The notes below the pieces were generated by a model. The model did no database searches, had not been told where the DNA came from, and saw nothing but the letters and a program-made list of their open reading frames with translations. Source: Armatimonadota bacterium (lineage in GTDB: Bacteria; Sysuimicrobiota; Sysuimicrobiia; Sysuimicrobiales; Sysuimicrobiaceae). From it: 64,000 nt of DNA. The stretch lies in assembly GCA_031460175.1 (NCBI GenBank), contig JAVKGW010000003.1:248001-312000 (forward strand). The letters run 5' to 3'. Both the position numbers and the translations under genes were made by a program. Below are positions 1 to 64,000 of the stretch, in pieces (position 1 is the first letter of the stretch; every line of letters begins with the position of its first letter).

Positions 1-1375
1 GCTGGAGCTTGTGGCGCTGCGGGGTCAACGTCCCCGCGGATTCCTCCAGGAGCTTCTGGAGCCCCTCCGGGCGTTTCAGGCTGGCCCACACCTCCGCCGC
101 GGTGTCCGAGAGGTAGAACCCGATGTAGCTGTTGATGTTCGGGAAGTAGCCGTAGAGATGCACCAGGAGCCCCCGCCAGCCCTTCCGCTGGTACTCCACG
201 TAGCGGCCGATCTGCGGCAGCTCCAGCTCCGCCCGGATCCCCACCTGCTGGAGGGCCTGCTGCAAGGCAACCCCCACGTCCCGCTGGAGGTAGAACGCCA
301 CGATCAGCCGCGTGCTGAACCCGTTGGGATATCCTGCCTGGGCCAGCAGCTCCCGGGCCCGCTGTGGATTGTACGTGGTTCCCCGGTAGTCGTTGAGGAC
401 GGCAGGCGTTCCCGGAGGGACGATCTGGTTCCATGGCTCTCCGAGGCCGGCCCCCAGCACCCGGGCGAGGCCCTCCCGGTCCAAGGCGTACCCCACGGCC
501 TCCCGCACCCGGGGATCCGCGAACGGGGAATCCGGATTCGCGCTGTCCGGAATCAACATCAGGATGGCCCGGGAGGGAGGTCCGGTGATGACGTCGAACT
601 TTCCCGTCTGCCGGAGCTGGTTAACGATCTGGGGATCCGCGAACCGTGCCACGTCCAGCTGTCCCGCGAGGAGGGCCGCCTGGATGGTCAGGGGCTCCGC
701 CTGGCCGAAGAACCGGAGCTCGATGCGGTCCAGATACGGCTTGGGGCGATCCCAGTACCGATCGAACCGGACGAAATCCGCATACGCGTTCGGATCGTAC
801 CGGGTGATCCGGAAAGGACCGGTGCCCACGGGTTGCCATTGGGCCCGCTCCACGCCCATCCGACGGATGGTGGTGGGGGAAGCGATGAGGGCCCCGCTCC
901 CCGAGAGGGCCAGGTAGATGCCGTTGTCCCACCGGGAGAGGTTCAGGCGTACCGTGTACCGGTCCAACACATCCACGGACTGGATGTACGAGGGCAGCCG
1001 CTTGACCTCGATCTGATGGTCCAGGTTGAACTTCACCGCCTCCGCGGTCATCTCCGTGCCGTCTTGAAAGAGCACGCCCCGGCGCAGCCGCAAGATCAAC
1101 GCCTTGCGGTCCGGGGCCACCTCCCACCGCTCTGCCAGCCGGGGGTACACCCGGTTCCACGCGTCCACGAACACCGGGGTCTCGTAGACCGGGATGGCCG
1201 GCAGGATCCCGAAGATGGGCATGAGCCACGGAACCCCGATGGGACCGCCCGCGGGAGGTTCCGCGATCCGGATGACCCCTCCCCGCTGCTTCTGCTCCGC
1301 GGGCCCCGCAACCCCGGCCAAGCCAAGGCTCAAAACCAGGAGGAGGCCGAGAGCCACCTTCCAGGACCGATGCAT
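1..1375 (-). CDS. ABC transporter substrate-binding protein, family 5 (3' end cut by window edge)
   Basis: Periplasmic or envelope-anchored binding protein of a peptide/nickel/oligosaccharide-type ABC importer (SBP family 5). It starts at an ATG at 1375 behind a GGGGGTGAGG Shine-Dalgarno. The first ~22 residues form a signal peptide (MHRSWK followed by a Leu/Val/Gly-rich core). The mature part shows the family pattern of a core beginning GGVIRIAEP, then LAERWEV and LRRGVLFQDG, then EAVKFNLD at about residues 100-110. About 458 codons are visible and the frame is still open at base 1, so perhaps 50-100 residues are missing. No permease or ATPase gene is visible; they may lie beyond the left edge. 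The ligand cannot be predicted. The upstream neighbour is rfbD, with only 62 bases between them. Confidence 0.85.
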   Translation of the reverse strand, partial: MHRSWKVALGLLLVLSLGLAGVAGPAEQKQRGGVIRIAEPPAGGPIGVPWLMPIFGILPAIPVYETPVFVDAWNRVYPRLAERWEVAPDRKALILRLRRGVLFQDGTEMTAEAVKFNLDHQIEVKRLPSYIQSVDVLDRYTVRLNLSRWDNGIYLALSGSGALIASPTTIRRMGVERAQWQPVGTGPFRITRYDPNAYADFVRFDRYWDRPKPYLDRIELRFFGQAEPLTIQAALLAGQLDVARFADPQIVNQLRQTGKFDVITGPPSRAILMLIPDSANPDSPFADPRVREAVGYALDREGLARVLGAGLGEPWNQIVPPGTPAVLNDYRGTTYNPQRARELLAQAGYPNGFSTRLIVAFYLQRDVGVALQQALQQVGIRAELELPQIGRYVEYQRKGWRGLLVHLYGYFPNINSYIGFYLSDTAAEVWASLKRPEGLQKLLEESAGTLTPQRHKLQ

Positions 1376-1437
1376 CTACCCTCACCCCCTGCAATTTGTA
1401 ATCAGAGCTGTCAACATCTTCTCCGTCCTGATGTTTT

Positions 1438-2361
1438 CTACGAGCCCTCCCGGGTTTCCTCCTCGTCTTCGGCATCCGGGGCGGCGGGAAGGGGGATCCC
1501 GGAGGTGCGGAGGGCGGCGAGGTACTCCGAGAGGGCCTCTTCCCAGGGCCGCATGCGGATCCCTAAAGCTTTCAGTTTGGCCGTGGAGAGGGCGGAGTTC
1601 GCCGGACGCCGTGCCCGCGTGGGGTAGAGGGCCTGAGGGACGGGCTGCACGGTTGCCCTGTACCCCAACAGGACCAGGACCTGGCAGGCGAGGTCGTACC
1701 AGGTGCACGACCCGTCGTTCACCACGTGAAACACCCCTCCCGCCCCCCGACGCAGGAGGTCCACCAGGGCCCGGGCCGCGTCCACCGCGTAGGTCGGGGA
1801 CATCCGGACGTCCGTCACCACCTGCAGGGGCTCCCCGCGCCGGGCGCGTTCCAACACGGAGAGCACGAAGTTGCCGCCCTTCGTTCGGGCCCCGCTTCCC
1901 CCGAACAGGCTCGCTACCCGCACGATGAGGGCGTCCGGGCAGGTCTGGCGCACGAGATACTCCCCGGCCAGCTTGGAGGCTCCGTACACGTTGATGGGAT
2001 TCGGCGGATCCTCCTCCCCGTAGGGGTCCGCTTTCCCGCCATCGAAGACGTAGTCCGTGCTCAGGTACACGCAACGGGCCTGCACCTCCCGACACATCCG
2101 GGCCACGTTCAGGGCGCCCAGGGCGTTCACCCGGAACGCCACGTCCGGGCGGTCCTCGCACTCGTCCACCCGCACGTAGGCCGCGCAGTTCACCACCGCC
2201 TCCGGACGCAGGGGGAGGATCGCCTCCGCCACCGAGGCGGGATCCGCGCATTCCACCTCCCCGTGCCCGAGACCGATGGGGCACGCCCCCGCCTCCCGGA
2301 GGGCCCGAACCACCTCGCGTCCCAGCTGCCCCGTGGCTCCGATGACCACCACCCGCTTCAC
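1438..2361 (-). CDS. rfbD: dTDP-4-dehydrorhamnose reductase
   Basis: Short-chain-dehydrogenase-type reductase for the last step of dTDP-L-rhamnose synthesis. The NAD(P)-binding GATGQLG lies at residues 8-14, STDYVFDG at about 101-108, and the catalytic Tyr-x3-Lys pair at Y126/K130 in YGASK. The 307-residue length is normal for RmlD/RfbD. I chose the GTG at 2361 because GGGAGGAGG sits just upstream. The frame is open to a GTG at 2389-2391, but that start would overlap rfbC and lacks a good ribosome site. It directly follows rfbC with a 4-base gap, so the two are co-transcribed. The rhamnose is probably used in an envelope polysaccharide or glycolipid, given the glycosyltransferases at 9-12 kb. 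Confidence 0.9.
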   Translation of the reverse strand: MKRVVVIGATGQLGREVVRALREAGACPIGLGHGEVECADPASVAEAILPLRPEAVVNCAAYVRVDECEDRPDVAFRVNALGALNVARMCREVQARCVYLSTDYVFDGGKADPYGEEDPPNPINVYGASKLAGEYLVRQTCPDALIVRVASLFGGSGARTKGGNFVLSVLERARRGEPLQVVTDVRMSPTYAVDAARALVDLLRRGAGGVFHVVNDGSCTWYDLACQVLVLLGYRATVQPVPQALYPTRARRPANSALSTAKLKALGIRMRPWEEALSEYLAALRTSGIPLPAAPDAEDEEETREGS

Positions 2362-2365
2362 CCGT

Positions 2366-2956
2366 CTACCCTCCTCCCGCCGGGAGACCACGGGGGAACC
2401 CGTACACGAAGTTGTGGTCCGCCTCCCGCAGGGGCGGCCATGCCCGGTCCTTCTCGGAGAGCAGGGGATCCTTCACCGGCCAAGGGATGCCCAGGTCCGG
2501 GTCGTCCCACCGGATGCCTCGGTCCAGGGCGGGATCGTACTCCTCCGTGCACTTGTACAGGACGTCCGCGCCCTCGCTCAGCACGCAGAATCCGTGCGCG
2601 AACCCAGGAGGCACGTACAGCATGGTGTGCTCCTGCTCGGAGAGGGTCACCGCCACCCACCGGCCGTAGGTGGGTGAGCCCCGGCGGATGTCCACCGCCA
2701 CATCGTAGATCGCCCCCCGGAGCACCATCACCAGCTTCCCCTGGGCCCTGGGAGCCTTCTGGTAGTGCAATCCCCGCAGGATTCCCCGCCGGACGGAGCG
2801 GGAGAAGTTGTCCTGCACGAAGGTCACCGGGATCCCGTGGCGTTCGAACTCCGACCTCCGGTAGGTTTCCAGGAAGAACCCGCGTGCGTCCGGGAAGGCC
2901 CGGGCCCGGATCAGGACCACATCCGGGATCTCCAGGGGAAGGAAGACGAAGGGCAT
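2366..2956 (-). CDS. rfbC: dTDP-4-dehydrorhamnose 3,5-epimerase
   Basis: Cupin-fold epimerase, third step of dTDP-L-rhamnose synthesis. The catalytic His lies in RGLHYQ (H64), followed by the family signatures KLVMVLRGAIYDVAVDIR and PPGFAHGF. The 196-residue length is slightly longer than the usual ~180. The ATG at 2956 is preferred because GAGGAG precedes it by about 4 bases, inside the end of the upstream DUF2993 gene; an in-frame GTG-type extension further upstream has no such support. It is followed by rfbD. The first two genes of the pathway (rfbA, rfbB) are not in the window. Confidence 0.92.
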   Translation of the reverse strand: MPFVFLPLEIPDVVLIRARAFPDARGFFLETYRRSEFERHGIPVTFVQDNFSRSVRRGILRGLHYQKAPRAQGKLVMVLRGAIYDVAVDIRRGSPTYGRWVAVTLSEQEHTMLYVPPGFAHGFCVLSEGADVLYKCTEEYDPALDRGIRWDDPDLGIPWPVKDPLLSEKDRAWPPLREADHNFVYGFPRGLPAGGG

Positions 2957-2966
2957 CCCGCTCCTC

Positions 2967-3689
2967 TCAGGGCGGCATCTGGCAGAAGTCACAGGGGTCG
3001 GCGGGATGCCGCAGGGTGGTGAGCACCACGTGCGTGGAGGTGATGCGCACGGACCGGATGCGGAAGGACACGGGCCATTCCGCCATGTCCAGAAGGGGGT
3101 TGATCCGGCGCTCGAACTCCTCGACCACGGGAGCGGGGAGAGGCACGCCGTTCACCCGGAGGGCGTGCACCCGGACGAAGACCGCCGGGGTCCCCAGGGC
3201 CTCGAACCCCACCACCATCCCCACCCGCACGGGCATCCCCCTCATCCGGAGGACCCCCTGGCCCGCGATGAGACCCCGGTGGTACTCGAGACGGACCTCC
3301 TCCACATCCGGGTTCCGCGCCAGGAACTCCTCGAGGCTGCGGAGGCCCACCAGGGCGTGCAGGGCCGCGTCGCGCTGGGCGAGGATTCGGAGTCTCCCCC
3401 GCCTTAGCCCCTCGGGATCCAAGGTGATCCCCCGTAACCGCACCCAGAGGTGGTCCACTAGGAGGCCCGCGATGCGGGCCCGCTGAGCGTACAGGGAGAT
3501 CCGGGCGTACATCCCCTCCTGGAGGTCCGGGACGGCCTCCAGGCGAAGCACGGGCGGGCCTCCCAGCAGATCCGCAAACGCACCGCGAAGAGCCCCCTCC
3601 GCGCCTCCTGCCGGCGCGGCGACGCTCCAGAGCATCAGGAGGAGCCCAAAGACCGATGGGCCGTGGGCCCACCGCCCCCTTCCGATCAC
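2967..3689 (-). CDS. DUF2993 family lipid-binding-like secreted protein
   Basis: A 240-residue protein with an N-terminal signal/membrane segment (about residues 10-30, ending APAGGAEG) and a body resembling DUF2993, the LmeA-like family. Actinobacterial members bind phospholipid and support envelope glycolipid maturation. The start is a GTG overlapping the stop of the phosphomutase gene (GTGA), so translation is probably coupled. The C-terminus ends in a short Cys pair (CDFC). It sits between a phosphohexomutase and rhamnose genes, which fits an envelope role. The family assignment rests on overall pattern (an N-terminal helix, then alternating strands with DP and RGxL motifs) and should be checked by profile search. 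Confidence 0.6.
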   Translation of the reverse strand: MIGRGRWAHGPSVFGLLLMLWSVAAPAGGAEGALRGAFADLLGGPPVLRLEAVPDLQEGMYARISLYAQRARIAGLLVDHLWVRLRGITLDPEGLRRGRLRILAQRDAALHALVGLRSLEEFLARNPDVEEVRLEYHRGLIAGQGVLRMRGMPVRVGMVVGFEALGTPAVFVRVHALRVNGVPLPAPVVEEFERRINPLLDMAEWPVSFRIRSVRITSTHVVLTTLRHPADPCDFCQMPP

Positions 3690-5083
3690 CCGACCCCCGC
3701 CGCGGTCTCCAGCCAGTCGATGGGGCCGCACTCCGGAAAGGCCCGCAGGGCCTCCTCCAGGATCCCCTTGATCCGCTCGAGCGCCTCCGGGGTCTTCCCC
3801 TCCGCCCGGACCACCAGCACGGGCTGGGTGTTGCTGGCCCGGACCAATCCCCACCCATCCGGGAAGATCACCCGGGCGCCGTCCACGTCCACCACGGGAT
3901 ATCGCTGCTTGAAGCGCCGCACCAGTTCTCCCACCACCTCGAACTTGCGCTCGTCCGGGCAGGTCACCCGGATCTCGGGCGTCACGGAATAGCGAGGGAT
4001 GTCGCCCAGCAGCTCCGACAGGGGCTTCTCCGTATGGGAGAGGATGCGCAGGAGCCGCGCGGCGGCGTACACCGCGTCGTCGTACCCGTAGTACTCGTCC
4101 GCGAAGAACATGTGGCCGCTCATCTCGCCCGCGAACACCGCCCCGATCTCCCGCATCTTCGCCTTGATGACGGAGTGCCCGGTCTTGTAAAAAAGGGGCC
4201 GGCCCCCCAGCCGCTCCACCTCCTCCACCAGGGCCTGGCTGCACTTCACCTCGATGAGGGCCACGGCCCCGGGATGCTTGGGGAGGATCTCCCGCCAGTA
4301 CAGGATCATGAGTTGATCCCCCCACACGATCCGTCCCCGCTCGTCCACCACCCCGATCCGGTCCCCGTCCCCATCCAGCCCGATGCCCACATCCGCCCCT
4401 TCCCGGAGAACGGTCTGGATGAGGTCCCGGAGGTTGCGGGGATCGATGGGGTCCGGGTGGTGGTGGGGGAAGGTGGGATCGCTCTCGCAGTACAGGGGGA
4501 TGATCTCCACCCCCAGGTCCTGCAGGGCTTGAGGGGCGATGACGCTCGCGGTGCCGTTCCCGCAGTCCAGCACCACCCGCGGTCGCCGCGGCCCGAGCCG
4601 GATCTTCTCCCGCAGCATCTGCCGGTAGGCGGGCTTCACGTCCACCACGCGCACGCTTCCTCTCCCCTCCACGCCCGCCTGGGCTTCCACGAGCCGCCGG
4701 ATCTCCTGGATCTCCGGACCGTACAGGGTGCCGAACCCGTGGGCCAGCTTGAACCCGTTGTACTCCGGAGGGTTGTGGCTCGCGGTGACCATGATCCCCC
4801 CGTCGATCCCGAGATGCACCCGGGCGAAGTAGAACACCGGGGTGGTCACCATCCCGATGTCCGTGACCGCGCACCCGGAGCGGACCAGGGCTTCCACCAC
4901 CGCGTCCCGGAGCACGGGGGAGGAGGTGCGGTTGTCGTGGCCCACCACGACCTCTCGGACTCCCCGTTCCGCCAGGAAGCGGGCATAGGCCCGGGCGATG
5001 GCGGCAGCCCCTTCCAGCGTGAGATCCTCACCGAACACGCCCCGGATGTCGTACTCCCGGAAGATGCGGGGTGGAACCGTCAT
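3686..5083 (-). CDS. Phosphomannomutase/phosphoglucomutase (alpha-D-phosphohexomutase)
   Basis: Interconverts hexose 1- and 6-phosphates to supply nucleotide sugars. The four family signatures are present: the phosphoserine loop TASHNP (Ser102), the metal loop DGDGDR (residues 237-242), the sugar-binding EMSGH segment and the phosphate-binding RASNTQP near the C-terminus. The 465-residue length fits the bacterial PMM/PGM group (AlgC/ManB-like). The ATG at 5083 is chosen because GGAGG lies six bases upstream. Whether mannose or glucose is preferred cannot be told; the EMSGH sugar loop is typical of dual-specificity enzymes. It overlaps the next gene (DUF2993) by four bases. Confidence 0.92.
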   Translation of the reverse strand: MTVPPRIFREYDIRGVFGEDLTLEGAAAIARAYARFLAERGVREVVVGHDNRTSSPVLRDAVVEALVRSGCAVTDIGMVTTPVFYFARVHLGIDGGIMVTASHNPPEYNGFKLAHGFGTLYGPEIQEIRRLVEAQAGVEGRGSVRVVDVKPAYRQMLREKIRLGPRRPRVVLDCGNGTASVIAPQALQDLGVEIIPLYCESDPTFPHHHPDPIDPRNLRDLIQTVLREGADVGIGLDGDGDRIGVVDERGRIVWGDQLMILYWREILPKHPGAVALIEVKCSQALVEEVERLGGRPLFYKTGHSVIKAKMREIGAVFAGEMSGHMFFADEYYGYDDAVYAAARLLRILSHTEKPLSELLGDIPRYSVTPEIRVTCPDERKFEVVGELVRRFKQRYPVVDVDGARVIFPDGWGLVRASNTQPVLVVRAEGKTPEALERIKGILEEALRAFPECGPIDWLETAAGVG

Positions 5084-5131
5084 GCCTGCCCTCCTGCACC
5101 GCTCCTTCCTCAATTCTAACAGCGGCCTCCC

Positions 5132-6586
5132 TCACTCCAGAGGGAGGGGGGCCGCGGCGGGAAGGGCCGGAGATGGCCGGAGAGCGAACCCCAGGAACAC
5201 CTCTTTGCGGGCCACCCGGTAGGTGACGGAGACAGACAGGCAGTCACACCGGGTGCCCACGCGGATGTCGAGATCCTCGAATGCGGAGAGGGTCGCGTTG
5301 TAGACTCCGGAGACCCGGATCTCCCACCCTCGCCACATCTCCGCGCCCCCGTCCGCCCGGAGCTTGAGGTGTCCGGGCACGAGGTCGTACGCCACGCCGG
5401 CGGAGGCGTGGAAGGCCGGTGTGCGGTACGCGTAGCCCAGAAAAACCTCCTCCGTGCGGTCCGGGACGTCGAAGAGAAACGGGCTCCTCCCCAAGAGATC
5501 CGTCCGCGTGTAGGAGGCCATCACCGTGGAGCGCTCGTCCAGGGGGCGGGCAAGCCCGAGACGTACCGTGGGCACCACCAGGGAACGGTCCGGGTAGAGG
5601 GCGGCCCGGAGGGAGGCGGTGAGGTCCAAGAGGGCACGGGGAAGAATCCGCAACGGCTCCGCCACCAGGCGCAGGGCACCTTCGATCTTCGGCGCCTCCG
5701 CGCCCGTGGCACGTTCCCGATAGGTCCCGGCCAGGAAGGTCGCGTGGAGGGCCGCGGAAGAAGACAGCCGCACCGCTTGGGACGCATACTGGAGTTGCAG
5801 GGCGTCGTAGAGCCGGTTCTCCTCGTCCCGGAGGGTTCCGGCCACCAGCTCCAGGCCCCACGCAGGGTACCGAAGACGGCCGTTCCCTTCCCACCCCAGC
5901 GATGCGTTGTACCGGAGGTAGGCTTCCCCCACAAGGTCCCCGGCCCGGTACGGATACCGGAGGGCCACCCAGGGCCCCGAAGCCGCCTCGTAGCCTGCTT
6001 CCGGTCGGGGAAGGTGTTCCGCGAGGCGTTCCAGGGGACGCTCCCCCAGAGGGATCTCCACCCGGCCGAGGTGCACCAGGCGCGCCTGTCCCCCCCACAG
6101 ACTCGCACCCTCCGCCACCAGTCGCTCCCCGGGAACGAGGAGGATCCGCTGGGCCGTAATCCGCAGGAGCGGAGCGGCGGGGTCGCACACGGTGGCGAGC
6201 GCCTCCAGGGCCCGCAGGACGTTCCCCTGAAGGGTCGCCTCCCGCGCCGCGTAGTAGATCCCATCGAGCACACCCCGCATCCCCGTGACGGTGGCACGGC
6301 CCGTGCGGAGGTCGTAGCGAAGGCTCTGCGCAGCCAGCCTTCTGCCCGCCTGCTCAAGGACCACGCGCCCCCGCACCAGGATTTCCCCTCGGTTCAGGTC
6401 CGCCCGCGCCTCCTCCGCCCGCAGTCGCACATCGCGGTACCGGATCCGCACGTCTCCTGTGGCCTCCAGGGTGCGGGCGGTGGTATCGTACAGGATGCGG
6501 TCCGCCTCCAGAACTAGCTCATCCTGTGCCGCGGCGATCCCGCGGGCGAGCACGAGCACGAAGAGGGCGGCCCACGCCCACCGCAC
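5132..6586 (-). CDS. LptA/OstA-domain outer-membrane protein, compact LptD-like
   Basis: A 484-residue secreted protein with a signal peptide (about residues 1-20, cleavable after AAA). An OstA/LptA-type beta-jellyroll follows at about residues 22-130 (repeated units such as ADRILYDTTARTLEATGDV). The remaining ~330 residues alternate aromatic and polar residues in the manner of a beta-barrel (for example YASQAVRL, YTRTDL, FLGYAYR). That is the LptD layout in a much shorter protein (proteobacterial LptD is ~780 residues). It probably exports an LPS-like or other glycolipid to the outer leaflet. The start is a GTG with no clear Shine-Dalgarno. It is divergent from the lpxB-like gene at 6644. 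Confidence 0.65.
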   Translation of the reverse strand: MRWAWAALFVLVLARGIAAAQDELVLEADRILYDTTARTLEATGDVRIRYRDVRLRAEEARADLNRGEILVRGRVVLEQAGRRLAAQSLRYDLRTGRATVTGMRGVLDGIYYAAREATLQGNVLRALEALATVCDPAAPLLRITAQRILLVPGERLVAEGASLWGGQARLVHLGRVEIPLGERPLERLAEHLPRPEAGYEAASGPWVALRYPYRAGDLVGEAYLRYNASLGWEGNGRLRYPAWGLELVAGTLRDEENRLYDALQLQYASQAVRLSSSAALHATFLAGTYRERATGAEAPKIEGALRLVAEPLRILPRALLDLTASLRAALYPDRSLVVPTVRLGLARPLDERSTVMASYTRTDLLGRSPFLFDVPDRTEEVFLGYAYRTPAFHASAGVAYDLVPGHLKLRADGGAEMWRGWEIRVSGVYNATLSAFEDLDIRVGTRCDCLSVSVTYRVARKEVFLGFALRPSPALPAAAPLPLE

Positions 6587-6631
6587 GAATCCCAGGGATT
6601 CGCCTCGGGGCCACCGGCTTCCTCCGTTGCC

Positions 6632-6644
6632 TATAATGGCCGCG
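6632..6644 (+). promoter_or_regulatory. Perfect -10 box placed for a leaderless GTG transcript
   Basis: A perfect TATAAT occupies 6632-6637 and the GTG start of the next gene is at 6644, seven bases downstream, where transcription would begin. No Shine-Dalgarno lies between them and no convincing -35 is present 16-18 bases upstream. The arrangement is typical of leaderless mRNAs. It lies in a 57-base divergent gap shared with the LptD-like gene. Confidence 0.5.
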
Positions 6645-7777
6645 TGGAAGTTCTACTGGTCAGCAACGGGCCCGGCGAGCTGTGGGGCTGGGCTCTCCCC
6701 GTGGCCCGGGCCCTCCGACGGGTAGGCGGGGTCACGGTCCGTCTCGGTCTTCTGCCCTGCCAGTACGCCACGGGGCGGGAGGCAGAGGTAGCCCGCAGGA
6801 CCGGCCTCTTTGAGGAGGTGCTGGACCCCGGATCATGCGTCCGGCTGAGTCTGGGAGTGGGGTCCCTCCGGGTGGACGGGGTGGTGCACCTGGGCGGAGA
6901 CCTGTGGTACGCGGTGCGGTTCGGCCGTCGGGCGCGGTGCCCGGTCTTCGCCTACACGGAGCGCACCCTCATCGCCTCCCGGCACCGGGCATTTGTCTGG
7001 ATCGGGACTCCCACGGAGGGCGTCGCCCGCCGGCTCGTCGCGCTCGGCGTCCCGGAGGGGAAGGTGGAAGCTGTGGGGGAGCTGCGGGTGGATGCCCTCG
7101 CGGCCGGTCTTTCCCCGGAGGAGGGGGACGACCTCGCGGAGCGGGATCGCCTCCTGCTCCTGCTCCCCGGCTCCCGCCCCTCCCTCGTCCGGGATCTGGC
7201 GCCCGTCATGGCGCGGATCGGGGAGCTCGTACGCCGCGTACATCGGGACGTGGAGGTGGCCATGGCGGCCTCTCCGTTCCTGCCCCCGGGACTTCTGGAA
7301 GGCCTTCTCCCGGACCGCGGGATCCGGATCCTCCCGGAGGAGGAGCGCCTGCGGGCGTACCGCCGGGCGGCCCTGGCCCTCACCATCCCCGGGTCCAGCA
7401 ACCTGGAGCTGGCGTACCTGCACACCCCCATGGTGGTGTGGCTGCCCCTCTATGACCCCGCCCGGCTGCCCCTCGAGGGTCTCCTGGAGTGGGTGGGGCG
7501 GATCCCGCTCGCGGGCCGGGCCCTGAAGGCCGCCGCGGTGCGCAGGCATTTCCGCACGCCCCGGCTCGTGGCGCTCCCGAATCGCCTCGCGGGCGCGCGG
7601 ATCGTGGAGGAGGTGGTGGGAGACGCCCCCGTGGAGGTCGTAGTTCAGCGGGTGGTGGATCTGCTTCGGGACGGTGCGCGCCGGGCCCGGATGCAGCAAG
7701 CTCTGCGCGCGCACTTCCCCTATGCGCCCGGTGCGGCGGAGCGGATCGCCCGGCGGATCGCGGAGAGGATCGCATGA
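6644..7777 (+). CDS. LpxB-like glycosyltransferase (GT19 family), first copy
   Basis: A 377-residue relative of lipid-A-disaccharide synthase. It opens with VSNGPGELWG, the N-terminal phosphate/acceptor loop, carries LLLLPGSRPS at mid-protein (LpxB LLPGSR motif), and has IPGSSNLELAYLHTPMVV where LpxB has its sGTxxLE donor-binding motif. It would join two sugar-lipid units at the inner membrane. No lpxA, lpxC, lpxD or lpxK is nearby, so the product need not be lipid A. It is the first gene of a tight plus-strand operon: its stop overlaps the ATG of the MsbA-like exporter (ATGA). A second, divergent LpxB homologue lies at 11362. Confidence 0.75.
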   Translation: MEVLLVSNGPGELWGWALPVARALRRVGGVTVRLGLLPCQYATGREAEVARRTGLFEEVLDPGSCVRLSLGVGSLRVDGVVHLGGDLWYAVRFGRRARCPVFAYTERTLIASRHRAFVWIGTPTEGVARRLVALGVPEGKVEAVGELRVDALAAGLSPEEGDDLAERDRLLLLLPGSRPSLVRDLAPVMARIGELVRRVHRDVEVAMAASPFLPPGLLEGLLPDRGIRILPEEERLRAYRRAALALTIPGSSNLELAYLHTPMVVWLPLYDPARLPLEGLLEWVGRIPLAGRALKAAAVRRHFRTPRLVALPNRLAGARIVEEVVGDAPVEVVVQRVVDLLRDGARRARMQQALRAHFPYAPGAAERIARRIAERIA

Positions 7778-9510
7778 GGCTCTCCCCCCTCCTCCGGGAC
7801 GCCATCCGATCCCAGGTCGGCCTGTTGGCGGTGGCGATGGGGTGCGTCCTCGTGGTGACGGCCCTGGGCCTGGTGGTCCCCTACGTGTTCGGCCAAACCA
7901 TCGACCAGCTCGTGGCCCGTGCGGAAGTCCATCTCATCGAGCGGGCGGGGCTGTGGGTGCTGGGGGTGTTGGCCCTGCGGACCGTCTTCCTGTACGGAAG
8001 CATCTACGCCAACTTCGCCTTCGCGCATCGGGCCACCGCGGCGCTGCGTGGCCGCATCTTCTCCTCCCTGCTGAGATGGCCCGTGGAGCGGGTGGGGGCT
8101 TGGCACAGCGGGGAGGTTCTGAGCCGCTCCCTCTCGGACACGCAGCTGGTGCACACCCACCTCCTGGTGGGCATCGTGGACCTCGCAGGCACCCTGGTCA
8201 CCCTCTCGGGGACCGTGACCATGCTGTTCGTGCTGGAGTGGCGACTCGCGGCCCTCACCCTGGCCATCCTGCCCGCGGTGGCCCTGCTGGCCCGCCACTT
8301 CGGGGTTCAGATCCAGCGCACCAGCGCCCGGGCCCAGCAGCAGGTGGCGGAGCTGGCGAACCGGATGCGGGACGCGGTGACGGGCGCCCGGGTGGTCCGG
8401 GCCTTCGTGCAGGAGGGACGGGAGGAGGCCCGGTTCTCGGAGGAGAACGCACGGCTCGTGCGGCAGCAGCTCCGGATGAGCCGGCTTGTGGCCTGGGAGG
8501 TGTGCGCGGTCACCATGGCCACGGCCTTGGGACTCGTGGGGTTCCTGTGGATCGGGGGTCGGCTTGTGGCCTCCGGGTGGATGACGCCGGGAAGCCTCGT
8601 GGCCTTCATCGCGTACGTGGCCTTGGCCATCGAGCCGGGCATAAACCTCACCCGCGTGTACGCGAACCTGAAGCAGGCCCAGGCGGCCCTGGACCGCATC
8701 GAGGAGGTGCTGCGGGTCCCGGTGTACGTGGACCCTCCCGGCGCCCGGGACCTCCCCCGGCCCGCGGGGGACATCGTGTACGAGGACGTGTGGCTCGCGT
8801 ACGAACCCGGGCGGTGGGCCCTGCGGGGGGTGAGCTTCCGGATCCGGCAGGGAGAACGGGTGGCCCTAGTGGGGCCGAGCGGCGCGGGCAAGACCTCCGT
8901 GGTGAACCTGCTCCTGCGGTTTTACGACCCCACCCGGGGCCGGGTGACCATCGGGGGGGTAGACCTGCGGGAGGTACGTACCGCCTCCCTGAGATCCCGC
9001 ATCGGATACGTGCCTCAAGACCCCGTGTTCTTCGCGGGCACCGTGCGGGAGAACATCGCCTACGGAAGGCCGCAGGCGACCCTGGAGGAGGTGATCCGGG
9101 CGGCGCAGGTCGCCCATGCGGACGAATTCATCCGGGCGCTCCCCCATGGTTACGATACGCCCCTCTCAGAGGCGGGCCAGAACTTGTCCGGGGGGCAGCG
9201 GCAGCGCCTGGCCATCGCCCGGGCCCTCCTGCTGGATCCCGAGATCATCGTGCTGGACGAGGCCACGAGCCAACTCGACGCGGAGGCGGAGGCTGCGATC
9301 CGGCAGGCCCTCCAACAGCTCTTCCGGGGACGCACGGTCCTGGTGATCGCCCACCGGCTGAGCACGGTGCAGGAGGTGGATCGCATCCTGGTGCTGCAGG
9401 AGGGGCGCATCGTGGAGGAGGGGGCCTACGAGGAGCTCATGAGGGCCGGAGGGCTCTTCCGGGCCCTCGCGCAGGGACAACTGCCGACCGCCCCGGTTTC
9501 GGGCTCCTAG
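7774..9510 (+). CDS. MsbA-like ABC exporter (fused membrane and ATPase domains)
   Basis: A 578-residue half-transporter: a six-helix membrane domain over about residues 15-310, then an ATPase domain. Walker A GPSGAGKT lies at residues 367-374, LSGGQ at about 471 and Walker B IIVLDEAT at about 491, followed by the switch histidine in IAHRLS. Length and layout match MsbA-type lipid flippases. The start ATG overlaps the lpxB-like stop. Enclosed by LpxB-like proteins and glycosyltransferases, it most likely flips a glycolipid across the inner membrane. A multidrug-type role cannot be excluded on sequence alone. Confidence 0.9.
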   Translation: MRLSPLLRDAIRSQVGLLAVAMGCVLVVTALGLVVPYVFGQTIDQLVARAEVHLIERAGLWVLGVLALRTVFLYGSIYANFAFAHRATAALRGRIFSSLLRWPVERVGAWHSGEVLSRSLSDTQLVHTHLLVGIVDLAGTLVTLSGTVTMLFVLEWRLAALTLAILPAVALLARHFGVQIQRTSARAQQQVAELANRMRDAVTGARVVRAFVQEGREEARFSEENARLVRQQLRMSRLVAWEVCAVTMATALGLVGFLWIGGRLVASGWMTPGSLVAFIAYVALAIEPGINLTRVYANLKQAQAALDRIEEVLRVPVYVDPPGARDLPRPAGDIVYEDVWLAYEPGRWALRGVSFRIRQGERVALVGPSGAGKTSVVNLLLRFYDPTRGRVTIGGVDLREVRTASLRSRIGYVPQDPVFFAGTVRENIAYGRPQATLEEVIRAAQVAHADEFIRALPHGYDTPLSEAGQNLSGGQRQRLAIARALLLDPEIIVLDEATSQLDAEAEAAIRQALQQLFRGRTVLVIAHRLSTVQEVDRILVLQEGRIVEEGAYEELMRAGGLFRALAQGQLPTAPVSGS

Positions 9511-9512
9511 CC

Positions 9513-10430
9513 ATGGATCTGTCCGTGGTGATCCCCGCCCACAACCGGTCGAGGGTGCTGGAGGTGTGCCTACGCTGCCTGAGCCGCCAAACCCTTCCGC
9601 CGGACCGCTACGAGGTGATCGTGGTGGATGACGGATCCGAGGAAGATCTCCGGCCTGTGGTGGATTCCTTCCGGGGAGGCCTACAGGTGCGGCTGCTCCG
9701 GCAACCGCGGAACCTCGGCCGGGCCGCGGCCCGAAACCGAGGAATCGCCGCCGCGCGGGGAGAGGTGGTGGTCTTCGTGGACAGCGACGTCTTCGTGGTC
9801 CCCGAGTTCCTGGCGGCCCACGCGGAAATCCACGCGCACCGCCTTCGGGCCGTGGGCCGGGGACCGCTTTTGCTGACGGAGCACCTGGAGGACCCCCTCC
9901 GCAACCCGCCCTATCTGCGGGACCCTTCCCCGGCGTTTCTGGACACCGCAAACGCCTCCGTGCGCCGGGAGGACCTCCTGGAAGCCGGCGGGTTCGATGA
10001 GGACTTCCGGGAGTACGGGTGGGAGGACTTCGAGTTGGGCACGCGGCTTGCCCGGCTCGGACTCCGGCGGGTGTACCGCCGCCGCGCCCTCGCCTACCAC
10101 TACCAGCCCCTTCCGGATCCCCAATCCCTGGAACACCTCTTCCGGAAGGAGGAGGAACGGGCGAGGATGGCGGTACGGCTGTTGCGGAAGCGGCCCGGAT
10201 GGCGCACCCGGTGGGCGGTGCAGCACACCCCCCTGCACCGCGCCCTCGCCTTCCTCATGACCCAGGGCGGACACGTGGACGGGGACCGCCTGCGCCAGCT
10301 CCTCCAGCTCTCCCACCTCTCCCCCGCGCGGAAGTACCTGCTCCTCCGAGGCGTCCTCAACCGCCACTACCTTCAGACCCTGAGCCGGGAGTGGACGGCC
10401 GCATGGAACCGGTCCGCATCAGCGTGGTGA
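9513..10430 (+). CDS. Family 2 glycosyltransferase (first of a tandem pair)
   Basis: A 305-residue GT-A enzyme beginning MDLSVVIPAHNRS, the nucleotide-sugar-binding start of GT2. VVDDGS follows at about residues 32-37 and the metal-binding DSD at about 90. A GGFDEDF...YGWEDFELG segment at about 160-175 resembles the GT7 C-terminal (galactosyltransferase-like) motif. No transmembrane helix is evident, so it probably works at the cytosolic face. It starts two bases after the exporter stop and overlaps the next, paralogous glycosyltransferase by 28 bases. Donor and acceptor are unknown. Confidence 0.88.
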   Translation: MDLSVVIPAHNRSRVLEVCLRCLSRQTLPPDRYEVIVVDDGSEEDLRPVVDSFRGGLQVRLLRQPRNLGRAAARNRGIAAARGEVVVFVDSDVFVVPEFLAAHAEIHAHRLRAVGRGPLLLTEHLEDPLRNPPYLRDPSPAFLDTANASVRREDLLEAGGFDEDFREYGWEDFELGTRLARLGLRRVYRRRALAYHYQPLPDPQSLEHLFRKEEERARMAVRLLRKRPGWRTRWAVQHTPLHRALAFLMTQGGHVDGDRLRQLLQLSHLSPARKYLLLRGVLNRHYLQTLSREWTAAWNRSASAW

Positions 10431-11374
10431 TCCCCGCCTACAACTGCGCGTCCGTGCTGGGGACGACCCTGGAGCACCTCGCCCGCCAGGACTACCCCAA
10501 GGACGCCTACGAAGTCATCGTGGTGGACGACGGGAGCACGGACGGGACGCCGGAGGTGGCATCCCGCTGGGCGGATTGGGTTCAGCTCCGCTACATCCGG
10601 CAGCCGAACGCGGGTCGGGCCGCGGCCCGAAACCGCGGCGCGCGGGAGGCCAGATGGCAGGTCCTCCTGTTCCTGGACGCGGACGTGTGGGCGGAAGACG
10701 GCCTCCTCGGGGCCCACGCCGCCCACTACCGAAAGGGCTACCGCGTGGCGGTGCAGGGCCCCAGCCGCACGCACCCCCAGGCCCAGGTGAACCCCTTCAT
10801 GGAAGTCAAGGAGATGTTCCCGGACCTCACACCCCGCCGTCCCCAGAACCTCTCCCCCTACCACGTCATCACCCGCAACTTCTCCGTGGGGGCGGAGGAC
10901 TTCTGGCGGGTGGGAGGGTTCGATGAGGCCTTCTCAGGGTACGGGTGGGAGGACATCGAGCTGGGCGTGCGCCTACGACGCAGCGGGGTCCGCATCCACT
11001 GGGAACCCCGGGCGGTGACCTGGCATTACCACGTGGAGGACCTGGAGGGCGCACGGCGCAAGCTGGTGGAAGCCGGTCGGGGGGCCGTGTACTTCTGGAA
11101 CAAATACCGCCGTCCCCTGGGGCTCGGTCTGTTCCTGGAGCTGCACCCCGCCCTGCTCCCCCTGAAGTGGCTCGTGTACCGGAGCGGCGTCCTCACCCCC
11201 TGGATCCGCAAGGTCCTCGAGCGCACGGAACGAAGACTCCTTTCCGCCACCGGGGCCGCGCGGAAGCTGTGGCTCGCGGTGGCCAACGAGTGCTACGCGC
11301 ACCTCCTCTGGCATGCCTACTACGAAGGGGTCTGGCAGGCCCTGCGGGAGGGATCTGCCGGATGCGCATCCTGA
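10403..11374 (+). CDS. Family 2 glycosyltransferase (second of a tandem pair)
   Basis: A 323-residue paralogue of the preceding enzyme. It has RISVVIPAYN at the N-terminus, VVDDGSTDG at about residues 34-42, a DAD metal motif at about 92, and GGFDEAF...YGWEDIELG in the acceptor half. The shared motifs and adjacency suggest an old tandem duplication. The ATG at 10403 has GGGAGTGGA about seven bases upstream and lies inside the end of the previous gene. The C-terminus carries a hydrophobic-aromatic stretch that may sit on the membrane. It overlaps the second lpxB-like gene by 13 bases. Confidence 0.88.
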   Translation: MEPVRISVVIPAYNCASVLGTTLEHLARQDYPKDAYEVIVVDDGSTDGTPEVASRWADWVQLRYIRQPNAGRAAARNRGAREARWQVLLFLDADVWAEDGLLGAHAAHYRKGYRVAVQGPSRTHPQAQVNPFMEVKEMFPDLTPRRPQNLSPYHVITRNFSVGAEDFWRVGGFDEAFSGYGWEDIELGVRLRRSGVRIHWEPRAVTWHYHVEDLEGARRKLVEAGRGAVYFWNKYRRPLGLGLFLELHPALLPLKWLVYRSGVLTPWIRKVLERTERRLLSATGAARKLWLAVANECYAHLLWHAYYEGVWQALREGSAGCAS

Positions 11375-12492
11375 TGGTCTCCAACGGGTACGGGGAGGAC
11401 GCCATGGGGGCGGTCCTGGGCCGCGCCCTCCGGAGGTACGGAGCGGAAGTCCTGGCGTACCCTCTCGTGGGCTTGGGACACGCCTACCAGGCCGTGGGCG
11501 TCCCGGTGCTGGATCCCCGCCGCACCCTGCCCACCGCAGGCTTCGGATTCCGGACGGGCTGGCGGGAGGCATGGGAGGACTTGCGGGCCGGATGGATCTC
11601 CCTCACCCTGGCGCAACGCCGCACCCTGCGGAGGCAGCACGGGACGTGCGACGAGGCGGTGGCCATCGGGGATCTCTTCTGCCTGTGGATGGCCGCGGCC
11701 ACGGGCATCCGCCCCGTCTACGTCCCCACGGCCAAATCCGAGTACAGCGAGCCCCACCAACCGTGGGAGCTCCTCCTGATCCGACGGTGGGCCCGCGTCT
11801 CCTTTCCGCGGGATCCCCTCACCGCGGAGCGCTATCGGAAGGCGGGGCTTGCGGCCGTGTGCGTGGGGAACCTGATGATGGACTGCCTGGAGTTCGGGAA
11901 GGAGGCGTTCGAATACGCCCCCGACGAACCCGTGGTGCTGCTGCTTCCGGGGAGCCGACGGGATGCCCCCGTAAACTTCCGCCTGCTCCTCCAGACCGCC
12001 GCCCGCGTGGCCGCCGTCCACCGGGAGGTCCGCTGGCTGTGCGCCCTCTCCCCGACCGTGGACCCCGCCTCCCTCGCCCGGGCCGCGGGCGCGGAGCTCC
12101 TCGAGGGCCAGATGGCCTATCGGGGGGTACGGGTACGGCTTACCCGATCCTTCGCGGACGCGGTGCGGCAGGCCACGGTGGTGCTGGGCATGAGCGGCAC
12201 CGCGAACGAGCAGGCGGCGGGGCTCGGGAAACCCGTGGTGGCCCTTCCGGGCCCCGGCCCCCAGTTCACCCGGAAGTTCCTGGCGCTGCAGGCGAGGCTC
12301 CTGGGGGAGGCCCTGGTGCCCGCGGAGGGGCCGGAAGAGGCGGCCCGGGCCGTGCTGCGGCTGCTGGCGGATCCCGAGGAACGGGCAAGACGCGGGGAGG
12401 TGGGACGGGCGCGGATGGGCCCTCCGGGGGCCGCGGAGGGCCTGGCAGCCTGGCTCGTGAGCAGGAGGGGACAGACGGAGGATAGAATTTAG
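11362..12492 (+). CDS. Lipid-A-disaccharide-synthase-related protein, second copy
   Basis: A 376-residue protein of the LpxB-related group known from cyanobacteria and Deinococcota, which lack canonical lipid A synthesis. It begins MRILMVSNGYGEDA, has VLLLPGSRRDAP at mid-protein, and VLGMSGTANEQAAGLGKPVV in the donor-binding region (the SGT motif is kept here but changed in the first copy). The two LpxB-like proteins differ strongly, so this is not a recent duplication. It is the last gene of the envelope operon, ending 33 bases before acs. Its product is probably a novel disaccharide-lipid or another nucleotide-sugar transfer product. Confidence 0.75.
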   Translation: MRILMVSNGYGEDAMGAVLGRALRRYGAEVLAYPLVGLGHAYQAVGVPVLDPRRTLPTAGFGFRTGWREAWEDLRAGWISLTLAQRRTLRRQHGTCDEAVAIGDLFCLWMAAATGIRPVYVPTAKSEYSEPHQPWELLLIRRWARVSFPRDPLTAERYRKAGLAAVCVGNLMMDCLEFGKEAFEYAPDEPVVLLLPGSRRDAPVNFRLLLQTAARVAAVHREVRWLCALSPTVDPASLARAAGAELLEGQMAYRGVRVRLTRSFADAVRQATVVLGMSGTANEQAAGLGKPVVALPGPGPQFTRKFLALQARLLGEALVPAEGPEEAARAVLRLLADPEERARRGEVGRARMGPPGAAEGLAAWLVSRRGQTEDRI

Positions 12493-12525
12493 GATTTCCA
12501 GTTCAGACGGGAAAGGGGGAGCCGC

Positions 12526-14499
12526 ATGGACCAGACGGGCGTGCAGACCCAGGCCACCATCCAGGCCCTGTTGCAGGAGACCCGGCGGTTTGCGCCCCCG
12601 CGGGAGTTCGCGGCCCGGGCCAACGTGAACGACCCCCGGATCTACGAGGAGGCGGCCCGGGATCCGGAGGCCTTCTGGGCCAAGTACGCGGAGCAGGAGC
12701 TGCGGTGGTTCCGGAAGTGGGACCGGGTCCTGGAGTGGAATGCGCCCTGGGCCAAGTGGTTCGTCGGGGGACAACTGAACGCCTGCGACAACTGCGTGGA
12801 CCGGCACGTGGAGACGTGGCGGCGCACCAAGGCCGCCCTGGTGTGGGAGGGAGAACCCGGGGACAGCCGGGTGCTCACCTACCAGGACCTGCACCGGGAG
12901 GTCCAGCGGTTCAGCAACGTCCTCAAGGGCCTGGGGATCCAGAAAGGGGACCGGGTCACCGTCTACCTCGGCATGGTGCCGGAGCTCCCCATCGCCATGC
13001 TGGCCTGCGCCCGCATCGGGGCTGTGCACAGCGTGGTGTTCGGCGGGTTCAGCGCGGAGGCCCTGGCGGATCGCATCCAGGACGCCCAGGCCAAGGTTCT
13101 CATCACCCAGGACGGGGCGTGGCGGCGGGGCCAGGTGGTCCCCCTCAAGCAGTACGCGGACGAGGCCCTGAAGGCCTGCCCTTCGGTGGAGAAGGTGGTG
13201 GTGCTGCGGCGGGTCGGGAACCCCGTCTCCATGACGCCCGGGCGGGACTTCTGGTGGCACGAGCTCATGGAGGCGGCCGATCCCCACTGCCCCGTGGAAG
13301 CGCTCGACAGCGAGCACCCGCTCTTCATCCTGTACACCTCCGGGACCACCGGGAAGCCCAAGGGGGTGCTGCATACAACGGGCGGGTATCTGCTCGGCGT
13401 CCACCTTACCACCAAGTGGGTGTTCGACCTCAAGGAGGAGGACTACTACTGGTGCACCGCGGACATCGGGTGGGTCACGGGCCACAGCTACATCGTGTAC
13501 GGGCCGCTCAGCAACGGGGCCACCTCCGTGATGTACGAAGGGGCCCCGGACTGGCCGGACAAGGATCGGTACTGGCGGATCGTGGAGAAGTACCGGGTGA
13601 ACATCCTGTACACCTCGCCCACCTTCATCCGCACCGCCATGAAGTGGGGGCCGGAGTACCCGAAGCGGTGCGACCTCAGAAGCCTGCGGCTGCTGGGAAC
13701 CGTAGGGGAACCCATCAATCCGGAAGCCTGGATGTGGTACCACGAGCACATCGGCGGTACCCGGTGTCCCATCGTGGACACCTGGTGGCAGACGGAAACC
13801 GGGATGATCCTGATCACTCCCCTTCCCGGCATCACCACCACCAAGCCCGGATCCGCCACCCTCCCCTTCCCGGGGATTGCTGCGGACGTGGTGGACGAAC
13901 ACGGCAATTCCCTCCCGCCCAACGTGGGCGGATACCTCGTCCTCACCCGGCCGTGGCCCGCGATGCTGCGCACCTTCTGGGGAGATCCGGACCGGTACGT
14001 CCAGGTCTACTGGAGCCGGTTCCCCGGAAAGTACTTCACGGGGGACGGGGCCCGGCGGGACGAGGAGGGGTACTACTGGATCCAGGGCCGGGTGGACGAC
14101 GTGGTGAACGTGGCCGGCCACCGGCTCAGCAACATCGAGATCGAGAGCGCCCTGGTCGCCCACCCCGCGGTGGCGGAGGCGGCCACCATCGGCCGCAGCC
14201 ACCCCGAAAAAGGGCAGGCCATCGCCGCCTTCGTGGTCCTGCGGAGCGGTTACGAGCCCAGCGATGCCTTGCGGAAGGAGCTGCGGGAATGGGTGGCCCG
14301 GAAGATCAGCCCCATCGCGCGGCCCGATGACGTCTTCTTCTGCGCGGACCTGCCGAAGACGCGCTCCGCGAAGATCATGCGGAGGCTCCTGCGGGACATC
14401 GCAGAGGGAAGGGCCCTGGGAGACACCACCACCCTCACGGATCCCAAGGTGGTGGAGGAGATCAAGCAGCGGTACATCGCGGAGGGGAGGGAGGAGTAA
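12526..14499 (+). CDS. acsA: Acetyl-CoA synthetase (AMP-forming)
   Basis: Activates acetate through acetyl-AMP to acetyl-CoA. The 657 residues carry the ANL-family P-loop [11 protein letters not shown] (about residue 270), the TWWQTETG motif near residue 420, the adenylate-binding [11 protein letters not shown] and the [14 protein letters not shown] hinge. The C-terminal catalytic lysine lies in TRSAKIMRR; most homologues have Gly where this protein has Ala before that Lys. The start ATG follows a GGGGGA site. A TAGAAT at 12483-12488 may be a -10, though I see no -35. The gene ends in a hairpin shared with recA. Confidence 0.95.
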
Positions 14500-14515
14500 G
14501 GGCCTCCTCCCTCCC
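14485..14515. terminator. Hairpin between convergent acs and recA
   Basis: A perfect 12-bp inverted repeat (GGGAGGGAGGAG at 14485-14496, its complement at 14504-14515) with a 7-base loop that includes the acs stop codon. It sits exactly between the two convergent genes, so it can stop transcription from both sides. There is no T-run on either strand, so termination efficiency is uncertain. Confidence 0.6.
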
Positions 14516-14518
14516 GGC

Positions 14519-15592
14519 CTAGCGCGTCCGAAGGGGCATGTCCTTGTGGTTCCGGCTTGGCGGCTCCGGCACCACGGGGGTCTCCGGAACCTGACTCCGG
14601 CCCCGGTTCCACCCCATCTTTTCCCGCAGCTTGGCCTCCAGCTCCGCGGCGAGCTCCGGGTTGCTCTCCAGGAACTCCCGGGCGTTGTCCCGGCCCTGGC
14701 CCAGGCGCAATTCCCCGTAGCTGTACCAGGTCCCCACCTTCTGCACCAAGCCGTGCGCGGCAGCGAGGTCCAGGAGGCTTGCGGCCTTGCTGATCCCCTT
14801 CCCGTAGAGGATCTCCACCTCGCACTCCCGGAAGGGCGGGGCCACCTTGTTCTTCACCACCTTGATCCGGGCCCGCATGCCCGTGACGTCCTCGCCGTTC
14901 TTGATGTTCTCCGTCCGGCGGATCTCCATGCGCACGGAGGCATAGAACTTCAGGGCCCGGCCGCCCGTGGTGGTCTCCGGATTGCCGAACATCACGCCGA
15001 CCTTCTCCCGGATCTGGTTGATGAACACCACCACGCACCGGGACCGGCTGATGGCGCCCACGAGCTTCCGCAACGCCTGGCTCATGAGCCGCGCCTGCAG
15101 TCCCACGAACGCGTCCCCCATCTCCCCTTCCAGCTCCGCCCTCGGCACCAAGGCGGCCACGGAATCGATCACCACCACGTCCACGGCCCCGGACCGAACC
15201 AGGGTCTCCGCGATCTCCAGGGCCTGCTCGCCGCTGTCGGGTTGAGACACCAGCAGCTCATCCACGTTCACGCCCACCGCCCGCGCGTAGTTGGGATCCA
15301 AGGCGTGCTCCGCGTCGATGAAGGCGGCCACCCCACCCTCCCGCTGGGCCTCCGCGATGATGTGGTAGGCCAGGGTGGTCTTCCCGCTCGCCTCCGGACC
15401 GTAGATCTCCACCACCCGCCCCCGGGGAACCCCACCCACCCCTAAAGCCGCATCCAGCCCGATGGCCCCTGTGGGGATCACCTCCACGGTGAGCCGCTGG
15501 TTGGCCTCCCCCAGCTTCATGATGGAGCCCTTGCCGAACTGCTTCTCGATCTGGGCCACGGCCAGGTCCAACGCCTTCTGCCGATCGTTCAT
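14519..15592 (-). CDS. recA: Recombinase A
   Basis: Strand-exchange ATPase and SOS co-protease. The 357 residues include the Walker [10 protein letters not shown], the [15 protein letters not shown] Walker B region, the L2-loop [14 protein letters not shown] and the [12 protein letters not shown] segment. The start ATG at 15592 has GGGGAGGAGGGAGG just upstream. It carries its own promoter overlapping the end of thpR, with a LexA-type palindrome in the spacer (see the 15621-15649 entry). It is the last gene of the rimP-to-recA block, as in Bacillota, where cinA-recA is also the end of the run. Confidence 0.98.
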
Positions 15593-15620
15593 GGCCTCCC
15601 TCCTCCCCGCGGCTTTCTCA

Positions 15621-15649
15621 AGGCTAGCAAACATATGTTTGCATGTCAA
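15621..15649 (-). promoter_or_regulatory. recA promoter
   Basis: On the minus strand a perfect -35 TTGACA (15644-15649) is followed by exactly 17 bases and a -10 TAGCCT (15621-15626). Transcription would begin near 15614, giving a ~20-base leader holding the Shine-Dalgarno. The -35 box shares bases with the thpR stop codon. The spacer is filled by a 16-base palindrome. Confidence 0.8.
15627..15642. promoter_or_regulatory. LexA-type SOS operator in the recA promoter spacer
   Basis: A perfect 16-base palindrome GCAAACATATGTTTGC lies between the -35 and -10 of recA. Its AACATATGTT core matches the centre of the Bacillus/actinobacterial SOS box (CGAACATATGTTCG type), with A in place of G at the flanks. 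Its position would let a bound repressor exclude RNA polymerase. No lexA gene is in the window. Confidence 0.7.
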
Positions 15650-16215
15650 CCCCCGAGCCGGACGGATTCCAGGACCACGTACGTGGGGCCCTTTGGACCG
15701 AGCCGGCTTTCCATCACCACCACCCACTCAACGCGCTGCCGGCCGATTTTCGCATCCCCTGACCGTTCCAGGGCCCTCGCGAGGTCAGGTCCTCCCGATC
15801 CCTGCCGGATGCGGCCGATGGTGAGGTGGGGCTCGAAGGGACGGACCTCCCGGGGGAAATGGACCCGGAAGAGGGCGTCCTCCACGCGCCGGGCCAAGGC
15901 CGCGAGGTCCCCGGCTCCCTCCGTGACCCCTACCCAGAGCACCCGTGGGGTCCTCAGGTTGGGGAAGGCTCCGAGACCCCCGACGGCGATCTCGAAGGGC
16001 TTTGTCTGCGCCACGGACCGCACCGCCTCTCCCACATCCGGGACCCGCTCCTGCGGGATCTCGCCCAGGAATTTCAGGGTGAAGTGGAGGTTTTGGGGCT
16101 CCACCCACTTCACCCGCGCATCCGCCTCCGGCCAGATTCGTGCGATGGCCTGCTGGAGATGGACCACCCGGGCCCGGAGCCCTTCCGCGAGGGGGACCGC
16201 CACGAAGAGGCGCAA
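15646..16215 (-). CDS. thpR: RNA 2',3'-cyclic phosphodiesterase (LigT/ThpR family)
   Basis: A 2H phosphoesterase with both catalytic His-x-Thr motifs: HFT at residues 44-46 and HLT at 130-132. The 189-residue length and the N-terminal RLFVAVPL are typical. Two starts compete: a GTG at 16221 overlapping the cinA stop (GTGA), and a TTG at 16215 that has AAGGAG five bases upstream and gives the usual family N-terminus (M)RLFVAVPL. I prefer the TTG. It lies between cinA and recA; the pairing of thpR with cinA and recA also occurs in other bacteria. Confidence 0.9.
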
Positions 16216-16217
16216 GC

Positions 16218-17480
16218 TCACTCCTTCCGGGGCAGGGTCCGCAGGAGGTGGCGCCGGAGGAGGTCCAGGGCGGCCTGGGTAGCGAGGTGCTTGATTCCCT
16301 CCCGGCCGAATTGAGGTCCGAAGTCGGCCCGCCGGACCTGGATCTCTTCTCCGTCCGCCAGGGCCACGTACACCAGCCCCACGGGCTTTTCCGGGGTGGC
16401 CCCGGAGGGTCCCGCGATCCCCGTGATGGCCACCCCGAGATCCGCGGCGAACGCCTCCCGCACGCCCCGGGCCATCGCTTCCGCCACCCGCTCCGAGACC
16501 GCTCCGTGCGCGTGCAGGATCTCCTCGGAGACCCCGAGCAGGGAACGCTTGAGCTCGTTCGCGTACGCCACCACCCCACCCCGGAAGTACGCGGAGCTCC
16601 CGGGCACGTTGGTGAGCCGGTGGCCCAGGAGTCCTCCCGTGCACGACTCCGCCACCGCCACCGTGCGCCGGGAAGCCAGCAGCAGCTTCGCCACCGCTCC
16701 TTCCAGGGTTTCCTGGTCCGTGCCGTACACGTACCGGTCAATCCGCTCCCGCAGGGCCGCCTCCGCCTCGGAGAGCATCCGATCCACCTCGGCGGCCTGC
16801 CCCCGGGCCGTGATCCTGAGGTGGACCTCTCCCAGGTGCGCGAGGGGGGCGATGGTGGGGTTGGAGGAACGGAGGAGGTCCTTGATGAGCTCCTCCAGCG
16901 CTCCCTCTCCGATGCCCACCACCCGCAGGATCCGGGAGCGGATCACCTCCTTCCCCGCCCATCCCCGCTCCTGCAGGTAGGGCACCACCGTCTCCTCGAA
17001 CATTCCCCGCATCTCCCGGGGGACCCCGGGAAGCATCACGATGATCTGCTGATCCCGCTCCCAGAGGACCCCGGGCGCGGTTCCCCACCGGTTGGGGATG
17101 GCCTTCGCTCCCCTGGGCAGCATGGCCTGCCGCTGTTGGTTCGGGGTAAGGGGACGGCTTCGGCTGCGCAACAGATCCTGGATGTGGGCCCACGAGGGCT
17201 CGTGCAGCACCAGATCCACGCCAACGGCCTCGGCCACCGCCTCCTTGGTGAGGTCGTCCTCCGTCGGGCCCAGGCCGCCGGTGAAGAGAATGAGGTCCGC
17301 TCGGCCCGCGGCGAGCCGGAAGGCCTGCTGGATCCGTTCCCGGTTGTCCCCCACCGTCTGTCGGAAGTACACCGGGATCCCCAGCTCTGCCAGCCGCTGG
17401 CAGAGGTACGTGGCGTTCGTATCCGTAATCTGCCCCAACAGGAGCTCAGTGCCCACGGAGAGGATCTCAGCGCGCACCAT
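16218..17480 (-). CDS. cinA: CinA: MoCF-domain / nicotinamide-nucleotide amidohydrolase
   Basis: A full-length two-domain CinA of 420 residues. Residues 1-170 form the MoCF-like domain, linked in other bacteria to ADP-ribose or NADH-damage pyrophosphatase activity (ILSVGTELLLG, FTGGLGPTEDD). Residues ~255-415 form the PncC domain that deamidates NMN for NAD salvage, with the active-site Ser in AESCTGG (S279). The start ATG overlaps the end of rodZ by 14 bases. The cinA-recA neighbourhood is a classic arrangement. Confidence 0.95.
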   Translation of the reverse strand: MVRAEILSVGTELLLGQITDTNATYLCQRLAELGIPVYFRQTVGDNRERIQQAFRLAAGRADLILFTGGLGPTEDDLTKEAVAEAVGVDLVLHEPSWAHIQDLLRSRSRPLTPNQQRQAMLPRGAKAIPNRWGTAPGVLWERDQQIIVMLPGVPREMRGMFEETVVPYLQERGWAGKEVIRSRILRVVGIGEGALEELIKDLLRSSNPTIAPLAHLGEVHLRITARGQAAEVDRMLSEAEAALRERIDRYVYGTDQETLEGAVAKLLLASRRTVAVAESCTGGLLGHRLTNVPGSSAYFRGGVVAYANELKRSLLGVSEEILHAHGAVSERVAEAMARGVREAFAADLGVAITGIAGPSGATPEKPVGLVYVALADGEEIQVRRADFGPQFGREGIKHLATQAALDLLRRHLLRTLPRKE

Positions 17481-18222
17481 CCTGACCCCCGAACGTCCGA
17501 CGCACCACCTCTCCGGGCCCTCCCAGACGTCCCAGATCCCTGCCGTTCACCTCCACCCTTACCCCTCCCGCGTTTCCCAGCACCACGTGGATTCTGCGGC
17601 GGGCGGTCCATTCCCTCCGCTCCCCCCTTCGGAGGAACCCCTCGAAGACCCGGCGGTCGTCCGCCAGGATCCGGATCCAGGAGACCTCGTCCGCCATCAG
17701 GGTCACCCGCACTCCCGGGGTGGGTTGCAAGGGCGCGGGCAGATCCGGGGTCCATTGGGGGGAAGGGGGCGGGGAGACCACCGGGTGGGCCTGTCGCGGG
17801 GGGGTAGGTGCAGACTCCAGGAAAGCCCGCACCTCCCGGTAGGCTACGTACCCCACGGCTACGAGCCCCGCGAGGAACACGAGGAGGAACCACCGAAAGA
17901 GCTGGCGCCACCGGGCCTCTCGCCGCACGGGATGGATGGGTACCCTCCCCTGGGCGGTCAGAGCAGGACTCGGCGGGAGGGAAGGGGGACACCGGGGCAA
18001 GAGGGGTTGGGGATCCAGGCCGAGAAACGTGGCGTAGCTCCGGAGGAATCCACGGGCGTAGTGGGGCGCGGGGAAGAGATCGAACCGGTCCTCCTCCAGG
18101 GCCTCCAGGTACCGGACGGGGATCCGCAGCTCCGCGTGCACCTGCTCCAGGGTAAGCCCCAAGGCCTCCCGGCGTCTGCGCAGGAGCTCCCCGACCCCCG
18201 CCTGCGGTGCTGGGCGGCCCAT
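17467..18222 (-). CDS. rodZ: RodZ-like helix-turn-helix cytoskeletal membrane protein
   Basis: A 251-residue single-pass protein. It has an N-terminal Cro/xre-type HTH (about residues 10-75; LRRRREALGLTLEQV), a Pro-rich stretch, one transmembrane helix at about 110-130 (FLLVFLAGLVAVGYVAY) and a C-terminal DUF4115-like beta domain (VTLMADEVSWIRILAD). RodZ links MreB to the envelope. The ATG at 18222 is used; a GTG two codons upstream is equally possible. No clear Shine-Dalgarno is present, but a TACCAT sits about ten bases upstream. This slot is filled by ymfM (a RodZ relative) in Bacillus. Confidence 0.8.
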   Translation of the reverse strand: MGRPAPQAGVGELLRRRREALGLTLEQVHAELRIPVRYLEALEEDRFDLFPAPHYARGFLRSYATFLGLDPQPLLPRCPPSLPPSPALTAQGRVPIHPVRREARWRQLFRWFLLVFLAGLVAVGYVAYREVRAFLESAPTPPRQAHPVVSPPPSPQWTPDLPAPLQPTPGVRVTLMADEVSWIRILADDRRVFEGFLRRGERREWTARRRIHVVLGNAGGVRVEVNGRDLGRLGGPGEVVRRTFGGQDGAR

Positions 18223-18258
18223 CCGCACTTTTTATGGTAGCAGAGGCATCGCGGTGGG

Positions 18259-20478
18259 CTAGGCGCGTTCAGGGCCCGTCCCGGGAAAAAGGCGCTCCAG
18301 GTCATCCGGCCCCACCAGCACCTCGCGGGGGTTGGCCCCCTGGGCCGGGCCCACGATCCCCCGGGCTTCCAGCTGGTCCACCAAGCGGGCGGCGCGCACG
18401 TACCCGATCCGCATTTTTCGCTGCAGCAGGGAAACCGACCCGTAGCCCGCCTGCACCACGATCCGGGCCGCCTGGGCCAACAGCTCGTCCTCCCCCCCCT
18501 CCCCTTCCTCCGCGGCCTGCGCCTTTAGGAGCCCGGGATCGTAGGCGGGCCGTCCCTGGTCCTTCCAGAAATCCACCAGCCGCTCGATCTCCGGATCTGA
18601 CACGAAGGCCCCCTGCACGCGGGTGGGACGGCTGGCGCCGATGGGGAGGTAGAGCATGTCGCCCCGACCCAGGAGCTTCTCCGCGCCGGGAGCGTCGAGG
18701 ATGGTGCGGGAGTCCGCCATGGAAGAGACCGCGAAGGCGATGCGGGACGGGATGTTGGCCTTGATGAGGCCGGTGATCACGTCCACGGAAGGCCGCTGGG
18801 TCGCCACCACCAGGTGGATGCCCGTGGCCCTGCTCATCTGCGTGAGCCGCACGATACAGTCCTCGAACTCCGCGGGGGCCACCATCATCAGGTCCGCCAG
18901 CTCGTCGATGACCACCACCACGTACGGCAGGGCTCCATCCTCCCCCTCCCCCAACTTCTCCCCCGGGATCTCCCGCAGGGCCCGCTCCCGCTCCTCCGGA
19001 GCGAGGCCGTTAAAGGCCTGGAGGTTCCGGACCCCGGCCCGGGCGAAGACCTCGTACCGCCGTTCCATGCCCTCCAGGAGGCGCCGCAGCTTCGCCGCGG
19101 CCTCCTTCGGCGTGCGCACCACGGGCACGAGGAGGTGCGGTACGTCCTCGTAGTGCACCAGCTCCACCCGTTTGGGATCGATGAGCACCAACCGCACCTG
19201 GTCCGGCGTGGCCCGCATGAGCAGGCACGCGATGAGGGTGTTCAGCATCACGCTCTTCCCGGACCCCGTGGCGCCCGCGATCAGCAGGTGCGGCATCTCC
19301 ACGAGGTTCGCCACCACCGGATATCCCGCGATGTCCTTCCCCAGGGCCACCAGCAGAGGGTCGGGTCGCTCGAAGGGAGGAGCCTCCAGGAGTTCCCGCA
19401 GGGTGACCAGGGCCGCCTGCTCGTTGGGGAGTTCGATGCCCACCGCGGATTTCCCGGGAATGGGGGCCTCGATGCGCACGGAAGGTGCGGCCAGGGCCAG
19501 GGCGATGTCGTTCGCGAGGCTCGTGATGCGCTGTACCTTGACCCCTGGAGCCGGCTGGAGCTCGTACCGGGTCACCACAGGCCCCTGATCCCACCCCACG
19601 CAGCGGGCCTCCACCCCGAACGAACGGAGGCAGTCCTCCAGGGCCCGGGCCACCTCCTGGGGCTGGAGCTTCTGGCGGGTACGGGGGTCCGGGGGCGGGT
19701 GGAGGAGATCCAGCGGTGGAAGGACCCACCGTCCGGCGGGCGGGGCTTCCACCGCGAGGATGGGTTCTGGACGCTCCCCGGGTTCCTGGGCACCGGGCTG
19801 TCCCAAAACCTGGGGGGCAGGAGGGGAAGGCGGTGGGGAGTTCCGTCTCGGTTCGAGAGGAACCACCCGCGACCTCTGGGGCGGGGGTTGGCCGGGCAGG
19901 CGGGCCGTCCGCCTGCCCTCCCGGATGCGGGCTCCCGTCCTCGCCACGAGCGCCTGCACCCCGTCTGTGGCCGCCTCGAGGACCCGCACGGGGCTGCGCT
20001 GGCTCAACAGGAAGAGGGCACCCAGGCCCGTCAGGCCCACCCCCACCCAAACTCCGAAGGCTCCTAGTAGGCGCCGCCACCCCCATGCCTGGGCACCCCC
20101 CACAACCCCGCCCCCGATTCCCCTCATCCCCGCCGGGAGTTCCTGCCCCGCAGGGACCGAGGCGTGGGCCCAGAGCACAAGCCCGGCAAAGGCCAGCAGG
20201 AGCCCTCCCAGGCGCGGGGTGATCCGGGGGCGCTGCAGGGCGAGCAGCAGGAACCCCAGGAGGGCGAGAAGGGCGGGAAGGCCCCACGCGTGGACTCCGA
20301 ACAGGAATCGGGCACCGGACCGGAGGGCGCGGCTGAGCGCGCCGTCCGCACCGGGCAGCAGGCTCAACGCGGCCGCGGATGCGGCCACCAGCAAGGCCAG
20401 GCTCAGGATCCTGCGGGCCGGGCTCCGGCGCCTTGCGCGCCGGCGGGTGGAAGGGCGATGGCGAGCTGGACGGCTCAT
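18259..20478 (-). CDS. ftsK: DNA translocase FtsK/SpoIIIE
   Basis: A 739-residue septal DNA pump. Four or five transmembrane helices lie within about residues 20-190, followed by a Pro-rich linker (about 195-290). The motor domain has Walker A GATGSGKSVM, Walker B VVVVIDELADLMM and the VATQRPSVDVITG segment. The C-terminal winged-helix gamma domain (QAGYGSVSLLQRKMRIGYVR) reads orientation sequences at dif. The start ATG overlaps the uppP stop (ATGA). No sporulation genes are present, so a division role is expected. Confidence 0.95.
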   Translation of the reverse strand: MSRPARHRPSTRRRARRRSPARRILSLALLVAASAAALSLLPGADGALSRALRSGARFLFGVHAWGLPALLALLGFLLLALQRPRITPRLGGLLLAFAGLVLWAHASVPAGQELPAGMRGIGGGVVGGAQAWGWRRLLGAFGVWVGVGLTGLGALFLLSQRSPVRVLEAATDGVQALVARTGARIREGRRTARLPGQPPPQRSRVVPLEPRRNSPPPSPPAPQVLGQPGAQEPGERPEPILAVEAPPAGRWVLPPLDLLHPPPDPRTRQKLQPQEVARALEDCLRSFGVEARCVGWDQGPVVTRYELQPAPGVKVQRITSLANDIALALAAPSVRIEAPIPGKSAVGIELPNEQAALVTLRELLEAPPFERPDPLLVALGKDIAGYPVVANLVEMPHLLIAGATGSGKSVMLNTLIACLLMRATPDQVRLVLIDPKRVELVHYEDVPHLLVPVVRTPKEAAAKLRRLLEGMERRYEVFARAGVRNLQAFNGLAPEERERALREIPGEKLGEGEDGALPYVVVVIDELADLMMVAPAEFEDCIVRLTQMSRATGIHLVVATQRPSVDVITGLIKANIPSRIAFAVSSMADSRTILDAPGAEKLLGRGDMLYLPIGASRPTRVQGAFVSDPEIERLVDFWKDQGRPAYDPGLLKAQAAEEGEGGEDELLAQAARIVVQAGYGSVSLLQRKMRIGYVRAARLVDQLEARGIVGPAQGANPREVLVGPDDLERLFPGTGPERA

Positions 20479-21317
20479 AGGCCCCGCCTCCACGCATACG
20501 CCAGGGCAGCCAGCCCCACGATCCAGCAGTACCAGGCGAAGGCCCTGAGCCGACCGTGCTGCAGGAAGCGCATCAGCCACCGGATGGCCAGCACCCCGAA
20601 TCCCAGGGCGCTGGCGAACCCGATCAGGAGGTCCACGGCCGAGTATCCCAGGGATGCGGCGGATTGCCAATCCCGGAGCAGGGAAAACCCTGCAGCGCCG
20701 AGGATGGCGGGAACCGCCGCGAGAAAGGAGTAGCGGGCCGCCTCCTCCCGCCCGATGCCCCGCCACAGGGCCGCGACGATGGTGATCCCGGACCGGGAGA
20801 TCCCCGGGACGATGGAGACCGCCTGCGCAAGTCCCACCCACCCCGCATCCGCCCACGTCATGTGGTGCAGGGCCCGGCTTCCCGTGCGCGGCGCCCACCA
20901 GAGGATGAGGCCCGTGAGCACGAGCTGGAAGGCGGTCCATCGAACGGAGGCGAACATGGCCTCCAGGGGCTCCATGAACAGAACTCCCGCGAGGCCCGTG
21001 ACCGCGGTGGTGCACATCAACAGCCACACCACCCGGCCCGAGGGGTTGGTGGCGACCTGGAAGGGAGCACGGCCCCACGCCCGCAGGAGTGTCCCCAGAT
21101 CCCGGCCGTACAACGCGAGCACCGCGCCCACGGTTCCCAGGTGCAGCGCGGCTTCCAGCAGGAGCCCCGGCCGGGGAAGTCCCAGGAGGGACTCCGCGAA
21201 AACCAGGTGCGCGGAGCTGCTGACGGGGAGGAACTCCGTGAGGCCCTGGAGGGCGCCCAGCACCACCATCCGCCACAGGTATGCGCCGTCCCCGGGGAAC
21301 GGGAACCCCCATCCCAT
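20475..21317 (-). CDS. uppP: Undecaprenyl-diphosphatase
   Basis: Integral membrane phosphatase (BacA/UppP family) that recycles undecaprenyl diphosphate to the carrier phosphate for peptidoglycan and polysaccharide synthesis. Both active-site motifs are present: EFLPVSSSAH at residues 28-37 and PGISRSG at 171-177. The 280-residue length with about eight hydrophobic helices fits. It lies six bases after rnj and overlaps ftsK. In Bacillus this position holds tepA, so the insertion of uppP is a local variation. Confidence 0.95.
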   Translation of the reverse strand: MGWGFPFPGDGAYLWRMVVLGALQGLTEFLPVSSSAHLVFAESLLGLPRPGLLLEAALHLGTVGAVLALYGRDLGTLLRAWGRAPFQVATNPSGRVVWLLMCTTAVTGLAGVLFMEPLEAMFASVRWTAFQLVLTGLILWWAPRTGSRALHHMTWADAGWVGLAQAVSIVPGISRSGITIVAALWRGIGREEAARYSFLAAVPAILGAAGFSLLRDWQSAASLGYSAVDLLIGFASALGFGVLAIRWLMRFLQHGRLRAFAWYCWIVGLAALAYAWRRGL

Positions 21318-21323
21318 GGCCCG

Positions 21324-22994
21324 CTAGAGCTCCACCACGAGGGGAAGGATCATGGGTTGCCGTCCTGTTTTCCGGTGGAGGAATCGGAAAAGGGCATCCC
21401 GGATCTCCCCCCGCACGACCCCGAGCTCCGTCTGTCCCCTCCGCCAGCACCGGGTGACCGCTTCCACGACCCTGCGCCGGCTCTCCTGGAGGAGCCCGCC
21501 CGCCTCCGGCGCGTGCACGAACCCCCGGGTTACGATTTCCGGCCCATGCACGATCCGGCCGCTCTCCCGCTCAAGCCCCACCACCGCCACCACGATTCCG
21601 TCCCGGGCGAGGTGCTGGCGGTCCCGGAGCACGGCTTCCCCCACGTCCCCTACTCCCAGTCCGTCCACGAGCACGTTGGAGACGTCCTCCCGCCCCGCCA
21701 GGCGCCCTTCCGCGGCGGTGAAGGCGAAGACGGTGCCGTTCGTCCCCACCAGGACCCGATCCAACGGGATCCCCACGCTTTGAGCGAGGCGCGCGTTGAG
21801 GATCAGGTGCCGGTACTCCCCGTGCACGGGGACCACGTATCGGGGGCGGAGGAGGTTGATCATGAGTCGGAGCTCCTCCTGGGAGGCGTGTCCGGAGACG
21901 TGCACGCCCGAGGCGGCCCCGTAGATGACCTCCGCGCCCGCCCGGAACAGGGCATCGATGGTCCGCGCCACCAGGACCTCGTTGCCGGGGATGGGAGAGG
22001 CGGAGAAGATCACCGTGTCCCCGGGACGGAGGGAGACCTGCCGGTGGGAGCCCGCGGAGATCCGGGCGAGGGCGGAGAACGGCTCCCCCTGAGAGCCCGT
22101 GACCAGGAACAGGACCCGCGGATCCGCAAGCCGGTTCGCCTCCTCCACGGAGACGAGCAACCCCGGCGGGATGTGGAGATAGCCGAGGGCTGAGGCGGTC
22201 CGAACCACCTCCTCCATGTTCCGGCCCACCACCGCCACCTTCCGGCGTACCCGCGCCGCGGCATCGATGGCCTGCTGGATCCGGTGCACGTTCGTGGCGA
22301 AGGTGGTGAGAAGGATGCGCCCGCCCATCCTGGGGAAGAGATCCTGAAAGGCCTCCCCCACCACCCGTTCCGAGGGGGTCATGCCGGGACGTTCCACGTT
22401 CGTGCTGTCGAGGAACAGGGCCAGCACCCCTTCCTCTCCCAGCTCCGCGAGCCGTGCCAGATCCGGGGGCCGCCCGTCAATGGGCGTCTGATCGAACTTG
22501 AAGTCCCCGCTGAAGACCAGGGTACCCACCGGGGTGCGCAGGGCGATGGCGCAGCTGTCCGGGATGCTGTGGCTCACCCGGATCCACTCCGCCTCGAAGG
22601 GGCCCAACCGGATTCGGGTCCGGGGCTGCGTGGTATGGAAGGTGGCCTCGGGGGGGGATTTGGCCCGGGCGAGGCCCACCGTGAGCCGGGTCCCGTAGAC
22701 GGGCACGGGCAACGTCCGCAGCAGGAACGGCAGAGCCCCCAGGTGGTCCTCGTGTCCGTGGGTCAGCAACACCCCCAGCACCCGACGCCCGTCCCGGCGG
22801 AGCACGGAGAAGTCCGGGATCACCAGATCTACCCCGAACAGCTCCTCCTCCGGGAACTGGACCCCCGCGTCCACCAGCACCGCCTCCTGGCGCCACTGGA
22901 CCAGGGTAGCGTTCTTGCCGATCTCCCCGAGCCCTCCGAGGGGGATGACCCGGAGGACTCCCTCTCCATGAGGGCGCCTGCGGCCGCGTGCCAT
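21324..22994 (-). CDS. rnj: Ribonuclease J
   Basis: Metallo-beta-lactamase RNase with 5'-to-3' exo- and endonuclease activity in mRNA decay and rRNA maturation. The zinc-binding HGHEDH is at residues 79-84, and the beta-CASP part contains FLDSTNVE, TGSQGEP and SGHASQEEL. The 556 residues end in the C-terminal domain typical of RNase J. The start ATG abuts the dapA stop with no gap; no strong Shine-Dalgarno is visible, so it probably depends on coupled translation. Bacillus has rnjB in the same position after dapA. Confidence 0.95.
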   Translation of the reverse strand: MARGRRRPHGEGVLRVIPLGGLGEIGKNATLVQWRQEAVLVDAGVQFPEEELFGVDLVIPDFSVLRRDGRRVLGVLLTHGHEDHLGALPFLLRTLPVPVYGTRLTVGLARAKSPPEATFHTTQPRTRIRLGPFEAEWIRVSHSIPDSCAIALRTPVGTLVFSGDFKFDQTPIDGRPPDLARLAELGEEGVLALFLDSTNVERPGMTPSERVVGEAFQDLFPRMGGRILLTTFATNVHRIQQAIDAAARVRRKVAVVGRNMEEVVRTASALGYLHIPPGLLVSVEEANRLADPRVLFLVTGSQGEPFSALARISAGSHRQVSLRPGDTVIFSASPIPGNEVLVARTIDALFRAGAEVIYGAASGVHVSGHASQEELRLMINLLRPRYVVPVHGEYRHLILNARLAQSVGIPLDRVLVGTNGTVFAFTAAEGRLAGREDVSNVLVDGLGVGDVGEAVLRDRQHLARDGIVVAVVGLERESGRIVHGPEIVTRGFVHAPEAGGLLQESRRRVVEAVTRCWRRGQTELGVVRGEIRDALFRFLHRKTGRQPMILPLVVEL

Positions 22995-23882
22995 CTACGC
23001 CACGGTGGCCACCGCCAGCTCCCGCAGGACCGCCCCGATCTGCTCCCGCTCCTTCTCCGTGGCCTCCACCAGGGGAAGTCGGGGAGCCCCGATGGGAAAG
23101 CCCACGAGGTTCAGAGCGGCCTTGAGGGGCACGGGATTGGGCGCGATGAAGAGCACCCGGAAGAGCGGATACAGGCGCAGGTGCAGCCGCCGGGCCTCCG
23201 CCACCCGGCCGGCGAAGAAGAGGTCGATCATCTCCCCGATCTCGCGGCCCACCAGGTGCGAGGCCACGCTCACCACGCCCACCGCGCCCACGCTCAGGTA
23301 AGGCAGGGTAAGGCTGTCGTCCCCGCTGTAGATGAGGAAGTCCTCGGGCGTACGGCGCCGGATCTCGGAGACCTGGTCTGGGCTCCCCGAGGCGTCCTTG
23401 ACGCCCACGATGTTGGGGATCTCGCTCAATCGGGCCACGGTTTCCGGCAGCATGTTGGTGCCCGTGCGGGCGGGAATGTTGTAGAGCAGGATGGGGAGGT
23501 CTACCCGCTCCGCGATGGTCCGGAAGTGGCGGTAGATCCCCTCCTGCGAGGGACGGTTGTAGTACGGGACCACGAGCAGGAGGCCATCCGCACCCGCCCG
23601 CTTTGCCTCCTCGCTGAGGTGGACGGAGTGGGCGGTGTCGTAGGTGCCCGTTCCCGCGATCACGGGGGCCCGCCCGCCCACCGCTCCCTTCACCACGCGG
23701 ACGAGTCGGATCTTCTCCTCGTCCGAGAGGGTGGGGGCTTCCCCCGTGGTACCGCACACCACGAGGGCGTCCGTCCCCGTCTCCACCAGGCGTACCGCGA
23801 GCTGTGCAGCCCGTGCCTCGTCCAGCCGGCCGTCTGGGTCGAAGGGCGTGGCCATGGCGGTGATCACGCGTCCCCAGTTCAT
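22995..23882 (-). CDS. dapA: 4-hydroxy-tetrahydrodipicolinate synthase
   Basis: Condenses pyruvate with aspartate semialdehyde in lysine/diaminopimelate synthesis. TIM-barrel lyase of 295 residues with the Schiff-base Lys (K162 in VGVKDASG), the proton-relay Tyr (Y134 in YNIPARTG), CGTTGE at residues 43-48, and PYYNRPSQEG. The ATG at 23882 has GGAGG eight bases upstream; an ATG two codons earlier (23888) sits too close to that site. It follows asd in the same operon, which also holds dapB. Confidence 0.96.
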   Translation of the reverse strand: MNWGRVITAMATPFDPDGRLDEARAAQLAVRLVETGTDALVVCGTTGEAPTLSDEEKIRLVRVVKGAVGGRAPVIAGTGTYDTAHSVHLSEEAKRAGADGLLLVVPYYNRPSQEGIYRHFRTIAERVDLPILLYNIPARTGTNMLPETVARLSEIPNIVGVKDASGSPDQVSEIRRRTPEDFLIYSGDDSLTLPYLSVGAVGVVSVASHLVGREIGEMIDLFFAGRVAEARRLHLRLYPLFRVLFIAPNPVPLKAALNLVGFPIGAPRLPLVEATEKEREQIGAVLRELAVATVA

Positions 23883-23940
23883 CTCCATCGCCTCCCCCGA
23901 TGGTCTTCCCTGCTCAATTCCCCACCCACCTTCCCCTTCC

Positions 23941-24984
23941 CTACCGGCGGGCCGGGGCCGGCGCCTTGCCGAGGCGGGGGTCCTGCGCGATGAGGACCTC
24001 CGCGATCTGGACCGCGTTGAGGGCCGCCCCCTTCCGGAGATTGTCCGCCACGGCGAAGAAGGCCAGGTTCCCCATGCCGTCTCGCCGGATGCGCCCCACG
24101 TACACGGGATCCCGGCTGGCGGCTCCGAGGGGGGTGGGGTACCGGTGGCGGAGGGGGTCGTCCACCACCTCGATCCCCGGGGCATCCGAGAGGACCCTCC
24201 GGGCCTCCTCCGCGGTGGGGGTCCGCGCGAAGGCCGCGTGCACCGCCACCCCGTGCCCCACCAAGGTGGGGACCCGCACGCAGGTGACGGCCACCTCCAG
24301 GTCCGGGAGCTCCAGGATCTTGCGGCTTTCCAACAGCGCCTTGCGCTCCTCGCTGGTCCACCCGTCCTCCTTCACGGATCCGATGGCGGGGAGGAGGTTG
24401 CAGGCGATGGGGTGCGGGAAGGCATCCCCCAAAGGCTCCGTGAGAGGTTCCCCCCGCTCCACCACGGCCCGCATCTCCAGCCACAGCTGCTCCGTTCCCC
24501 GCTGGCCCGCGCCGGAGACGGACTGGTAGGAGCAGACCACCGCCCAGCGCAGGCCGAACGCCCGGTGGAGGGGCGCGAGGGGCATGAGGAAGGTGGCGGT
24601 GGTGCAGTTGGGGTTGGCGATGATGTTCCGGGGCCGGTCCAGGATCCGGTGGGCGTTGATCTCCGGAATCACCAGCGGCACATCCCGCTCGAGACGAAAC
24701 GCCGCGGAATTGTCGATCACCACGCATCCGCGAGCCGCAGCCCGAGGCACCCACTCCCGGGCCACCTCGTCCGGGGTGTCGAAGAGGGCGATGTCACATC
24801 CCTCGAACGCCTCCTCGTGGAGGGCTTCCACCAGGTGGCCGTCCACTCGCTTTCCCGCGGAGCGCGGACTCGCCAGCAACCGCAGCTCCCGGACCGGGAA
24901 GTTCCGGGTCTCCAGGACGTTCACCACCTGGCGCCCCACCGCGCCCGTGGCCCCTACCACGGCGACCACGTATCCGCCGGACAC
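23941..24984 (-). CDS. asd: Aspartate-semialdehyde dehydrogenase
   Basis: Reduces aspartyl phosphate to aspartate semialdehyde, the branch point to lysine/DAP, threonine and methionine. The NADP loop GATGAVG is at residues 11-17, the catalytic Cys is C127 in NPNCTTA, and CSYQSVSGAG precedes the substrate-binding region. The 347-residue length is normal. The start is a GTG at 24984 with an excellent GGAGGTGA site four bases upstream. It sits between dapB and dapA. Confidence 0.96.
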   Translation of the reverse strand: MSGGYVVAVVGATGAVGRQVVNVLETRNFPVRELRLLASPRSAGKRVDGHLVEALHEEAFEGCDIALFDTPDEVAREWVPRAAARGCVVIDNSAAFRLERDVPLVIPEINAHRILDRPRNIIANPNCTTATFLMPLAPLHRAFGLRWAVVCSYQSVSGAGQRGTEQLWLEMRAVVERGEPLTEPLGDAFPHPIACNLLPAIGSVKEDGWTSEERKALLESRKILELPDLEVAVTCVRVPTLVGHGVAVHAAFARTPTAEEARRVLSDAPGIEVVDDPLRHRYPTPLGAASRDPVYVGRIRRDGMGNLAFFAVADNLRKGAALNAVQIAEVLIAQDPRLGKAPAPARR

Positions 24985-25010
24985 GGCTTCACCTCCGCGG
25001 TTCCCATGGA

Positions 25011-25832
25011 TTAGCCTTCCAAGGCCAGCAGGGTCTCCAGGCCCACCACGAGGCGGTCCAGCTCCATGACCCGCCGGACGGCGAGCAGGATCCCCGGAAA
25101 GTACGCCTCCTCGCTCACGGCATCGTGGCGGATGCGGAGGACCTGTCCGGGTCCTCCGAAGATCACCTCCTGGTGGGCCACCAGTCCCGGAAGCCGCACG
25201 CTGTGTACCCGGACTCCCTCCCACACCCCGCCCCGGGCCCCCGGCACCGTCTCCGCCTCCTGGACCGCTCTCTCCGGGAGGGCGGAGCGGGCCGAGGCGA
25301 TGAGCTGGGCGGTTCGAAGCGCCGTGCCGCTCGGCGCGTCCTTCTTCCGGTCGTGATGGAGCTCCAAGATCTCCACGTGCGGGAAGTACCGGGCCGCGAG
25401 ACCCGCGAACCGCATCATCAGGGCGGCCCCCAGGGCGAAGTTAGGTGCCACCACGCCCCCCACGCCCTCCTCCCCGCATGCCCGTTCGAGGATCCCCAGG
25501 GCGGCTGGATCGTATCCCGTCCCTCCCACCACGGGTCGCACACCTCTTCTCACCGCGCGGAGGGCATTCGTCAGGGTGGCCTCACCCGCGGCGAAGTCCA
25601 CGAGCACGTCGGCGACGAGCCTCTCAATCTCCTCCGCGGGCCGGATGGGAACCCCAAGCGGGCCCACCCCCGCCACCTCCCCCGCATCCTCCCCGAGGGC
25701 CCGCGCGTGTCCGAAGGCCGCCACGAGGCGCAGATCCGGTTGCCCAGCCACGGCCCGAACCACCGCGCGGCCCATGCGGCCCGCGGCCCCGGAGACCGCC
25801 ACCCGCAGGACGGACGAAGCGGACTGTCTCAC
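25011..25832 (-). CDS. dapB: 4-hydroxy-tetrahydrodipicolinate reductase
   Basis: NAD(P)H-dependent second step after dapA in the lysine/DAP branch. The nucleotide loop GAAGRMG is at residues 15-21, and the signature ELHHDRKKDAPSGTAL begins at residue 157 with the catalytic His159 and Lys163. The 273-residue length is typical. The start is a GTG overlapping the stop of the M16 peptidase gene (GTGA). Confidence 0.96.
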   Translation of the reverse strand: MRQSASSVLRVAVSGAAGRMGRAVVRAVAGQPDLRLVAAFGHARALGEDAGEVAGVGPLGVPIRPAEEIERLVADVLVDFAAGEATLTNALRAVRRGVRPVVGGTGYDPAALGILERACGEEGVGGVVAPNFALGAALMMRFAGLAARYFPHVEILELHHDRKKDAPSGTALRTAQLIASARSALPERAVQEAETVPGARGGVWEGVRVHSVRLPGLVAHQEVIFGGPGQVLRIRHDAVSEEAYFPGILLAVRRVMELDRLVVGLETLLALEG

Positions 25833-27106
25833 ACCACCACCCCCACGGATTCGAACCAGCCCCGGACCATTTGGTCCGCTCCCTCCGGCCCCACCGCGGC
25901 CAAGGTGGGAGGTCCGCTCAGGAGCTCCTGAGCGAGCCGCTGAACGCGCTCCGCGGTCACCCCCTCCACCTCCGCGAGGATCTCGTCCGGCGAGACGTAG
26001 CGGCCCAGGTACAGCTCGCTGCGGGCCAGGTAGAACATGCGCGGCGCGGTCCCCTCCAGGGAGAGCATGAGGCTGCCCTTCAGGGACTCCTTCGCCCGCC
26101 GCAGCTCCTCTTCCGGCACCGGTTCCGCCCGCAACCGCCCCAGTTCCCGAAGGGAGATCTCCAACACCTCCCCCACCCGCTCCGGGCTCGTCCCCGCGTA
26201 GACGGCCAGGGCACCCGCCTCCCGGTACATGGCGGAGAAGGTCCCGATGGTGTACACCAATCCCCGCTTCTCCCGGATCTCCTGGAAAAGGCGGCTGCTC
26301 ATCCCGCCTCCCGCGATGGTCTCCAGAACCGCCTGGACGTACCGATCGGGATGCGCCTGCGGGAGCCCTGGATAGCCGAAGCAGAGGTGGACCTGCTCCG
26401 TGTCCTTCTCCCGCACCCTCACCTCCCGCCGTACCTCCGGGGGCTTCAGGGTCCGGGGCAGGGCCGCTCCCTGGAGGGGGGCGAGCAGGTCCTGGACCAG
26501 GGTCACCATGGCCTCGTGGTGTACGGCTCCGCTGGCCGCCACCAGGGTGCGGCCGGGCACGTACTCCCGGGCCATGTACTCCAGGAACGCTTCCCGGTGG
26601 AGTCGCCGCACCGTGTGCGCGGTGCCGATGACGGGCCGCCCCAGGGGATCCCCGGCCCACAGGGTCTCCAGGAACAGATCCTGCACGAGGTCATCCGGGC
26701 TGTCCTCATACATCTTGATCTCTTCCAGGATCACCTGCCGTTCCTTCTCGATGGCCTCCGGGTCGAAGACGGAGGCCACCAGCATGTCCGCCAGGATTTC
26801 CGCGGCCCGGGGCAGGTGATCCGCAAGGACCCGCACGTAGTAGCAGGTGAGTTCCCGATCCGTGAACGCATTCAGCTGTCCCCCCAGGGCGTCCACCTCC
26901 TCCGCGATCTGTTGCGCGCTGCGGCGACGGGTCCCCTTGAACAGCATGTGCTCCACGAAATGGGAGATGCCCGCCCACTCGGGCGGCTCGAAGCGGGTTC
27001 CCGTCTCCACCCAGATGCCGAGGGTGACGGTGCGGGCGTCGGGAATGGCCTCCGTGACCACCCGGATCCCGCTCGGGAGCCGGGTCCTCCGTACCTCGCT
27101 GTCCAC
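25829..27106 (-). CDS. M16 family zinc peptidase (processing-peptidase-like)
   Basis: A 425-residue metalloprotease with the inverted zinc motif HFVEH (residues 49-53) and the partner Glu in the downstream ELTCYYVRV region. A C-terminal M16 domain follows, with GGGMSSRLFQEIREKRGL. The start is a GTG at 27106 with GGGGAG six bases upstream, inside the gap after pnp. It corresponds to mlpA (ymxG), which also follows pnpA in Bacillus. The natural substrate is unknown. Confidence 0.92.
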   Translation of the reverse strand: MDSEVRRTRLPSGIRVVTEAIPDARTVTLGIWVETGTRFEPPEWAGISHFVEHMLFKGTRRRSAQQIAEEVDALGGQLNAFTDRELTCYYVRVLADHLPRAAEILADMLVASVFDPEAIEKERQVILEEIKMYEDSPDDLVQDLFLETLWAGDPLGRPVIGTAHTVRRLHREAFLEYMAREYVPGRTLVAASGAVHHEAMVTLVQDLLAPLQGAALPRTLKPPEVRREVRVREKDTEQVHLCFGYPGLPQAHPDRYVQAVLETIAGGGMSSRLFQEIREKRGLVYTIGTFSAMYREAGALAVYAGTSPERVGEVLEISLRELGRLRAEPVPEEELRRAKESLKGSLMLSLEGTAPRMFYLARSELYLGRYVSPDEILAEVEGVTAERVQRLAQELLSGPPTLAAVGPEGADQMVRGWFESVGVVV

Positions 27107-27116
27107 GACCGCTCCC

Positions 27117-29333
27117 CTACCGTCGGGGCTCGGGCCTGCGGGGCCGGGCATCCGGACGGACCGGCCGCCGGTCTTCACGCTCACGTCCCCGGGCGGGTGC
27201 CGCGGAGGCGGGTGCCTCCCCCTCCGACGTCAACCCACGACGGGTGAGGTTGACCCGGCCCAGGGCGTCGATCTCCTTCACCCGCACGAGGATCTGGTCG
27301 CCCACCTTCACCACGTCCTCCACCCGGTTCACCCGCCGGTCGCTGAGTTCGGAGATGTGCACCAGGCCTTCCTTCCCCGGCAGGACCTCCACGAAGGCGC
27401 CGAAGCTGGTGAGCCGGGTGACCCGGCCGAGGTAGGTCTGGCCCACCTCCACCTCCCGCACGATCTCCCGGATCATCTGCATCGCCCTCTGAGCGGCCTC
27501 CTCGCTGGTGCTGGCGATGATCACCCGGCCGTCCTGCTCCACCTCGATCCGGGTGCCCGTCTCCGCCGTGATCCGGTTGATGACCTTCCCGCCCGGACCG
27601 ATCACCTCCCGGATCTTTTCGGGCGGGATCTGCAGGGTCACCAGGCGCGGGGCGTACTTCGAGAGCTCGCGACGGGGAGCGGGGAGGACCTGGAGCATGG
27701 CGTCCAGGATGGCAAGCCGAGCCTCCCGGGCCCGGCTCAAGGCCTCGGCGATGAGGTCCCGCGAAAGCCCCCGCAGCTTGATGTCCAGCTGGATGGCGGT
27801 GATCCCCTCCCGGGTGCCCGCCACCTTGAAGTCCATGTCCCCGTGGGCGTCCTCGATCCCCTGGATGTCCGTGAGAAGCACCGCACGGCCGTCCTCACCC
27901 GTCATGAGCCCGATGGAGATCCCCGCCACGGGCGCCCGAATAGGAACGCCCGCATCCATGAGGGCCAGGGTGCTCCCGCACACGGAGGCCATGGAGGTGG
28001 AGCCGTTGCTTTCCAGGACCTCGCTCACGAGCCGAATGGTATAGGGGAACTCCTCCTCCGGCGGGATCATGCGCGCCAGGGCCCGTTCCGCCAGGGCTCC
28101 GTGCCCGATCTCCCGTCGGCTGGGGCCCCGCAGGGGCCGGACCTCCCCCGTGCTGTAGGGCGGGAAGACGTAGTGGTGCATGAAGCGCTTGCGTTCGAGA
28201 ATCCCCAGGTCGTCCAGGATCTGCTCGTCCTCCCCTGTGCCGAGGGTGCAGAGGGTGAGCACCTGCGTTTGCCCCCGCTGGAAGAGGGCGCTGCCATGGG
28301 TCCGGGGCATGAGACCCACCTCGAGGTAAAGAGGACGGATCTCCGTGGGGGTCCGGCCGTCCGTGCGCACGCCCTCCTCCAGGATCATGCGGCGCACCAG
28401 ATCCTTTTGGACCGCCTCCAGGACGGTCTTGATCTCCAGGGCCCGATCCGGGTACTGCTCCAGCAGGCGCGCGCTGATTTCCTGCGCCGCCCGGGCCACC
28501 GCGGCCTCCCGGGCCAGCTTATCCGCGTTGCGCAGGGCGGCATCCATCACCGGGGTGGCCGCTTCCCGCACGGCCCTCTCCAGCTCCGGGTCCACGGTGA
28601 AGAGCGGGAACGTCCGCTTGGGTTTGCCGGACTTCTCCACGAGCTCCCGGATGGCGGCGATGATCCTCCGGCACTCCCCGTGGGCGAGCTCGATGGCTTC
28701 CAGGACCACCTCCTCCGGCACCTGGTCCGCGCCGGCTTCCAGCATAACCACCGCCTCGTCCGTGGCGGCCACCACCAGGTCCAGCCGGCTCGGCCCCTCG
28801 ATCTGCTGGAGGGTGGGATTCAGCACGAGGTGCCCGTCCACCCAACCCACGCGCACGCATCCGATGGGTCCCTCCCAGGGGATGTCGGAGATGGCGAGGG
28901 CTGCGCTTGCCCCCACCACCGCGGCCACGTCCGGCGGGTGGATCTTGTCCGCGGAGAGGGTGGTGGCGATCACCTGGACCTCGTTCCGGAACCCCTTAGG
29001 GAAGAGGGGGCGGATGGGCCGATCCATGAGCCGCGCGCTGAGGATGGCCCGTTCCCCGGGCCGGCCCTCCCGGCGGAAGAAGCTTCCCGGAATCTTGCCC
29101 GCGGCGTACAGCCGCTCCTCGAATTCGCAGGTGAGGGGCAGGAAGTCAATGCCCTCGCGGGGATTTTCGGAGGCCGTGGCCGTGACGAGGACCACCGTCT
29201 CCCCGTACCGGACCGTCACCGCCCCGTTCGCCTGGCGGGCCAGCTTGCCGGTCTCGATGACCCACTCCTCCTCCCCCACCTGAAAGGTAACCCGGTGAAC
29301 CTCCGGGGTAGCGTACGAGACGGCAATGGCCAT
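27117..29333 (-). CDS. pnp: Polyribonucleotide nucleotidyltransferase
   Basis: Phosphorolytic 3'-to-5' exoribonuclease. The 738 residues hold two RNase PH domains around an alpha-helical domain, then a KH domain ([20 protein letters not shown]) and an S1 domain ([20 protein letters not shown]). The tail is basic and rich in Arg/Pro. The ATG at 29333 has GAGGAGG four bases upstream. It lies 188 bases after rpsO, the usual pairing, and that gap may carry the regulatory hairpins known to control pnp elsewhere. Confidence 0.97.
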
Positions 29334-29521
29334 AGATCCTCCTCGCGTTCCGGCACTCCGGGTGCCTGTTCTTCGGGAGGCCGGAGAGGAGGGCTCGATC
29401 ACCGGGAGCTTTGCTCCAGGTCAGCGCGGACCCGAAGCAGAGGTCGCGATGATCGCCCTCCCTCCGTCCCCGGACCTCCCCACCCCCTACTACGTCCGCC
29501 CGAGACGATCCATTCCGGCCC
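29334..29521 (-). other. rpsO-pnp intergenic region
   Basis: A 188-base gap in an otherwise gapless operon. It holds short inverted repeats, for example GGAGC-TTT-GCTCC at 29405-29417 and GCGATGATCGC at 29446-29456, but no strong terminator with a T-run and no consensus promoter that I can defend. In other bacteria this gap contains an RNase-processed hairpin used in pnp control. Confidence 0.4.
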
Positions 29522-29791
29522 TTATCTCCGGAGACCCAGACGCTCGATGAGCTGCCGGTACCTTTCCGGGTCCTCCCGCTGGAGGTACCGCAACAGCCGC
29601 CTGCGCTTGCTGACCATCTGGATGAGGCCCCGACGGGAGTGGAGGTCCTTGCGGTGAACCTTCAGGTGCTCCGAGAGGAGCCGGATGCGCTCCGTGAGGA
29701 GCGCCACCTGGACCTCCGGGGAGCCCGTATCCGGGTCCGAACGGCGGAACCGCTCGATGAGGGCTTGTTTCTCCTCCTTCAGAAGAGCCAT
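29522..29791 (-). CDS. rpsO: 30S ribosomal protein S15
   Basis: The 89 residues match the standard S15 length. Signatures include [22 protein letters not shown] and [15 protein letters not shown] (16S rRNA helix 22 binding). The ATG at 29791 is preceded by AGGAGGGGAGAGG. It follows ribF by 31 bases and precedes pnp, the conserved order. Confidence 0.98.
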
Positions 29792-29822
29792 CCTCTCCCC
29801 TCCTGAAACCGGGTCCATCTTA

Positions 29823-30635
29823 TCACGCCCCTCCCCCGGGGGCAAACACGGGCTCTCGGTCGAGGCGGCGCACGAACCGGAGGAGGGCGAGGGCAGGGAG
29901 GGGTCGGGGAACCCTGAGGATCAGCTCCTGGGATCGGATCTGGACCACCCCTTCTCCCTCCTCCCCCACCTGTACCCCGTAGGCCCCCGGCGCGGGCACC
30001 AGCTTCCTGGAGGGGACCTCGCACCAGCCCACAACCCCCCCCGCCTCCTGGACCTGACGTCGGAGCCGGACGCGGGCCTCGTACGGGCCGCCCAGCAACG
30101 CCGTGGCTTCCTCCACCCGTCCCTCCCGGAGAAGAGCCCGGATGCGGCTGCTGCTCACCGCAGCCCCTCCCACCTCCACGGGCGGGCACACCCGGACCGC
30201 GAACCCCATCCGGGTCCCGAGACGTTCCAGCAGGTGCACATCCCCCTTCCGATCTCGACCGAAGGCAAAGCCCGGTCCACACACCACGCCTCGGACCCCC
30301 AGTCGGTGGACGAGCATCTCCACGAAGGCGTGGGGTTCCGTGTTCCGCAGGGCCTCGTCGAACCTCAACACCAGCAGGGCCTGAAGCCCCGTTGCCGCCA
30401 TCCGCTCGATCCGTTCTTCGAGGGTGGTGAGCAGGAAGGGCTCCGGAGGGGGGGCGAGGATCTCCAGGGGATGTGGGTGGAAGGTAAGGGCCATGCTCCG
30501 CCAGCCTTGCTCCCGGGACCAGGCCACGGTCCGTTCCAGAACCGCCCGGTGACCGAGGTGGACGCCGTCGAAGGTCCCCAGGGCGATGCAGGTGGGAGCA
30601 GGGGGGACCTCCTCCGGCGCGTGGAAGACCCGCAT
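29823..30635 (-). CDS. ribF: RibF-type FAD synthetase with reduced C-terminal domain
   Basis: The N-terminal FMN adenylyltransferase domain is clear: [10 protein letters not shown] at residues 20-29, FHPHPLEIL and the [12 protein letters not shown] helix near residue 185. Bifunctional RibF proteins are usually ~300-320 residues, and their C-terminal riboflavin kinase domain carries a GxPTAN motif. Here the protein is 270 residues and the last ~75 residues lack that motif. It may therefore make FAD from FMN only. The start ATG overlaps the truB stop by one base (TGATG). Confidence 0.85.
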
Positions 30636-31537
30636 CAACGTCCCGAGGCCACGAGGAGCACCTTGTACGGCCGCAACTGCCCCCCCACCGCCCGGCCGAT
30701 GGCCACCAGGTTCCCCTCCACATCCAGGACCTTGACGAGGGCGCCCTGGGGGAGGGAGAGGTGAGGGGCCACTTTCCACAGGGGAAGGGGTTGCCCGTGG
30801 AGCACCGCGGCCCGCATGCGGCCCTCCACCTCCACCTCCGGGAGATCCGGCAGCGCCTGAGCAGGGGGGATCAGGAGGCGGGAGAACTCCCCGACGCGCA
30901 GGGACTCCCGGATCTCCTCAAAGGTATGGCTCTCCTCCAGACGGTGCGGGCCAACCCGGGTCCGGATCATGAACCTCGCGTGGGCTCCACACCCGAGCGC
31001 TTCCCCGATGTCGTGCGCCAGCTGGCGCACGTAGGTTCCCTTGGAGCACGTGATGTCCAGGAGGGCCCGCGGGGGATCGAACCGGAGGAGGCGGATCTCG
31101 TGGACGGTAACGGTGCGGGGCGAGCGCTCCACCTCGATCCCCTTCCGGGCAAGCTCGTACAGGCGGCGGCCCTCGTGGTGCACCGCGGAGACCATGGGGG
31201 GCACCTGCTGGAGGGTCCCCCGGAACCGCTGCAGGACCCGTTCCAGGTCCTCCCGCTCCACGGCCACCTCCCTCCGGGCGAGGACCTCCCCGAGGGCATC
31301 TCCCGTGGTGGTGGAAACTCCCAGGACCAGTTCCACCCGGTACGCCTTGTCCTGCTCCATGAGGAACTCGCTGAGCCGGGTGGTCCGCCCGATGCAGCAC
31401 ACCAAGACCCCCGCGGCCCCGGGGTCCAGGGTCCCCGTGTGCCCGATGCGCCGCATGCCCACTAGACCCCGCAGCTCCTCCACGCAGTCGTGGCTGGTCA
31501 TGCCCGGGGGCTTCAGGAGGTTCAGGAGTCCGTCCAT
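30635..31537 (-). CDS. truB: tRNA pseudouridine-55 synthase
   Basis: Makes pseudouridine 55 in the T-loop of tRNAs. The catalytic Asp is D38 in GHTGTLDPGAAG, and LNLLKPPGMTSHD opens the protein. The C-terminal part contains a PUA-like domain (LPLWKVAPHL...GALVKVLD). The 300-residue length is normal. The ATG at 31537 has AAGGGTG at good spacing; a GTG three codons upstream is less likely. Confidence 0.96.
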   Translation of the reverse strand: MDGLLNLLKPPGMTSHDCVEELRGLVGMRRIGHTGTLDPGAAGVLVCCIGRTTRLSEFLMEQDKAYRVELVLGVSTTTGDALGEVLARREVAVEREDLERVLQRFRGTLQQVPPMVSAVHHEGRRLYELARKGIEVERSPRTVTVHEIRLLRFDPPRALLDITCSKGTYVRQLAHDIGEALGCGAHARFMIRTRVGPHRLEESHTFEEIRESLRVGEFSRLLIPPAQALPDLPEVEVEGRMRAAVLHGQPLPLWKVAPHLSLPQGALVKVLDVEGNLVAIGRAVGGQLRPYKVLLVASGR

Positions 31538-31549
31538 GGGCCGCACCCT

Positions 31550-32542
31550 TTAAGGGAATCCGTGCGTTCCGGACGCGGGAGCTGCACGCAGCAGCTCCTC
31601 CGCCGCGCGAAGGGTTTTCCGGATCACCTGCTCCGGGGGTTCCTTGGAGGTGAACCCCGCGGCCTGCGCATGCCCTCCTCCCCCGAACCGGGCCGCCAGC
31701 TCGTTCACCCGCACCTCTCCCCGAGAGCGCAGGCTCACCCGAACTTCCTCCGCGTCCACCCGGAAGAGCACCGCCACGCGCACGCCCGCAATCCCCCTCA
31801 GATGGGAGACGATGTTCTCCGTATCCTCCCAGCTCCCCCCCACTTCCCGCAGCAGGGCCTCGTCCACCGTGGTCCACGCGAGGGCTCCCCCCATCTCGAG
31901 CCGCAGGCGCACGAGGCTCCATCCGAGGAGCCGCATGCTGGCAGGGGAACGGGACTCGTACACCTGCTCGTAGATCTCGTGGGGCCGGGCGCCGCTGCGC
32001 ACCAGCTCCGCGGCCAGCAGGAAGCTTTCGGGACGTACGGAGGCGTACCGGAAGGATCCCGTGTCCGTGAGGAGGCCCGCCATCAGACAGGTGGCGATGG
32101 GTTCCTCAAAGGGCACCCGGAGCTCCCGGACCAGCTCCGCCACGAGCTCCGCCACCGCGCTCGCTTCCGGATCCACCCACACCAGATCCCCATACCCGCT
32201 GTTGTTGAGGTGATGGTCCAGGTTGACCACCACCTGGGCCGCGCCCAGGGCAACCGCGAACCTCCCGGCCCGGGAGAGATCGCTGCACTCCATCCCCACG
32301 GACACGTCGAAGGCGTCCTGGGGAGGCGTTGTGGTCACCCGCTCCCAGGTGGGCAGGAACCGATACAGAAGGGGGACACCGTCCTGGCTTCCCACCACCA
32401 CCTCCTTGCCCAACCGCTCCAGGGCCAACGCCAGGGCCAGGGCGCCTCCCAGGGCGTCCGCGTCCGGCCGCTCGTGGACCACGAGGAGGATGCGCTGGGC
32501 CGACTCAAGTGCCCGCGCGATCCGATTCCGCACCGTCTCCAT
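31550..32542 (-). CDS. nrnA: DHH/DHHA1 bifunctional oligoribonuclease / pAp phosphatase
   Basis: RecJ-like phosphoesterase that degrades nano-RNAs and 3'-phosphoadenosine 5'-phosphate. Metal motifs are HERPDAD at residues 23-29 and DHH at 109-111. The DHHA1 substrate domain ends in FGGGGHAQAAG. The 330-residue length is normal. Its start lies inside rbfA (38-base overlap). The rbfA-nrnA-truB order is common in Terrabacteria. Confidence 0.94.
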   Translation of the reverse strand: METVRNRIARALESAQRILLVVHERPDADALGGALALALALERLGKEVVVGSQDGVPLLYRFLPTWERVTTTPPQDAFDVSVGMECSDLSRAGRFAVALGAAQVVVNLDHHLNNSGYGDLVWVDPEASAVAELVAELVRELRVPFEEPIATCLMAGLLTDTGSFRYASVRPESFLLAAELVRSGARPHEIYEQVYESRSPASMRLLGWSLVRLRLEMGGALAWTTVDEALLREVGGSWEDTENIVSHLRGIAGVRVAVLFRVDAEEVRVSLRSRGEVRVNELAARFGGGGHAQAAGFTSKEPPEQVIRKTLRAAEELLRAAPASGTHGFP

Positions 32543-32915
32543 CGTCCTCGGTCCTCCCGGATCCCTCCTGGGGAGCGGAGAGGGAGCGGAGCAGCTCCAT
32601 CACCCGGGTGCCCCGCTCGATGGAGGTGTCCAGCCGGAACTGGATCTCCGGGGTCCGGTAGATCCGGATGCGCCGGCCCAGCTCCGTGCGCACGAATCCC
32701 ACCGCGTTCTGCAGGGCCTCCATGGTCCGGCGCCGGTCCTCCTCGCTCCCCAGCACGCTCACGAAGATCTTCGCGTGGCGCAGGTCACTGCTGAGCTCCA
32801 CGTCCGTTACGGAGGTGAACCCGATGCGGGGGTCCTTCAGGACCCGGTGGATGATCTCGCTCACTTCCTCCCGGATCAGCTCCCGGAGCTTCTCCACCCG
32901 CTGCGGGGACGCCAT
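32505..32915 (-). CDS. rbfA: Ribosome-binding factor A
   Basis: Small KH-like factor for late 30S maturation. The 136 residues contain EEVSEIIHRVLKDPRIGF and FVRTELGRRI...TPEIQFRLD, the family hallmarks, plus an acidic tail (EEGSGRTEDDGDG-like) that overlaps the start of nrnA. The ATG at 32915 has GAGGTGG about seven bases upstream. Confidence 0.95.
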   Translation of the reverse strand: MASPQRVEKLRELIREEVSEIIHRVLKDPRIGFTSVTDVELSSDLRHAKIFVSVLGSEEDRRRTMEALQNAVGFVRTELGRRIRIYRTPEIQFRLDTSIERGTRVMELLRSLSAPQEGSGRTEDDGDGAESDRAGT

Positions 32916-32930
32916 GAGGACCACCTCGCT

Positions 32931-33212
32931 TTACCGGATCTCCACGTCGTAGTCCACGATCACGGCCTCGGGTTGCCGCTCGATGTACTGCAGGACCCGG
33001 GCGAGCACCTGGTCCGCGTGCTGCCCGTCGTTGGTGACCACGGCGATCCCGAGGGTGGCACGGCCCCACAGATCCTGGTCGTCCACCTCCGCCGCCGCCA
33101 CCGCGAACTCGTTGTGGAGACGTTGGAGGAGACTGTGCACGATCCGCCGCTTGTCCTTCAGGCTCCGAGGTCCGGGCAGGCTGAGCGCGACGCGCAGCGT
33201 CCCCACCACCAT
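32931..33212 (-). CDS. ylxP: YlxP (DUF503) family protein
   Basis: A 93-residue DUF503 protein of unknown exact role that nearly always sits between infB and rbfA. It shows the conserved LPGPRSLKDKRRIVHSLLQR segment and the C-terminal VDYDVEI. It is linked to ribosome-associated functions by context only. Confidence 0.9.
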   Translation of the reverse strand: MVVGTLRVALSLPGPRSLKDKRRIVHSLLQRLHNEFAVAAAEVDDQDLWGRATLGIAVVTNDGQHADQVLARVLQYIERQPEAVIVDYDVEIR

Positions 33213-33233
33213 GGCACCCTATCCTCGTCCCGC

Positions 33234-35681
33234 TCACGACGTCGGGCGCTCCTCGCGCACCTCGAAGGTCTCGAGGACATCCCCTTCCTTGACGTCGTTG
33301 AAGTTCTCCAGGAGCACCCCGCACTCGAACCCCGCGGCCACCTCCCGCACGTCCTCTTTGAACCGCCGCAGGGAGGCCACCCGTCCCTGGTAGACCACGA
33401 CGCCGTCCCGCAGAAGCCGCACCTGGGCGCCCCGGATCACTTTCCCCTCCCGCACATAGCAACCCGCCACGGTCCCCACACGGGAGATGGGAAAGATCTG
33501 CCGGACCTCCGCACGGCCCAGCACCACCTCGCTCACCACGGGAGCCCGCAACCCCTGCAGGAGCTGACGGACGTCGTCCACCGCCTCGTAGATGAGCCGG
33601 TACAGGCGCACCTCCACCCCTTCCTGCTCCGCCAGACGGCGGACCGCCCCGTCCGGCCGTACGTTGAACCCGACGACCACCGCGTTGCTCGCGGACGCCA
33701 GCATCACGTCGCTCTCCGTCACGGCCCCCACGGCCGCGTGCAGGATGTGGACCCGCACCTCCTCCGTGCTGAGCCGCTCCAGGGCCGCGGTGATGGCCTC
33801 CAAGGACCCCTGCACGTCCGCCTTCACCACGAGCCGCAGCTCCCGTACCGTCCCCGTGGCCTCCTCCAGGCCCCGCCGGATCTGGGCGCGTTCCTGCTCC
33901 CGACGTCGCTCCCTCCGTTCCTCCGAGATGGCCTTCGCCGTCCGCTCGTCCGGCACCACCTCCAGGATGTCCCCGGCCGTGGGCACCTCCTCCAACCCGA
34001 CCACCTCCACGGGGGTGGAGGGACCGGCCTCCTGCAGGCGGTTGCCCCGGTCGTCCATCATGGCCCGCACTTTCCCGTACGTTTCCCCGGCCACCACCGG
34101 ATCCCCCACCCGCAGGGTGCCCTCCTGCACGATCACGGTGGCCACGGGCCCTCTGCCCCGATCCAGCTTGGCTTCCAGGATGGTCCCCCGCGCGGGCTTG
34201 CGGGGATCTGCCCGCAGCTCGTTGAGCTCCGCCACGAGGAGGATCATCTCCAGGAGATCCTGGATGCCTTGGCCTGTTCGCGCGGAGACGGGGACCATGA
34301 TGGTCTCTCCCCCCCACTCTTCCGGCACGAGCCCCAGCTCCGCCAGCTGCTGCTTCGTCCGCTCCGGGTTGGCGGTGGGGAGGTCGATCTTGTTGATGGC
34401 CACGAGGATGGGAACCCCCGCGGCCCGGGCGTGGTTGATGGCCTCGATGGTCTGGGGCATCACCCCATCGTCCGCGGCCACCACCAGGACCGCGATGTCC
34501 GTGACCTGGGCGCCCCGGGCCCGCAGGGTGGTGAAGGCCTCGTGCCCGGGCGTGTCGATGAAGGTGATCTTGCGGCCGTCCACGGAAACCTGGTAGGCCC
34601 CGATGTGCTGCGTGATCCCTCCATACTCCCCCGCGGCCACGTTGGTCTTCCGGATGGCGTCGAGCAGGGTGGTCTTGCCGTGGTCCACGTGTCCCATGAC
34701 CGTAACCACCGGGGGTCGTGGCTCCCCCTGAGCCTCCACCCGGAGCCTCTTGGCCGCCTGCAGCGCGGGACTCAGCTCCCGCCTCTCCTCCACCACCGCC
34801 ACCCCGAAGGATTGCGCCACCGCCCTGGCGGTGGCGGGGGGCAGCTGCTGGTTGATGCCCGCCAGGATCCCCATGGTGAGCAGTCGCTTCACCACCTCGG
34901 AGGGAGGGGCGCCCATCCGTTGGGCCAGCTCCCCCACCGTGATGGATCCCTCCAGCCGGATCTCCTTGGCAAGGACCGGGACCTCCGGGGGAGCCGACTC
35001 CGCCACCGGAGGGGAAGCCACATGGGGCCGGGGCGGGGGTGGCGGAGGGGGAGCCGGGCGCTTGGAGGGCCGGGGGGGTTGGCGCAGGGGCGGCGGAGGG
35101 GGAGGCGGCACCCGCTTGGCCTCAGGCCTCGGCTGCGCCACCTTCCGGAGCACCTCCGGGGAGATGGTAACCGCGGGCTCCGCGTGCCGCTCGGGGAGGG
35201 GAACGGGCTTGGGCTCCTCCGAAGGCGGGGGAGGGGCGGGACGGGGCTCCACGATCACGGGGGGTGCGGAGGTGGGCTCCAGTTGGGCCTGCTCCGCGGC
35301 CCGGGCGGCCTCTTCCGCGGCCCGGCGGGCCGCCTCCTCCGCAAGCCGAGCCTCCTCCGCGGCCCGGGCCGCCTGCTCCGCGAGGACGCGCTGCTCCTCC
35401 CGCTCCCGCTCGATCTCCTCCGCCCGCTTGATGATCCGGCGCTTGGGCCCTGGAGGCTCACTGGGCACGGGGGCGACTTTCTTCGTCGCGGCCCCACGCC
35501 TTGGGGACCCATCCTTCGGCGCCGCCCCCAGCTGCGGAAACGCCTCCCGCAGCTTTGCCAGGGCCCCCTCCGGGATGGCGGCCTGGGGATTGGGTTTCAC
35601 GTCGAACCCCAGCTCCGCCAGCTTCTCCACGGCTTCCCGGAGCGGCAATCCCGTCGCCTTCACCAGTTCGTACAGGCGCAT
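33234..35681 (-). CDS. infB: Translation initiation factor IF-2
   Basis: GTPase that brings initiator tRNA to the 30S subunit. The 815 residues start with an IF2_N domain ([14 protein letters not shown]), followed by an Ala/Glu/Arg-rich coiled coil (about residues 75-130) and a poly-proline stretch (about 190-220). A second IF2_N motif and the G domain follow: GHVDHGKT near residue 330, DTPGHEAF and NKID. Domains III and IV complete the protein. It starts directly after the ylxR stop, with GGAGGAGAAG as ribosome site. Confidence 0.97.
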
Positions 35682-35996
35682 TCACTTCTCCTCCGTTTTC
35701 CCCGCGGTCTTTGCCGTCGCCGGTGCGGACTGCTGGATCATGGCCTCCAGCTGGTGGAAGATCTCCTCCGGAACCGGCACCTCCAGGGCCCGCTCAAGCC
35801 GCTTCCCCTTGCGGGCCAGGGCCAGGCACTCCCAGTTGGGGTCCACGTAGGCTCCCCGGCCTGAGAGCTTGCGGCTGCGGGTGGTGTCTACCACCACCTC
35901 CCCCGCGGGGGTGCGGACCACGCGGATCATCTCCATTTTGGGCCGCATCCCCCCACAGCCCACGCACATCCGGATGGGGATCTTCCGCCGCGGCAT
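35682..35996 (-). CDS. ylxR: YlxR/RnpM (DUF448) RNA-binding protein
   Basis: A 104-residue protein with the DUF448 signature RMCVGCGGMRPKMEMIRVVR and RGAYVDPNWECLALARK. In Bacillota the family (RnpM) binds the RNA of RNase P. It lies three bases after nusA and abuts infB, the conserved order. Confidence 0.92.
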   Translation of the reverse strand: MPRRKIPIRMCVGCGGMRPKMEMIRVVRTPAGEVVVDTTRSRKLSGRGAYVDPNWECLALARKGKRLERALEVPVPEEIFHQLEAMIQQSAPATAKTAGKTEEK

Positions 35997-35999
35997 CCG

Positions 36000-37115
36000 C
36001 TACGCGCCCTCCTGGACCTCCGTGGATTCCGCCAACTCCTCGGGGGTGAGGTCCCGGAACAGCCTGCGGGCCTCCGCCTCCCGCACCTGGGTTTCGCTCT
36101 TGATGTCGATCCGCCAACCCGTGAGCTTCGCCGCCAGCCGCGCATTCTGTCCCTCCCGACCGATGGCCAGGGACAGCTGGTTGTCGGGCACGATCACGGT
36201 GGCGGTCCGGGTCTCCTCGTCGATCTCCACCCGGCTCACCTTCGCGGGCTGCAGGGCTGCGGCCACGAACTGGGCGGGATCCGGGCTCCAAGGGACGATG
36301 TCGATCTTCTCCCCCCGCAGCTCGTCCACCACCGCCTGCACCCGACTCCCCTTTGGTCCCACGCAGGCGCCCACGGGATCCACGTTGCGATCCCGGGAGT
36401 ACACCGCGATCTTGGTGCGGGAGCCGGGTTCCCGGGCGATGTTCTCGATGACCACGATCCCCTCCCGCAGCTCGGGTACCTCCTGCTCGAAGAGCTTGCG
36501 CACGAGCCCCGGGTGGGCCCGGGAGACGAAGATCTGAGGGCCCCGGTTGGTGGTGCGCACCTCCGTCACGTATACCTTGATGCGCTCCCCCTGCCGGTAG
36601 GTCTCCCGGGGGATCTGCTCCGTGGGCGGGAGCACGGCCTCCACGCGTCCCAGGTCCACGTACACGTTCCGCTTCTCGATCCGCTGAACGATCCCCGTGA
36701 CCACTTCCTTCTCGCGCTTCTCGAACTCTTTCTGCACCAGCTCCCGCTCCGCCTCCCGGATCCGCTGCACGATGACCTGCTTGGCGGTCTGAGCCGCGAT
36801 GCGACCGAAGTCCCGGGGCGTGATCTCCTCCTCCACGAGGTCCCCGACCTGTGCCGTGGGATCCTCCCGACGCATCTCGTCCAAGGAGATCTGCGTGGTG
36901 GGATCCTCCACCCGCTCCACCACGGTCTTGGTGCTGTACACCCGTACCTCCCCCGTCCTCGGGTCGAGCTCGACCCGGACGTTCTGGCCCGTGCCGCCGA
37001 AGTGCTTCTTGTAGGCGGACACGAGCGCGTTCTGGACCGCCTCGATGAGCACCTCCTTGGAGATGCCCCGTTCTTCCTCCAAGAGGTCCAGCGCGCGGAT
37101 CAGCTCTCCGTTCAT
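36000..37115 (-). CDS. nusA: Transcription termination/antitermination protein NusA
   Basis: RNA polymerase-associated factor for pausing, termination and antitermination. The 371 residues comprise the N-terminal polymerase-binding domain (residues 1-130), an S1 domain, and KH1 and KH2 (RDRNVDPVGACVGPKGSRVQAV; LAIGREGQNARLAAKLTGW). The C-terminal acidic repeats of proteobacterial NusA are absent, as in Gram-positives. The start overlaps the rimP stop (ATGA). Confidence 0.97.
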   Translation of the reverse strand: MNGELIRALDLLEEERGISKEVLIEAVQNALVSAYKKHFGGTGQNVRVELDPRTGEVRVYSTKTVVERVEDPTTQISLDEMRREDPTAQVGDLVEEEITPRDFGRIAAQTAKQVIVQRIREAERELVQKEFEKREKEVVTGIVQRIEKRNVYVDLGRVEAVLPPTEQIPRETYRQGERIKVYVTEVRTTNRGPQIFVSRAHPGLVRKLFEQEVPELREGIVVIENIAREPGSRTKIAVYSRDRNVDPVGACVGPKGSRVQAVVDELRGEKIDIVPWSPDPAQFVAAALQPAKVSRVEIDEETRTATVIVPDNQLSLAIGREGQNARLAAKLTGWRIDIKSETQVREAEARRLFRDLTPEELAESTEVQEGA

Positions 37116-37657
37116 CTGCCCTCCCACCTCGTTCGGAAATTTCCGGACCGGGCGTCCGAGCGGCGACGCAGATCCCGCCGGATCTCCTCGGGATCCACCC
37201 GCAGCCGAGCCTGGGCGATCTCCTCCAGGGGGATGTGGGCCTCTCGACCCCTCCCCAGGTCCACCACCACCCGTCCCGCCACGATCCCCCGCAGCCGCCC
37301 GGTGAAGTGGCGCTGGCCGGAGATCTCGGAGACGGTAGTGACCTCTACCAGCCGACCCGCAAACCGGTCGAAGTCCCCGGTCCGACGCAGGGGCCGGTCT
37401 AGCCCGGGCGAGGCCACCTCCAGGGTGTACCGGTGGAGGAAGAGATCCTCCACGTCCAGCTGGCGGGAGAGGCGCTCGGACAGTCGGGCGCAGTCCTCCA
37501 CGGAGACCCCGCCCTCCCGGTCCACCAGGATCCGTAGGACCGTGCGGGCGCCCTGCCCCTCCAGTTCCACATCCACCAGCTCCAGCCCCATCCGATCCGC
37601 GATGGGCTGGGCCAGCTCGCTCACCCGTCGAAGGATCACCTGCCGATCCGTGCCCAT
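37112..37657 (-). CDS. rimP: Ribosome maturation factor RimP
   Basis: A 181-residue factor for 30S assembly. Family features: MGLELVDVELEGQGARTVLRI in the N-terminal domain, DVEDLFLHRYTLEVASPGLDRPL at the domain junction (the SPGLDRPL signature), and an SH3-like C-terminal half. The ATG at 37657 has GAGGGG just upstream. It is the first gene of the large operon, with its own promoter and a leader hairpin. Confidence 0.94.
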   Translation of the reverse strand: MGTDRQVILRRVSELAQPIADRMGLELVDVELEGQGARTVLRILVDREGGVSVEDCARLSERLSRQLDVEDLFLHRYTLEVASPGLDRPLRRTGDFDRFAGRLVEVTTVSEISGQRHFTGRLRGIVAGRVVVDLGRGREAHIPLEEIAQARLRVDPEEIRRDLRRRSDARSGNFRTRWEGR

Positions 37658-37667
37658 AGTCCCCTCT

Positions 37668-37698
37668 AAAACGAAGGAGTGGGCTTCCGACCCACTCC
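37668..37698 (-). terminator. Terminator-like hairpin in the rimP-nusA leader
   Basis: On the minus strand an 8-bp GC-rich stem (GGAGTGGG paired with CCCACTCC, loop TCGGAAG, 37676-37698) is followed by TTCGTTTT. It lies between the operon promoter and the rimP ATG. It could end asnS transcripts, or act as an attenuator through which NusA controls its own operon, as described for rimP-nusA leaders in other bacteria. Confidence 0.65.
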
Positions 37699-37748
37699 CG
37701 CGTGCGCGCCACAACACCTTCCTTACGCCTACCTGGCCGCTCAGGGTC

Positions 37749-37777
37749 AGCATACCACGTCTCCGCCCAACCGGCAA
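37749..37777 (-). promoter_or_regulatory. Promoter of the rimP-nusA-infB operon
   Basis: TTGCCG (37772-37777), a 17-base spacer and TATGCT (37749-37754) on the minus strand, with a TG one base before the -10 (extended -10). The start site would be near 37742, giving an ~85-base leader that contains the hairpin at 37676-37698. Confidence 0.7.
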
Positions 37778-37838
37778 CCTGCTCCCGCGGAGTGCCGCAC
37801 AGATGTCCGGGGGGTCCGCAACGGCGGCGCCGGCCCGC

Positions 37839-39137
37839 TCAGGGGCCGAGCCGGTAGAGGAGCCGGGGGAAGGGGATGGCCTCCCGCACGTGATCCAGGC
37901 CGCAGATCCACGCCACCGTCCGCTCGATCCCCAGCCCGAACCCCGCATGGGGTACGGAGCCGTACCGCCGCAGGTCCAGATACCACGCGTAGGGCTCCGG
38001 GGGGAGTCCGTGCTCGGCGAGCCGTCGCTCCAGGAGCGCCAGGTCGTGGATCCGCTGCCCCCCGCCGATGATCTCCCCGTACCCTTCGGGAGCCAGGAGG
38101 TCGAAGTTCAGGACCACCTCTGGGCGTTCCGGGTCGGGCTGCATGTAGAAGGCCTTGCAGGCCGCGGGGTAGCGGTGCACGAACACGGGGCGATCGAAGG
38201 CGCGGCTGAGGACCGTCTCCTCATCCCCCCCGAAGTCCTTCCCCCAGGGCATCACGAGACCGGCCTCGTTCACCCGCCGCACCGCTTCGTCGTAGGAGAT
38301 GCGGGGGAACGGCGGGCGGACCCGCTCCAGCGCCCCGAGATCCCGACCGAGGAGGTGGAGCTCGGCCCGTCGGTGTCGGAGCACCTCCTCCACGATGGCC
38401 ACCACGAGCCCCTCCGCGAGCGCCATGCACTCCTCCAGGCCCATGTAGGCGGCCTCCGGCTCCAGCATCCAGAACTCCGTGAGGTGGCGCCGGGTTTTGG
38501 ACTTCTCCGCCCGGAAGGTCGGGCCCAGGCAGTACACCCGGCCGAAGGCCATGGCCGCGGCCTCCATGTACAGCTGTCCGCTCTGGGTGAGGTAGGCCTT
38601 GCGGTCGAAGTAGTCCACCTCGAAGAGGGTGGTGGTCCCCTCTACCGCGGCGGGCGTGAGGATGGGCGCGTCTACCCGGAGGTATCCCTGCCCCTGGAGG
38701 TAAGCCTCCGCGGCCCGGATCACGTCTGCCCGGATGCGGAGCACAGCGTTCGGGCGGCGGCTGCGGAGCCACAGGTGCCGGTGATCCAGCAGGAACTCAA
38801 TCCCGTGCTCCTTCGGGGTGATGGGATACCCTTCCGCCCGATGCACGATCCAGAGATCCCGCACCGCGACCTCGTATCCGCCCGGCGCCCGGGCATCCTC
38901 CCGCACCACCCCTCGGACGATGAGGGCGGACTCCTGGGTGAGGGCGTCGTAGAGGCGGAACAGGTCGTCGGAGGCTTCGGGCTTCGCCAGGACCGCCTGG
39001 AGGATGCCGGAGCCGTCCCGCACCAGCAGGAACCGGACCTTGCCGCTGCTCCGCTTGTCATACAGCCACCCCCGCAGTTCCACCTCCTCCCCCACGTGCC
39101 GGCTCACCTCACACACGCGGATCCACCTCGCCTCCAT
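37839..39137 (-). CDS. asnS: Asparaginyl-tRNA synthetase (class II, AsnRS/AspRS group)
   Basis: Charges tRNA-Asn. It has an N-terminal OB-fold anticodon domain (residues 10-110) and class II core motifs: motif 2 in [16 protein letters not shown] and motif 3 [12 protein letters not shown] near the C-terminus. The 432-residue length and the [17 protein letters not shown] segment fit AsnRS rather than the longer bacterial AspRS; an archaeal-type AspRS is the alternative. The ATG at 39137 has GGGAGGTGG close upstream. It is divergent from the phosphofructokinase gene. Confidence 0.88.
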
Positions 39138-39225
39138 GCGCCACCTCCCGAACCTAATCATGCGGGTTGCCCGAAGGCGGCGCGAGCCCTCATCCTAAAC
39201 CCAGACGCCGAAAGGGTGGTGTGGC

Positions 39226-40527
39226 ATGGACCCTCGGGGAAAGGACCTGGGCATCCTGGTGGGCGGGGGACCGGCTCCCGGGATCAACGGGGTCATCGGG
39301 GCCGTCACCATCGAGGCCCGAAACCGGGGACTCCGGGTTTGGGGGATCTACGATGGGTGGCAGTGGCTCATGCAGGAGGAGGCCCGGACCCTGCGGGAGC
39401 GGGGGCACGTGCGGGAGCTCCAGATCGCGGACGTCTCCCGGATCCACTTCGACGGCGGATCCCTCCTCCGGGCCTCCCGGGCAAACCCCACCCGGCGGGA
39501 GGAGGACCTGAACCGGGTGGTCCGCAACCTCCAGGAGCTGGGAATCGGGTATCTCGTCACCGTGGGGGGAGACGACACCGCCTTCGCCGCGGCCCGGGTG
39601 TGCGAGCGGGCGCGGGGCGCCATCCGGTTCGTCCACGTGCCCAAGACGATCGACAACGACCTCCCGCTCCCGGGCGGAGCGCCCACCTTCGGGTTCAACA
39701 CCGCCAAGCAGGTGGGGTTTGAACTGGTGCGCAACCTCATGGAGGACTCCCGCACCACGAACCGCTGGTTCTTCATCAGCGTCATGGGCCGCAGTGCGGG
39801 GCACCTGGCCCTGGGCATCGGGAAGGCGGCGGGCGCCACCCTCACCTTGATCCCGGAAGAGTTCCCCGAGCGGACCTCCCTGACCCTGGTGGCGGACGTG
39901 CTGGAAGCGGCCATGCTGAAGCGTCGGGTCATGGGACGGGAGGACGGGGTGGCCATCGTGGCGGAAGGGATCTTGGAGCGGGTGCCGGAGGAGGAGCTGG
40001 CCGCGCAGGAGGGTGTCCGGATCGTACGGGACCCCTACGGTCATCTGCGCCTGGCGGAACTGGATCTGGCGTACATCCTGAAGAGCATGGTGGAGCGGCG
40101 GTTCAGGGATCGGGGGGAGCAGATCACCATCGTGCACAAGAGCATCGGGTACGAGCTGCGGTGCGCCCCGCCCATCGCCTCGGATTCCGAGTACGTGCGG
40201 GACCTCGGCTACGGAGCGGTGCGCTACCTCCTGGAAGAGGCCGGGTCCCAGGGAGCCATGGTGTGCATGGAGGCGGGGCAGCTGCGTTACGTGGACTTCA
40301 CGGAGCTGCTGGACCCCCAGACGGGACGGACCCGGGTGCGTCGGGTGGACCTCCAGTCCACCGCCTACCGGGTGGCCCGGGAGTACATGATCCGCCTGGA
40401 GCCGGAGGACCTACGGGACCCGCAGATGCTGCGACGGCTGAGCGCGGCCGCGGGGATGACCCCCGAGGCGTTCCGGGCCCGATACGAACCCGCAGCGCGG
40501 GTGGGATCCCTCACCACAGGTACCTGA
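39226..40527 (+). CDS. 6-phosphofructokinase, pyrophosphate-dependent type by active-site residues
   Basis: Phosphorylates fructose 6-phosphate. The 433 residues begin with LVGGGPAPGINGVI, the phosphate-donor loop. Two positions that set donor choice read GGDDT (Asp117, where ATP enzymes have Gly104 in E. coli numbering) and PKTIDND (Lys140, where ATP enzymes have Gly124). Both are the PPi-PFK pattern; the catalytic Asp is D143. A PPi enzyme would be reversible and serve glycolysis and gluconeogenesis. Its tail overlaps the convergent Cys-rich gene by 17 bases. Confidence 0.88.
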   Translation: MDPRGKDLGILVGGGPAPGINGVIGAVTIEARNRGLRVWGIYDGWQWLMQEEARTLRERGHVRELQIADVSRIHFDGGSLLRASRANPTRREEDLNRVVRNLQELGIGYLVTVGGDDTAFAAARVCERARGAIRFVHVPKTIDNDLPLPGGAPTFGFNTAKQVGFELVRNLMEDSRTTNRWFFISVMGRSAGHLALGIGKAAGATLTLIPEEFPERTSLTLVADVLEAAMLKRRVMGREDGVAIVAEGILERVPEEELAAQEGVRIVRDPYGHLRLAELDLAYILKSMVERRFRDRGEQITIVHKSIGYELRCAPPIASDSEYVRDLGYGAVRYLLEEAGSQGAMVCMEAGQLRYVDFTELLDPQTGRTRVRRVDLQSTAYRVAREYMIRLEPEDLRDPQMLRRLSAAAGMTPEAFRARYEPAARVGSLTTGT

Positions 40528-40909
40528 ACTTCGCGGCGAACCGGCGCTCCAGGTCCTCCCGGTGCAGGAAGTAGACGGGACACTGCCGGAGCATGCAGAT
40601 GTGCAGGGCCTGGTTGCAGTAAGCCTCCGGAACCTCCCAGCACTTCCGATTCAGGAAAAACGCGAAGCACACCCCCCGACGCTCGTCGTAGCTCTGCAGC
40701 TCCTCCAGCTCCACAGAAGGTTGCCGGGATCCCGCGGGGCCCGCGGCCGGCACGGAGGGGGCCGTCGTGGGCGTCTCCGGGTCCGGGAGTGGCCGGCCGC
40801 TACTCGTCCCCTCCGAATGGCTGGGGGCTTCCAGCTCGCGCAGCTTCTGGCTCGTGTCCTGGATGAGGGCCCGGATCCCGCGTCGGAGTTCCTCCCGCGA
40901 TCTGCTCAC
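40511..40909 (-). CDS. Cys-rich protein with CW-type motif, unknown function
   Basis: A 132-residue protein with three parts: an N-terminal helix (residues 3-28, REELRRGIRALIQ), a Pro/Ser/Thr-rich linker (30-65) and a C-terminal Cys module. Cysteines lie at 81, 90 (followed by Trp, KCWEV), 98, 105 and 110 (RQCPVYF), a pattern like the small CW metal-binding modules appended to signalling proteins. It starts at a GTG with a good GAGGTGG site, inside parA and in another frame (110-base overlap). I do not know its function; translation is probably coupled to parA. Confidence 0.6.
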   Translation of the reverse strand: MSRSREELRRGIRALIQDTSQKLRELEAPSHSEGTSSGRPLPDPETPTTAPSVPAAGPAGSRQPSVELEELQSYDERRGVCFAFFLNRKCWEVPEAYCNQALHICMLRQCPVYFLHREDLERRFAAKFRYLW

Positions 40910-41699
40910 GTGCCACCACCTCTTTTGCCAGGCTCATGTACTCCTGTGCCCCCCGAGATTGGGGGAGGTGCAGGAAGATGGGGACCCCCGCCATGGAGGA
41001 CTCCACCAGTTTAATGCTGAAGTGAATGGTGGTCTGGAAAACCTTCTCCCCGAAGAACTCGTGGATTCCCCGCAGGATCTCCCGGCTGAGGTTGTTGCGG
41101 CCGTCGTACATGGTGGCAAGCACCCCCAGGATCTCCACCCGATGCCCGATCTCATCCCGCACCATCTGGAGGGTACGCAGCAGCTGCCGCATCCCCAGCA
41201 GGGCGTAGTAGTGGGTCTGGATGGGGATGACGATCTGGTCCGCGGCCACGAGGGCGTTCAGGGTCAGCAGCCCCAGGGAAGGGGGGGTGTCGATGACCAC
41301 GAAATCGTACCGATCCCGCAGGGGCTCGAGCTTCCGACGCAGGACGTGCTCCCGCCCGATCCGAGCCACGAGCTCCAACTCCGCGGCGGCCAGGTCAATG
41401 GAGGAGGGAGCCACCGCAAGGCCTGGGACCGTGGAGGGCCGCAGGATGTCCTCCAGGGAGATGCCGCCCCCATCCGTACGGCTCTCCGTGATCACGTGGT
41501 AGATGGTCTGTTCCAGCTCCCCGGGTTCCAAGCCCAGGCTCACCGTGGCGTTCGCCTGCGGATCCAGATCCACCAGCAGCACCCGGAAGCCCAGGGCCGC
41601 CAGGCACGCCCCGAGGTTCACTGCGGTGGTGGTCTTCCCACAGCCCCCTTTCTGGTTGACGAGGGCGATGACGCGCCCCGCGTCTTGCCCCCGTGCCAT
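40800..41699 (-). CDS. ParA/Soj family ATPase
   Basis: A 299-residue deviant-Walker ATPase: KGGCGKTT at residues 17-24, VDLDPQANAT at about 43-52, and YDFVVIDTPPSLGLL. It segregates DNA or positions protein cargo. No parB or parS-like cluster is visible next to it, so it may be an orphan that positions another cargo. The C-terminal ~35 residues (Gly/Pro/Glu-rich) are encoded by the stretch that also encodes the start of the Cys-rich protein. The ATG at 41699 has a weak ribosome site. Confidence 0.85.
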   Translation of the reverse strand: MARGQDAGRVIALVNQKGGCGKTTTAVNLGACLAALGFRVLLVDLDPQANATVSLGLEPGELEQTIYHVITESRTDGGGISLEDILRPSTVPGLAVAPSSIDLAAAELELVARIGREHVLRRKLEPLRDRYDFVVIDTPPSLGLLTLNALVAADQIVIPIQTHYYALLGMRQLLRTLQMVRDEIGHRVEILGVLATMYDGRNNLSREILRGIHEFFGEKVFQTTIHFSIKLVESSMAGVPIFLHLPQSRGAQEYMSLAKEVVAREQIAGGTPTRDPGPHPGHEPEAARAGSPQPFGGDE

Positions 41700-41725
41700 C
41701 TCGGATCTCTGTTCCGTCCACGGGC

Positions 41726-43096
41726 TCACGGGACCGTTCGGACCTCCCCTGGGGGTTCCGGGTGCGAGTTCGACCCAGGAAGGGACTTTTCCTGCGCGCG
41801 CAGGAGTTCGCGGACGAGCGCCAAGGCCTCCTCCCGGGTCCGCACCCGCCCCTCCAGCTGGGCATCCCGCACCGCCTCCAGCAACTCCCGGAATGGGGGG
41901 CCGGGTCGAAGCCCCAGGGCGATGAGATCGTCCCCGGTGAGGAGTCTGGGCGGGTTCACCTCCTCGGGTCGGAGCTCCGCGCGGGTGGCGAGGATCCACT
42001 CGTACGTGGTGAGATCTCCGTGGCTCGCCACGCAGTCCGCCCGGTACAGTTCCAAGAGCTCCTCGAAGTCCGAACGGGCGAAGAACCGCCTGCGCTTGGC
42101 CTCCCGCATGCGGGGGAGGTCCGCGAGCCGCATGTGGTCCCGGACCAGGGCCACGATCCGTTCGGTTTCCTCGCGGCTCAGCCGGAGGCGCTGGCAGACC
42201 TCCCGAGCCCGTTCGGCGCCCACCCGGTCGTGACCGGGGAACCGGATCCGGCCGTCCCGCGTGAGGGTCAAGGGCTTGCCGATATCGTGCAACAGGGTGG
42301 CGAAGGCCAGCACCGCGGAAGGGTCCCGCAGGGCGTCCAGGGCCAGGACGGTGTGGGTGAACACGTCCCCTTCCGGGTGGTACTCGGGCGGCTGCACGAC
42401 GCCCTTCATCGCCGCCACCTCCGGGAGGATCTGGGAGAGGAGCCCGGTTTCGTCCAATAGCCGGAGCCCGCGAGCGCGGCGGGGACCGGTGAGGAGGCGT
42501 GCGAGCTCGTCCCGGATTCGCTCCCAGCTCGTGGTGCGGATGCGATCCGCCAGGGCCCGGATGGCCTGCAGCGTATCCGGCTCGATCTCGAAATCGAGCT
42601 CGCATGCAAGCCGCACCGCCCGCAGCATCCGGAGCCGGTCCTCCTGGAAGCGCTCCCGGGGATCTCCGATGGTACGGATCCGCCGCCGCAGGAGATCCTG
42701 CTGTCCACCGACCCAGTCGTAAAGGGTACCGGTGAGGGGATCGTACAGCAGCCCGTTAATGGTGAAGTCCCGTCGGGCCACGTCCTCGCGGGCAGAGCTG
42801 TAACGCACTTCCGAGGGATGCCGGCCATCGAGATACGGGCCCTCCACTCGGAAGGTGGCCACCTCGACCCAGTGATCCCCCATCCGCACGCGGACCACGC
42901 CAAAGGCCACCCCCACGGGGAAGGCATGGGGGAACAGGTGCAGGACCTCTTCAGGCCGGGCGGAGGTGGCCACATCATAGTCCTTGGGGGTTCGCCCGAG
43001 AAGCAGGTCCCGGACGCACCCCCCTGCCCAGTACGCCTCGTACCCGGCTTCCCGGAGGCGCCGGACGACCTCCCGGGCGGACTCCGCGGGGCTCAG
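41726..43096 (-). CDS. cca: CCA-adding-type tRNA nucleotidyltransferase with HD domain
   Basis: A class II nucleotidyltransferase of 456 residues. The head domain has GGCVRD (residues 25-30) and DYD (39-41) for metal binding. RRDFTINGLLYDP and the neck helices with ERFQEDRLRMLRAVRLA follow, then an HD domain (LLHDIGKP). It could be a CCA-, A- or CC-adding enzyme; poly(A) polymerase is less likely. No ATG, GTG or TTG is available in frame at a sensible place. The best start is a CTG at 43096 overlapping the ytxH stop (CTGA), with GGAGG four bases upstream. Confidence 0.88.
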   Translation of the reverse strand: MSPAESAREVVRRLREAGYEAYWAGGCVRDLLLGRTPKDYDVATSARPEEVLHLFPHAFPVGVAFGVVRVRMGDHWVEVATFRVEGPYLDGRHPSEVRYSSAREDVARRDFTINGLLYDPLTGTLYDWVGGQQDLLRRRIRTIGDPRERFQEDRLRMLRAVRLACELDFEIEPDTLQAIRALADRIRTTSWERIRDELARLLTGPRRARGLRLLDETGLLSQILPEVAAMKGVVQPPEYHPEGDVFTHTVLALDALRDPSAVLAFATLLHDIGKPLTLTRDGRIRFPGHDRVGAERAREVCQRLRLSREETERIVALVRDHMRLADLPRMREAKRRRFFARSDFEELLELYRADCVASHGDLTTYEWILATRAELRPEEVNPPRLLTGDDLIALGLRPGPPFRELLEAVRDAQLEGRVRTREEALALVRELLRAQEKSLPGSNSHPEPPGEVRTVP

Positions 43097-43422
43097 CGTT
43101 CCTCCAGCTCCTCCAACCGGCCCAGCATCTCCTCCCGTTGCTCCTGAGCCGCCTCCTTGCCCCGCACGATGGCCTCCCGGACCCGCTCGGCCCCCTGCTC
43201 CACCACCTCCCGGCCCCGCTGGAGCACCGTCTCCGCGGTATCGCGGACCCGCTCCGTAAGGGTCTGGGTTCCCTCCCGCAACCGGCCCGCGAGCTCCTCC
43301 GTCCGTTCCTTCAACCGGTGGCGCACCCGCTCCCCGGGTTGGGAGGTCAGCAGCAACCCCAACCCGATCCCCACCAAGGCACCCACCACGAATCCGCTGA
43401 GGAAATCGGAACGCTCCGCCAT
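43093..43422 (-). CDS. YtxH-like small membrane protein
   Basis: A 109-residue protein with one N-terminal transmembrane helix (residues 8-27, GFVVGALVGIGLGLLL) and a long charged amphipathic helix (residues 33-109, heptads such as LREGTQTLTERVRDTAETV). This matches YtxH-type gas-vesicle/general-stress-like proteins of unknown molecular role. The ATG at 43422 has GGAGG eight bases upstream. It lies between mnmA and cca and overlaps the latter by four bases. Confidence 0.75.
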   Translation of the reverse strand: MAERSDFLSGFVVGALVGIGLGLLLTSQPGERVRHRLKERTEELAGRLREGTQTLTERVRDTAETVLQRGREVVEQGAERVREAIVRGKEAAQEQREEMLGRLEELEER

Positions 43423-43436
43423 CCCGCATCCCTCCT

Positions 43437-44561
43437 CTATCCGGTGTAGACAGGCACCGCCACGGCCTGCTCGAACCGCTCCCCCCCCACGGTGCGTACC
43501 CGGCGCACCACGCCTCCGCCCAGCACCTCCTCCCCTTGGTAGAGGCAAGCCACTTGCCCCGCGTTCGTGGCCCAGGGAGGATTCCAAAACCGCACCCGCA
43601 CCGTGTCCCCCCGGCACTCCACCTCTCCCGGGACATCCTGGGCGCCGTGGCGCAGACGCACGGTCGCTGCGAACCGACTGGCCGGGGGCTGCCCCTGTAC
43701 CCAGGACACCTCCTCCAGCTCCACCTCCGTGGCCCGCAGATCCGCTTCTTCTCCGACCACGAGGGCGTTGCGGTCCGCCAGGATGGCCACCACATACCGG
43801 GGCTTGCCCGTGGCGAGACCGAGTCCCCGGCGCTGTCCCACGGTGTACCGGGCAATTCCCCGGTGCGTCCCCAGGAGTCTGCCCTCCGTGTCGTAGATGG
43901 GGCCCGGCCGAAGGGCCTCCGGGGCGAACCGGGCCACCACCTGGGTGTAGTGTCCCCGGGGCACGAAACAGATCTCCTGGCTTTCGGGCTTGTCCGCCAC
44001 ACAAAGCCCCAGACGCCGGGCCACCTCCCGGACCTGGGGCTTTGTGAGCTCCCCGACCGGGAGGAGCAACCGCGCGAGCTCCCGCTGGGTGAGGGCGTAG
44101 AGGACGTAGGACTGATCCTTGGCGCGATCCACGGCGCGCAGGAGCCGGAACCGTCCTGCTTCACGGTGCACCCGGGCGTAGTGGCCCGTCGCGAGGTAAT
44201 CCATCCCCAGGGCAGCCACCTTCTCGAGCAGCAGGGAGAACTTGATGCGCCGATTGCAGGCCACGCAGGGGTTGGGAGTCCGGCCCTGGGCATAGGCCTC
44301 CGCGAAGGGGCGGATCACGGCGGCCTCGAAGGCTTCCCGCAGGTTCAGGACGTAGTGGGGGATGCCCAACCGGCGCGCCACGGCCCGGGCATCCTCCACC
44401 GCCCCGATCCCGCAGCACCCGGAGCCCGCCTCCTCCGCGGGGAGCCAGCTGGGCCACAGGTTCATGGTGAGGCCCACCACCTCGTGCCCGGCCTCCACGA
44501 GGAGGGCCGCGGCCACCGAGCTGTCCACGCCACCGCTCATGGCCACCGCGACGCGCGCCAT
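43437..44561 (-). CDS. mnmA: tRNA-specific 2-thiouridylase
   Basis: Adds sulfur to U34 of Lys, Glu and Gln tRNAs. PP-loop SGGVDSS at residues 9-15. The catalytic cysteine pair is C99 (NPCVACN) and C198 (ESQEICF), equivalent to the disulfide-forming pair of the E. coli enzyme. The 374-residue length is typical. The start ATG is preceded by GGAGGGAG. No iscS is adjacent. Confidence 0.96.
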
Positions 44562-44576
44562 GCTCCCTCCGTTTTC

Positions 44577-44585
44577 ATCATACCA
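44577..44585 (-). promoter_or_regulatory. Extended -10 promoter of mnmA
   Basis: TG-G-TATGAT on the minus strand, with the -10 proper at 44577-44582. No -35 is seen at 16-18 bases, as expected for an extended -10 promoter. The start site would be near 44570, giving a short leader of about nine bases that carries the Shine-Dalgarno. Confidence 0.55.
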
Positions 44586-44617
44586 CCCCCGTCCGGCGCG
44601 GTCCGGGCCGAGGTACC

Positions 44618-44647
44618 TTGCGGAGAGGGCGGGATCCACAGTAAAAA
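44618..44647 (+). promoter_or_regulatory. Possible promoter of the liv operon
   Basis: TTGCGG (44618-44623), an 18-base spacer and TAAAAA (44642-44647). The match is moderate (four of six at each box), but it is the only AT-rich patch in the divergent gap and is well placed, about 50 bases before the livK ATG. Confidence 0.4.
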
Positions 44648-44698
44648 TAGAAAGGCTCGATGGACCCGATAAAAACCGTGAGACGGGAGGGAATGGGC

Positions 44699-45901
44699 AT
44701 GCGCCGGTGGACGGTGCTCGGGCTCGTGGTGTGCGTTGCCCTTGCGGGGATTCTGGGAGCGGGCTACGCCCAGGCTCCACGGGTGATCCGGATCGGCGTG
44801 GTGGTCTCCGCCACGGGACCCGCCGCGGCCCTGGGGATTCCGGTACGGAACGCCTTCCTGCTGTACGAGGAGCTCTTCCGGGATGCCATCCCGGGCCACC
44901 GGATCCAGTACATCATCCTGGACGACGCCACCAACCCGACTCTCGCGGTCCAGAACGCGCGCAAGCTCATCGCCGAAGACCGGGTGGTGGCCATCGCGGG
45001 GAGCACGGTTTCCGTGAGCGCCCTGGCCATGGTGGACGTCACCGGGGAGGCCGGGGTACCGCAGATGGCCATGGGGGCCACCCAGAACATCGTCCACCCC
45101 GTGGACGAGAAGCGCCGGTGGGTGTTCCTCCTGCCGCAGACCGCGGCGAGCGCCATCCAGGCGGTGACGTTGGACATGCGGCTGCGGGGAATCCGGACCG
45201 TGGGCTACATCGGGTTTAACGACGTGTGGGGGGAGGAGTGGTGGACCTCCCTCTCCCAGGCGGCCCCGAACCTCGGCATCCGTGTGGTGGCCAACGAGCG
45301 CTATGCCCGGGCGGACACCAGCGTGACGGGGCAGGTGCTGCGCCTCCTGGCGGCACGGCCGGACGCGATCCTCATCGGCGCCAGTGGAACCCCAGCTATC
45401 CTCCCGCATCGGACCCTCCGGGAGCGGGGGTATCGGGGCATCATCTACCACACGCACGCCGTCGGAGACCCCGACGTCCTGCGAGTCGGCGGGAAGGACC
45501 TGGAGGGCGCGTTGCTCCCGGTCGGCCCCGCGGTGGTAGCGGATCAGCTTCCGGACAACCATCCCAGCAAGCGGCCGGCCCTGGAGCACAAGCGGATCTA
45601 CGAGAGCCGGTACGGGCCGGGGAGCGTCTCCCAGTTCGGGGCCCACGTCCACGACTTCTGGCTCATCGTCCGGCCCGCCCTGGAGCGGGCCCTTCGACGG
45701 GCGAGCCTGGATAACCTCCCCGCGTTCCGGGCTGCTCTCCGGGACGAGATCGAGGCCACCCGGAACCTGCCCGGGGCCCACGGGGTGTTCACCTACTCGC
45801 CCATCGACCACCTCGGGCACCGGTTCGAGTACAGCAACGTCTTCGTCCAGGTCCAGGGCGGAAAACTGAAGCTCCTGCGCACCTTCCTCCCACGTCAGTA
45901 G
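44699..45901 (+). CDS. livK: Branched-chain amino-acid-type ABC substrate-binding protein
   Basis: Periplasmic Leu/Ile/Val-type binding protein (type I fold, ~400 residues). The signal peptide is about residues 1-26 ([20 protein letters not shown], cleavage near YAQA). The mature start [17 protein letters not shown] is the family signature for ligand entry. The ATG at 44699 has GGGAGGG seven bases upstream; in-frame ATGs at 44660 and 44693 are less well placed. It heads livH-livMG-livF. Family members also bind aromatic acids, amides or urea, so the ligand is open. Confidence 0.9.
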
Positions 45902-45921
45902 AGGGGGACGGGAAGCCGTCG

Positions 45922-46935
45922 GTGGATGCCACCATCCTGGGACTTCTGGTCGCGGACGGGATCACCAACGGGGTGATCTACGGACTCCTGGCCATCACCC
46001 TGGTGCTGGTGTTCACCGTGACCCGGGTGCTCTTCGTGCCCATGGGGGAGCTCCTCATGTACGCCCCTCTCACCTACGCCCTTCTCGTGGACCACAAGCT
46101 TCCTGGCTCCCTCTGGCTCGGGGCCGTCCTCCTCGCGGCGTGGGGGGTGCTGGACCTCCTGGCAGGAGCGCGGCGGATCAGCCTAGTGCTCTTCGCGGGC
46201 GCGGCGGCGCTCCTGGGGGCCGGGGCGTGGGCCGCCACCACGGGCTTCCCCATCCTCGCATGGGTGCTGGCGGTGGGGGTCGTGGTCCTGATGGGGATCG
46301 CCACCTACCGGTTGTTCTTTGAGCCCATCCCCCACGCCTCCGTGCTCACCTACCTCATCCTCTCCCTCGGCCTCCACTTCGTGTTCCAGGGGCTAGGGCT
46401 CGTGTTCTTCGGGCCGGAGCAGTACCGTCTTCCCCCGCTCCTGCCGGGAGAGGCACAGTTGGGCCCCGTGCCCCTTCCGCGACAGAACTTCGCGGTCTAC
46501 GGTCTGGCCCTCCTCTGGGTGTTGCTGCTCTACGGGTTCTTCTCCCGGAGCCTGTACGGGAAAGCGCTCCTCGCCTGCGCCATCAACCGCCGGGGAGCCC
46601 GTCTCACGGGGATCCGCATCCGGGACGCGGGCCGGGTGGCCTTCACCCTCGCCGGCCTCATCTGTGCCCTGGGAGGCATGCTGCTCGCGCCCCTCACCAA
46701 CGCCGCGTACTTCATGGGGTTCCTCCCTTCCCTGAAGGGGTTCGTGGCCGCGGTGTTGGGGGGGCTTGTGAGCTATCCCCTGGCCGCGGCGGGAGCGATC
46801 CTCGTGGGAACCCTGGAAGCCTTCAGCGCTTTCTACGCGAGCGCCTACAAAGAGGCCATCGTCTTCGCCCTCCTGCTCCCCATCCTCTTCGTCCAGAGCC
46901 TGCGCACGCTGGAAATCGGAGGGGTGGAAGAGTGA
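45922..46935 (+). CDS. livH: Branched-chain amino-acid-type ABC permease, LivH-like
   Basis: A 337-residue inner-membrane permease with about eight to ten hydrophobic helices. The N-terminal DGITNGVIYGLLAITLVLVF and the coupling segment around RRGARLTGIRI with FTLAGLICALGGMLLAP identify LivH. A Leu/Ala-rich insertion (about residues 60-130) adds extra helices compared with E. coli LivH. The GTG start lies 21 bases after livK. It pairs with the LivM half of the next protein. Confidence 0.92.
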   Translation: MDATILGLLVADGITNGVIYGLLAITLVLVFTVTRVLFVPMGELLMYAPLTYALLVDHKLPGSLWLGAVLLAAWGVLDLLAGARRISLVLFAGAAALLGAGAWAATTGFPILAWVLAVGVVVLMGIATYRLFFEPIPHASVLTYLILSLGLHFVFQGLGLVFFGPEQYRLPPLLPGEAQLGPVPLPRQNFAVYGLALLWVLLLYGFFSRSLYGKALLACAINRRGARLTGIRIRDAGRVAFTLAGLICALGGMLLAPLTNAAYFMGFLPSLKGFVAAVLGGLVSYPLAAAGAILVGTLEAFSAFYASAYKEAIVFALLLPILFVQSLRTLEIGGVEE

Positions 46936-48694
46936 TCCGCTGGATCCTCCTCGGGCTAGCCTTCGCGGCGATCCCCTTCCTCCCCCCCTTCTACCTCACC
47001 CTGCTGAACTTCACGGCCATCAGCGCGGTGGTGGCCCTGGGTCTGTACCTCCTGACGGGGCTCGCGGGAATGAGCAGCTTCGGCCAAGCCGCCTTCATGG
47101 GCCTCGCCGCGTACACCACCGCCATCGCCACCACCCGGTGGGGATGGTCCCCGTGGATGAGCTTGCCCTTGGCCCTGGCCCTCTGCGGGCTCGCGGCCGT
47201 GGTTTTGGGGAGTGTCACCGTCCGCCTGAAGGGGCACTACCTGCCGCTCGCGACCATCGCGTGGCAGATGGCCCTCTCCATCCTGATGGGGAACCTGGTC
47301 TCCATCACGGGAGGACACGGGGGGATCAGCGAGATCCCTGCCCTCCGACTCGGTCCCCTCTCCCTGCGGGACCCCCGGGAGTACGGTTTTCTGAGCCTCG
47401 GATGCGCGGTGCTGCTCGCCCTGGCCTGCGCGCAGCTGGCTTCCAGCCGCACGGGCAGGGCCCTGCGGGCGGTGCGGGGAGACGGCGCGGTGGCCGCCAG
47501 CTTCGGCGTGAACCTCCCGCTGGTCCGCCTGCAGGTGTTCGTGCTGGCCGCCCTGTTCGCGGGGTTGGCGGGATGGCTCCATGCCCACTTCCTCCGGTTC
47601 GTGAATCCCCAACCCTTCGGGCTTGAGGCCTCCATGCGGTACGTCATCATGGCGGTGGCCGGAGGGGTGGACCGCATCGGGGGCATCTTCCTTGGCGCGG
47701 GGCTTCTGACCCTGCTGGGGAGCTGGCTACAGGATATCCTCCCGGTGCTGTTCGGACGCACCGCCCAGTACGAGGTGATCGCGTACGGCCTCATCCTGGC
47801 AGGGATCCTCCTCCTGGCCCCGCGGGGTCTATGGCCGTTCCTGGAGGTCTACTTCCCCCGTCGCCGCCTCCCTCCCATCTCGGATCGCACCCTTCCTGCC
47901 CCTCCGATCCCCCTCCCTCGCTCGGAGGTCCTCCTGGAGGTCCGGGAGCTCACCAAGAACTTCGGGGGCCTCCTCGCGGTGAACGGCATCTCCTTCACGG
48001 TCCGTCGGGGAGAGGTGGTGGGGCTCATCGGACCGAACGGAGCGGGCAAGACCACCTGCTTCAACCTCATCACGGGCCTCCTCCCGCCCACGCGGGGAGA
48101 GGTTTGGTTTGACGGGCACCGGATCTCCGGGCGTCCCCCCTTCGCCATCCACCCACTCGGGATCGCCCGGACCTTCCAGCAGCCGCACCTCTTCGGGGAG
48201 ATGACGGTCCTGGAGAACGCGGCCCTGGGCACCTACAGCCGGACCCGCAGTGGGATGCTGGCGTGTCTGGTGGGGTGGGACAAGCTCCGGGGCGAGGAAC
48301 AGGCGGCCCTGGCGGAGGCCCACCGGGCCCTGGAACGCGTAGGCCTCGCACACCTTGCCCACGAGAAGGCCGGGAGGCTCCCCCTCGCGCAGCAGCGGCT
48401 GTTGGAGATCGCCCGGGCCCTCGCCTCCGCCCCGCAGCTGCTCCTGCTGGACGAGCCGGCTGCCGGCCTGCGGGCGCGGGAGAAGCGGGAGCTGGCGCAG
48501 CTCCTCCGGCGTCTTGCGGAAGCGGGAACCAGCATCCTCATCGTGGACCACGACATGGACCTCATCATGGGGCTGGTGGATCGGGTGGTGGTCATGCACT
48601 ACGGGGAGAAGCTGGCCGAAGGGGCTCCGGAGGGGGTTCAGCAGAACCCGCGGGTCCTGGAGGCATACCTGGGTCTGCCCGCGGAGGCAGCGGG

Positions 48695-48698
<4 letters not shown>
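46932..48698 (+). CDS. livMG: Fused LivM permease - LivG ATPase
   Basis: A 588-residue natural fusion. Residues 1-300 are a LivM permease (AVVALGLYLLTGLAGMSSFG at 34-53, coupling segment RALRAVRGDGAVAASFG). A Pro-rich linker at about 305-330 joins the LivG ATPase, with Walker A GPNGAGKT near residue 367, LPLAQQRLLEIARAL in place of the classical LSGGQ, and LLLLDEPAAGL. The start GTG overlaps the livH stop and the end overlaps livF (ATGA). Such fusions are known but are not the usual form. Confidence 0.93.
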
Positions 48699-49440
<742 letters not shown>

Positions 49441-49444
<4 letters not shown>

Positions 49445-50463
49445 CGGGGGAGGCGCAGGCGGAGGAGCTTCCGGGCGTTCTCCTCGAAGATCTTCCGCTT
49501 GTCCTCCAAAGATGCCGTCATGTTCTCCACGGCCCGGATGGCCTCCCGCACGTACATGGCTCCCTCCTCGGGGCCGAAGGGCATGTCGGAGCCGAACAGC
49601 ACGTGCTCTGCTCCGAAGAACGCCACCCCGCACTCCACGCCGGGCACGTTGCCGAAGAGGGCCGTGTCCGCGTAGAACATCCGGAAGTACTCGTGGGGCG
49701 ACCGCTTGAGCCTCCGGCGGGCCTCCACGTCCTCTGCGGAGTCCGTGCGGTGGCCGATCCGGTCCAACCCTCCCCAGCCAAGCCGTCCTTCCACGTACGG
49801 AATGATCCCGCCCAGGTGGTGGGTGATGATCTTGAGGTTCGGGAGGCGGTCGAAGATCCCGGAGAAGACCATCCGGGTCATGAACACCCCGGTCTCATAG
49901 GGCCAGCCCAGGGCCCACCAGATGTCGTACTTGGAACGGTTCTCCGTGGGGTAATCCGCCTGGTCCTGCCCCCGGGTGGGGTGGACCCAGATGGGGAGGT
50001 CGTAGGCGGCCATGCGCTCAAAGAGGGGCAGGAACTCCGGTTGGTCCAGGGGCTTTCCGAGCACGTTGGTGAAGATCTGGACCCCGGTGGCGCCCAGCTC
50101 CTCTACCGCCCGCTCCGCCTCCCGCACCGCGGCCTCCACGTCGTCCAGGGGCAGGGAAGCCACGAAGCCCACGAACCGGTCTGGATAGCGGTCCACGAGC
50201 TCAGCCATGCCGTCGTTCGCGGCCCTGGCGAGCTCCACCCCCTGGGGCCCCGTGGCCACCGCCTCGATGGGCGGGGCCGCCAGGCATGGCACCTGTACGT
50301 AGGCGCCGAGGGTGTCCATGATCCGGAACCGTTTCTCGAGATCCCACAGGGTGCTCACGCCTCGGACCAGCCGTTGGAGATATCCCGATGCGGAAGCGTG
50401 TTCGACCATCCGGTCGTAGAACCCCTTCGGGTAGATGTGGCAGAAGGCGTCGATCTTGAGCAT
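49441..50463 (-). CDS. ACMSD/gamma-resorcylate-decarboxylase-type amidohydrolase
   Basis: A 340-residue amidohydrolase-2 family protein (decarboxylases and hydrolases of the ACMSD superfamily). It begins KIDAFCHIYP, where the usual HxH metal motif reads F-C-H, a change seen in a subgroup of this family. Other metal positions are kept: IWVHPTRG, the THHLGG histidines and the Asp in FGSDMPFG. Related enzymes decarboxylate or reversibly carboxylate aromatic acids; the true substrate here is unknown. It is the last gene of a unit with a NitT/TauT-type binding protein and MetF-MetV. Confidence 0.8.
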
Positions 50464-50473
50464 GGTCCTCCTC

Positions 50474-51490
50474 CTACTGCACCTTCAGGTCCCGGGCAGC
50501 CTCCCGCACGAAGCGGAAATCCACCAAGCGGTCCACGGGAAGGGGGGATGCCAGGGCGCCCTGCGCCACCATGTGCGCCTGGAGGGCCAGCAGGTGCCGC
50601 GCGTCGAACACCCCGTCCCGCCGCAGCCCCGGCCAGATCATCTCCTGGAAGAGGGCGTCCTCCCGGAGCGGGGTGTACTTCTTCAGGACCTCCACCACCT
50701 CCGCACGCGCGGCGGGATTTCGCAAAGCGTCGTTGTAGAGTTGCAGCCCCCGCAGGTACGCCCGCATCCATCGGGTCGCCACCGGCGTCCGGGCCCGCAT
50801 CTGCTCCGAGTACACCAGCACCGCGGCGGGGAAGTCCGTCACCACCGCGTCCGCGGTCAAGAGGGCGATGCCGGACCGAAGCCGCCGGGTGGAGATGGTG
50901 GCGGAGGGTTCCACCATCATGGCCGCGTCCACGGCCCCGTTGTGCACCGCCACGGGCATGTCCGGGATGGCCATGGGCACGAGCTGCACCTCCCGCAGGC
51001 TCACCCCGCCCCGGGCCAACATCCGCTCCAGGAGGAACGTCTGCACCCCCGCGAGGTTGGTGACCGCCACCCTCCGGCCCCGCAGGTCTCGTACGCTGCG
51101 CACGGTGCCCGCGTCGAACAGCTCCCGCCGGACCACCAGCACGTTGAACCCGTGGCCCTTGGCGAAGGAGCCCTTGGTGGCCACAATCCGCATCCCCGCC
51201 CCCTGCTGGATGGCGTTGATGAATCCCGGGATGATCTCGATGCCGCCCACGTCCAGCAGGCCCGTGGCGAGCGCCGGGATGATCTCCGTGGACCGCATGC
51301 GGTGGTTGAGCTGGACCTGGAGTCCCTCCTCCGCGAAGTACCCCTTCTCCAGGCCGATGAAGATCCCCGCATCGGACACCGCGCCCGGGGTGCCTGCCCG
51401 GATGGAGACCAAGGCCTGTCCAAGGGCGGAGGAGGCGGCGAAGATCGCGAGCAAACAGACCAACCCCAGAAAAAGCCCCTTTCCGGTCAT
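50474..51490 (-). CDS. NitT/TauT-type ABC substrate-binding protein
   Basis: A 338-residue secreted protein of the NMT1/SsuA-like group (type II fold). The signal peptide is residues 1-25 (GLFLGLVCLLAIFAASSALG). GIFIGLEKGYFAEEGLQVQL is the hallmark first segment, and DLRGRRVAVTNLAG and VDAAMMVEPSA follow. Ligands in this family include sulfonates, nitrate, thiamine precursors and aromatic acids. No permease or ATPase gene accompanies it. The gene lies 30 bases after metF-metV and 10 bases before the amidohydrolase. Confidence 0.85.
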   Translation of the reverse strand: MTGKGLFLGLVCLLAIFAASSALGQALVSIRAGTPGAVSDAGIFIGLEKGYFAEEGLQVQLNHRMRSTEIIPALATGLLDVGGIEIIPGFINAIQQGAGMRIVATKGSFAKGHGFNVLVVRRELFDAGTVRSVRDLRGRRVAVTNLAGVQTFLLERMLARGGVSLREVQLVPMAIPDMPVAVHNGAVDAAMMVEPSATISTRRLRSGIALLTADAVVTDFPAAVLVYSEQMRARTPVATRWMRAYLRGLQLYNDALRNPAARAEVVEVLKKYTPLREDALFQEMIWPGLRRDGVFDARHLLALQAHMVAQGALASPLPVDRLVDFRFVREAARDLKVQ

Positions 51491-51520
51491 TCCAGCCTCC
51501 CTCCCGGCAATTGGCGGTTC

Positions 51521-53119
51521 CTAACCATCCTCTGGAAACGGCAAGCTCCCTCCCGGCACCGGTACCGGCCCGGGAGGCGCCGCGGCGCGTTCTCGGGCCT
51601 GCGACACCGGAGGCAGGATCCTCGCCTCCGGCCCACTCCCCTGGAAGTGCCCGATCCAGGAGCACGTCCCGCGGATCTCCTCGGGGACGGGTGGCACCCA
51701 CGTCTGCTCCCACCTCTCCATCTGGCCCGTGTGCTTCGCGAGCCGGTAGATGCGGGCGTGGATGCACTCCCGGTCTCCGAACTCGCAGGTGTTCCCGTCC
51801 GTGCCCCCGCAGGGGCCGTTCGCGAGCCCCTTCGGGCAGGTCTCCGGGCAGACGAAGAAGGTGTAGGGGAGCCGACAGAACCCGCACAGCTGGCAGCCCA
51901 CCCACGGTCCCTTGAGGGCGTGCTCCACCCGTGCCAAAACCCGTCCCGCGGCACTCTGCCGGGAAACGGGGCGGAACAGGATCGCTCCCAGCTTCGCCAC
52001 GGGGCTAGAGGGCTGGAACATCCAGTGATCCACGGCCTCCAGGATCCGGAACCCCCGCACCTCTCCGGGCGAAGCCACCACGGCCCCCGCCCCCTGGTCG
52101 AGGTAGAAAGCCCCTTCCGGTGCCAGCCGCACCGGACGTCCGTCGGGGTGGGTCATCACCTCCTGCCAGGCTTCTTGCCACGACTCCAGGTCCCGGCAGC
52201 TCGCCTCCAGGGTGGCCACCTGATCCAGGAGCTGCTCCAGGGTGCGCTCCGTATGCACCCCGCACAGGTGCGCGCCCCCGTATCCCAACAGCCGTGCGCC
52301 CACCACCTGCAGGGCAGCCCGTCGGATGGCGACCGACCTCCCTCCGTCCTCCAACTTCGCGTCCTCCTCCAGGCGCCGCAGGAAGTCCTCCGGGATCGGA
52401 ACGCCGGGAAGCTTCGCATCCCGGATCCGCAGGGCCAGGGAGGGCGTGAGCAGCCACACGCTGGCCAGGATCGGGACGCGGACGCCCCGGGAAGCCAGGA
52501 ACGCCTGGAGCTCCTGGAACTTCCGGGGGTCCCACCCGATCTGGGTGATGAGGACATCCGCTCCGGCCCGGAGCTTCTTCAGGGCCTTCACGTACTGCCC
52601 GAAGAGCTCCTCCTCCCGGTACTTGAACGGGTTCACCGCGGCGGCCAGGAACGCGGAGGGGAGCTCCTTCCGGGCGATCCAGAGGGACTGGACGGAGTCC
52701 AGGTACCGGGCAGGCCTGTCCGGAGGGGGCTCCCGCAGGGCATCTCCCGTGATGAACAGGAATGCCTCCAACCCCTCCTGTCTTGCCCGCTCCAGGTCCC
52801 GTTCCAGATCCGGGAGGGTGCGTCCCTTGCCGGCCCAGTGGACCACGGGGAGGATCCCCGTGGCCTCCGCCACCATGCGACCCACCAGGAGCGCATCGTG
52901 GTCGTGGTCCGTGCGTACCCGGTCCGAGATGGTGAGGGCTGCAATCCGCCCGTCCTGCCGGGCCCACCGTCCCATCCGGATCACGGAGTCCGCCACCTCC
53001 TCAAGGGGCTTGGAGCCGCTCAGCGGCGGGGACTCCAGGGTGAGGACGAACCTTCCCTCCTGGAGGCTCTGCAGGAGCCGGTTTTCGTACTTCGGGCGAA
53101 CGGCCTCGGGACGGTTCAT
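51521..53119 (-). CDS. MetF-MetV fusion (5,10-methylenetetrahydrofolate reductase)
   Basis: A 532-residue protein. Residues ~1-300 form the MTHFR barrel (FVLTLESPPL, DLERARQEGLEAFLFITGD, VLITQIGWDP). Residues ~330-470 are MetV-like and end in a Cys cluster running from C409 to about C452 (GCQLCGFC, CPETCPKGLANGPCGG, CEFGDREC). In acetogens MetF and MetV are separate subunits and the MetV cluster binds zinc. A Pro-rich tail follows. Reduction of methylene-THF feeds methionine synthesis or a Wood-Ljungdahl methyl branch. It has its own promoter at 53165-53194. Confidence 0.85.
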   Translation of the reverse strand: MNRPEAVRPKYENRLLQSLQEGRFVLTLESPPLSGSKPLEEVADSVIRMGRWARQDGRIAALTISDRVRTDHDHDALLVGRMVAEATGILPVVHWAGKGRTLPDLERDLERARQEGLEAFLFITGDALREPPPDRPARYLDSVQSLWIARKELPSAFLAAAVNPFKYREEELFGQYVKALKKLRAGADVLITQIGWDPRKFQELQAFLASRGVRVPILASVWLLTPSLALRIRDAKLPGVPIPEDFLRRLEEDAKLEDGGRSVAIRRAALQVVGARLLGYGGAHLCGVHTERTLEQLLDQVATLEASCRDLESWQEAWQEVMTHPDGRPVRLAPEGAFYLDQGAGAVVASPGEVRGFRILEAVDHWMFQPSSPVAKLGAILFRPVSRQSAAGRVLARVEHALKGPWVGCQLCGFCRLPYTFFVCPETCPKGLANGPCGGTDGNTCEFGDRECIHARIYRLAKHTGQMERWEQTWVPPVPEEIRGTCSWIGHFQGSGPEARILPPVSQARERAAAPPGPVPVPGGSLPFPEDG

Positions 53120-53164
53120 GCCGCTCCTCGTGGGTCATACATTGGCCTTTCGCTTGCTTTTTCC

Positions 53165-53194
53165 ATCTTACCGGGGTTCCGTCCGAGCGGGCAA
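53165..53194 (-). promoter_or_regulatory. Promoter of the metF-metV unit
   Basis: TTGCCC (53189-53194), 18-base spacer, TAAGAT (53165-53170) on the minus strand. Predicted start near 53158, ~38 bases before the ATG at 53119, which has GAGGAG four bases upstream. It separates this unit from the upstream ketopantoate-reductase-like gene. Confidence 0.6.
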
Positions 53195-53216
53195 CTTCCG
53201 GAGGGCCCTGTGAGGT

Positions 53217-54164
53217 TCAATCCAGATGCTGCACCTGGTGCGGGTAGGTACGCTCCAGGATCTCCACGATCCGGGTGAGGAGGGCGTTGTAGGGCGCGGG
53301 GATGCCGTGGCGTTCCGCCCGCCGCGCGATCTCCCCGTTGAGGAACGCGATCTCCGTGGGACGGCGTCGGAGCACATCCTGGAGCATGGAAGGGAGGTGG
53401 GTGCGCTCCTGTGGGGACTGGTGGCGCCGGAGGAGCGTATCCAGGACCCTTTGCGGATCCAGGGAAACTCCCTCCGCGGCCGCCACCGCCACCGTCTCCG
53501 CCACGATCCGCTCGAAGATCTCCCGCGCGGCGGGCTGGGCCACAAGGGGCCCAACGGGGAGACGGGTGATGGCGGAGAGCGCGTTCGCGGCCGCGTTGAA
53601 AGCCACCTTGTACCAGATGGCTTCCCACGGATCGGGGAGAGCCCGCGCGGGCAGGCCCGCCTGGGTGAGCAGGGTGGCGAGCTCCTGCGCGGCGCCGAAT
53701 CGATCTGGCGCAAGAGGCCCCAACAGGATCTCCACGGGGTGCGGGGTCCACCGGATCCGTCCCGGGGCCACCAGGTCGCTCCAGAGGAAGCAAACGCCCG
53801 CCAGGATCCGGTCCGGGTTGAACACCTCCGCGAGGGCCTCCACGTTCCCCAGCCCGTTCTGGAGCGTCACCACCCACGTGTCGGGTCCCGCCATGGGCAG
53901 GGCGTTTTGGGCCGCGCTCCGGGTGTGGTTGGACTTGGTGAAGATCAGGAGGTAATCCACCTGCCCCGCGTCCGTGGGGTCCCGGGTGGCCCGGACCCGC
54001 ACGACGCGCGGGCGCATCCCGTCGTCCACCCACACCCCGTGCTGGCGGAGGGCAGCGACCTGTTCCTCCCACACGTCCACGAGCCAAACCTCGTGCCCGG
54101 CCTCCGTGAGGTGCACGCCGAAGCGGCACCCCATGGCCCCCGCCCCCACCACGCCGAACCGCAC
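53217..54164 (-). CDS. Ketopantoate reductase-like (ApbA/PanE) oxidoreductase
   Basis: A 315-residue NADP-dependent 2-keto-acid reductase of the PanE/ApbA family. The Rossmann loop GAGAMG is at residues 7-12, the FTKSNHT segment is where PanE has its KxxQ/TKA motif, then LQNGLGN, and the conserved Lys is in IWYKVAFNAAANALSAI. The family includes true PanE and many paralogues that reduce other keto acids. Placement in a catabolic-looking operon makes the latter likely. The GTG start is preceded by GAGGAGG. It lies 19 bases after the alcohol dehydrogenase. Confidence 0.85.
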   Translation of the reverse strand: MRFGVVGAGAMGCRFGVHLTEAGHEVWLVDVWEEQVAALRQHGVWVDDGMRPRVVRVRATRDPTDAGQVDYLLIFTKSNHTRSAAQNALPMAGPDTWVVTLQNGLGNVEALAEVFNPDRILAGVCFLWSDLVAPGRIRWTPHPVEILLGPLAPDRFGAAQELATLLTQAGLPARALPDPWEAIWYKVAFNAAANALSAITRLPVGPLVAQPAAREIFERIVAETVAVAAAEGVSLDPQRVLDTLLRRHQSPQERTHLPSMLQDVLRRRPTEIAFLNGEIARRAERHGIPAPYNALLTRIVEILERTYPHQVQHLD

Positions 54165-54183
54165 CGCCTGCCTCCTCGTCCCC

Positions 54184-55227
54184 TCAGGGAATCAGGACCG
54201 CCCGGCCGTGCACCCTTCCCCGGTGCAGATCCGTGAGTGCCCGGTTCGCCTCCTCCAGGGGATAGCGTACGATCCTCGCCCGCACCGCCCCCTGCGCGGC
54301 CAAGTGCACGAGCTCCACGAGCTCCGTGTAGGTCCCCACGAGGTTGCCCACGATGGCCTTCTCCGTGGCCACGAGTTCCATGGTGGGCACCGTGAGGGGA
54401 TCCCCGTACCCCACCACGAAGTAGGTTCCCCGACGCCCGAGCAAGGACCACCCCAGCTGGGGAGCCCCCCCTTCCCCCACGAAGTCCAGGACCACCCGCG
54501 CGCCCCGTCCCTGGGTCCACTCCATCACCTGCGCGGCGCTCTCCGACTCCGCGGGGAACACCGCGTCCGCACCCATCTCCCGGGCCCAGTTCCGGGCTTC
54601 CTCCGACCGGTCCACCACCGCGACGCGGGCGCAGGACAGGGCCCGCAGCATCTGGTACGCCAGGTGCCCCAGTCCGCCGAATCCCAGGAGCACGGCCACG
54701 GTCCCCGGCTCCAGGAGCGGGATCGCCCGCTTCACCGCATGGTAGGCGGCTAAGCCCGCGTCCGCCAGAGGGGCCGCATCCTGCGGAGGGAACCCCTCCG
54801 GGAGCCGGATGCAGTTCCGCTCCTTCACGAGAAGGTACTCCGCGAACCCGCCGTCCCGATCCAGGCCCACGAAGGCGCCGTTCTCGCAGTGCATCTCCTG
54901 CCCCTGTCGGCAGGCGAAGCAGACGCCGTCCGAGACCATGGGATACACCAGGACAGGATCCCCCCTGCGCACGGAGCGGACCGCGGGTCCCACCTCCTCC
55001 ACCCATCCCGCGTTTTCGTGTCCGGGAATGTACGGGAGCTGTGCCCGCATCACCCCCCGGAACATCCCCTCCAGGACGTGCAGATCCGTCCGGCACACCC
55101 CCGCCCCGGCCACCCGGACGATCACGTCGTCCGGGGCCTGCAGCCTGGGGTCCGGAACCTCCTCCAGGACCAGAGCCGGGCTCTGGTCCTCTACGGGTCC
55201 GTACCGGTGGAGTCGGGCCGCCCTCAT
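54184..55227 (-). CDS. Zinc-dependent alcohol dehydrogenase (MDR family)
   Basis: A 347-residue medium-chain dehydrogenase. Catalytic zinc ligands are C45 (GVCRTDLH) and H70/E71 (GHENAG). The structural zinc loop reads D100-x2-C103-x2-C106-x7-C114, with Asp in place of the usual first Cys; some thermophilic archaeal ADHs have Glu there. The Rossmann motif GFGGLGHLAYQ precedes an acidic VVDRS, suggesting NAD preference. It probably oxidises an alcohol made or used by the neighbouring enzymes. The substrate is not known. Confidence 0.9.
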   Translation of the reverse strand: MRAARLHRYGPVEDQSPALVLEEVPDPRLQAPDDVIVRVAGAGVCRTDLHVLEGMFRGVMRAQLPYIPGHENAGWVEEVGPAVRSVRRGDPVLVYPMVSDGVCFACRQGQEMHCENGAFVGLDRDGGFAEYLLVKERNCIRLPEGFPPQDAAPLADAGLAAYHAVKRAIPLLEPGTVAVLLGFGGLGHLAYQMLRALSCARVAVVDRSEEARNWAREMGADAVFPAESESAAQVMEWTQGRGARVVLDFVGEGGAPQLGWSLLGRRGTYFVVGYGDPLTVPTMELVATEKAIVGNLVGTYTELVELVHLAAQGAVRARIVRYPLEEANRALTDLHRGRVHGRAVLIP

Positions 55228-55239
55228 CGCTCCGAAACC

Positions 55240-56055
55240 TTACAAGTACGCCAGCAGGTCCTGGATCCCCCTCAACACCAAGTCAGGCCGCTCTCGGGGA
55301 GGAAGCTTCTCCAGCTCTTCCTCCAACGTGACGCCGGTGAGCACCAAGACGGTCCGGGCACCGGCCTCCTTTCCCATCCGGAAATCCAGCTCCACGTCGT
55401 CCCCGACCACCACCACCTCCTCCACCGGTACCCCCAGCCGGGACGCGGCAACCCGCAGGGCGTCCCGGCTGGGCTTGCCCACGAGCCGGGCGGGTTTCTG
55501 TGTGATGTAGGTGATGGCCGCGGCGAGGGCCGCGGACAGGCCTGGGGTTCTGCCATGCTTGGTGGCGTACCAGGGAGAAAGGGAGGTCACCAGGAACGCG
55601 GCACCGTTCCAGATGGCGCGGCAGGCCGCCGCGAGCTTCTCATACGTCCAGACGGGATCCCAGCCCACCAGGACCACCCCTGCCCGTTCCCCCTCCTCCA
55701 CGCCCACGCACGGGATCCCCTTCCGCTCCAAGGGTGCCCACAGTCCCCGCTGGCCCAGCACGAGGACCGGGCGGCCCGGATACTCGCGGGCGATGATCTC
55801 CGCGGCGATGGCTCCCGGAGTGATGACCTCCTGATCCTCGACGGGGAGCTGGCTCGCCCGCAAGACCCCCGTGTACTCCTCCGGGGGCAGGGCGCTCCCG
55901 TTGGTCAGGAAGACGAACCGGCCTCCGCCGTCGCGGATCGCCTCGAGGACCGCCCGCGTCCCGGGGAGGACCTGCGGGTTGCGCCACTCCGCGGAATCCG
56001 CAACAATACAGGTCCCGTCCACGTCCAGGACGAAGCATCGGCCCCGGAGGTTCAT
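55240..56055 (-). CDS. HAD-IIA family sugar-phosphatase-like hydrolase
   Basis: A 271-residue NagD/PGP-type HAD phosphatase. Motif I DVDGT has nucleophile D11 and acid D13, FLTNGS is motif II, the Lys is in GKPSRDAL and the metal site is GDDVELD. The C2 cap between motifs II and III marks class IIA. It would release phosphate from a small phosphometabolite, which fits an operon containing an ATP-dependent phosphotransferase. The start overlaps the carboxyltransferase stop by four bases. Confidence 0.88.
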   Translation of the reverse strand: MNLRGRCFVLDVDGTCIVADSAEWRNPQVLPGTRAVLEAIRDGGGRFVFLTNGSALPPEEYTGVLRASQLPVEDQEVITPGAIAAEIIAREYPGRPVLVLGQRGLWAPLERKGIPCVGVEEGERAGVVLVGWDPVWTYEKLAAACRAIWNGAAFLVTSLSPWYATKHGRTPGLSAALAAAITYITQKPARLVGKPSRDALRVAASRLGVPVEEVVVVGDDVELDFRMGKEAGARTVLVLTGVTLEEELEKLPPRERPDLVLRGIQDLLAYL

Positions 56056-57539
56056 GCGGTCCGCGTCCGTCTCAGGGTGATCCCCAGATCCTTCCGTTCC
56101 AGCCGGACGTAGGTTACCCTCCGCTGTCCTGCGGAGAGGGCTTCCACGAGGCGCCGGAGGGTTTCCCCGGTCCCTTCCCCATCCAGGACTAGAGGAGCCG
56201 CCTTACCCCGCTGGATGGCCTGGACCTCCTCCTCCGGGAGCCCGTACCGGAGCAGGACCTCTTCGTCCGATCCCCCCCCGTAGATCCTCCGCAGCTCCGC
56301 GATGGAGAGCTCCGGCCGCTCCCGGGGGATCTCCTTGGCCCGGGGGAGGGAGAGCACCCGATCCTGCACCTCGGGATCGATGGGACCGGGCGGTTCCCCG
56401 TACTGCCCCAGGATGTACCGGATGGTCTCGTCCGCCACGAGGCGGTAGCGCTCCGGCCCGATGAGGTTCAGCAGGGCCTGGGTGGCCACGAACTGGCTGA
56501 AGGGCGTCATCATGATGGGATAGCCCAGCTCCGCCCGCACCCGGACGATCTCGTCCAGCACCGCCTCGAACTTCTCCTCCTGCCCGATCTCCCGCAAGTT
56601 CCGCTTCAGGGTGGTGACCATGCCGCCCGGAACCTGGTGCCGGTAATAGGCCAGATCGTACTCCGAGGGGCGGCCGATGGGCAGGTTCCGCCGCCGAGCC
56701 ACTTGAAAGAAGTACCGGGAGACCCGTTCCGCGGCCTCCAGGTCCACCTCCACCTCGAAGCCCAGCTCCCGCAGGTTCGCCACCGTCCGGAAGAAGTTCG
56801 GGAGACTGGTCCCCTCTGCGAGGGGAGGGATGGCGGTGTGGAAGGTGCGGACTCCCAGCTCCGCGGCTCGCACGTAGCACACGGGGGCGAGCCCCATGTT
56901 GCAGTGGGAGTGGACCTCCAGGGGGGTATCCCCGAGCGCCTCCCGGAGGGCCGGCACCAGAGTCCCGACCCGATCCGGGGTGAGGAGACCCGCGGGATCC
57001 TTGATGTACACCGCGTCCACCACGCCCCGGGCCTTCTCTCCCAGCTCCCGGACCCGGCGGGTGTAGAACTCGTCCGTGTGGACCGGGCTGATGCTGTACA
57101 CCAGGGCCACCACCACCTCCTCCGCCCCCTCCTCCCGGGCCATCCGGGCCCCCTCCACCATCTCCGCCACGTTGTTCATGGGATCCACCACCTGGATCCG
57201 GCGGATGCCGTGGCGGACCACGGTGCGCATGGCAAGCCGGATGAGCTCCCGCGGACAGGGCTCCCACCGGATGAACCGGAGGCCCGTGGTCATGAAGGTC
57301 AGGGGCGTGCGGGGCATCCGCTCCCGGGTGAGCCGGATCCGCTCGAAGGGATCCTCCCGGTGCCACCGCACGGACACGGCCATGTGGGTGCTGGTGGTGA
57401 AGTCCAGGGCCTTGAACCCCACCCGGTCCAGATCCGATGCCACGGCCAGGATCATGGGGGTGGTGATGCCCGTGGCGCTCCACAGGCTCTGGTTCCCGTC
57501 CCGGAGGGTGACGTCGATCAGCTGGATCCGCCTCTCCAT
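56052..57539 (-). CDS. Biotin-type carboxyltransferase (PYC/OadA domain), divergent, no biotin domain
   Basis: A 495-residue TIM-barrel protein related to transcarboxylase 5S, OadA and pyruvate carboxylase subunit B. The metal and carboxylysine centre is kept: D9 in the LIDVTLRDGNQ start, K180 in YIKDPAGLL, and H210/H212 in HSHCNMG. The substrate-side segment that reads LRGxN in pyruvate/oxaloacetate enzymes is replaced around residues 81-92 (TFMTTGLRFIRW). LRDGNQSLWSA replaces LRDAHQSLLAT, and no AMKM biotin motif is present. The acceptor may differ from pyruvate. It lies between the phosphotransferase beta gene and the HAD gene. Confidence 0.75.
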   Translation of the reverse strand: MERRIQLIDVTLRDGNQSLWSATGITTPMILAVASDLDRVGFKALDFTTSTHMAVSVRWHREDPFERIRLTRERMPRTPLTFMTTGLRFIRWEPCPRELIRLAMRTVVRHGIRRIQVVDPMNNVAEMVEGARMAREEGAEEVVVALVYSISPVHTDEFYTRRVRELGEKARGVVDAVYIKDPAGLLTPDRVGTLVPALREALGDTPLEVHSHCNMGLAPVCYVRAAELGVRTFHTAIPPLAEGTSLPNFFRTVANLRELGFEVEVDLEAAERVSRYFFQVARRRNLPIGRPSEYDLAYYRHQVPGGMVTTLKRNLREIGQEEKFEAVLDEIVRVRAELGYPIMMTPFSQFVATQALLNLIGPERYRLVADETIRYILGQYGEPPGPIDPEVQDRVLSLPRAKEIPRERPELSIAELRRIYGGGSDEEVLLRYGLPEEEVQAIQRGKAAPLVLDGEGTGETLRRLVEALSAGQRRVTYVRLERKDLGITLRRTRTA

Positions 57540-57554
57540 GATGAGGGGCCGGAT

Positions 57555-58634
57555 TCACCGGGACAGCGCCTTGCCCGCCAGGGTCTGCACCACGTAGCTG
57601 AGCGGGTCCTTGAAGTTGGCCGCGATGGAGCTTCTGGGACGCCGGCTCCACACGGTTTCGGGCCGGGACTGGAGCAGGTAGAGGTTGTGGGGGAAGGCCT
57701 CGTTCTCCGCCACCGCCCACTCGATGTCCAAGGGGAACCCGTAGACCTGCTCCAGGTGCCGGGCCAGCCGCGCAAGTTCCACCACCTCCTCGTCGCAAAG
57801 ACAGGGCTTCGTCTGCAGATCCTCGGGAACGGGAACCTTCACCAGCACCCCCTCGCTGCCCGTGGGCACGAACTGCGCGGTTTTGGGCGAGATCTTGCGG
57901 TGCACGATCTCCAGGGTCACCTTGTTGACGGTGAACTCGTCCGGGGTGACCTCCCCGCTCACCACCGCCACCCCGGGGCCCCAGCTCCCCTCCACCACGA
58001 TGAGGGAACGGTCCCCGGTCCGGGGGCTGAGGGTGAACAGGACCCCCGCAGCCCTGGGATGAACCATCTGCTGGACCCCCACCGCCACCCCGTCGTCCAG
58101 GGAGATCCCTTGGGTCAGCCGGTACGAGAGGGCCCGGGGGGTGAACGCGCTCGCCCAGCACCGGCGCACGGAGTCCAACACGTTCTCGGCTCCGCGCACC
58201 CACAGGTACGTCTCCTGCTGACCCGCGAAGCTGGCTTGCTCGCTGTCCTCCGCCAGGGCGCTTGAGCGCACCGCCACGGGCGGGTCCGAAACCTGGGTCC
58301 GAATGCTCAGCTCCTCGTACCCTCGCTCGATGGCCCCCTGCACCTCCCGCGGAATCCGACTTTCCAGGAACATGCCCGTGATCTGCTGGCTCGCCCGCTC
58401 GAGACTTTCCAGGTCGTTGGGCGCCACGGAGGCCAGCACCTGCCGCAGCCGATCCTCCAGGCCGTTGGCTTCCAGGAAGCGCCGGTATCCGAAGCTGGTG
58501 ACCGCGAATCCCGGCGGGACCCGGCACCCGTGCCGGAGGAGTTCTCCAAGGCTCGCCACCTTCCCACCCACGAGGGCGCGCTCCGTGAATCCCACCCGTG
58601 AGAAGTCCAGGACGAAGGGCACCTCTCCCATCAT
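57555..58634 (-). CDS. PEP-synthase-like ATP-grasp subunit (beta) of a split phosphotransferase
   Basis: A 359-residue (~40 kDa) protein equal to the N-terminal ATP-grasp half of PEP synthase. It has GGKVASLGELLRHG near the start, VRSSALAEDSEQASFAGQQET (ATP-binding core), AAGVLFTLSP and the domain-closing YLLQSRPETVWS, after which PEP synthase would continue into its phosphohistidine domain. Here the protein ends instead, and the phosphohistidine domain is in the next gene upstream. Subunit size and split match the beta subunit of phenylphosphate synthase. ATG-ATG start at 58634/58631. Confidence 0.85.
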   Translation of the reverse strand: MMGEVPFVLDFSRVGFTERALVGGKVASLGELLRHGCRVPPGFAVTSFGYRRFLEANGLEDRLRQVLASVAPNDLESLERASQQITGMFLESRIPREVQGAIERGYEELSIRTQVSDPPVAVRSSALAEDSEQASFAGQQETYLWVRGAENVLDSVRRCWASAFTPRALSYRLTQGISLDDGVAVGVQQMVHPRAAGVLFTLSPRTGDRSLIVVEGSWGPGVAVVSGEVTPDEFTVNKVTLEIVHRKISPKTAQFVPTGSEGVLVKVPVPEDLQTKPCLCDEEVVELARLARHLEQVYGFPLDIEWAVAENEAFPHNLYLLQSRPETVWSRRPRSSIAANFKDPLSYVVQTLAGKALSR

Positions 58635-58651
58635 CTCATCCGACCCCCCTT

Positions 58652-60478
58652 CTAGTCCTCCAGCAGGGTTACGGTTCCCGCATCCCCGTCCACCCGGATC
58701 CGCTGTCCGGTCCGGATGCGCTTGGTGGCGGATCCCGTCCCCAGCACCGCGGGGATCCCGTACTCCCGCGCCACGATGGCCGCGTGGGACATCATCCCGC
58801 CGATGTCGGAGACCGTGGCCCGGATCCGGGAGAAGACCGGAGCCCAGCTGGGCTCCGTGACGGAACACACCAGGATCTCTCCTTCCTGGACCTCGTGCAG
58901 CTGATCCACGCTCAGGACCACCCGCGCGGGCCCCTCCACCACCCCCGGCGAGGCCGCGAACCCTCGCAGGACCTTCTCTTCCGCCTTCTCCGGCTCCAGC
59001 CACGCCCGCAGGCGTTCGGGCGTGATGCCCCAGAGCATCACCACCGCGGGGTCCACCACGGCCTCGGGCACGGTCCCAAGAGCCGGGGGTGGGTTCCACT
59101 CCCGCAACTTCCTCATGAGCTCCCGCCGCCGGGCGATGATGGGCGGCCAGTACACGGGGCCCCGGGCCGGTGCCCCGATGGTCCAGGAGAGCAAAAGGTC
59201 CATGAGGGCCTGGTGCACCTCACTCCAGTGCAGGTAGAAGATGTCCTCCACGTCCCGGAAGAACCCCTGCCGCACGAACAGGGCCCCCAGTTCCCGCACC
59301 TTGTTCCAGAACACGCTCTGGTACCAGTGCTCCACGTAGAACTTGTGGTCCTCGATGGAGTAGTACACGTTACGGACCAGCCCCAGGAGCTGATCAAAGG
59401 CCCGCCGATCCTCCTCCGTTTGCAGCAAAGCCCGATACCCTTCCGTGATCTGATCCCGGTCCCGCCGGCGGCCCTCGATGTCCCGCTCCAGGGACTCTCC
59501 CCGCTTCACCTTCGCCACGTAGTCGCACAGGATGCCGAAGACGGCTCCCGGATCGTCCACCCACGCCCGGTGATGATGGTGGAACCCATCCCCCGTGTTC
59601 ATGTAGAACCAGGGGTCCGAGCTCCGACGCCACTCCTCTAGCCACGTCCGGCCCGCCTCGGTCTGCTCCAGAACCTGGAACACCTCCTTCACGTCCGCAC
59701 CGGGCCGGAAATGGGAATCCACCCCCAGCTCCACGGCCCGCTTGGCCAAGCGCTTCAGCTCATCGTTGGGGCGGAACATGCTCACGTCAATGGCGCCCAC
59801 CATGCGGGTGATGGCCTGGTCCGAGATCTCCGGGAACGCTTTCTTGCAGAACTCGTAAAAGGTAAAGTAGGCGGCGAACCCGATCATCACGATCTCCATG
59901 TGGATCTGCCAGATCCGGAAGATGCTCTCCAGAAGCCGGTGGTAGGCCTCGAACACCTCCTGGGAGGTGCCGTATCCCTTCCGTTCGAAGACGAGCCGCT
60001 CGTCCTCCACCTCCGGGAGCTCCGGGAACCGGATGGCCTTCAGCTGCTCGATCTCCCGCTTTACCTTCTCCCGCCACTCCTCGTAGAACTGCGGCCAGTT
60101 CTGGAAGTAGTACCCCGCCCGACGCTCGAAGAGCTTGGCCCGTTCCTCGATCTTCTTGGGATCTCCCACCGCGGTGGGGCTGATGTACAGCCGGCCGTTC
60201 AGGAACCGGAAGTCAATCCCCATGGCCGGCGGGATGGCGAACATCCGGCTGCTCATCTCCCCGATGCCGAGGTAGCCCGCCTCGAATCCGATGGTGTCAA
60301 ACGGATGCACGGCTTCGGGGGCGTGCATGCCGTTGTAGAACCAAAGCTTGTTCTCTTCCTCCTGCCTGCGGTCCTCGCTAAACAGGAGGTAGTACGGATA
60401 CATCTCCGTCCAGCCCTCGCAGCCGGGGGGTGTCTGGACCTCGAACGGGCTTTGGAACCGCAAAGCGTCCGTCATCAT
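58652..60478 (-). CDS. PEP-utilising phosphohistidine subunit (alpha) of a split phosphotransferase
   Basis: A 608-residue (~70 kDa) protein. The last ~100 residues are the swivelling phosphohistidine domain (GFAASPGVVEGPARVV; GGMMSHAAIVAREYGIPAV with the catalytic His at about 565). The N-terminal ~480 residues are not the PEP/pyruvate TIM barrel; they are helical and aromatic-rich, with an unusual GFHHHHRAW at mid-protein, and are probably the substrate domain. The chain ends ~43 residues after the His, so the C-terminal PEP-binding barrel of PEP synthase is absent. Layout matches the alpha subunit of phenylphosphate synthase. ATGATG start behind GGGGGAGGGGG. Confidence 0.8.
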   Translation of the reverse strand: MMTDALRFQSPFEVQTPPGCEGWTEMYPYYLLFSEDRRQEEENKLWFYNGMHAPEAVHPFDTIGFEAGYLGIGEMSSRMFAIPPAMGIDFRFLNGRLYISPTAVGDPKKIEERAKLFERRAGYYFQNWPQFYEEWREKVKREIEQLKAIRFPELPEVEDERLVFERKGYGTSQEVFEAYHRLLESIFRIWQIHMEIVMIGFAAYFTFYEFCKKAFPEISDQAITRMVGAIDVSMFRPNDELKRLAKRAVELGVDSHFRPGADVKEVFQVLEQTEAGRTWLEEWRRSSDPWFYMNTGDGFHHHHRAWVDDPGAVFGILCDYVAKVKRGESLERDIEGRRRDRDQITEGYRALLQTEEDRRAFDQLLGLVRNVYYSIEDHKFYVEHWYQSVFWNKVRELGALFVRQGFFRDVEDIFYLHWSEVHQALMDLLLSWTIGAPARGPVYWPPIIARRRELMRKLREWNPPPALGTVPEAVVDPAVVMLWGITPERLRAWLEPEKAEEKVLRGFAASPGVVEGPARVVLSVDQLHEVQEGEILVCSVTEPSWAPVFSRIRATVSDIGGMMSHAAIVAREYGIPAVLGTGSATKRIRTGQRIRVDGDAGTVTLLED

Positions 60479-60645
60479 TCCCCCTCCCCCTTGCGCGTCC
60501 CATGTGGGTTTTGGACGTGAGAGAGAACATCCCGCGAGCGTTCGAGGGACGGAGCCTGCACTCCCCCACCCCGACGGCCCCGAAGACGAGCCCGATTCAC
60601 CCGCGGCGTCCCCCGATCGAGCAGGTTGATCCCGACGATAGCCCA
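60479..60645 (-). other. Long GC-rich leader of the alpha/beta operon
   Basis: About 165 bases between the predicted transcription start and the alpha ATG, unusual in a window where most leaders are under 50 bases. It contains GC-rich short repeats and can fold, but I recognise no known riboswitch or T-box core and no clear terminator with a T-run. I see no gene in it. Confidence 0.4.
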
Positions 60646-60650
60646 ACCAA

Positions 60651-60679
60651 ATCCTAGGAAGGCCGACGGCGGCTGTCAA
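60651..60679 (-). promoter_or_regulatory. Strong promoter of the alpha/beta/carboxyltransferase operon
   Basis: Perfect TTGACA (60674-60679), 17-base spacer and TAGGAT (60651-60656) on the minus strand: one of the two best sigma-70 matches in the window. Start predicted near 60644. It lies in the 245-base gap after nuoC and makes the metabolic operon independent of the nuo genes. Confidence 0.75.
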
Positions 60680-60723
60680 GCAAGGGTACCCGACCCGTGG
60701 AGTGCGTGGCCGGTCCCTTGCCC

Positions 60724-61416
60724 CTAGGCCCGCTCCCCGATGGGAGGCTCGATCCCCGCGATCTCGCTCTGGCGGATCTTCGCGAGCTCCACGAGCCACT
60801 CCGGATCCTCGTAGACGTAGTCCTTCCGAAGGGGGTGCCCCTTCCAGTCCTCCGTCATGAGGATCCGGCGCAGGTCTGGGTGTCCCTCGTAGACCACGCC
60901 GAAGAGGTCGTAGGTTTCCCGCTCGTGCCAGTTGGCCCCCACCCACAGGTCGCTCACCGTGGGGATCCGGGGATTCTCCCGATCCACGGGGACCTTGATG
61001 AGCAGCTCGTGGTTGTGCGTGGTGGACCACAGGTGGTAGGTGCACTCCAGGCGGTCTCCCCAGTCAATGGCACTGCAGAAGGACAGATAGTCCATCTGGA
61101 ATTCCGGGTCGTCCCGCAGGAACCGCATCACCTCCCGGAAGCGTCCAAGCGGCACCTGGAGGGCGGGGGTGAGGTATCGGTGGACCGTGGGTTCCTCCCG
61201 GCGGGGAGGTCGGGGAGGGGCTTTGCCTTCCGCCCGGGCCCGTTCCACCTCCTCCTGGTAGGCCCGCTGCCGCTCCTGTTGCTCTCGCTCGAACCGCTCC
61301 AACTCTTCCCGGGCCGCCTCCACCAGGTCCCGGACCTCCGGGAACCGCTCCCGCAACTTCCGGATCAGCTCTTCCGGGAAGTGGCCACCGCTCGGGCGAG
61401 GGCTCGGGCGCATCAT
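60724..61416 (-). CDS. nuoC: NADH-quinone oxidoreductase subunit C (30 kDa)
   Basis: Peripheral-arm subunit of complex I. The 230 residues include the family signature ANWHERETYDLFGVVYEGHP and the C-terminal LRKDYVYEDPEW. An extra Glu/Arg/Gln-rich segment (about residues 37-70) lies between the N-terminal helix and the core, longer than in most NuoC. The start ATG overlaps the nuoI stop (ATGA); a second ATG follows directly. It is last in the module, whereas nuoC normally follows nuoB. Confidence 0.92.
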   Translation of the reverse strand: MMRPSPRPSGGHFPEELIRKLRERFPEVRDLVEAAREELERFEREQQERQRAYQEEVERARAEGKAPPRPPRREEPTVHRYLTPALQVPLGRFREVMRFLRDDPEFQMDYLSFCSAIDWGDRLECTYHLWSTTHNHELLIKVPVDRENPRIPTVSDLWVGANWHERETYDLFGVVYEGHPDLRRILMTEDWKGHPLRKDYVYEDPEWLVELAKIRQSEIAGIEPPIGERA

Positions 61417-61877
61417 CGCAGGATCCCCCGGGCGACGGGCTCCTTGGGCGCGGCCCGGTGGAGATCCTCGAGGGTGTATAGGAGGTTGGCGCGGTTGTAG
61501 GTGCTGGCCTCGTAGTGGGGGGTGAAGACGATGGCTTCCGTGGGGCAGACCTCCACACACAGCCCGCAGTACTGGCACTTGTCCATCTCGATGTCGAACC
61601 GCGTGAGGACCCGCTCCTTGCCCCGCCCCGTGGCCTCGATGTGGATGCAGCGGCTCGGGCAGATGCGCTCGCACTGGAAGCAGATGATGCACTTGTCGTT
61701 GCCGATCTCGCTGTCTACGGGAAGGGCCAGGATCCCGTGCCAGCGGGGGGAGACGTTGGATTTCTCCAGTGGGTACAGCAGGGTGGCCTTGGGTCGGGCC
61801 GCGGTGCGCAGCGTCTCCCGCAATCCCGTCATCAGCCCCCGGACCGCCGCGGTGGCTCTCTCGAAGACCGCCGGCAT
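61413..61877 (-). CDS. nuoI: NADH-quinone oxidoreductase subunit I (two 4Fe-4S clusters)
   Basis: A 154-residue ferredoxin-type subunit that passes electrons to the NuoB cluster N2. Two complete motifs: CIICFQCERICP and CQYCGLCVEVCP. The N-terminal helix (FERATAAVRGLMTGLRETL) docks on the membrane arm. It lies ten bases after nuoD with no nuoH between, unlike the usual D-E-F-G-H-I order. Confidence 0.95.
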   Translation of the reverse strand: MPAVFERATAAVRGLMTGLRETLRTAARPKATLLYPLEKSNVSPRWHGILALPVDSEIGNDKCIICFQCERICPSRCIHIEATGRGKERVLTRFDIEMDKCQYCGLCVEVCPTEAIVFTPHYEASTYNRANLLYTLEDLHRAAPKEPVARGILR

Positions 61878-61887
61878 CTTCCCCCTC

Positions 61888-63000
61888 CTACCGATCCACG
61901 TCCGCGAGCACGATGTCGATGCTGCCCAGGATGGCGATGATGTCCGCCACCTTCCACCCCTTCATCATCTGGGTGAGGGCGAACAGGTTGGAGAACGACG
62001 GAGCCCGGATCTTCACCCGCCACGGCGTCTCCCCGCCGTTGCTCACCAGGTGGATCCCCAAATCCCCTCGGGGGCTCTCCACCCGGGTGTACACCTCCCC
62101 GGGCGGGAGCTTCGGGGTGAGGGAGACCCGGGGGGTCCGCACCTCCCCGTCCGGCATCTGATCCAGGCACTGAAGGATGATTCGGGCGGACTCCCGCATC
62201 TCGTCCATGCGCACGAGGTACCGGGCGAAGCAGTCCCCCTCCGTGTACACGGGCACCTGGAACTCCACCCGGTCGTAGACCTCGTAGGGATGGCTCTTGC
62301 GTACGTCCCAGGGAAGGCCGGAAGCCCGGGCTACGGGTCCGCAGGCGCCGTAGGCGATGGCCTGGTCCCGGGTGAGCACCCCGATCCCCTGGGTCCGGGC
62401 CTGCCAGATGGGGTTTCCGGTGAGGAGCCGATGGTACTCTCCCAGCCGGTTGAGGAAGTAGTGGCAGAACTCCCGGCACCGCTCCGTCCAGCCCGGCGGC
62501 AGGTCCTCGTTCACCCCTCCGATGCGGAAGTACACGTGGTGGAGCCGGCCGCCCGTGACGGACTCAAAGAGGTCCATGATGAGCTCCCGCTCCCGCATGC
62601 ACCACAGGAACGCGGTGGTGGCCCCGAGGTCGATGCCGTAGGTTCCCAGCCACAGGAGGTGGCTCGCGATGCGCTGCAGCTCCATGAAGATGGTGCGGAT
62701 GTATCGGGCCCGCTCGGGCACGGGGATCCCCCCCAGGGTCTCCACGGCCCGGAGGATGGCCATCTCGTTGAGGAGGGCCGCGAGGTAGTCCATGCCCCGG
62801 TCCGCGAGGGAGATGCACTGGGTGTAGTTGCGGTGCTCCATCATCTTCTCCACGGAGGAGTGGAGGTAGCCGATGTCCGGATGGACCTCCACGATGTTCT
62901 CCCCGTCCAGGGTGACCACCAACCGCAGCACCCCGTGGGTGCTGGGGTGCTGCGGCCCCATGTTCAGGATGAGCTCCTCCGTGCGCAGGGCTCTTGCCAT
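61888..63000 (-). CDS. nuoD: NADH-quinone oxidoreductase subunit D (49 kDa)
   Basis: The 370 residues form the quinone-site subunit. It begins NMGPQHPSTHGVLRL (the conserved HPSTHG loop) and ends with GSIDIVLADVDR, the invariant C-terminus. It also has GYLHSSVEKMMEHRNYTQ and the quinone Tyr region. It starts one base after nuoB; co-transcribed with nuoI and nuoC. Confidence 0.96.
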   Translation of the reverse strand: MARALRTEELILNMGPQHPSTHGVLRLVVTLDGENIVEVHPDIGYLHSSVEKMMEHRNYTQCISLADRGMDYLAALLNEMAILRAVETLGGIPVPERARYIRTIFMELQRIASHLLWLGTYGIDLGATTAFLWCMRERELIMDLFESVTGGRLHHVYFRIGGVNEDLPPGWTERCREFCHYFLNRLGEYHRLLTGNPIWQARTQGIGVLTRDQAIAYGACGPVARASGLPWDVRKSHPYEVYDRVEFQVPVYTEGDCFARYLVRMDEMRESARIILQCLDQMPDGEVRTPRVSLTPKLPPGEVYTRVESPRGDLGIHLVSNGGETPWRVKIRAPSFSNLFALTQMMKGWKVADIIAILGSIDIVLADVDR

Positions 63001-63001
63001 C

Positions 63002-63589
63002 CTAGGCTCCCCTGCGGCTCAGGCGCCGCTCCCGCATGATCTTCTCCTGCAGCTTCAGCACGCCTTCGATGAGGGCCTCCGGCCGGGGCGGGCAGCCCGG
63101 CACATACACGTCCACGGGGATGACGGTGTCGATGCCCTTGAGGATGGAGTAGTTGTCGTAGTAGAAGGGGCCTCCGCAGGTGGCGCAGCTGCCCATGCTG
63201 ATCACGTACTTGGGCTCCGGCATCTGCTCCCACAGGCGCCGCACCACGGGGGCCATCTTGATGGTGCATCGGCCGGAAACGATGATGAGGTCCGCCTGCC
63301 GGGGCGTGGCCCGGGGGATGACGCCGAATCGGTCCAGGTCGAACCGGGTGGCGAACGCCTGCATCATCTCCATGGCGCAGCAAGCCAGGCCAAAGGTGAG
63401 GGGCCAGAGGCTGCTGGCCCGGGCCCAGTTCAGGACGTTCTCGACGGTGGTGAGCAGCAGTGCCCCACCGGGAAGCTTATACAGGACATCCGCCAGCTGC
63501 TCGATGGGAGCCACCTGAGAGCCTTCCACCGGGATCCGGGCGATGGAGGTCACCTCCGGGCCGCCGGAACGGATCGGACCGTCTCTCAT
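63002..63589 (-). CDS. nuoB: NADH-quinone oxidoreductase subunit B (cluster N2)
   Basis: The 195 residues carry the N2 cluster ligands: the adjacent Cys pair in [10 protein letters not shown], the Cys in [10 protein letters not shown] and the Cys in [21 protein letters not shown] adds a Cys in the loop before them. The ATG at 63589 is chosen because GGAGA lies five bases upstream and it agrees with the promoter at 63631-63659; an in-frame ATG at 63619 and a GTG at 63640 are alternatives. No nuoA precedes it. Confidence 0.93.
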
Positions 63590-63630
63590 GCGCGTCTCCG
63601 AGGAACCGTCCTGGAACATCCCACCGCTAG

Positions 63631-63659
63631 ATTCTGGCACAAGAAGTGCGTGTCCTCAA
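63631..63659 (-). promoter_or_regulatory. Possible promoter of nuoB-D-I-C
   Basis: TTGAGG (63654-63659), 17-base spacer, CAGAAT (63631-63636) on the minus strand, four of six matches at each box. The -35 overlaps the murA stop codon, the same layout as the recA promoter. Start predicted near 63624, about 35 bases before the preferred nuoB ATG. Confidence 0.5.
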
Positions 63660-64000
63660 GGCAAGCCCCCTCCCGGGCTGAGCGCGGGCGCCTCCACCCC
63701 TGTGGCGCGGCGCACATCCGCGCCGAGCCCGCGGAGCTTCTCGTCCAGCCCCTCGTACTTCCGGTCAATGTGCTCCACCCCGTAGATCTCCGTCACCCCC
63801 TCGGCCACCAGCCCTGCGACCACCATGGCCGCCCCTCCCCGGATGTCCAGGGCCTGGACGGCCGCCCCCGTGAGCCGGTCCACCCCCCGCAGGTACGCGG
63901 TGTTCCCCTCCACCCGGATGTCCGCCCCCATCTTCAGCAGCTCGTAGGCGTACCCCATGCGGCCGTCGTAGATGGTTTCCCGGATCACCGCCTCGCCCTC
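63656..64000 (-). CDS. murA: UDP-N-acetylglucosamine 1-carboxyvinyltransferase, C-terminal part (5' end beyond window)
   Basis: The last 114 residues of MurA, the first committed step of peptidoglycan synthesis. Signatures: IRETIYDGRMGYAYELLKMG, IRVEGNTAYLRGVDRLTGA, and DIRGGAAMVVAGLVAEG with the conserved Arg of the PEP site, ending with the typical DRKYEGLDEKLRGLGADV. The frame is open at base 64000, so the N-terminal ~300 residues and the catalytic Cys/Asp loop are outside the window. EPSP synthase is excluded by these C-terminal motifs. Confidence 0.92.
   Translation of the reverse strand, partial: EGEAVIRETIYDGRMGYAYELLKMGADIRVEGNTAYLRGVDRLTGAAVQALDIRGGAAMVVAGLVAEGVTEIYGVEHIDRKYEGLDEKLRGLGADVRRATGVEAPALSPGGGLP

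Follow-up and report, generated by a model that had tools for sequence, protein, structure and literature searches.

A probable Hpe/Acv/Xcc-type carboxyltransferase gene in a Sysuimicrobiaceae genome and its candidate unlinked biotin partners

The DNA stretch analysed here in full (64,000 nucleotides, C3:248001-312000; hereafter the window) carries a gene for a carboxyltransferase (CT). With moderate confidence, we assign this protein as the CT subunit of an Hpe/Acv/Xcc-type biotin-dependent carboxylase acting on a phospho-aryl ketone, with carboxybiotin coming from an unlinked pair of genes for a biotin carboxyl carrier protein (BCCP) and a biotin carboxylase (BC) on contig C11. We infer the substrate, the reaction, and the C11 pair as partner from the observed gene order, the clade of the CT and its signature, the absence of linked BC and BCCP genes, and the occurrence of the C11 pair and its relationships. 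Enzymes of this kind have been described recently; new here are the missing local BC and BCCP genes and the shared biotin hub that we infer. If the assignment is correct, the recent route for lignin-type aromatic ketones extends to another lineage, and the biotin subunits of the Hpe-type route can be unlinked.

The CT gene is located at positions 56052-57539 of the window and encodes a protein of 495 aa (P0001), as supported by the open frame, Pfam, alignment, and structural model. A preceding sequence-only reading of this DNA had given the positions of the open frame correctly; the coding strand is the minus strand. The ortholog from the sister genome G001 is 93% identical, and the Nei-Gojobori dN/dS ratio of the two genes is 0.13, which rules out a chance open reading frame and shows that the CT is a real gene under purifying selection. 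Pfam matches were limited to HMGL-like and PYC_OADA, in agreement with the earlier remark that the protein has no biotinyl motif. The best NCBIfam matches were PycB/OadA models, every one of them under its curated cut-off (323 vs. 402 bits for PRK09282 and 294.6 vs. 756.5 for oadA). The AlphaFold model, built from 12 sequences, was of middling quality (mean pLDDT 75.7); compared with 2nx9, 5ks8, and 1rqh, it gave Z of 36.9–37.3 and rmsd of 3.0–3.4 with 420–438 residues aligned. A single-sequence scan of contigs yielded 29 pattern matches and a scan of viral contigs 36, none of which was a relative, and the PADLOC run gave no matches.

In the 103-row alignment, the catalytic centre of the CT consists of R13, D14, Q17, K180, H210, H212, and T345. 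The D-K-H-H metal/carboxylysine centre of PycB, OadA, and transcarboxylase 5S is present as D14, K180, H210, and H212. Three of these residues had been named in the sequence-only reading, while its metal ligand D9 is to be replaced by D14 of the R13-D14 pair: D14 aligns with the D of LRD, which is invariant, and corresponds to residue 23 in the structural alignment with 1rqh (model residue 1 being chain residue 10), provided that there is no gap between the two positions. The substitutions it reported were borne out by the alignment, with LRDAHQS changed to LRDGNQS and the segment of the LRGxN substrate motif reading TTGLRFIRW, so that T85-G-L-R88 stands in place of this motif. The fold, the metal centre, and the biotin-site Thr are thus common to the window CT and PycB/OadA/5S, whereas TGLR for LRGxN, GNQ for AHQ, W92 for the Tyr of GY, P182 for the M of KDM, and the absence of a biotin domain distinguish it from them. 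In pyruvate carboxylase of R. etli (RePC), the residues used for comparison are numbered R548, R621, Y628, and the like.

These replacements are the signature of a whole clade, which in the window CT reads R13-D14-G15-N16-Q17, T85-G86-L87-R88, W92, and P182, along with T345 of the carboxybiotin site. Without exception, the 21 clade rows have RDGNQ, a T in place of the Arg of LRG, then G-[LMF]-R, a W in place of the Tyr, and a P following K-D. The Arg of LRG was lost in all 46 rows of the sister clade and retained in all 33 of the remainder group. PycB homologs with the same substitutions, which the sequence-only reading had named as evidence against its view, did not appear: the signature was found in 0/3 canonical PycB rows, and these three keep LRGQN. 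Since the substitutions are invariant across the clade, they do not represent decay and mark a group of CTs that use a different acceptor. If the proposed function is correct, the motif RDGNQ / TGxRF / W should single out phospho-aryl-ketone CTs among the many proteins that carry the annotation pyruvate carboxylase subunit B.

The relatives were collected by a contig scan with the three CTs of this genome and their G001 orthologs as queries, from which the best 80 of 104 relatives (79 loci) were kept, and by a plasmid search that gave 147 records, with the CT regions of seven retrieved. The tree comprised 103 rows (99 of the 100 detected CT ORFs, the window protein, and three canonical rows, with rows of >380 aa used) and was a quick tree with SH-aLRT support only. 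Within this sampling, the window CT and its ortholog are part of a 21-row clade with SH-aLRT support of 99. The window CT is 46–51% identical to the clade members outside the genus. Among 43 genomes of its own order, such CTs were found in two only, the remaining matches having E values of 7e-8 or weaker. The neighbouring genes were identified with BCCP, BC, and CT profiles from five plasmid clusters each and a HAD profile from three; the CT and HAD profiles also included the window proteins, and kinases were sought by Rhizobium sequences alone. Kinase genes of the phenylphosphate-synthase type are present in the loci of 17 of the 20 other clade rows; two kinase-less loci (L135 and L136) have the composition BCCP-BC-CT-HAD, and the third exception (L068) is a 3.3-kb contig. 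A NagD-type HAD phosphatase gene accompanies the CT gene at each of the 19 other clade loci, as it also does in the sister genome. At the same 19 loci, all outside this genus, a BCCP gene always adjoins the CT gene, and a BC gene does so at nine; the ten clusters with BCCP and without BC include several from acidobacterial and gammaproteobacterial MAGs.

In the window, the CT gene belongs to a run of nine co-directional minus-strand genes separated by short gaps, all of them conserved in G001. The run starts with the alpha subunit of a two-part dikinase (58652-60475, 607 aa, P0004; Pfam, NCBIfam, and tree), an HpeH/PpsA-like protein with a swivel domain bearing the catalytic His motif GGMMSHAAIVAR. 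HpeH and PEP synthase are described as having this same phospho-His motif (PMC12167813). The beta subunit (57555-58643, 362 aa) is HpeI/PpsB-like, with ATP-grasp and PPDK_N assignments from Pfam. Thus, both dikinase genes adjoin the CT gene on its upstream side. Downstream, an HpeD-like HAD-IIA (NagD-type) phosphatase gene (55240-56055, 271 aa) shares a 4-base overlap with the CT gene; the sequence-only reading had overlooked both the kinase pair and this phosphatase. The phosphatase gene is followed, after a 12-base gap, by genes for a zinc alcohol dehydrogenase (ADH; 54184-55227) and an ApbA/PanE-type reductase (53217-54164), and further by those for a methylenetetrahydrofolate reductase (MTHFR; 51521-53119) with a C-terminal DUF5981 (methylene-THF reductase C-terminal) domain, an NMT1-type solute-binding protein (SBP; 50474-51490), and an Amidohydro_2 amidohydrolase (49441-50463). 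Barring weak ADH and amidohydrolase matches, none of the other loci examined shares these five downstream genes, the ADH and ApbA/PanE-type reductase genes among them, with the window and the sister genome. No genes for HpeE/HpeF-type acyl-CoA steps, such as an HpeE-like ligase or acyl-CoA synthetase, were seen in the cluster.

Hydroxyphenylethanones are reported to be phosphorylated by HpeHI of Rhodococcus rhodochrous GD02 (PMC9618137). According to the same source, the biotin-dependent HpeCBA carboxylates 4-phospho-acetovanillone and 4-phospho-acetophenone and, in the experiments described there, not the free phenols; HpeD, whose closest verified homolog is NagD, removes the phosphate, and AcvABCDEF of Sphingobium SYK-6 and XccBCA of Aromatoleum EbN1 are homologous to Hpe (PMC9618137). 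Judged by sequence, the layout of the window cluster (kinase alpha, kinase beta, CT, and phosphatase) is that of the Hpe/Acv pathway for acetovanillone / 4-hydroxyacetophenone. The window cluster and Hpe/Acv/Xcc have in common a two-part dikinase, a CT of the 5S/PycB fold, and a NagD-type phosphatase in one gene run, but the window cluster has no BCCP, BC, or acyl-CoA synthetase, and its kinase alpha groups with a protein of Thermomicrobium roseum. The Rhizobium leguminosarum plasmid cluster has the order KA-KB-BCCP-BC-CT-HAD (KA and KB being the kinase subunits), which is the gene content of hpeHICBAD (PMC9618137); the window proteins are 48% (KA), 43% (KB), 48% (CT), and 36% (HAD) identical to its products. 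The plasmid cluster of Rhodococcus sp. JS3073 has the same order, and its CT reads RDGNQ...TTGMRFMSW. The predicted masses of the JS3073 proteins, 70.5/39.6/17.6/49.5/57.5 kDa, are close to those reported for GD02, 71.2/40.6/17.4/49.3/57.4 (PMC9618137); since the JS3073 start codons were ranked according to how near they came to the published values, agreement was favoured, and the match is suggestive only. The probable link of the window CT to the biochemically proven Hpe/Acv/Xcc CTs rests on synteny, these masses, and identity. Another known system, the phenylphosphate synthase/carboxylase PpsAB-PpcABCD, has a homologous kinase pair, and the window kinase alpha is 43% identical to a protein adjoining ppcBDAG in Azoarcus KH32C; however, the carboxylating enzyme of that system is described as non-homologous to HpeCBA (PMC9618137). 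It is no biotin CT.

By analogy with these systems, the dikinase would phosphorylate the phenolic OH of a hydroxyphenyl ketone, possibly of the acetovanillone, acetosyringone, or 4-hydroxyacetophenone type. The CT would then carboxylate the phospho-aryl ketone at its methyl carbon, with carboxybiotin as the donor; the carboxylysine/metal centre would enolise the acceptor, T345 would serve the biotin site, and the rebuilt pocket of T85, R88, W92, and P182 would stand in for the pyruvate-binding Arg of LRGxN. The phosphate would finally be taken off by the NagD-type phosphatase. The earlier suggestion of transfer to a different acceptor is supported, since every member of the clade carries these substitutions and the clade is linked with a pair of phenol-kinase genes and a gene for a NagD-type phosphatase, arranged as in Hpe/Acv.

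The hydroxyphenyl ketone class as a substrate is quite likely. Seven LigM/DesA-family proteins are encoded in this genome and six in G001, compared to 0–2 in the other 19 relatives; one of the four own proteins checked against NCBIfam passes the LigM cut-off. LigM and DesA are reported to produce 5-methyl-THF, and ligM and metF of SYK-6 share an operon (PMC6888825). The LigM/DesA expansion together with MTHFR in the cluster fits a methoxy-aromatic diet. This MTHFR could take part in recycling the methyl groups of methoxy-aromatics, and its place in the CT cluster agrees with a substrate resembling acetovanillone or acetosyringone. A CT of the clade is also carried by a plasmid of P. putida YC-AE1, a strain stated to remove p-hydroxyacetophenone fully in 24 h, with 'data not shown' (PMC9733184). 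The authors of that report list a 4-hydroxyacetophenone hydrolase and no carboxylase (PMC9733184), so YC-AE1 is weak support for the role in ketone conversion.

The kinase leaves some room for a phosphorylated acceptor other than a hydroxyphenyl ketone, either another phenolic compound or a non-aromatic alcohol, with a CT of the same biotin-dependent kind. Kinase alpha shares 70% identity with a protein encoded on a T. roseum plasmid, on which no CT of such type was found, and only 48% with hpe-type alpha subunits; the kinase may therefore act on a different substrate, and the cluster may represent a new combination of genes. In the kinase-alpha tree, the branch uniting the window protein with hpe-type kinases had support of 84/83, and the kinase-beta tree did not settle the placement of the window subunit. 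Searching PDB with kinase beta revealed no entry named HpeI among the matches listed; a crystal structure of HpeI has been reported (PMC12167813). Retention of the five downstream genes only in the sister genome, with the exception of the weak matches mentioned above, also speaks for another acceptor. On the other hand, the pocket signature is invariant in the clade, complete hpe-like loci included, and the LigM/DesA expansion fits lignin-type aromatics. We regard such another acceptor as rather unlikely.

Neither BC nor BCCP is encoded in the window: hmmsearch of all its ORFs of at least 40 aa gave no match, and all PF00364 and PF02785 matches of the genome (11 Biotin_lipoyl matches and three BCs) lie outside it, as the sequence-only reading had stated for the window. 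Both genes are equally missing from the cluster in G001; they may have been lost from the cluster or may never have been present. The genome search for an unlinked BCCP, which had been proposed earlier, revealed a pair of the matching type on contig C11, with a BCCP gene followed by a BC gene (14086-16065) and no adjoining CT. Outside the genus, the five best matches of the C11 BC (P0003) reach 62–69% identity, compared to 57% for the fatty-acid-type BC of contig C2 of the same genome. All five (L101, L102, L103, L126, and L133) adjoin CTs of the sister clade, and the C11 BCCP, too, is closer to relatives beside such CTs. Two more CTs of this genome belong to the sister clade and are likewise without local BC and BCCP. 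Among 21 genomes, a BC at least 60% identical and a BCCP ortholog of the C11 pair were found in G000 and G001 only (90% for BC and 79% for BCCP in G001, with the next best BC at 58%), the same two genomes that hold these CTs; this co-occurrence is one genus and one event. The C11 pair would then be the source of carboxybiotin, a hub common to the window CT and the two other CTs. In this set, the own BCCP of the clade is normally adjacent to the CT, and the use of a sister-clade BCCP is seen nowhere else. The genome is 98.89% complete, so a second BCCP or BC could have been overlooked.

The two other BCs of the genome are adjacent to accD/accA-like genes (C2) and in an acyl-CoA carboxylase-type locus (C3), as judged by eye from translations. 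The fatty-acid AccB/AccC pair on C2 might instead supply the window CT, with the C11 pair serving other enzymes. At the ten clade loci with BCCP and without BC, the BC must be borrowed, and in the 11 genomes tested, which were chosen from the loci, the best-scoring BC is just 50–55% identical to P0003. In contrast, the C11 pair itself has no adjoining CT, its kin are the BCs and BCCPs beside sister-clade CTs, and it is missing from relatives without these CTs; supply from C2 is therefore improbable.

The suggestion of the sequence-only reading that the CT needs no biotin, in which case it might be a decarboxylase or resemble an aldolase or lyase, draws on the lack of a biotin domain in the protein and of BC and BCCP in the cluster, but was not supported. 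The equivalent of Thr882 of RePC, a residue called catalytically essential (PMC5895798), is retained at the carboxybiotin site in 21/21 clade members, which argues that carboxybiotin is still used. The BCCP genes next to the CT at all 19 clade loci outside the genus, the biotin dependence of HpeCBA, and the biotin-type hub of this genome, the C11 BCCP-BC pair, also speak against it, a separate BCCP being normal for the clade; we consider biotin independence very unlikely. An ordinary pyruvate carboxylase subunit B or oxaloacetate decarboxylase alpha, to which the fold and the best NCBIfam matches point, was rejected as extremely improbable, given the scores under every curated cut-off, the loss of LRGxN with T85 at the Arg of LRG, and the position of canonical PycB outside the clade.

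Returning to the biotin-dependent carboxylase served by the C11 pair, we tentatively propose, as quite conceivable, a hub-and-spoke organisation, in which a lone BCCP-BC pair would feed many CTs of the 5S/PycB fold from separate clades with varied acceptor pockets, and the Hpe-type cluster of the window would have given up its own biotin subunits. Fourteen genomes chosen from sister-clade loci, many of them metagenome-assembled, were surveyed with a CT and the C11 BC as queries. The number of CT matches (E <= 1e-30) ranged from 1 to 16 per genome, with 9 in G073, 10 in both G076 and G077, and 16 in G079, counts that include partial genes and some CTs with their own BC, such as two in G072; ordinary pyruvate carboxylases may also be among them. 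BCs at least 60% identical to P0003 never exceeded one per genome: exactly one was found in 11 genomes (partial in G079 and with an internal stop in G081), and none in three (G075, G078, and G082). In actinobacterial acyl-CoA carboxylases, one alpha subunit is common to several AccD subunits. These are similar in having one biotin subunit set for several CTs but differ in the AccD crotonase fold of the latter, compared to the 5S/PycB fold here. Our literature search on this CT family met no account of a shared biotin hub, which does not by itself prove that none exists. If the hub pattern is true, CO2-fixing capacity could be widened by adding CT genes alone.

The CTs may dock to the hub through a C-terminal hairpin resembling the N-terminus of BCCP. 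The candidate docking element of the window CT, a helix-hairpin detected by hhalign, includes about residues 458–490 (56070-56168, minus strand), and the AlphaFold model shows a helix and two strands at this terminus with low confidence. The last ~35 residues of the CT family matched the BCCP N-terminal segment with an hhalign probability of 84 and a score of 21.8, compared to 11.7 for the best of 60 column shuffles and 11.3 for the reversed control; since the similar segment is short, we treat docking as a lead.

Four genomes with loci of the sister CT clade contained 9–16 matches to PycB-fold carboxyltransferases (CTs) each (G073, G076, G077 and G079, from which loci L102, L106, L075 and L115, respectively, were taken), and no more than one biotin carboxylase (BC) per genome with at least 60% identity to the BC of the unlinked carrier protein (BCCP)–BC pair on contig C11. 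The Armatimonadota genome itself encoded two more biotin-less CT paralogues, besides the window CT: L046:9084-10574 on contig C4 and L047:9429-10901 on contig C1. In the alignment, both lacked Arg at the LRG position, and their pocket was unlike that of the window CT. One of the two adjoined two ABC-transporter ATPase genes, as judged by eye, and the other a citrate-synthase gene.

Ten clusters resembling the hydroxyphenyl-ketone (hpe) pathway of Rhodococcus rhodochrous GD02, all with BCCP, were found in acidobacterial and gammaproteobacterial MAGs (L057-L062, L067-L069 and L117); BC was detected near none of the ten. For the published pathway, Table 1 of PMC9618137 names the CT hpeB and the BC hpeA, and its text gives 57.4 kDa for HpeA and 49.3 kDa for HpeB. 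The masses predicted for the Rhodococcus sp. JS3073 plasmid cluster, with start codons ranked by closeness to the published values, were 57.5 (CT) and 49.5 kDa (BC), which fits a reversal of the roles in that table.

The Thermomicrobium roseum plasmid carried a kinase pair (L200:12001-14932) with 70% (alpha) and 49% (beta) identity to the window subunits and adjoining accC; no CT of the window kind was found on this plasmid. Plasmids of Sphingomonas bisphenolicum and Pseudomonas putida YC-AE1, a bisphenol A degrader, carried CTs of the window CT clade (L135:8992-10476 and L136:8992-10470, respectively). Both were annotated as 'biotin carboxyl carrier protein'; the BCCP profile matched a distinct gene at each locus.

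Seven relatives of the LigM/DesA-family THF-dependent O-demethylases were encoded in the 2.5-Mb Armatimonadota genome (L193-L199; contigs C1, C2, C4, C6, C7 and C12), six in the sister genome, and 0–2 in each of 19 other relatives.
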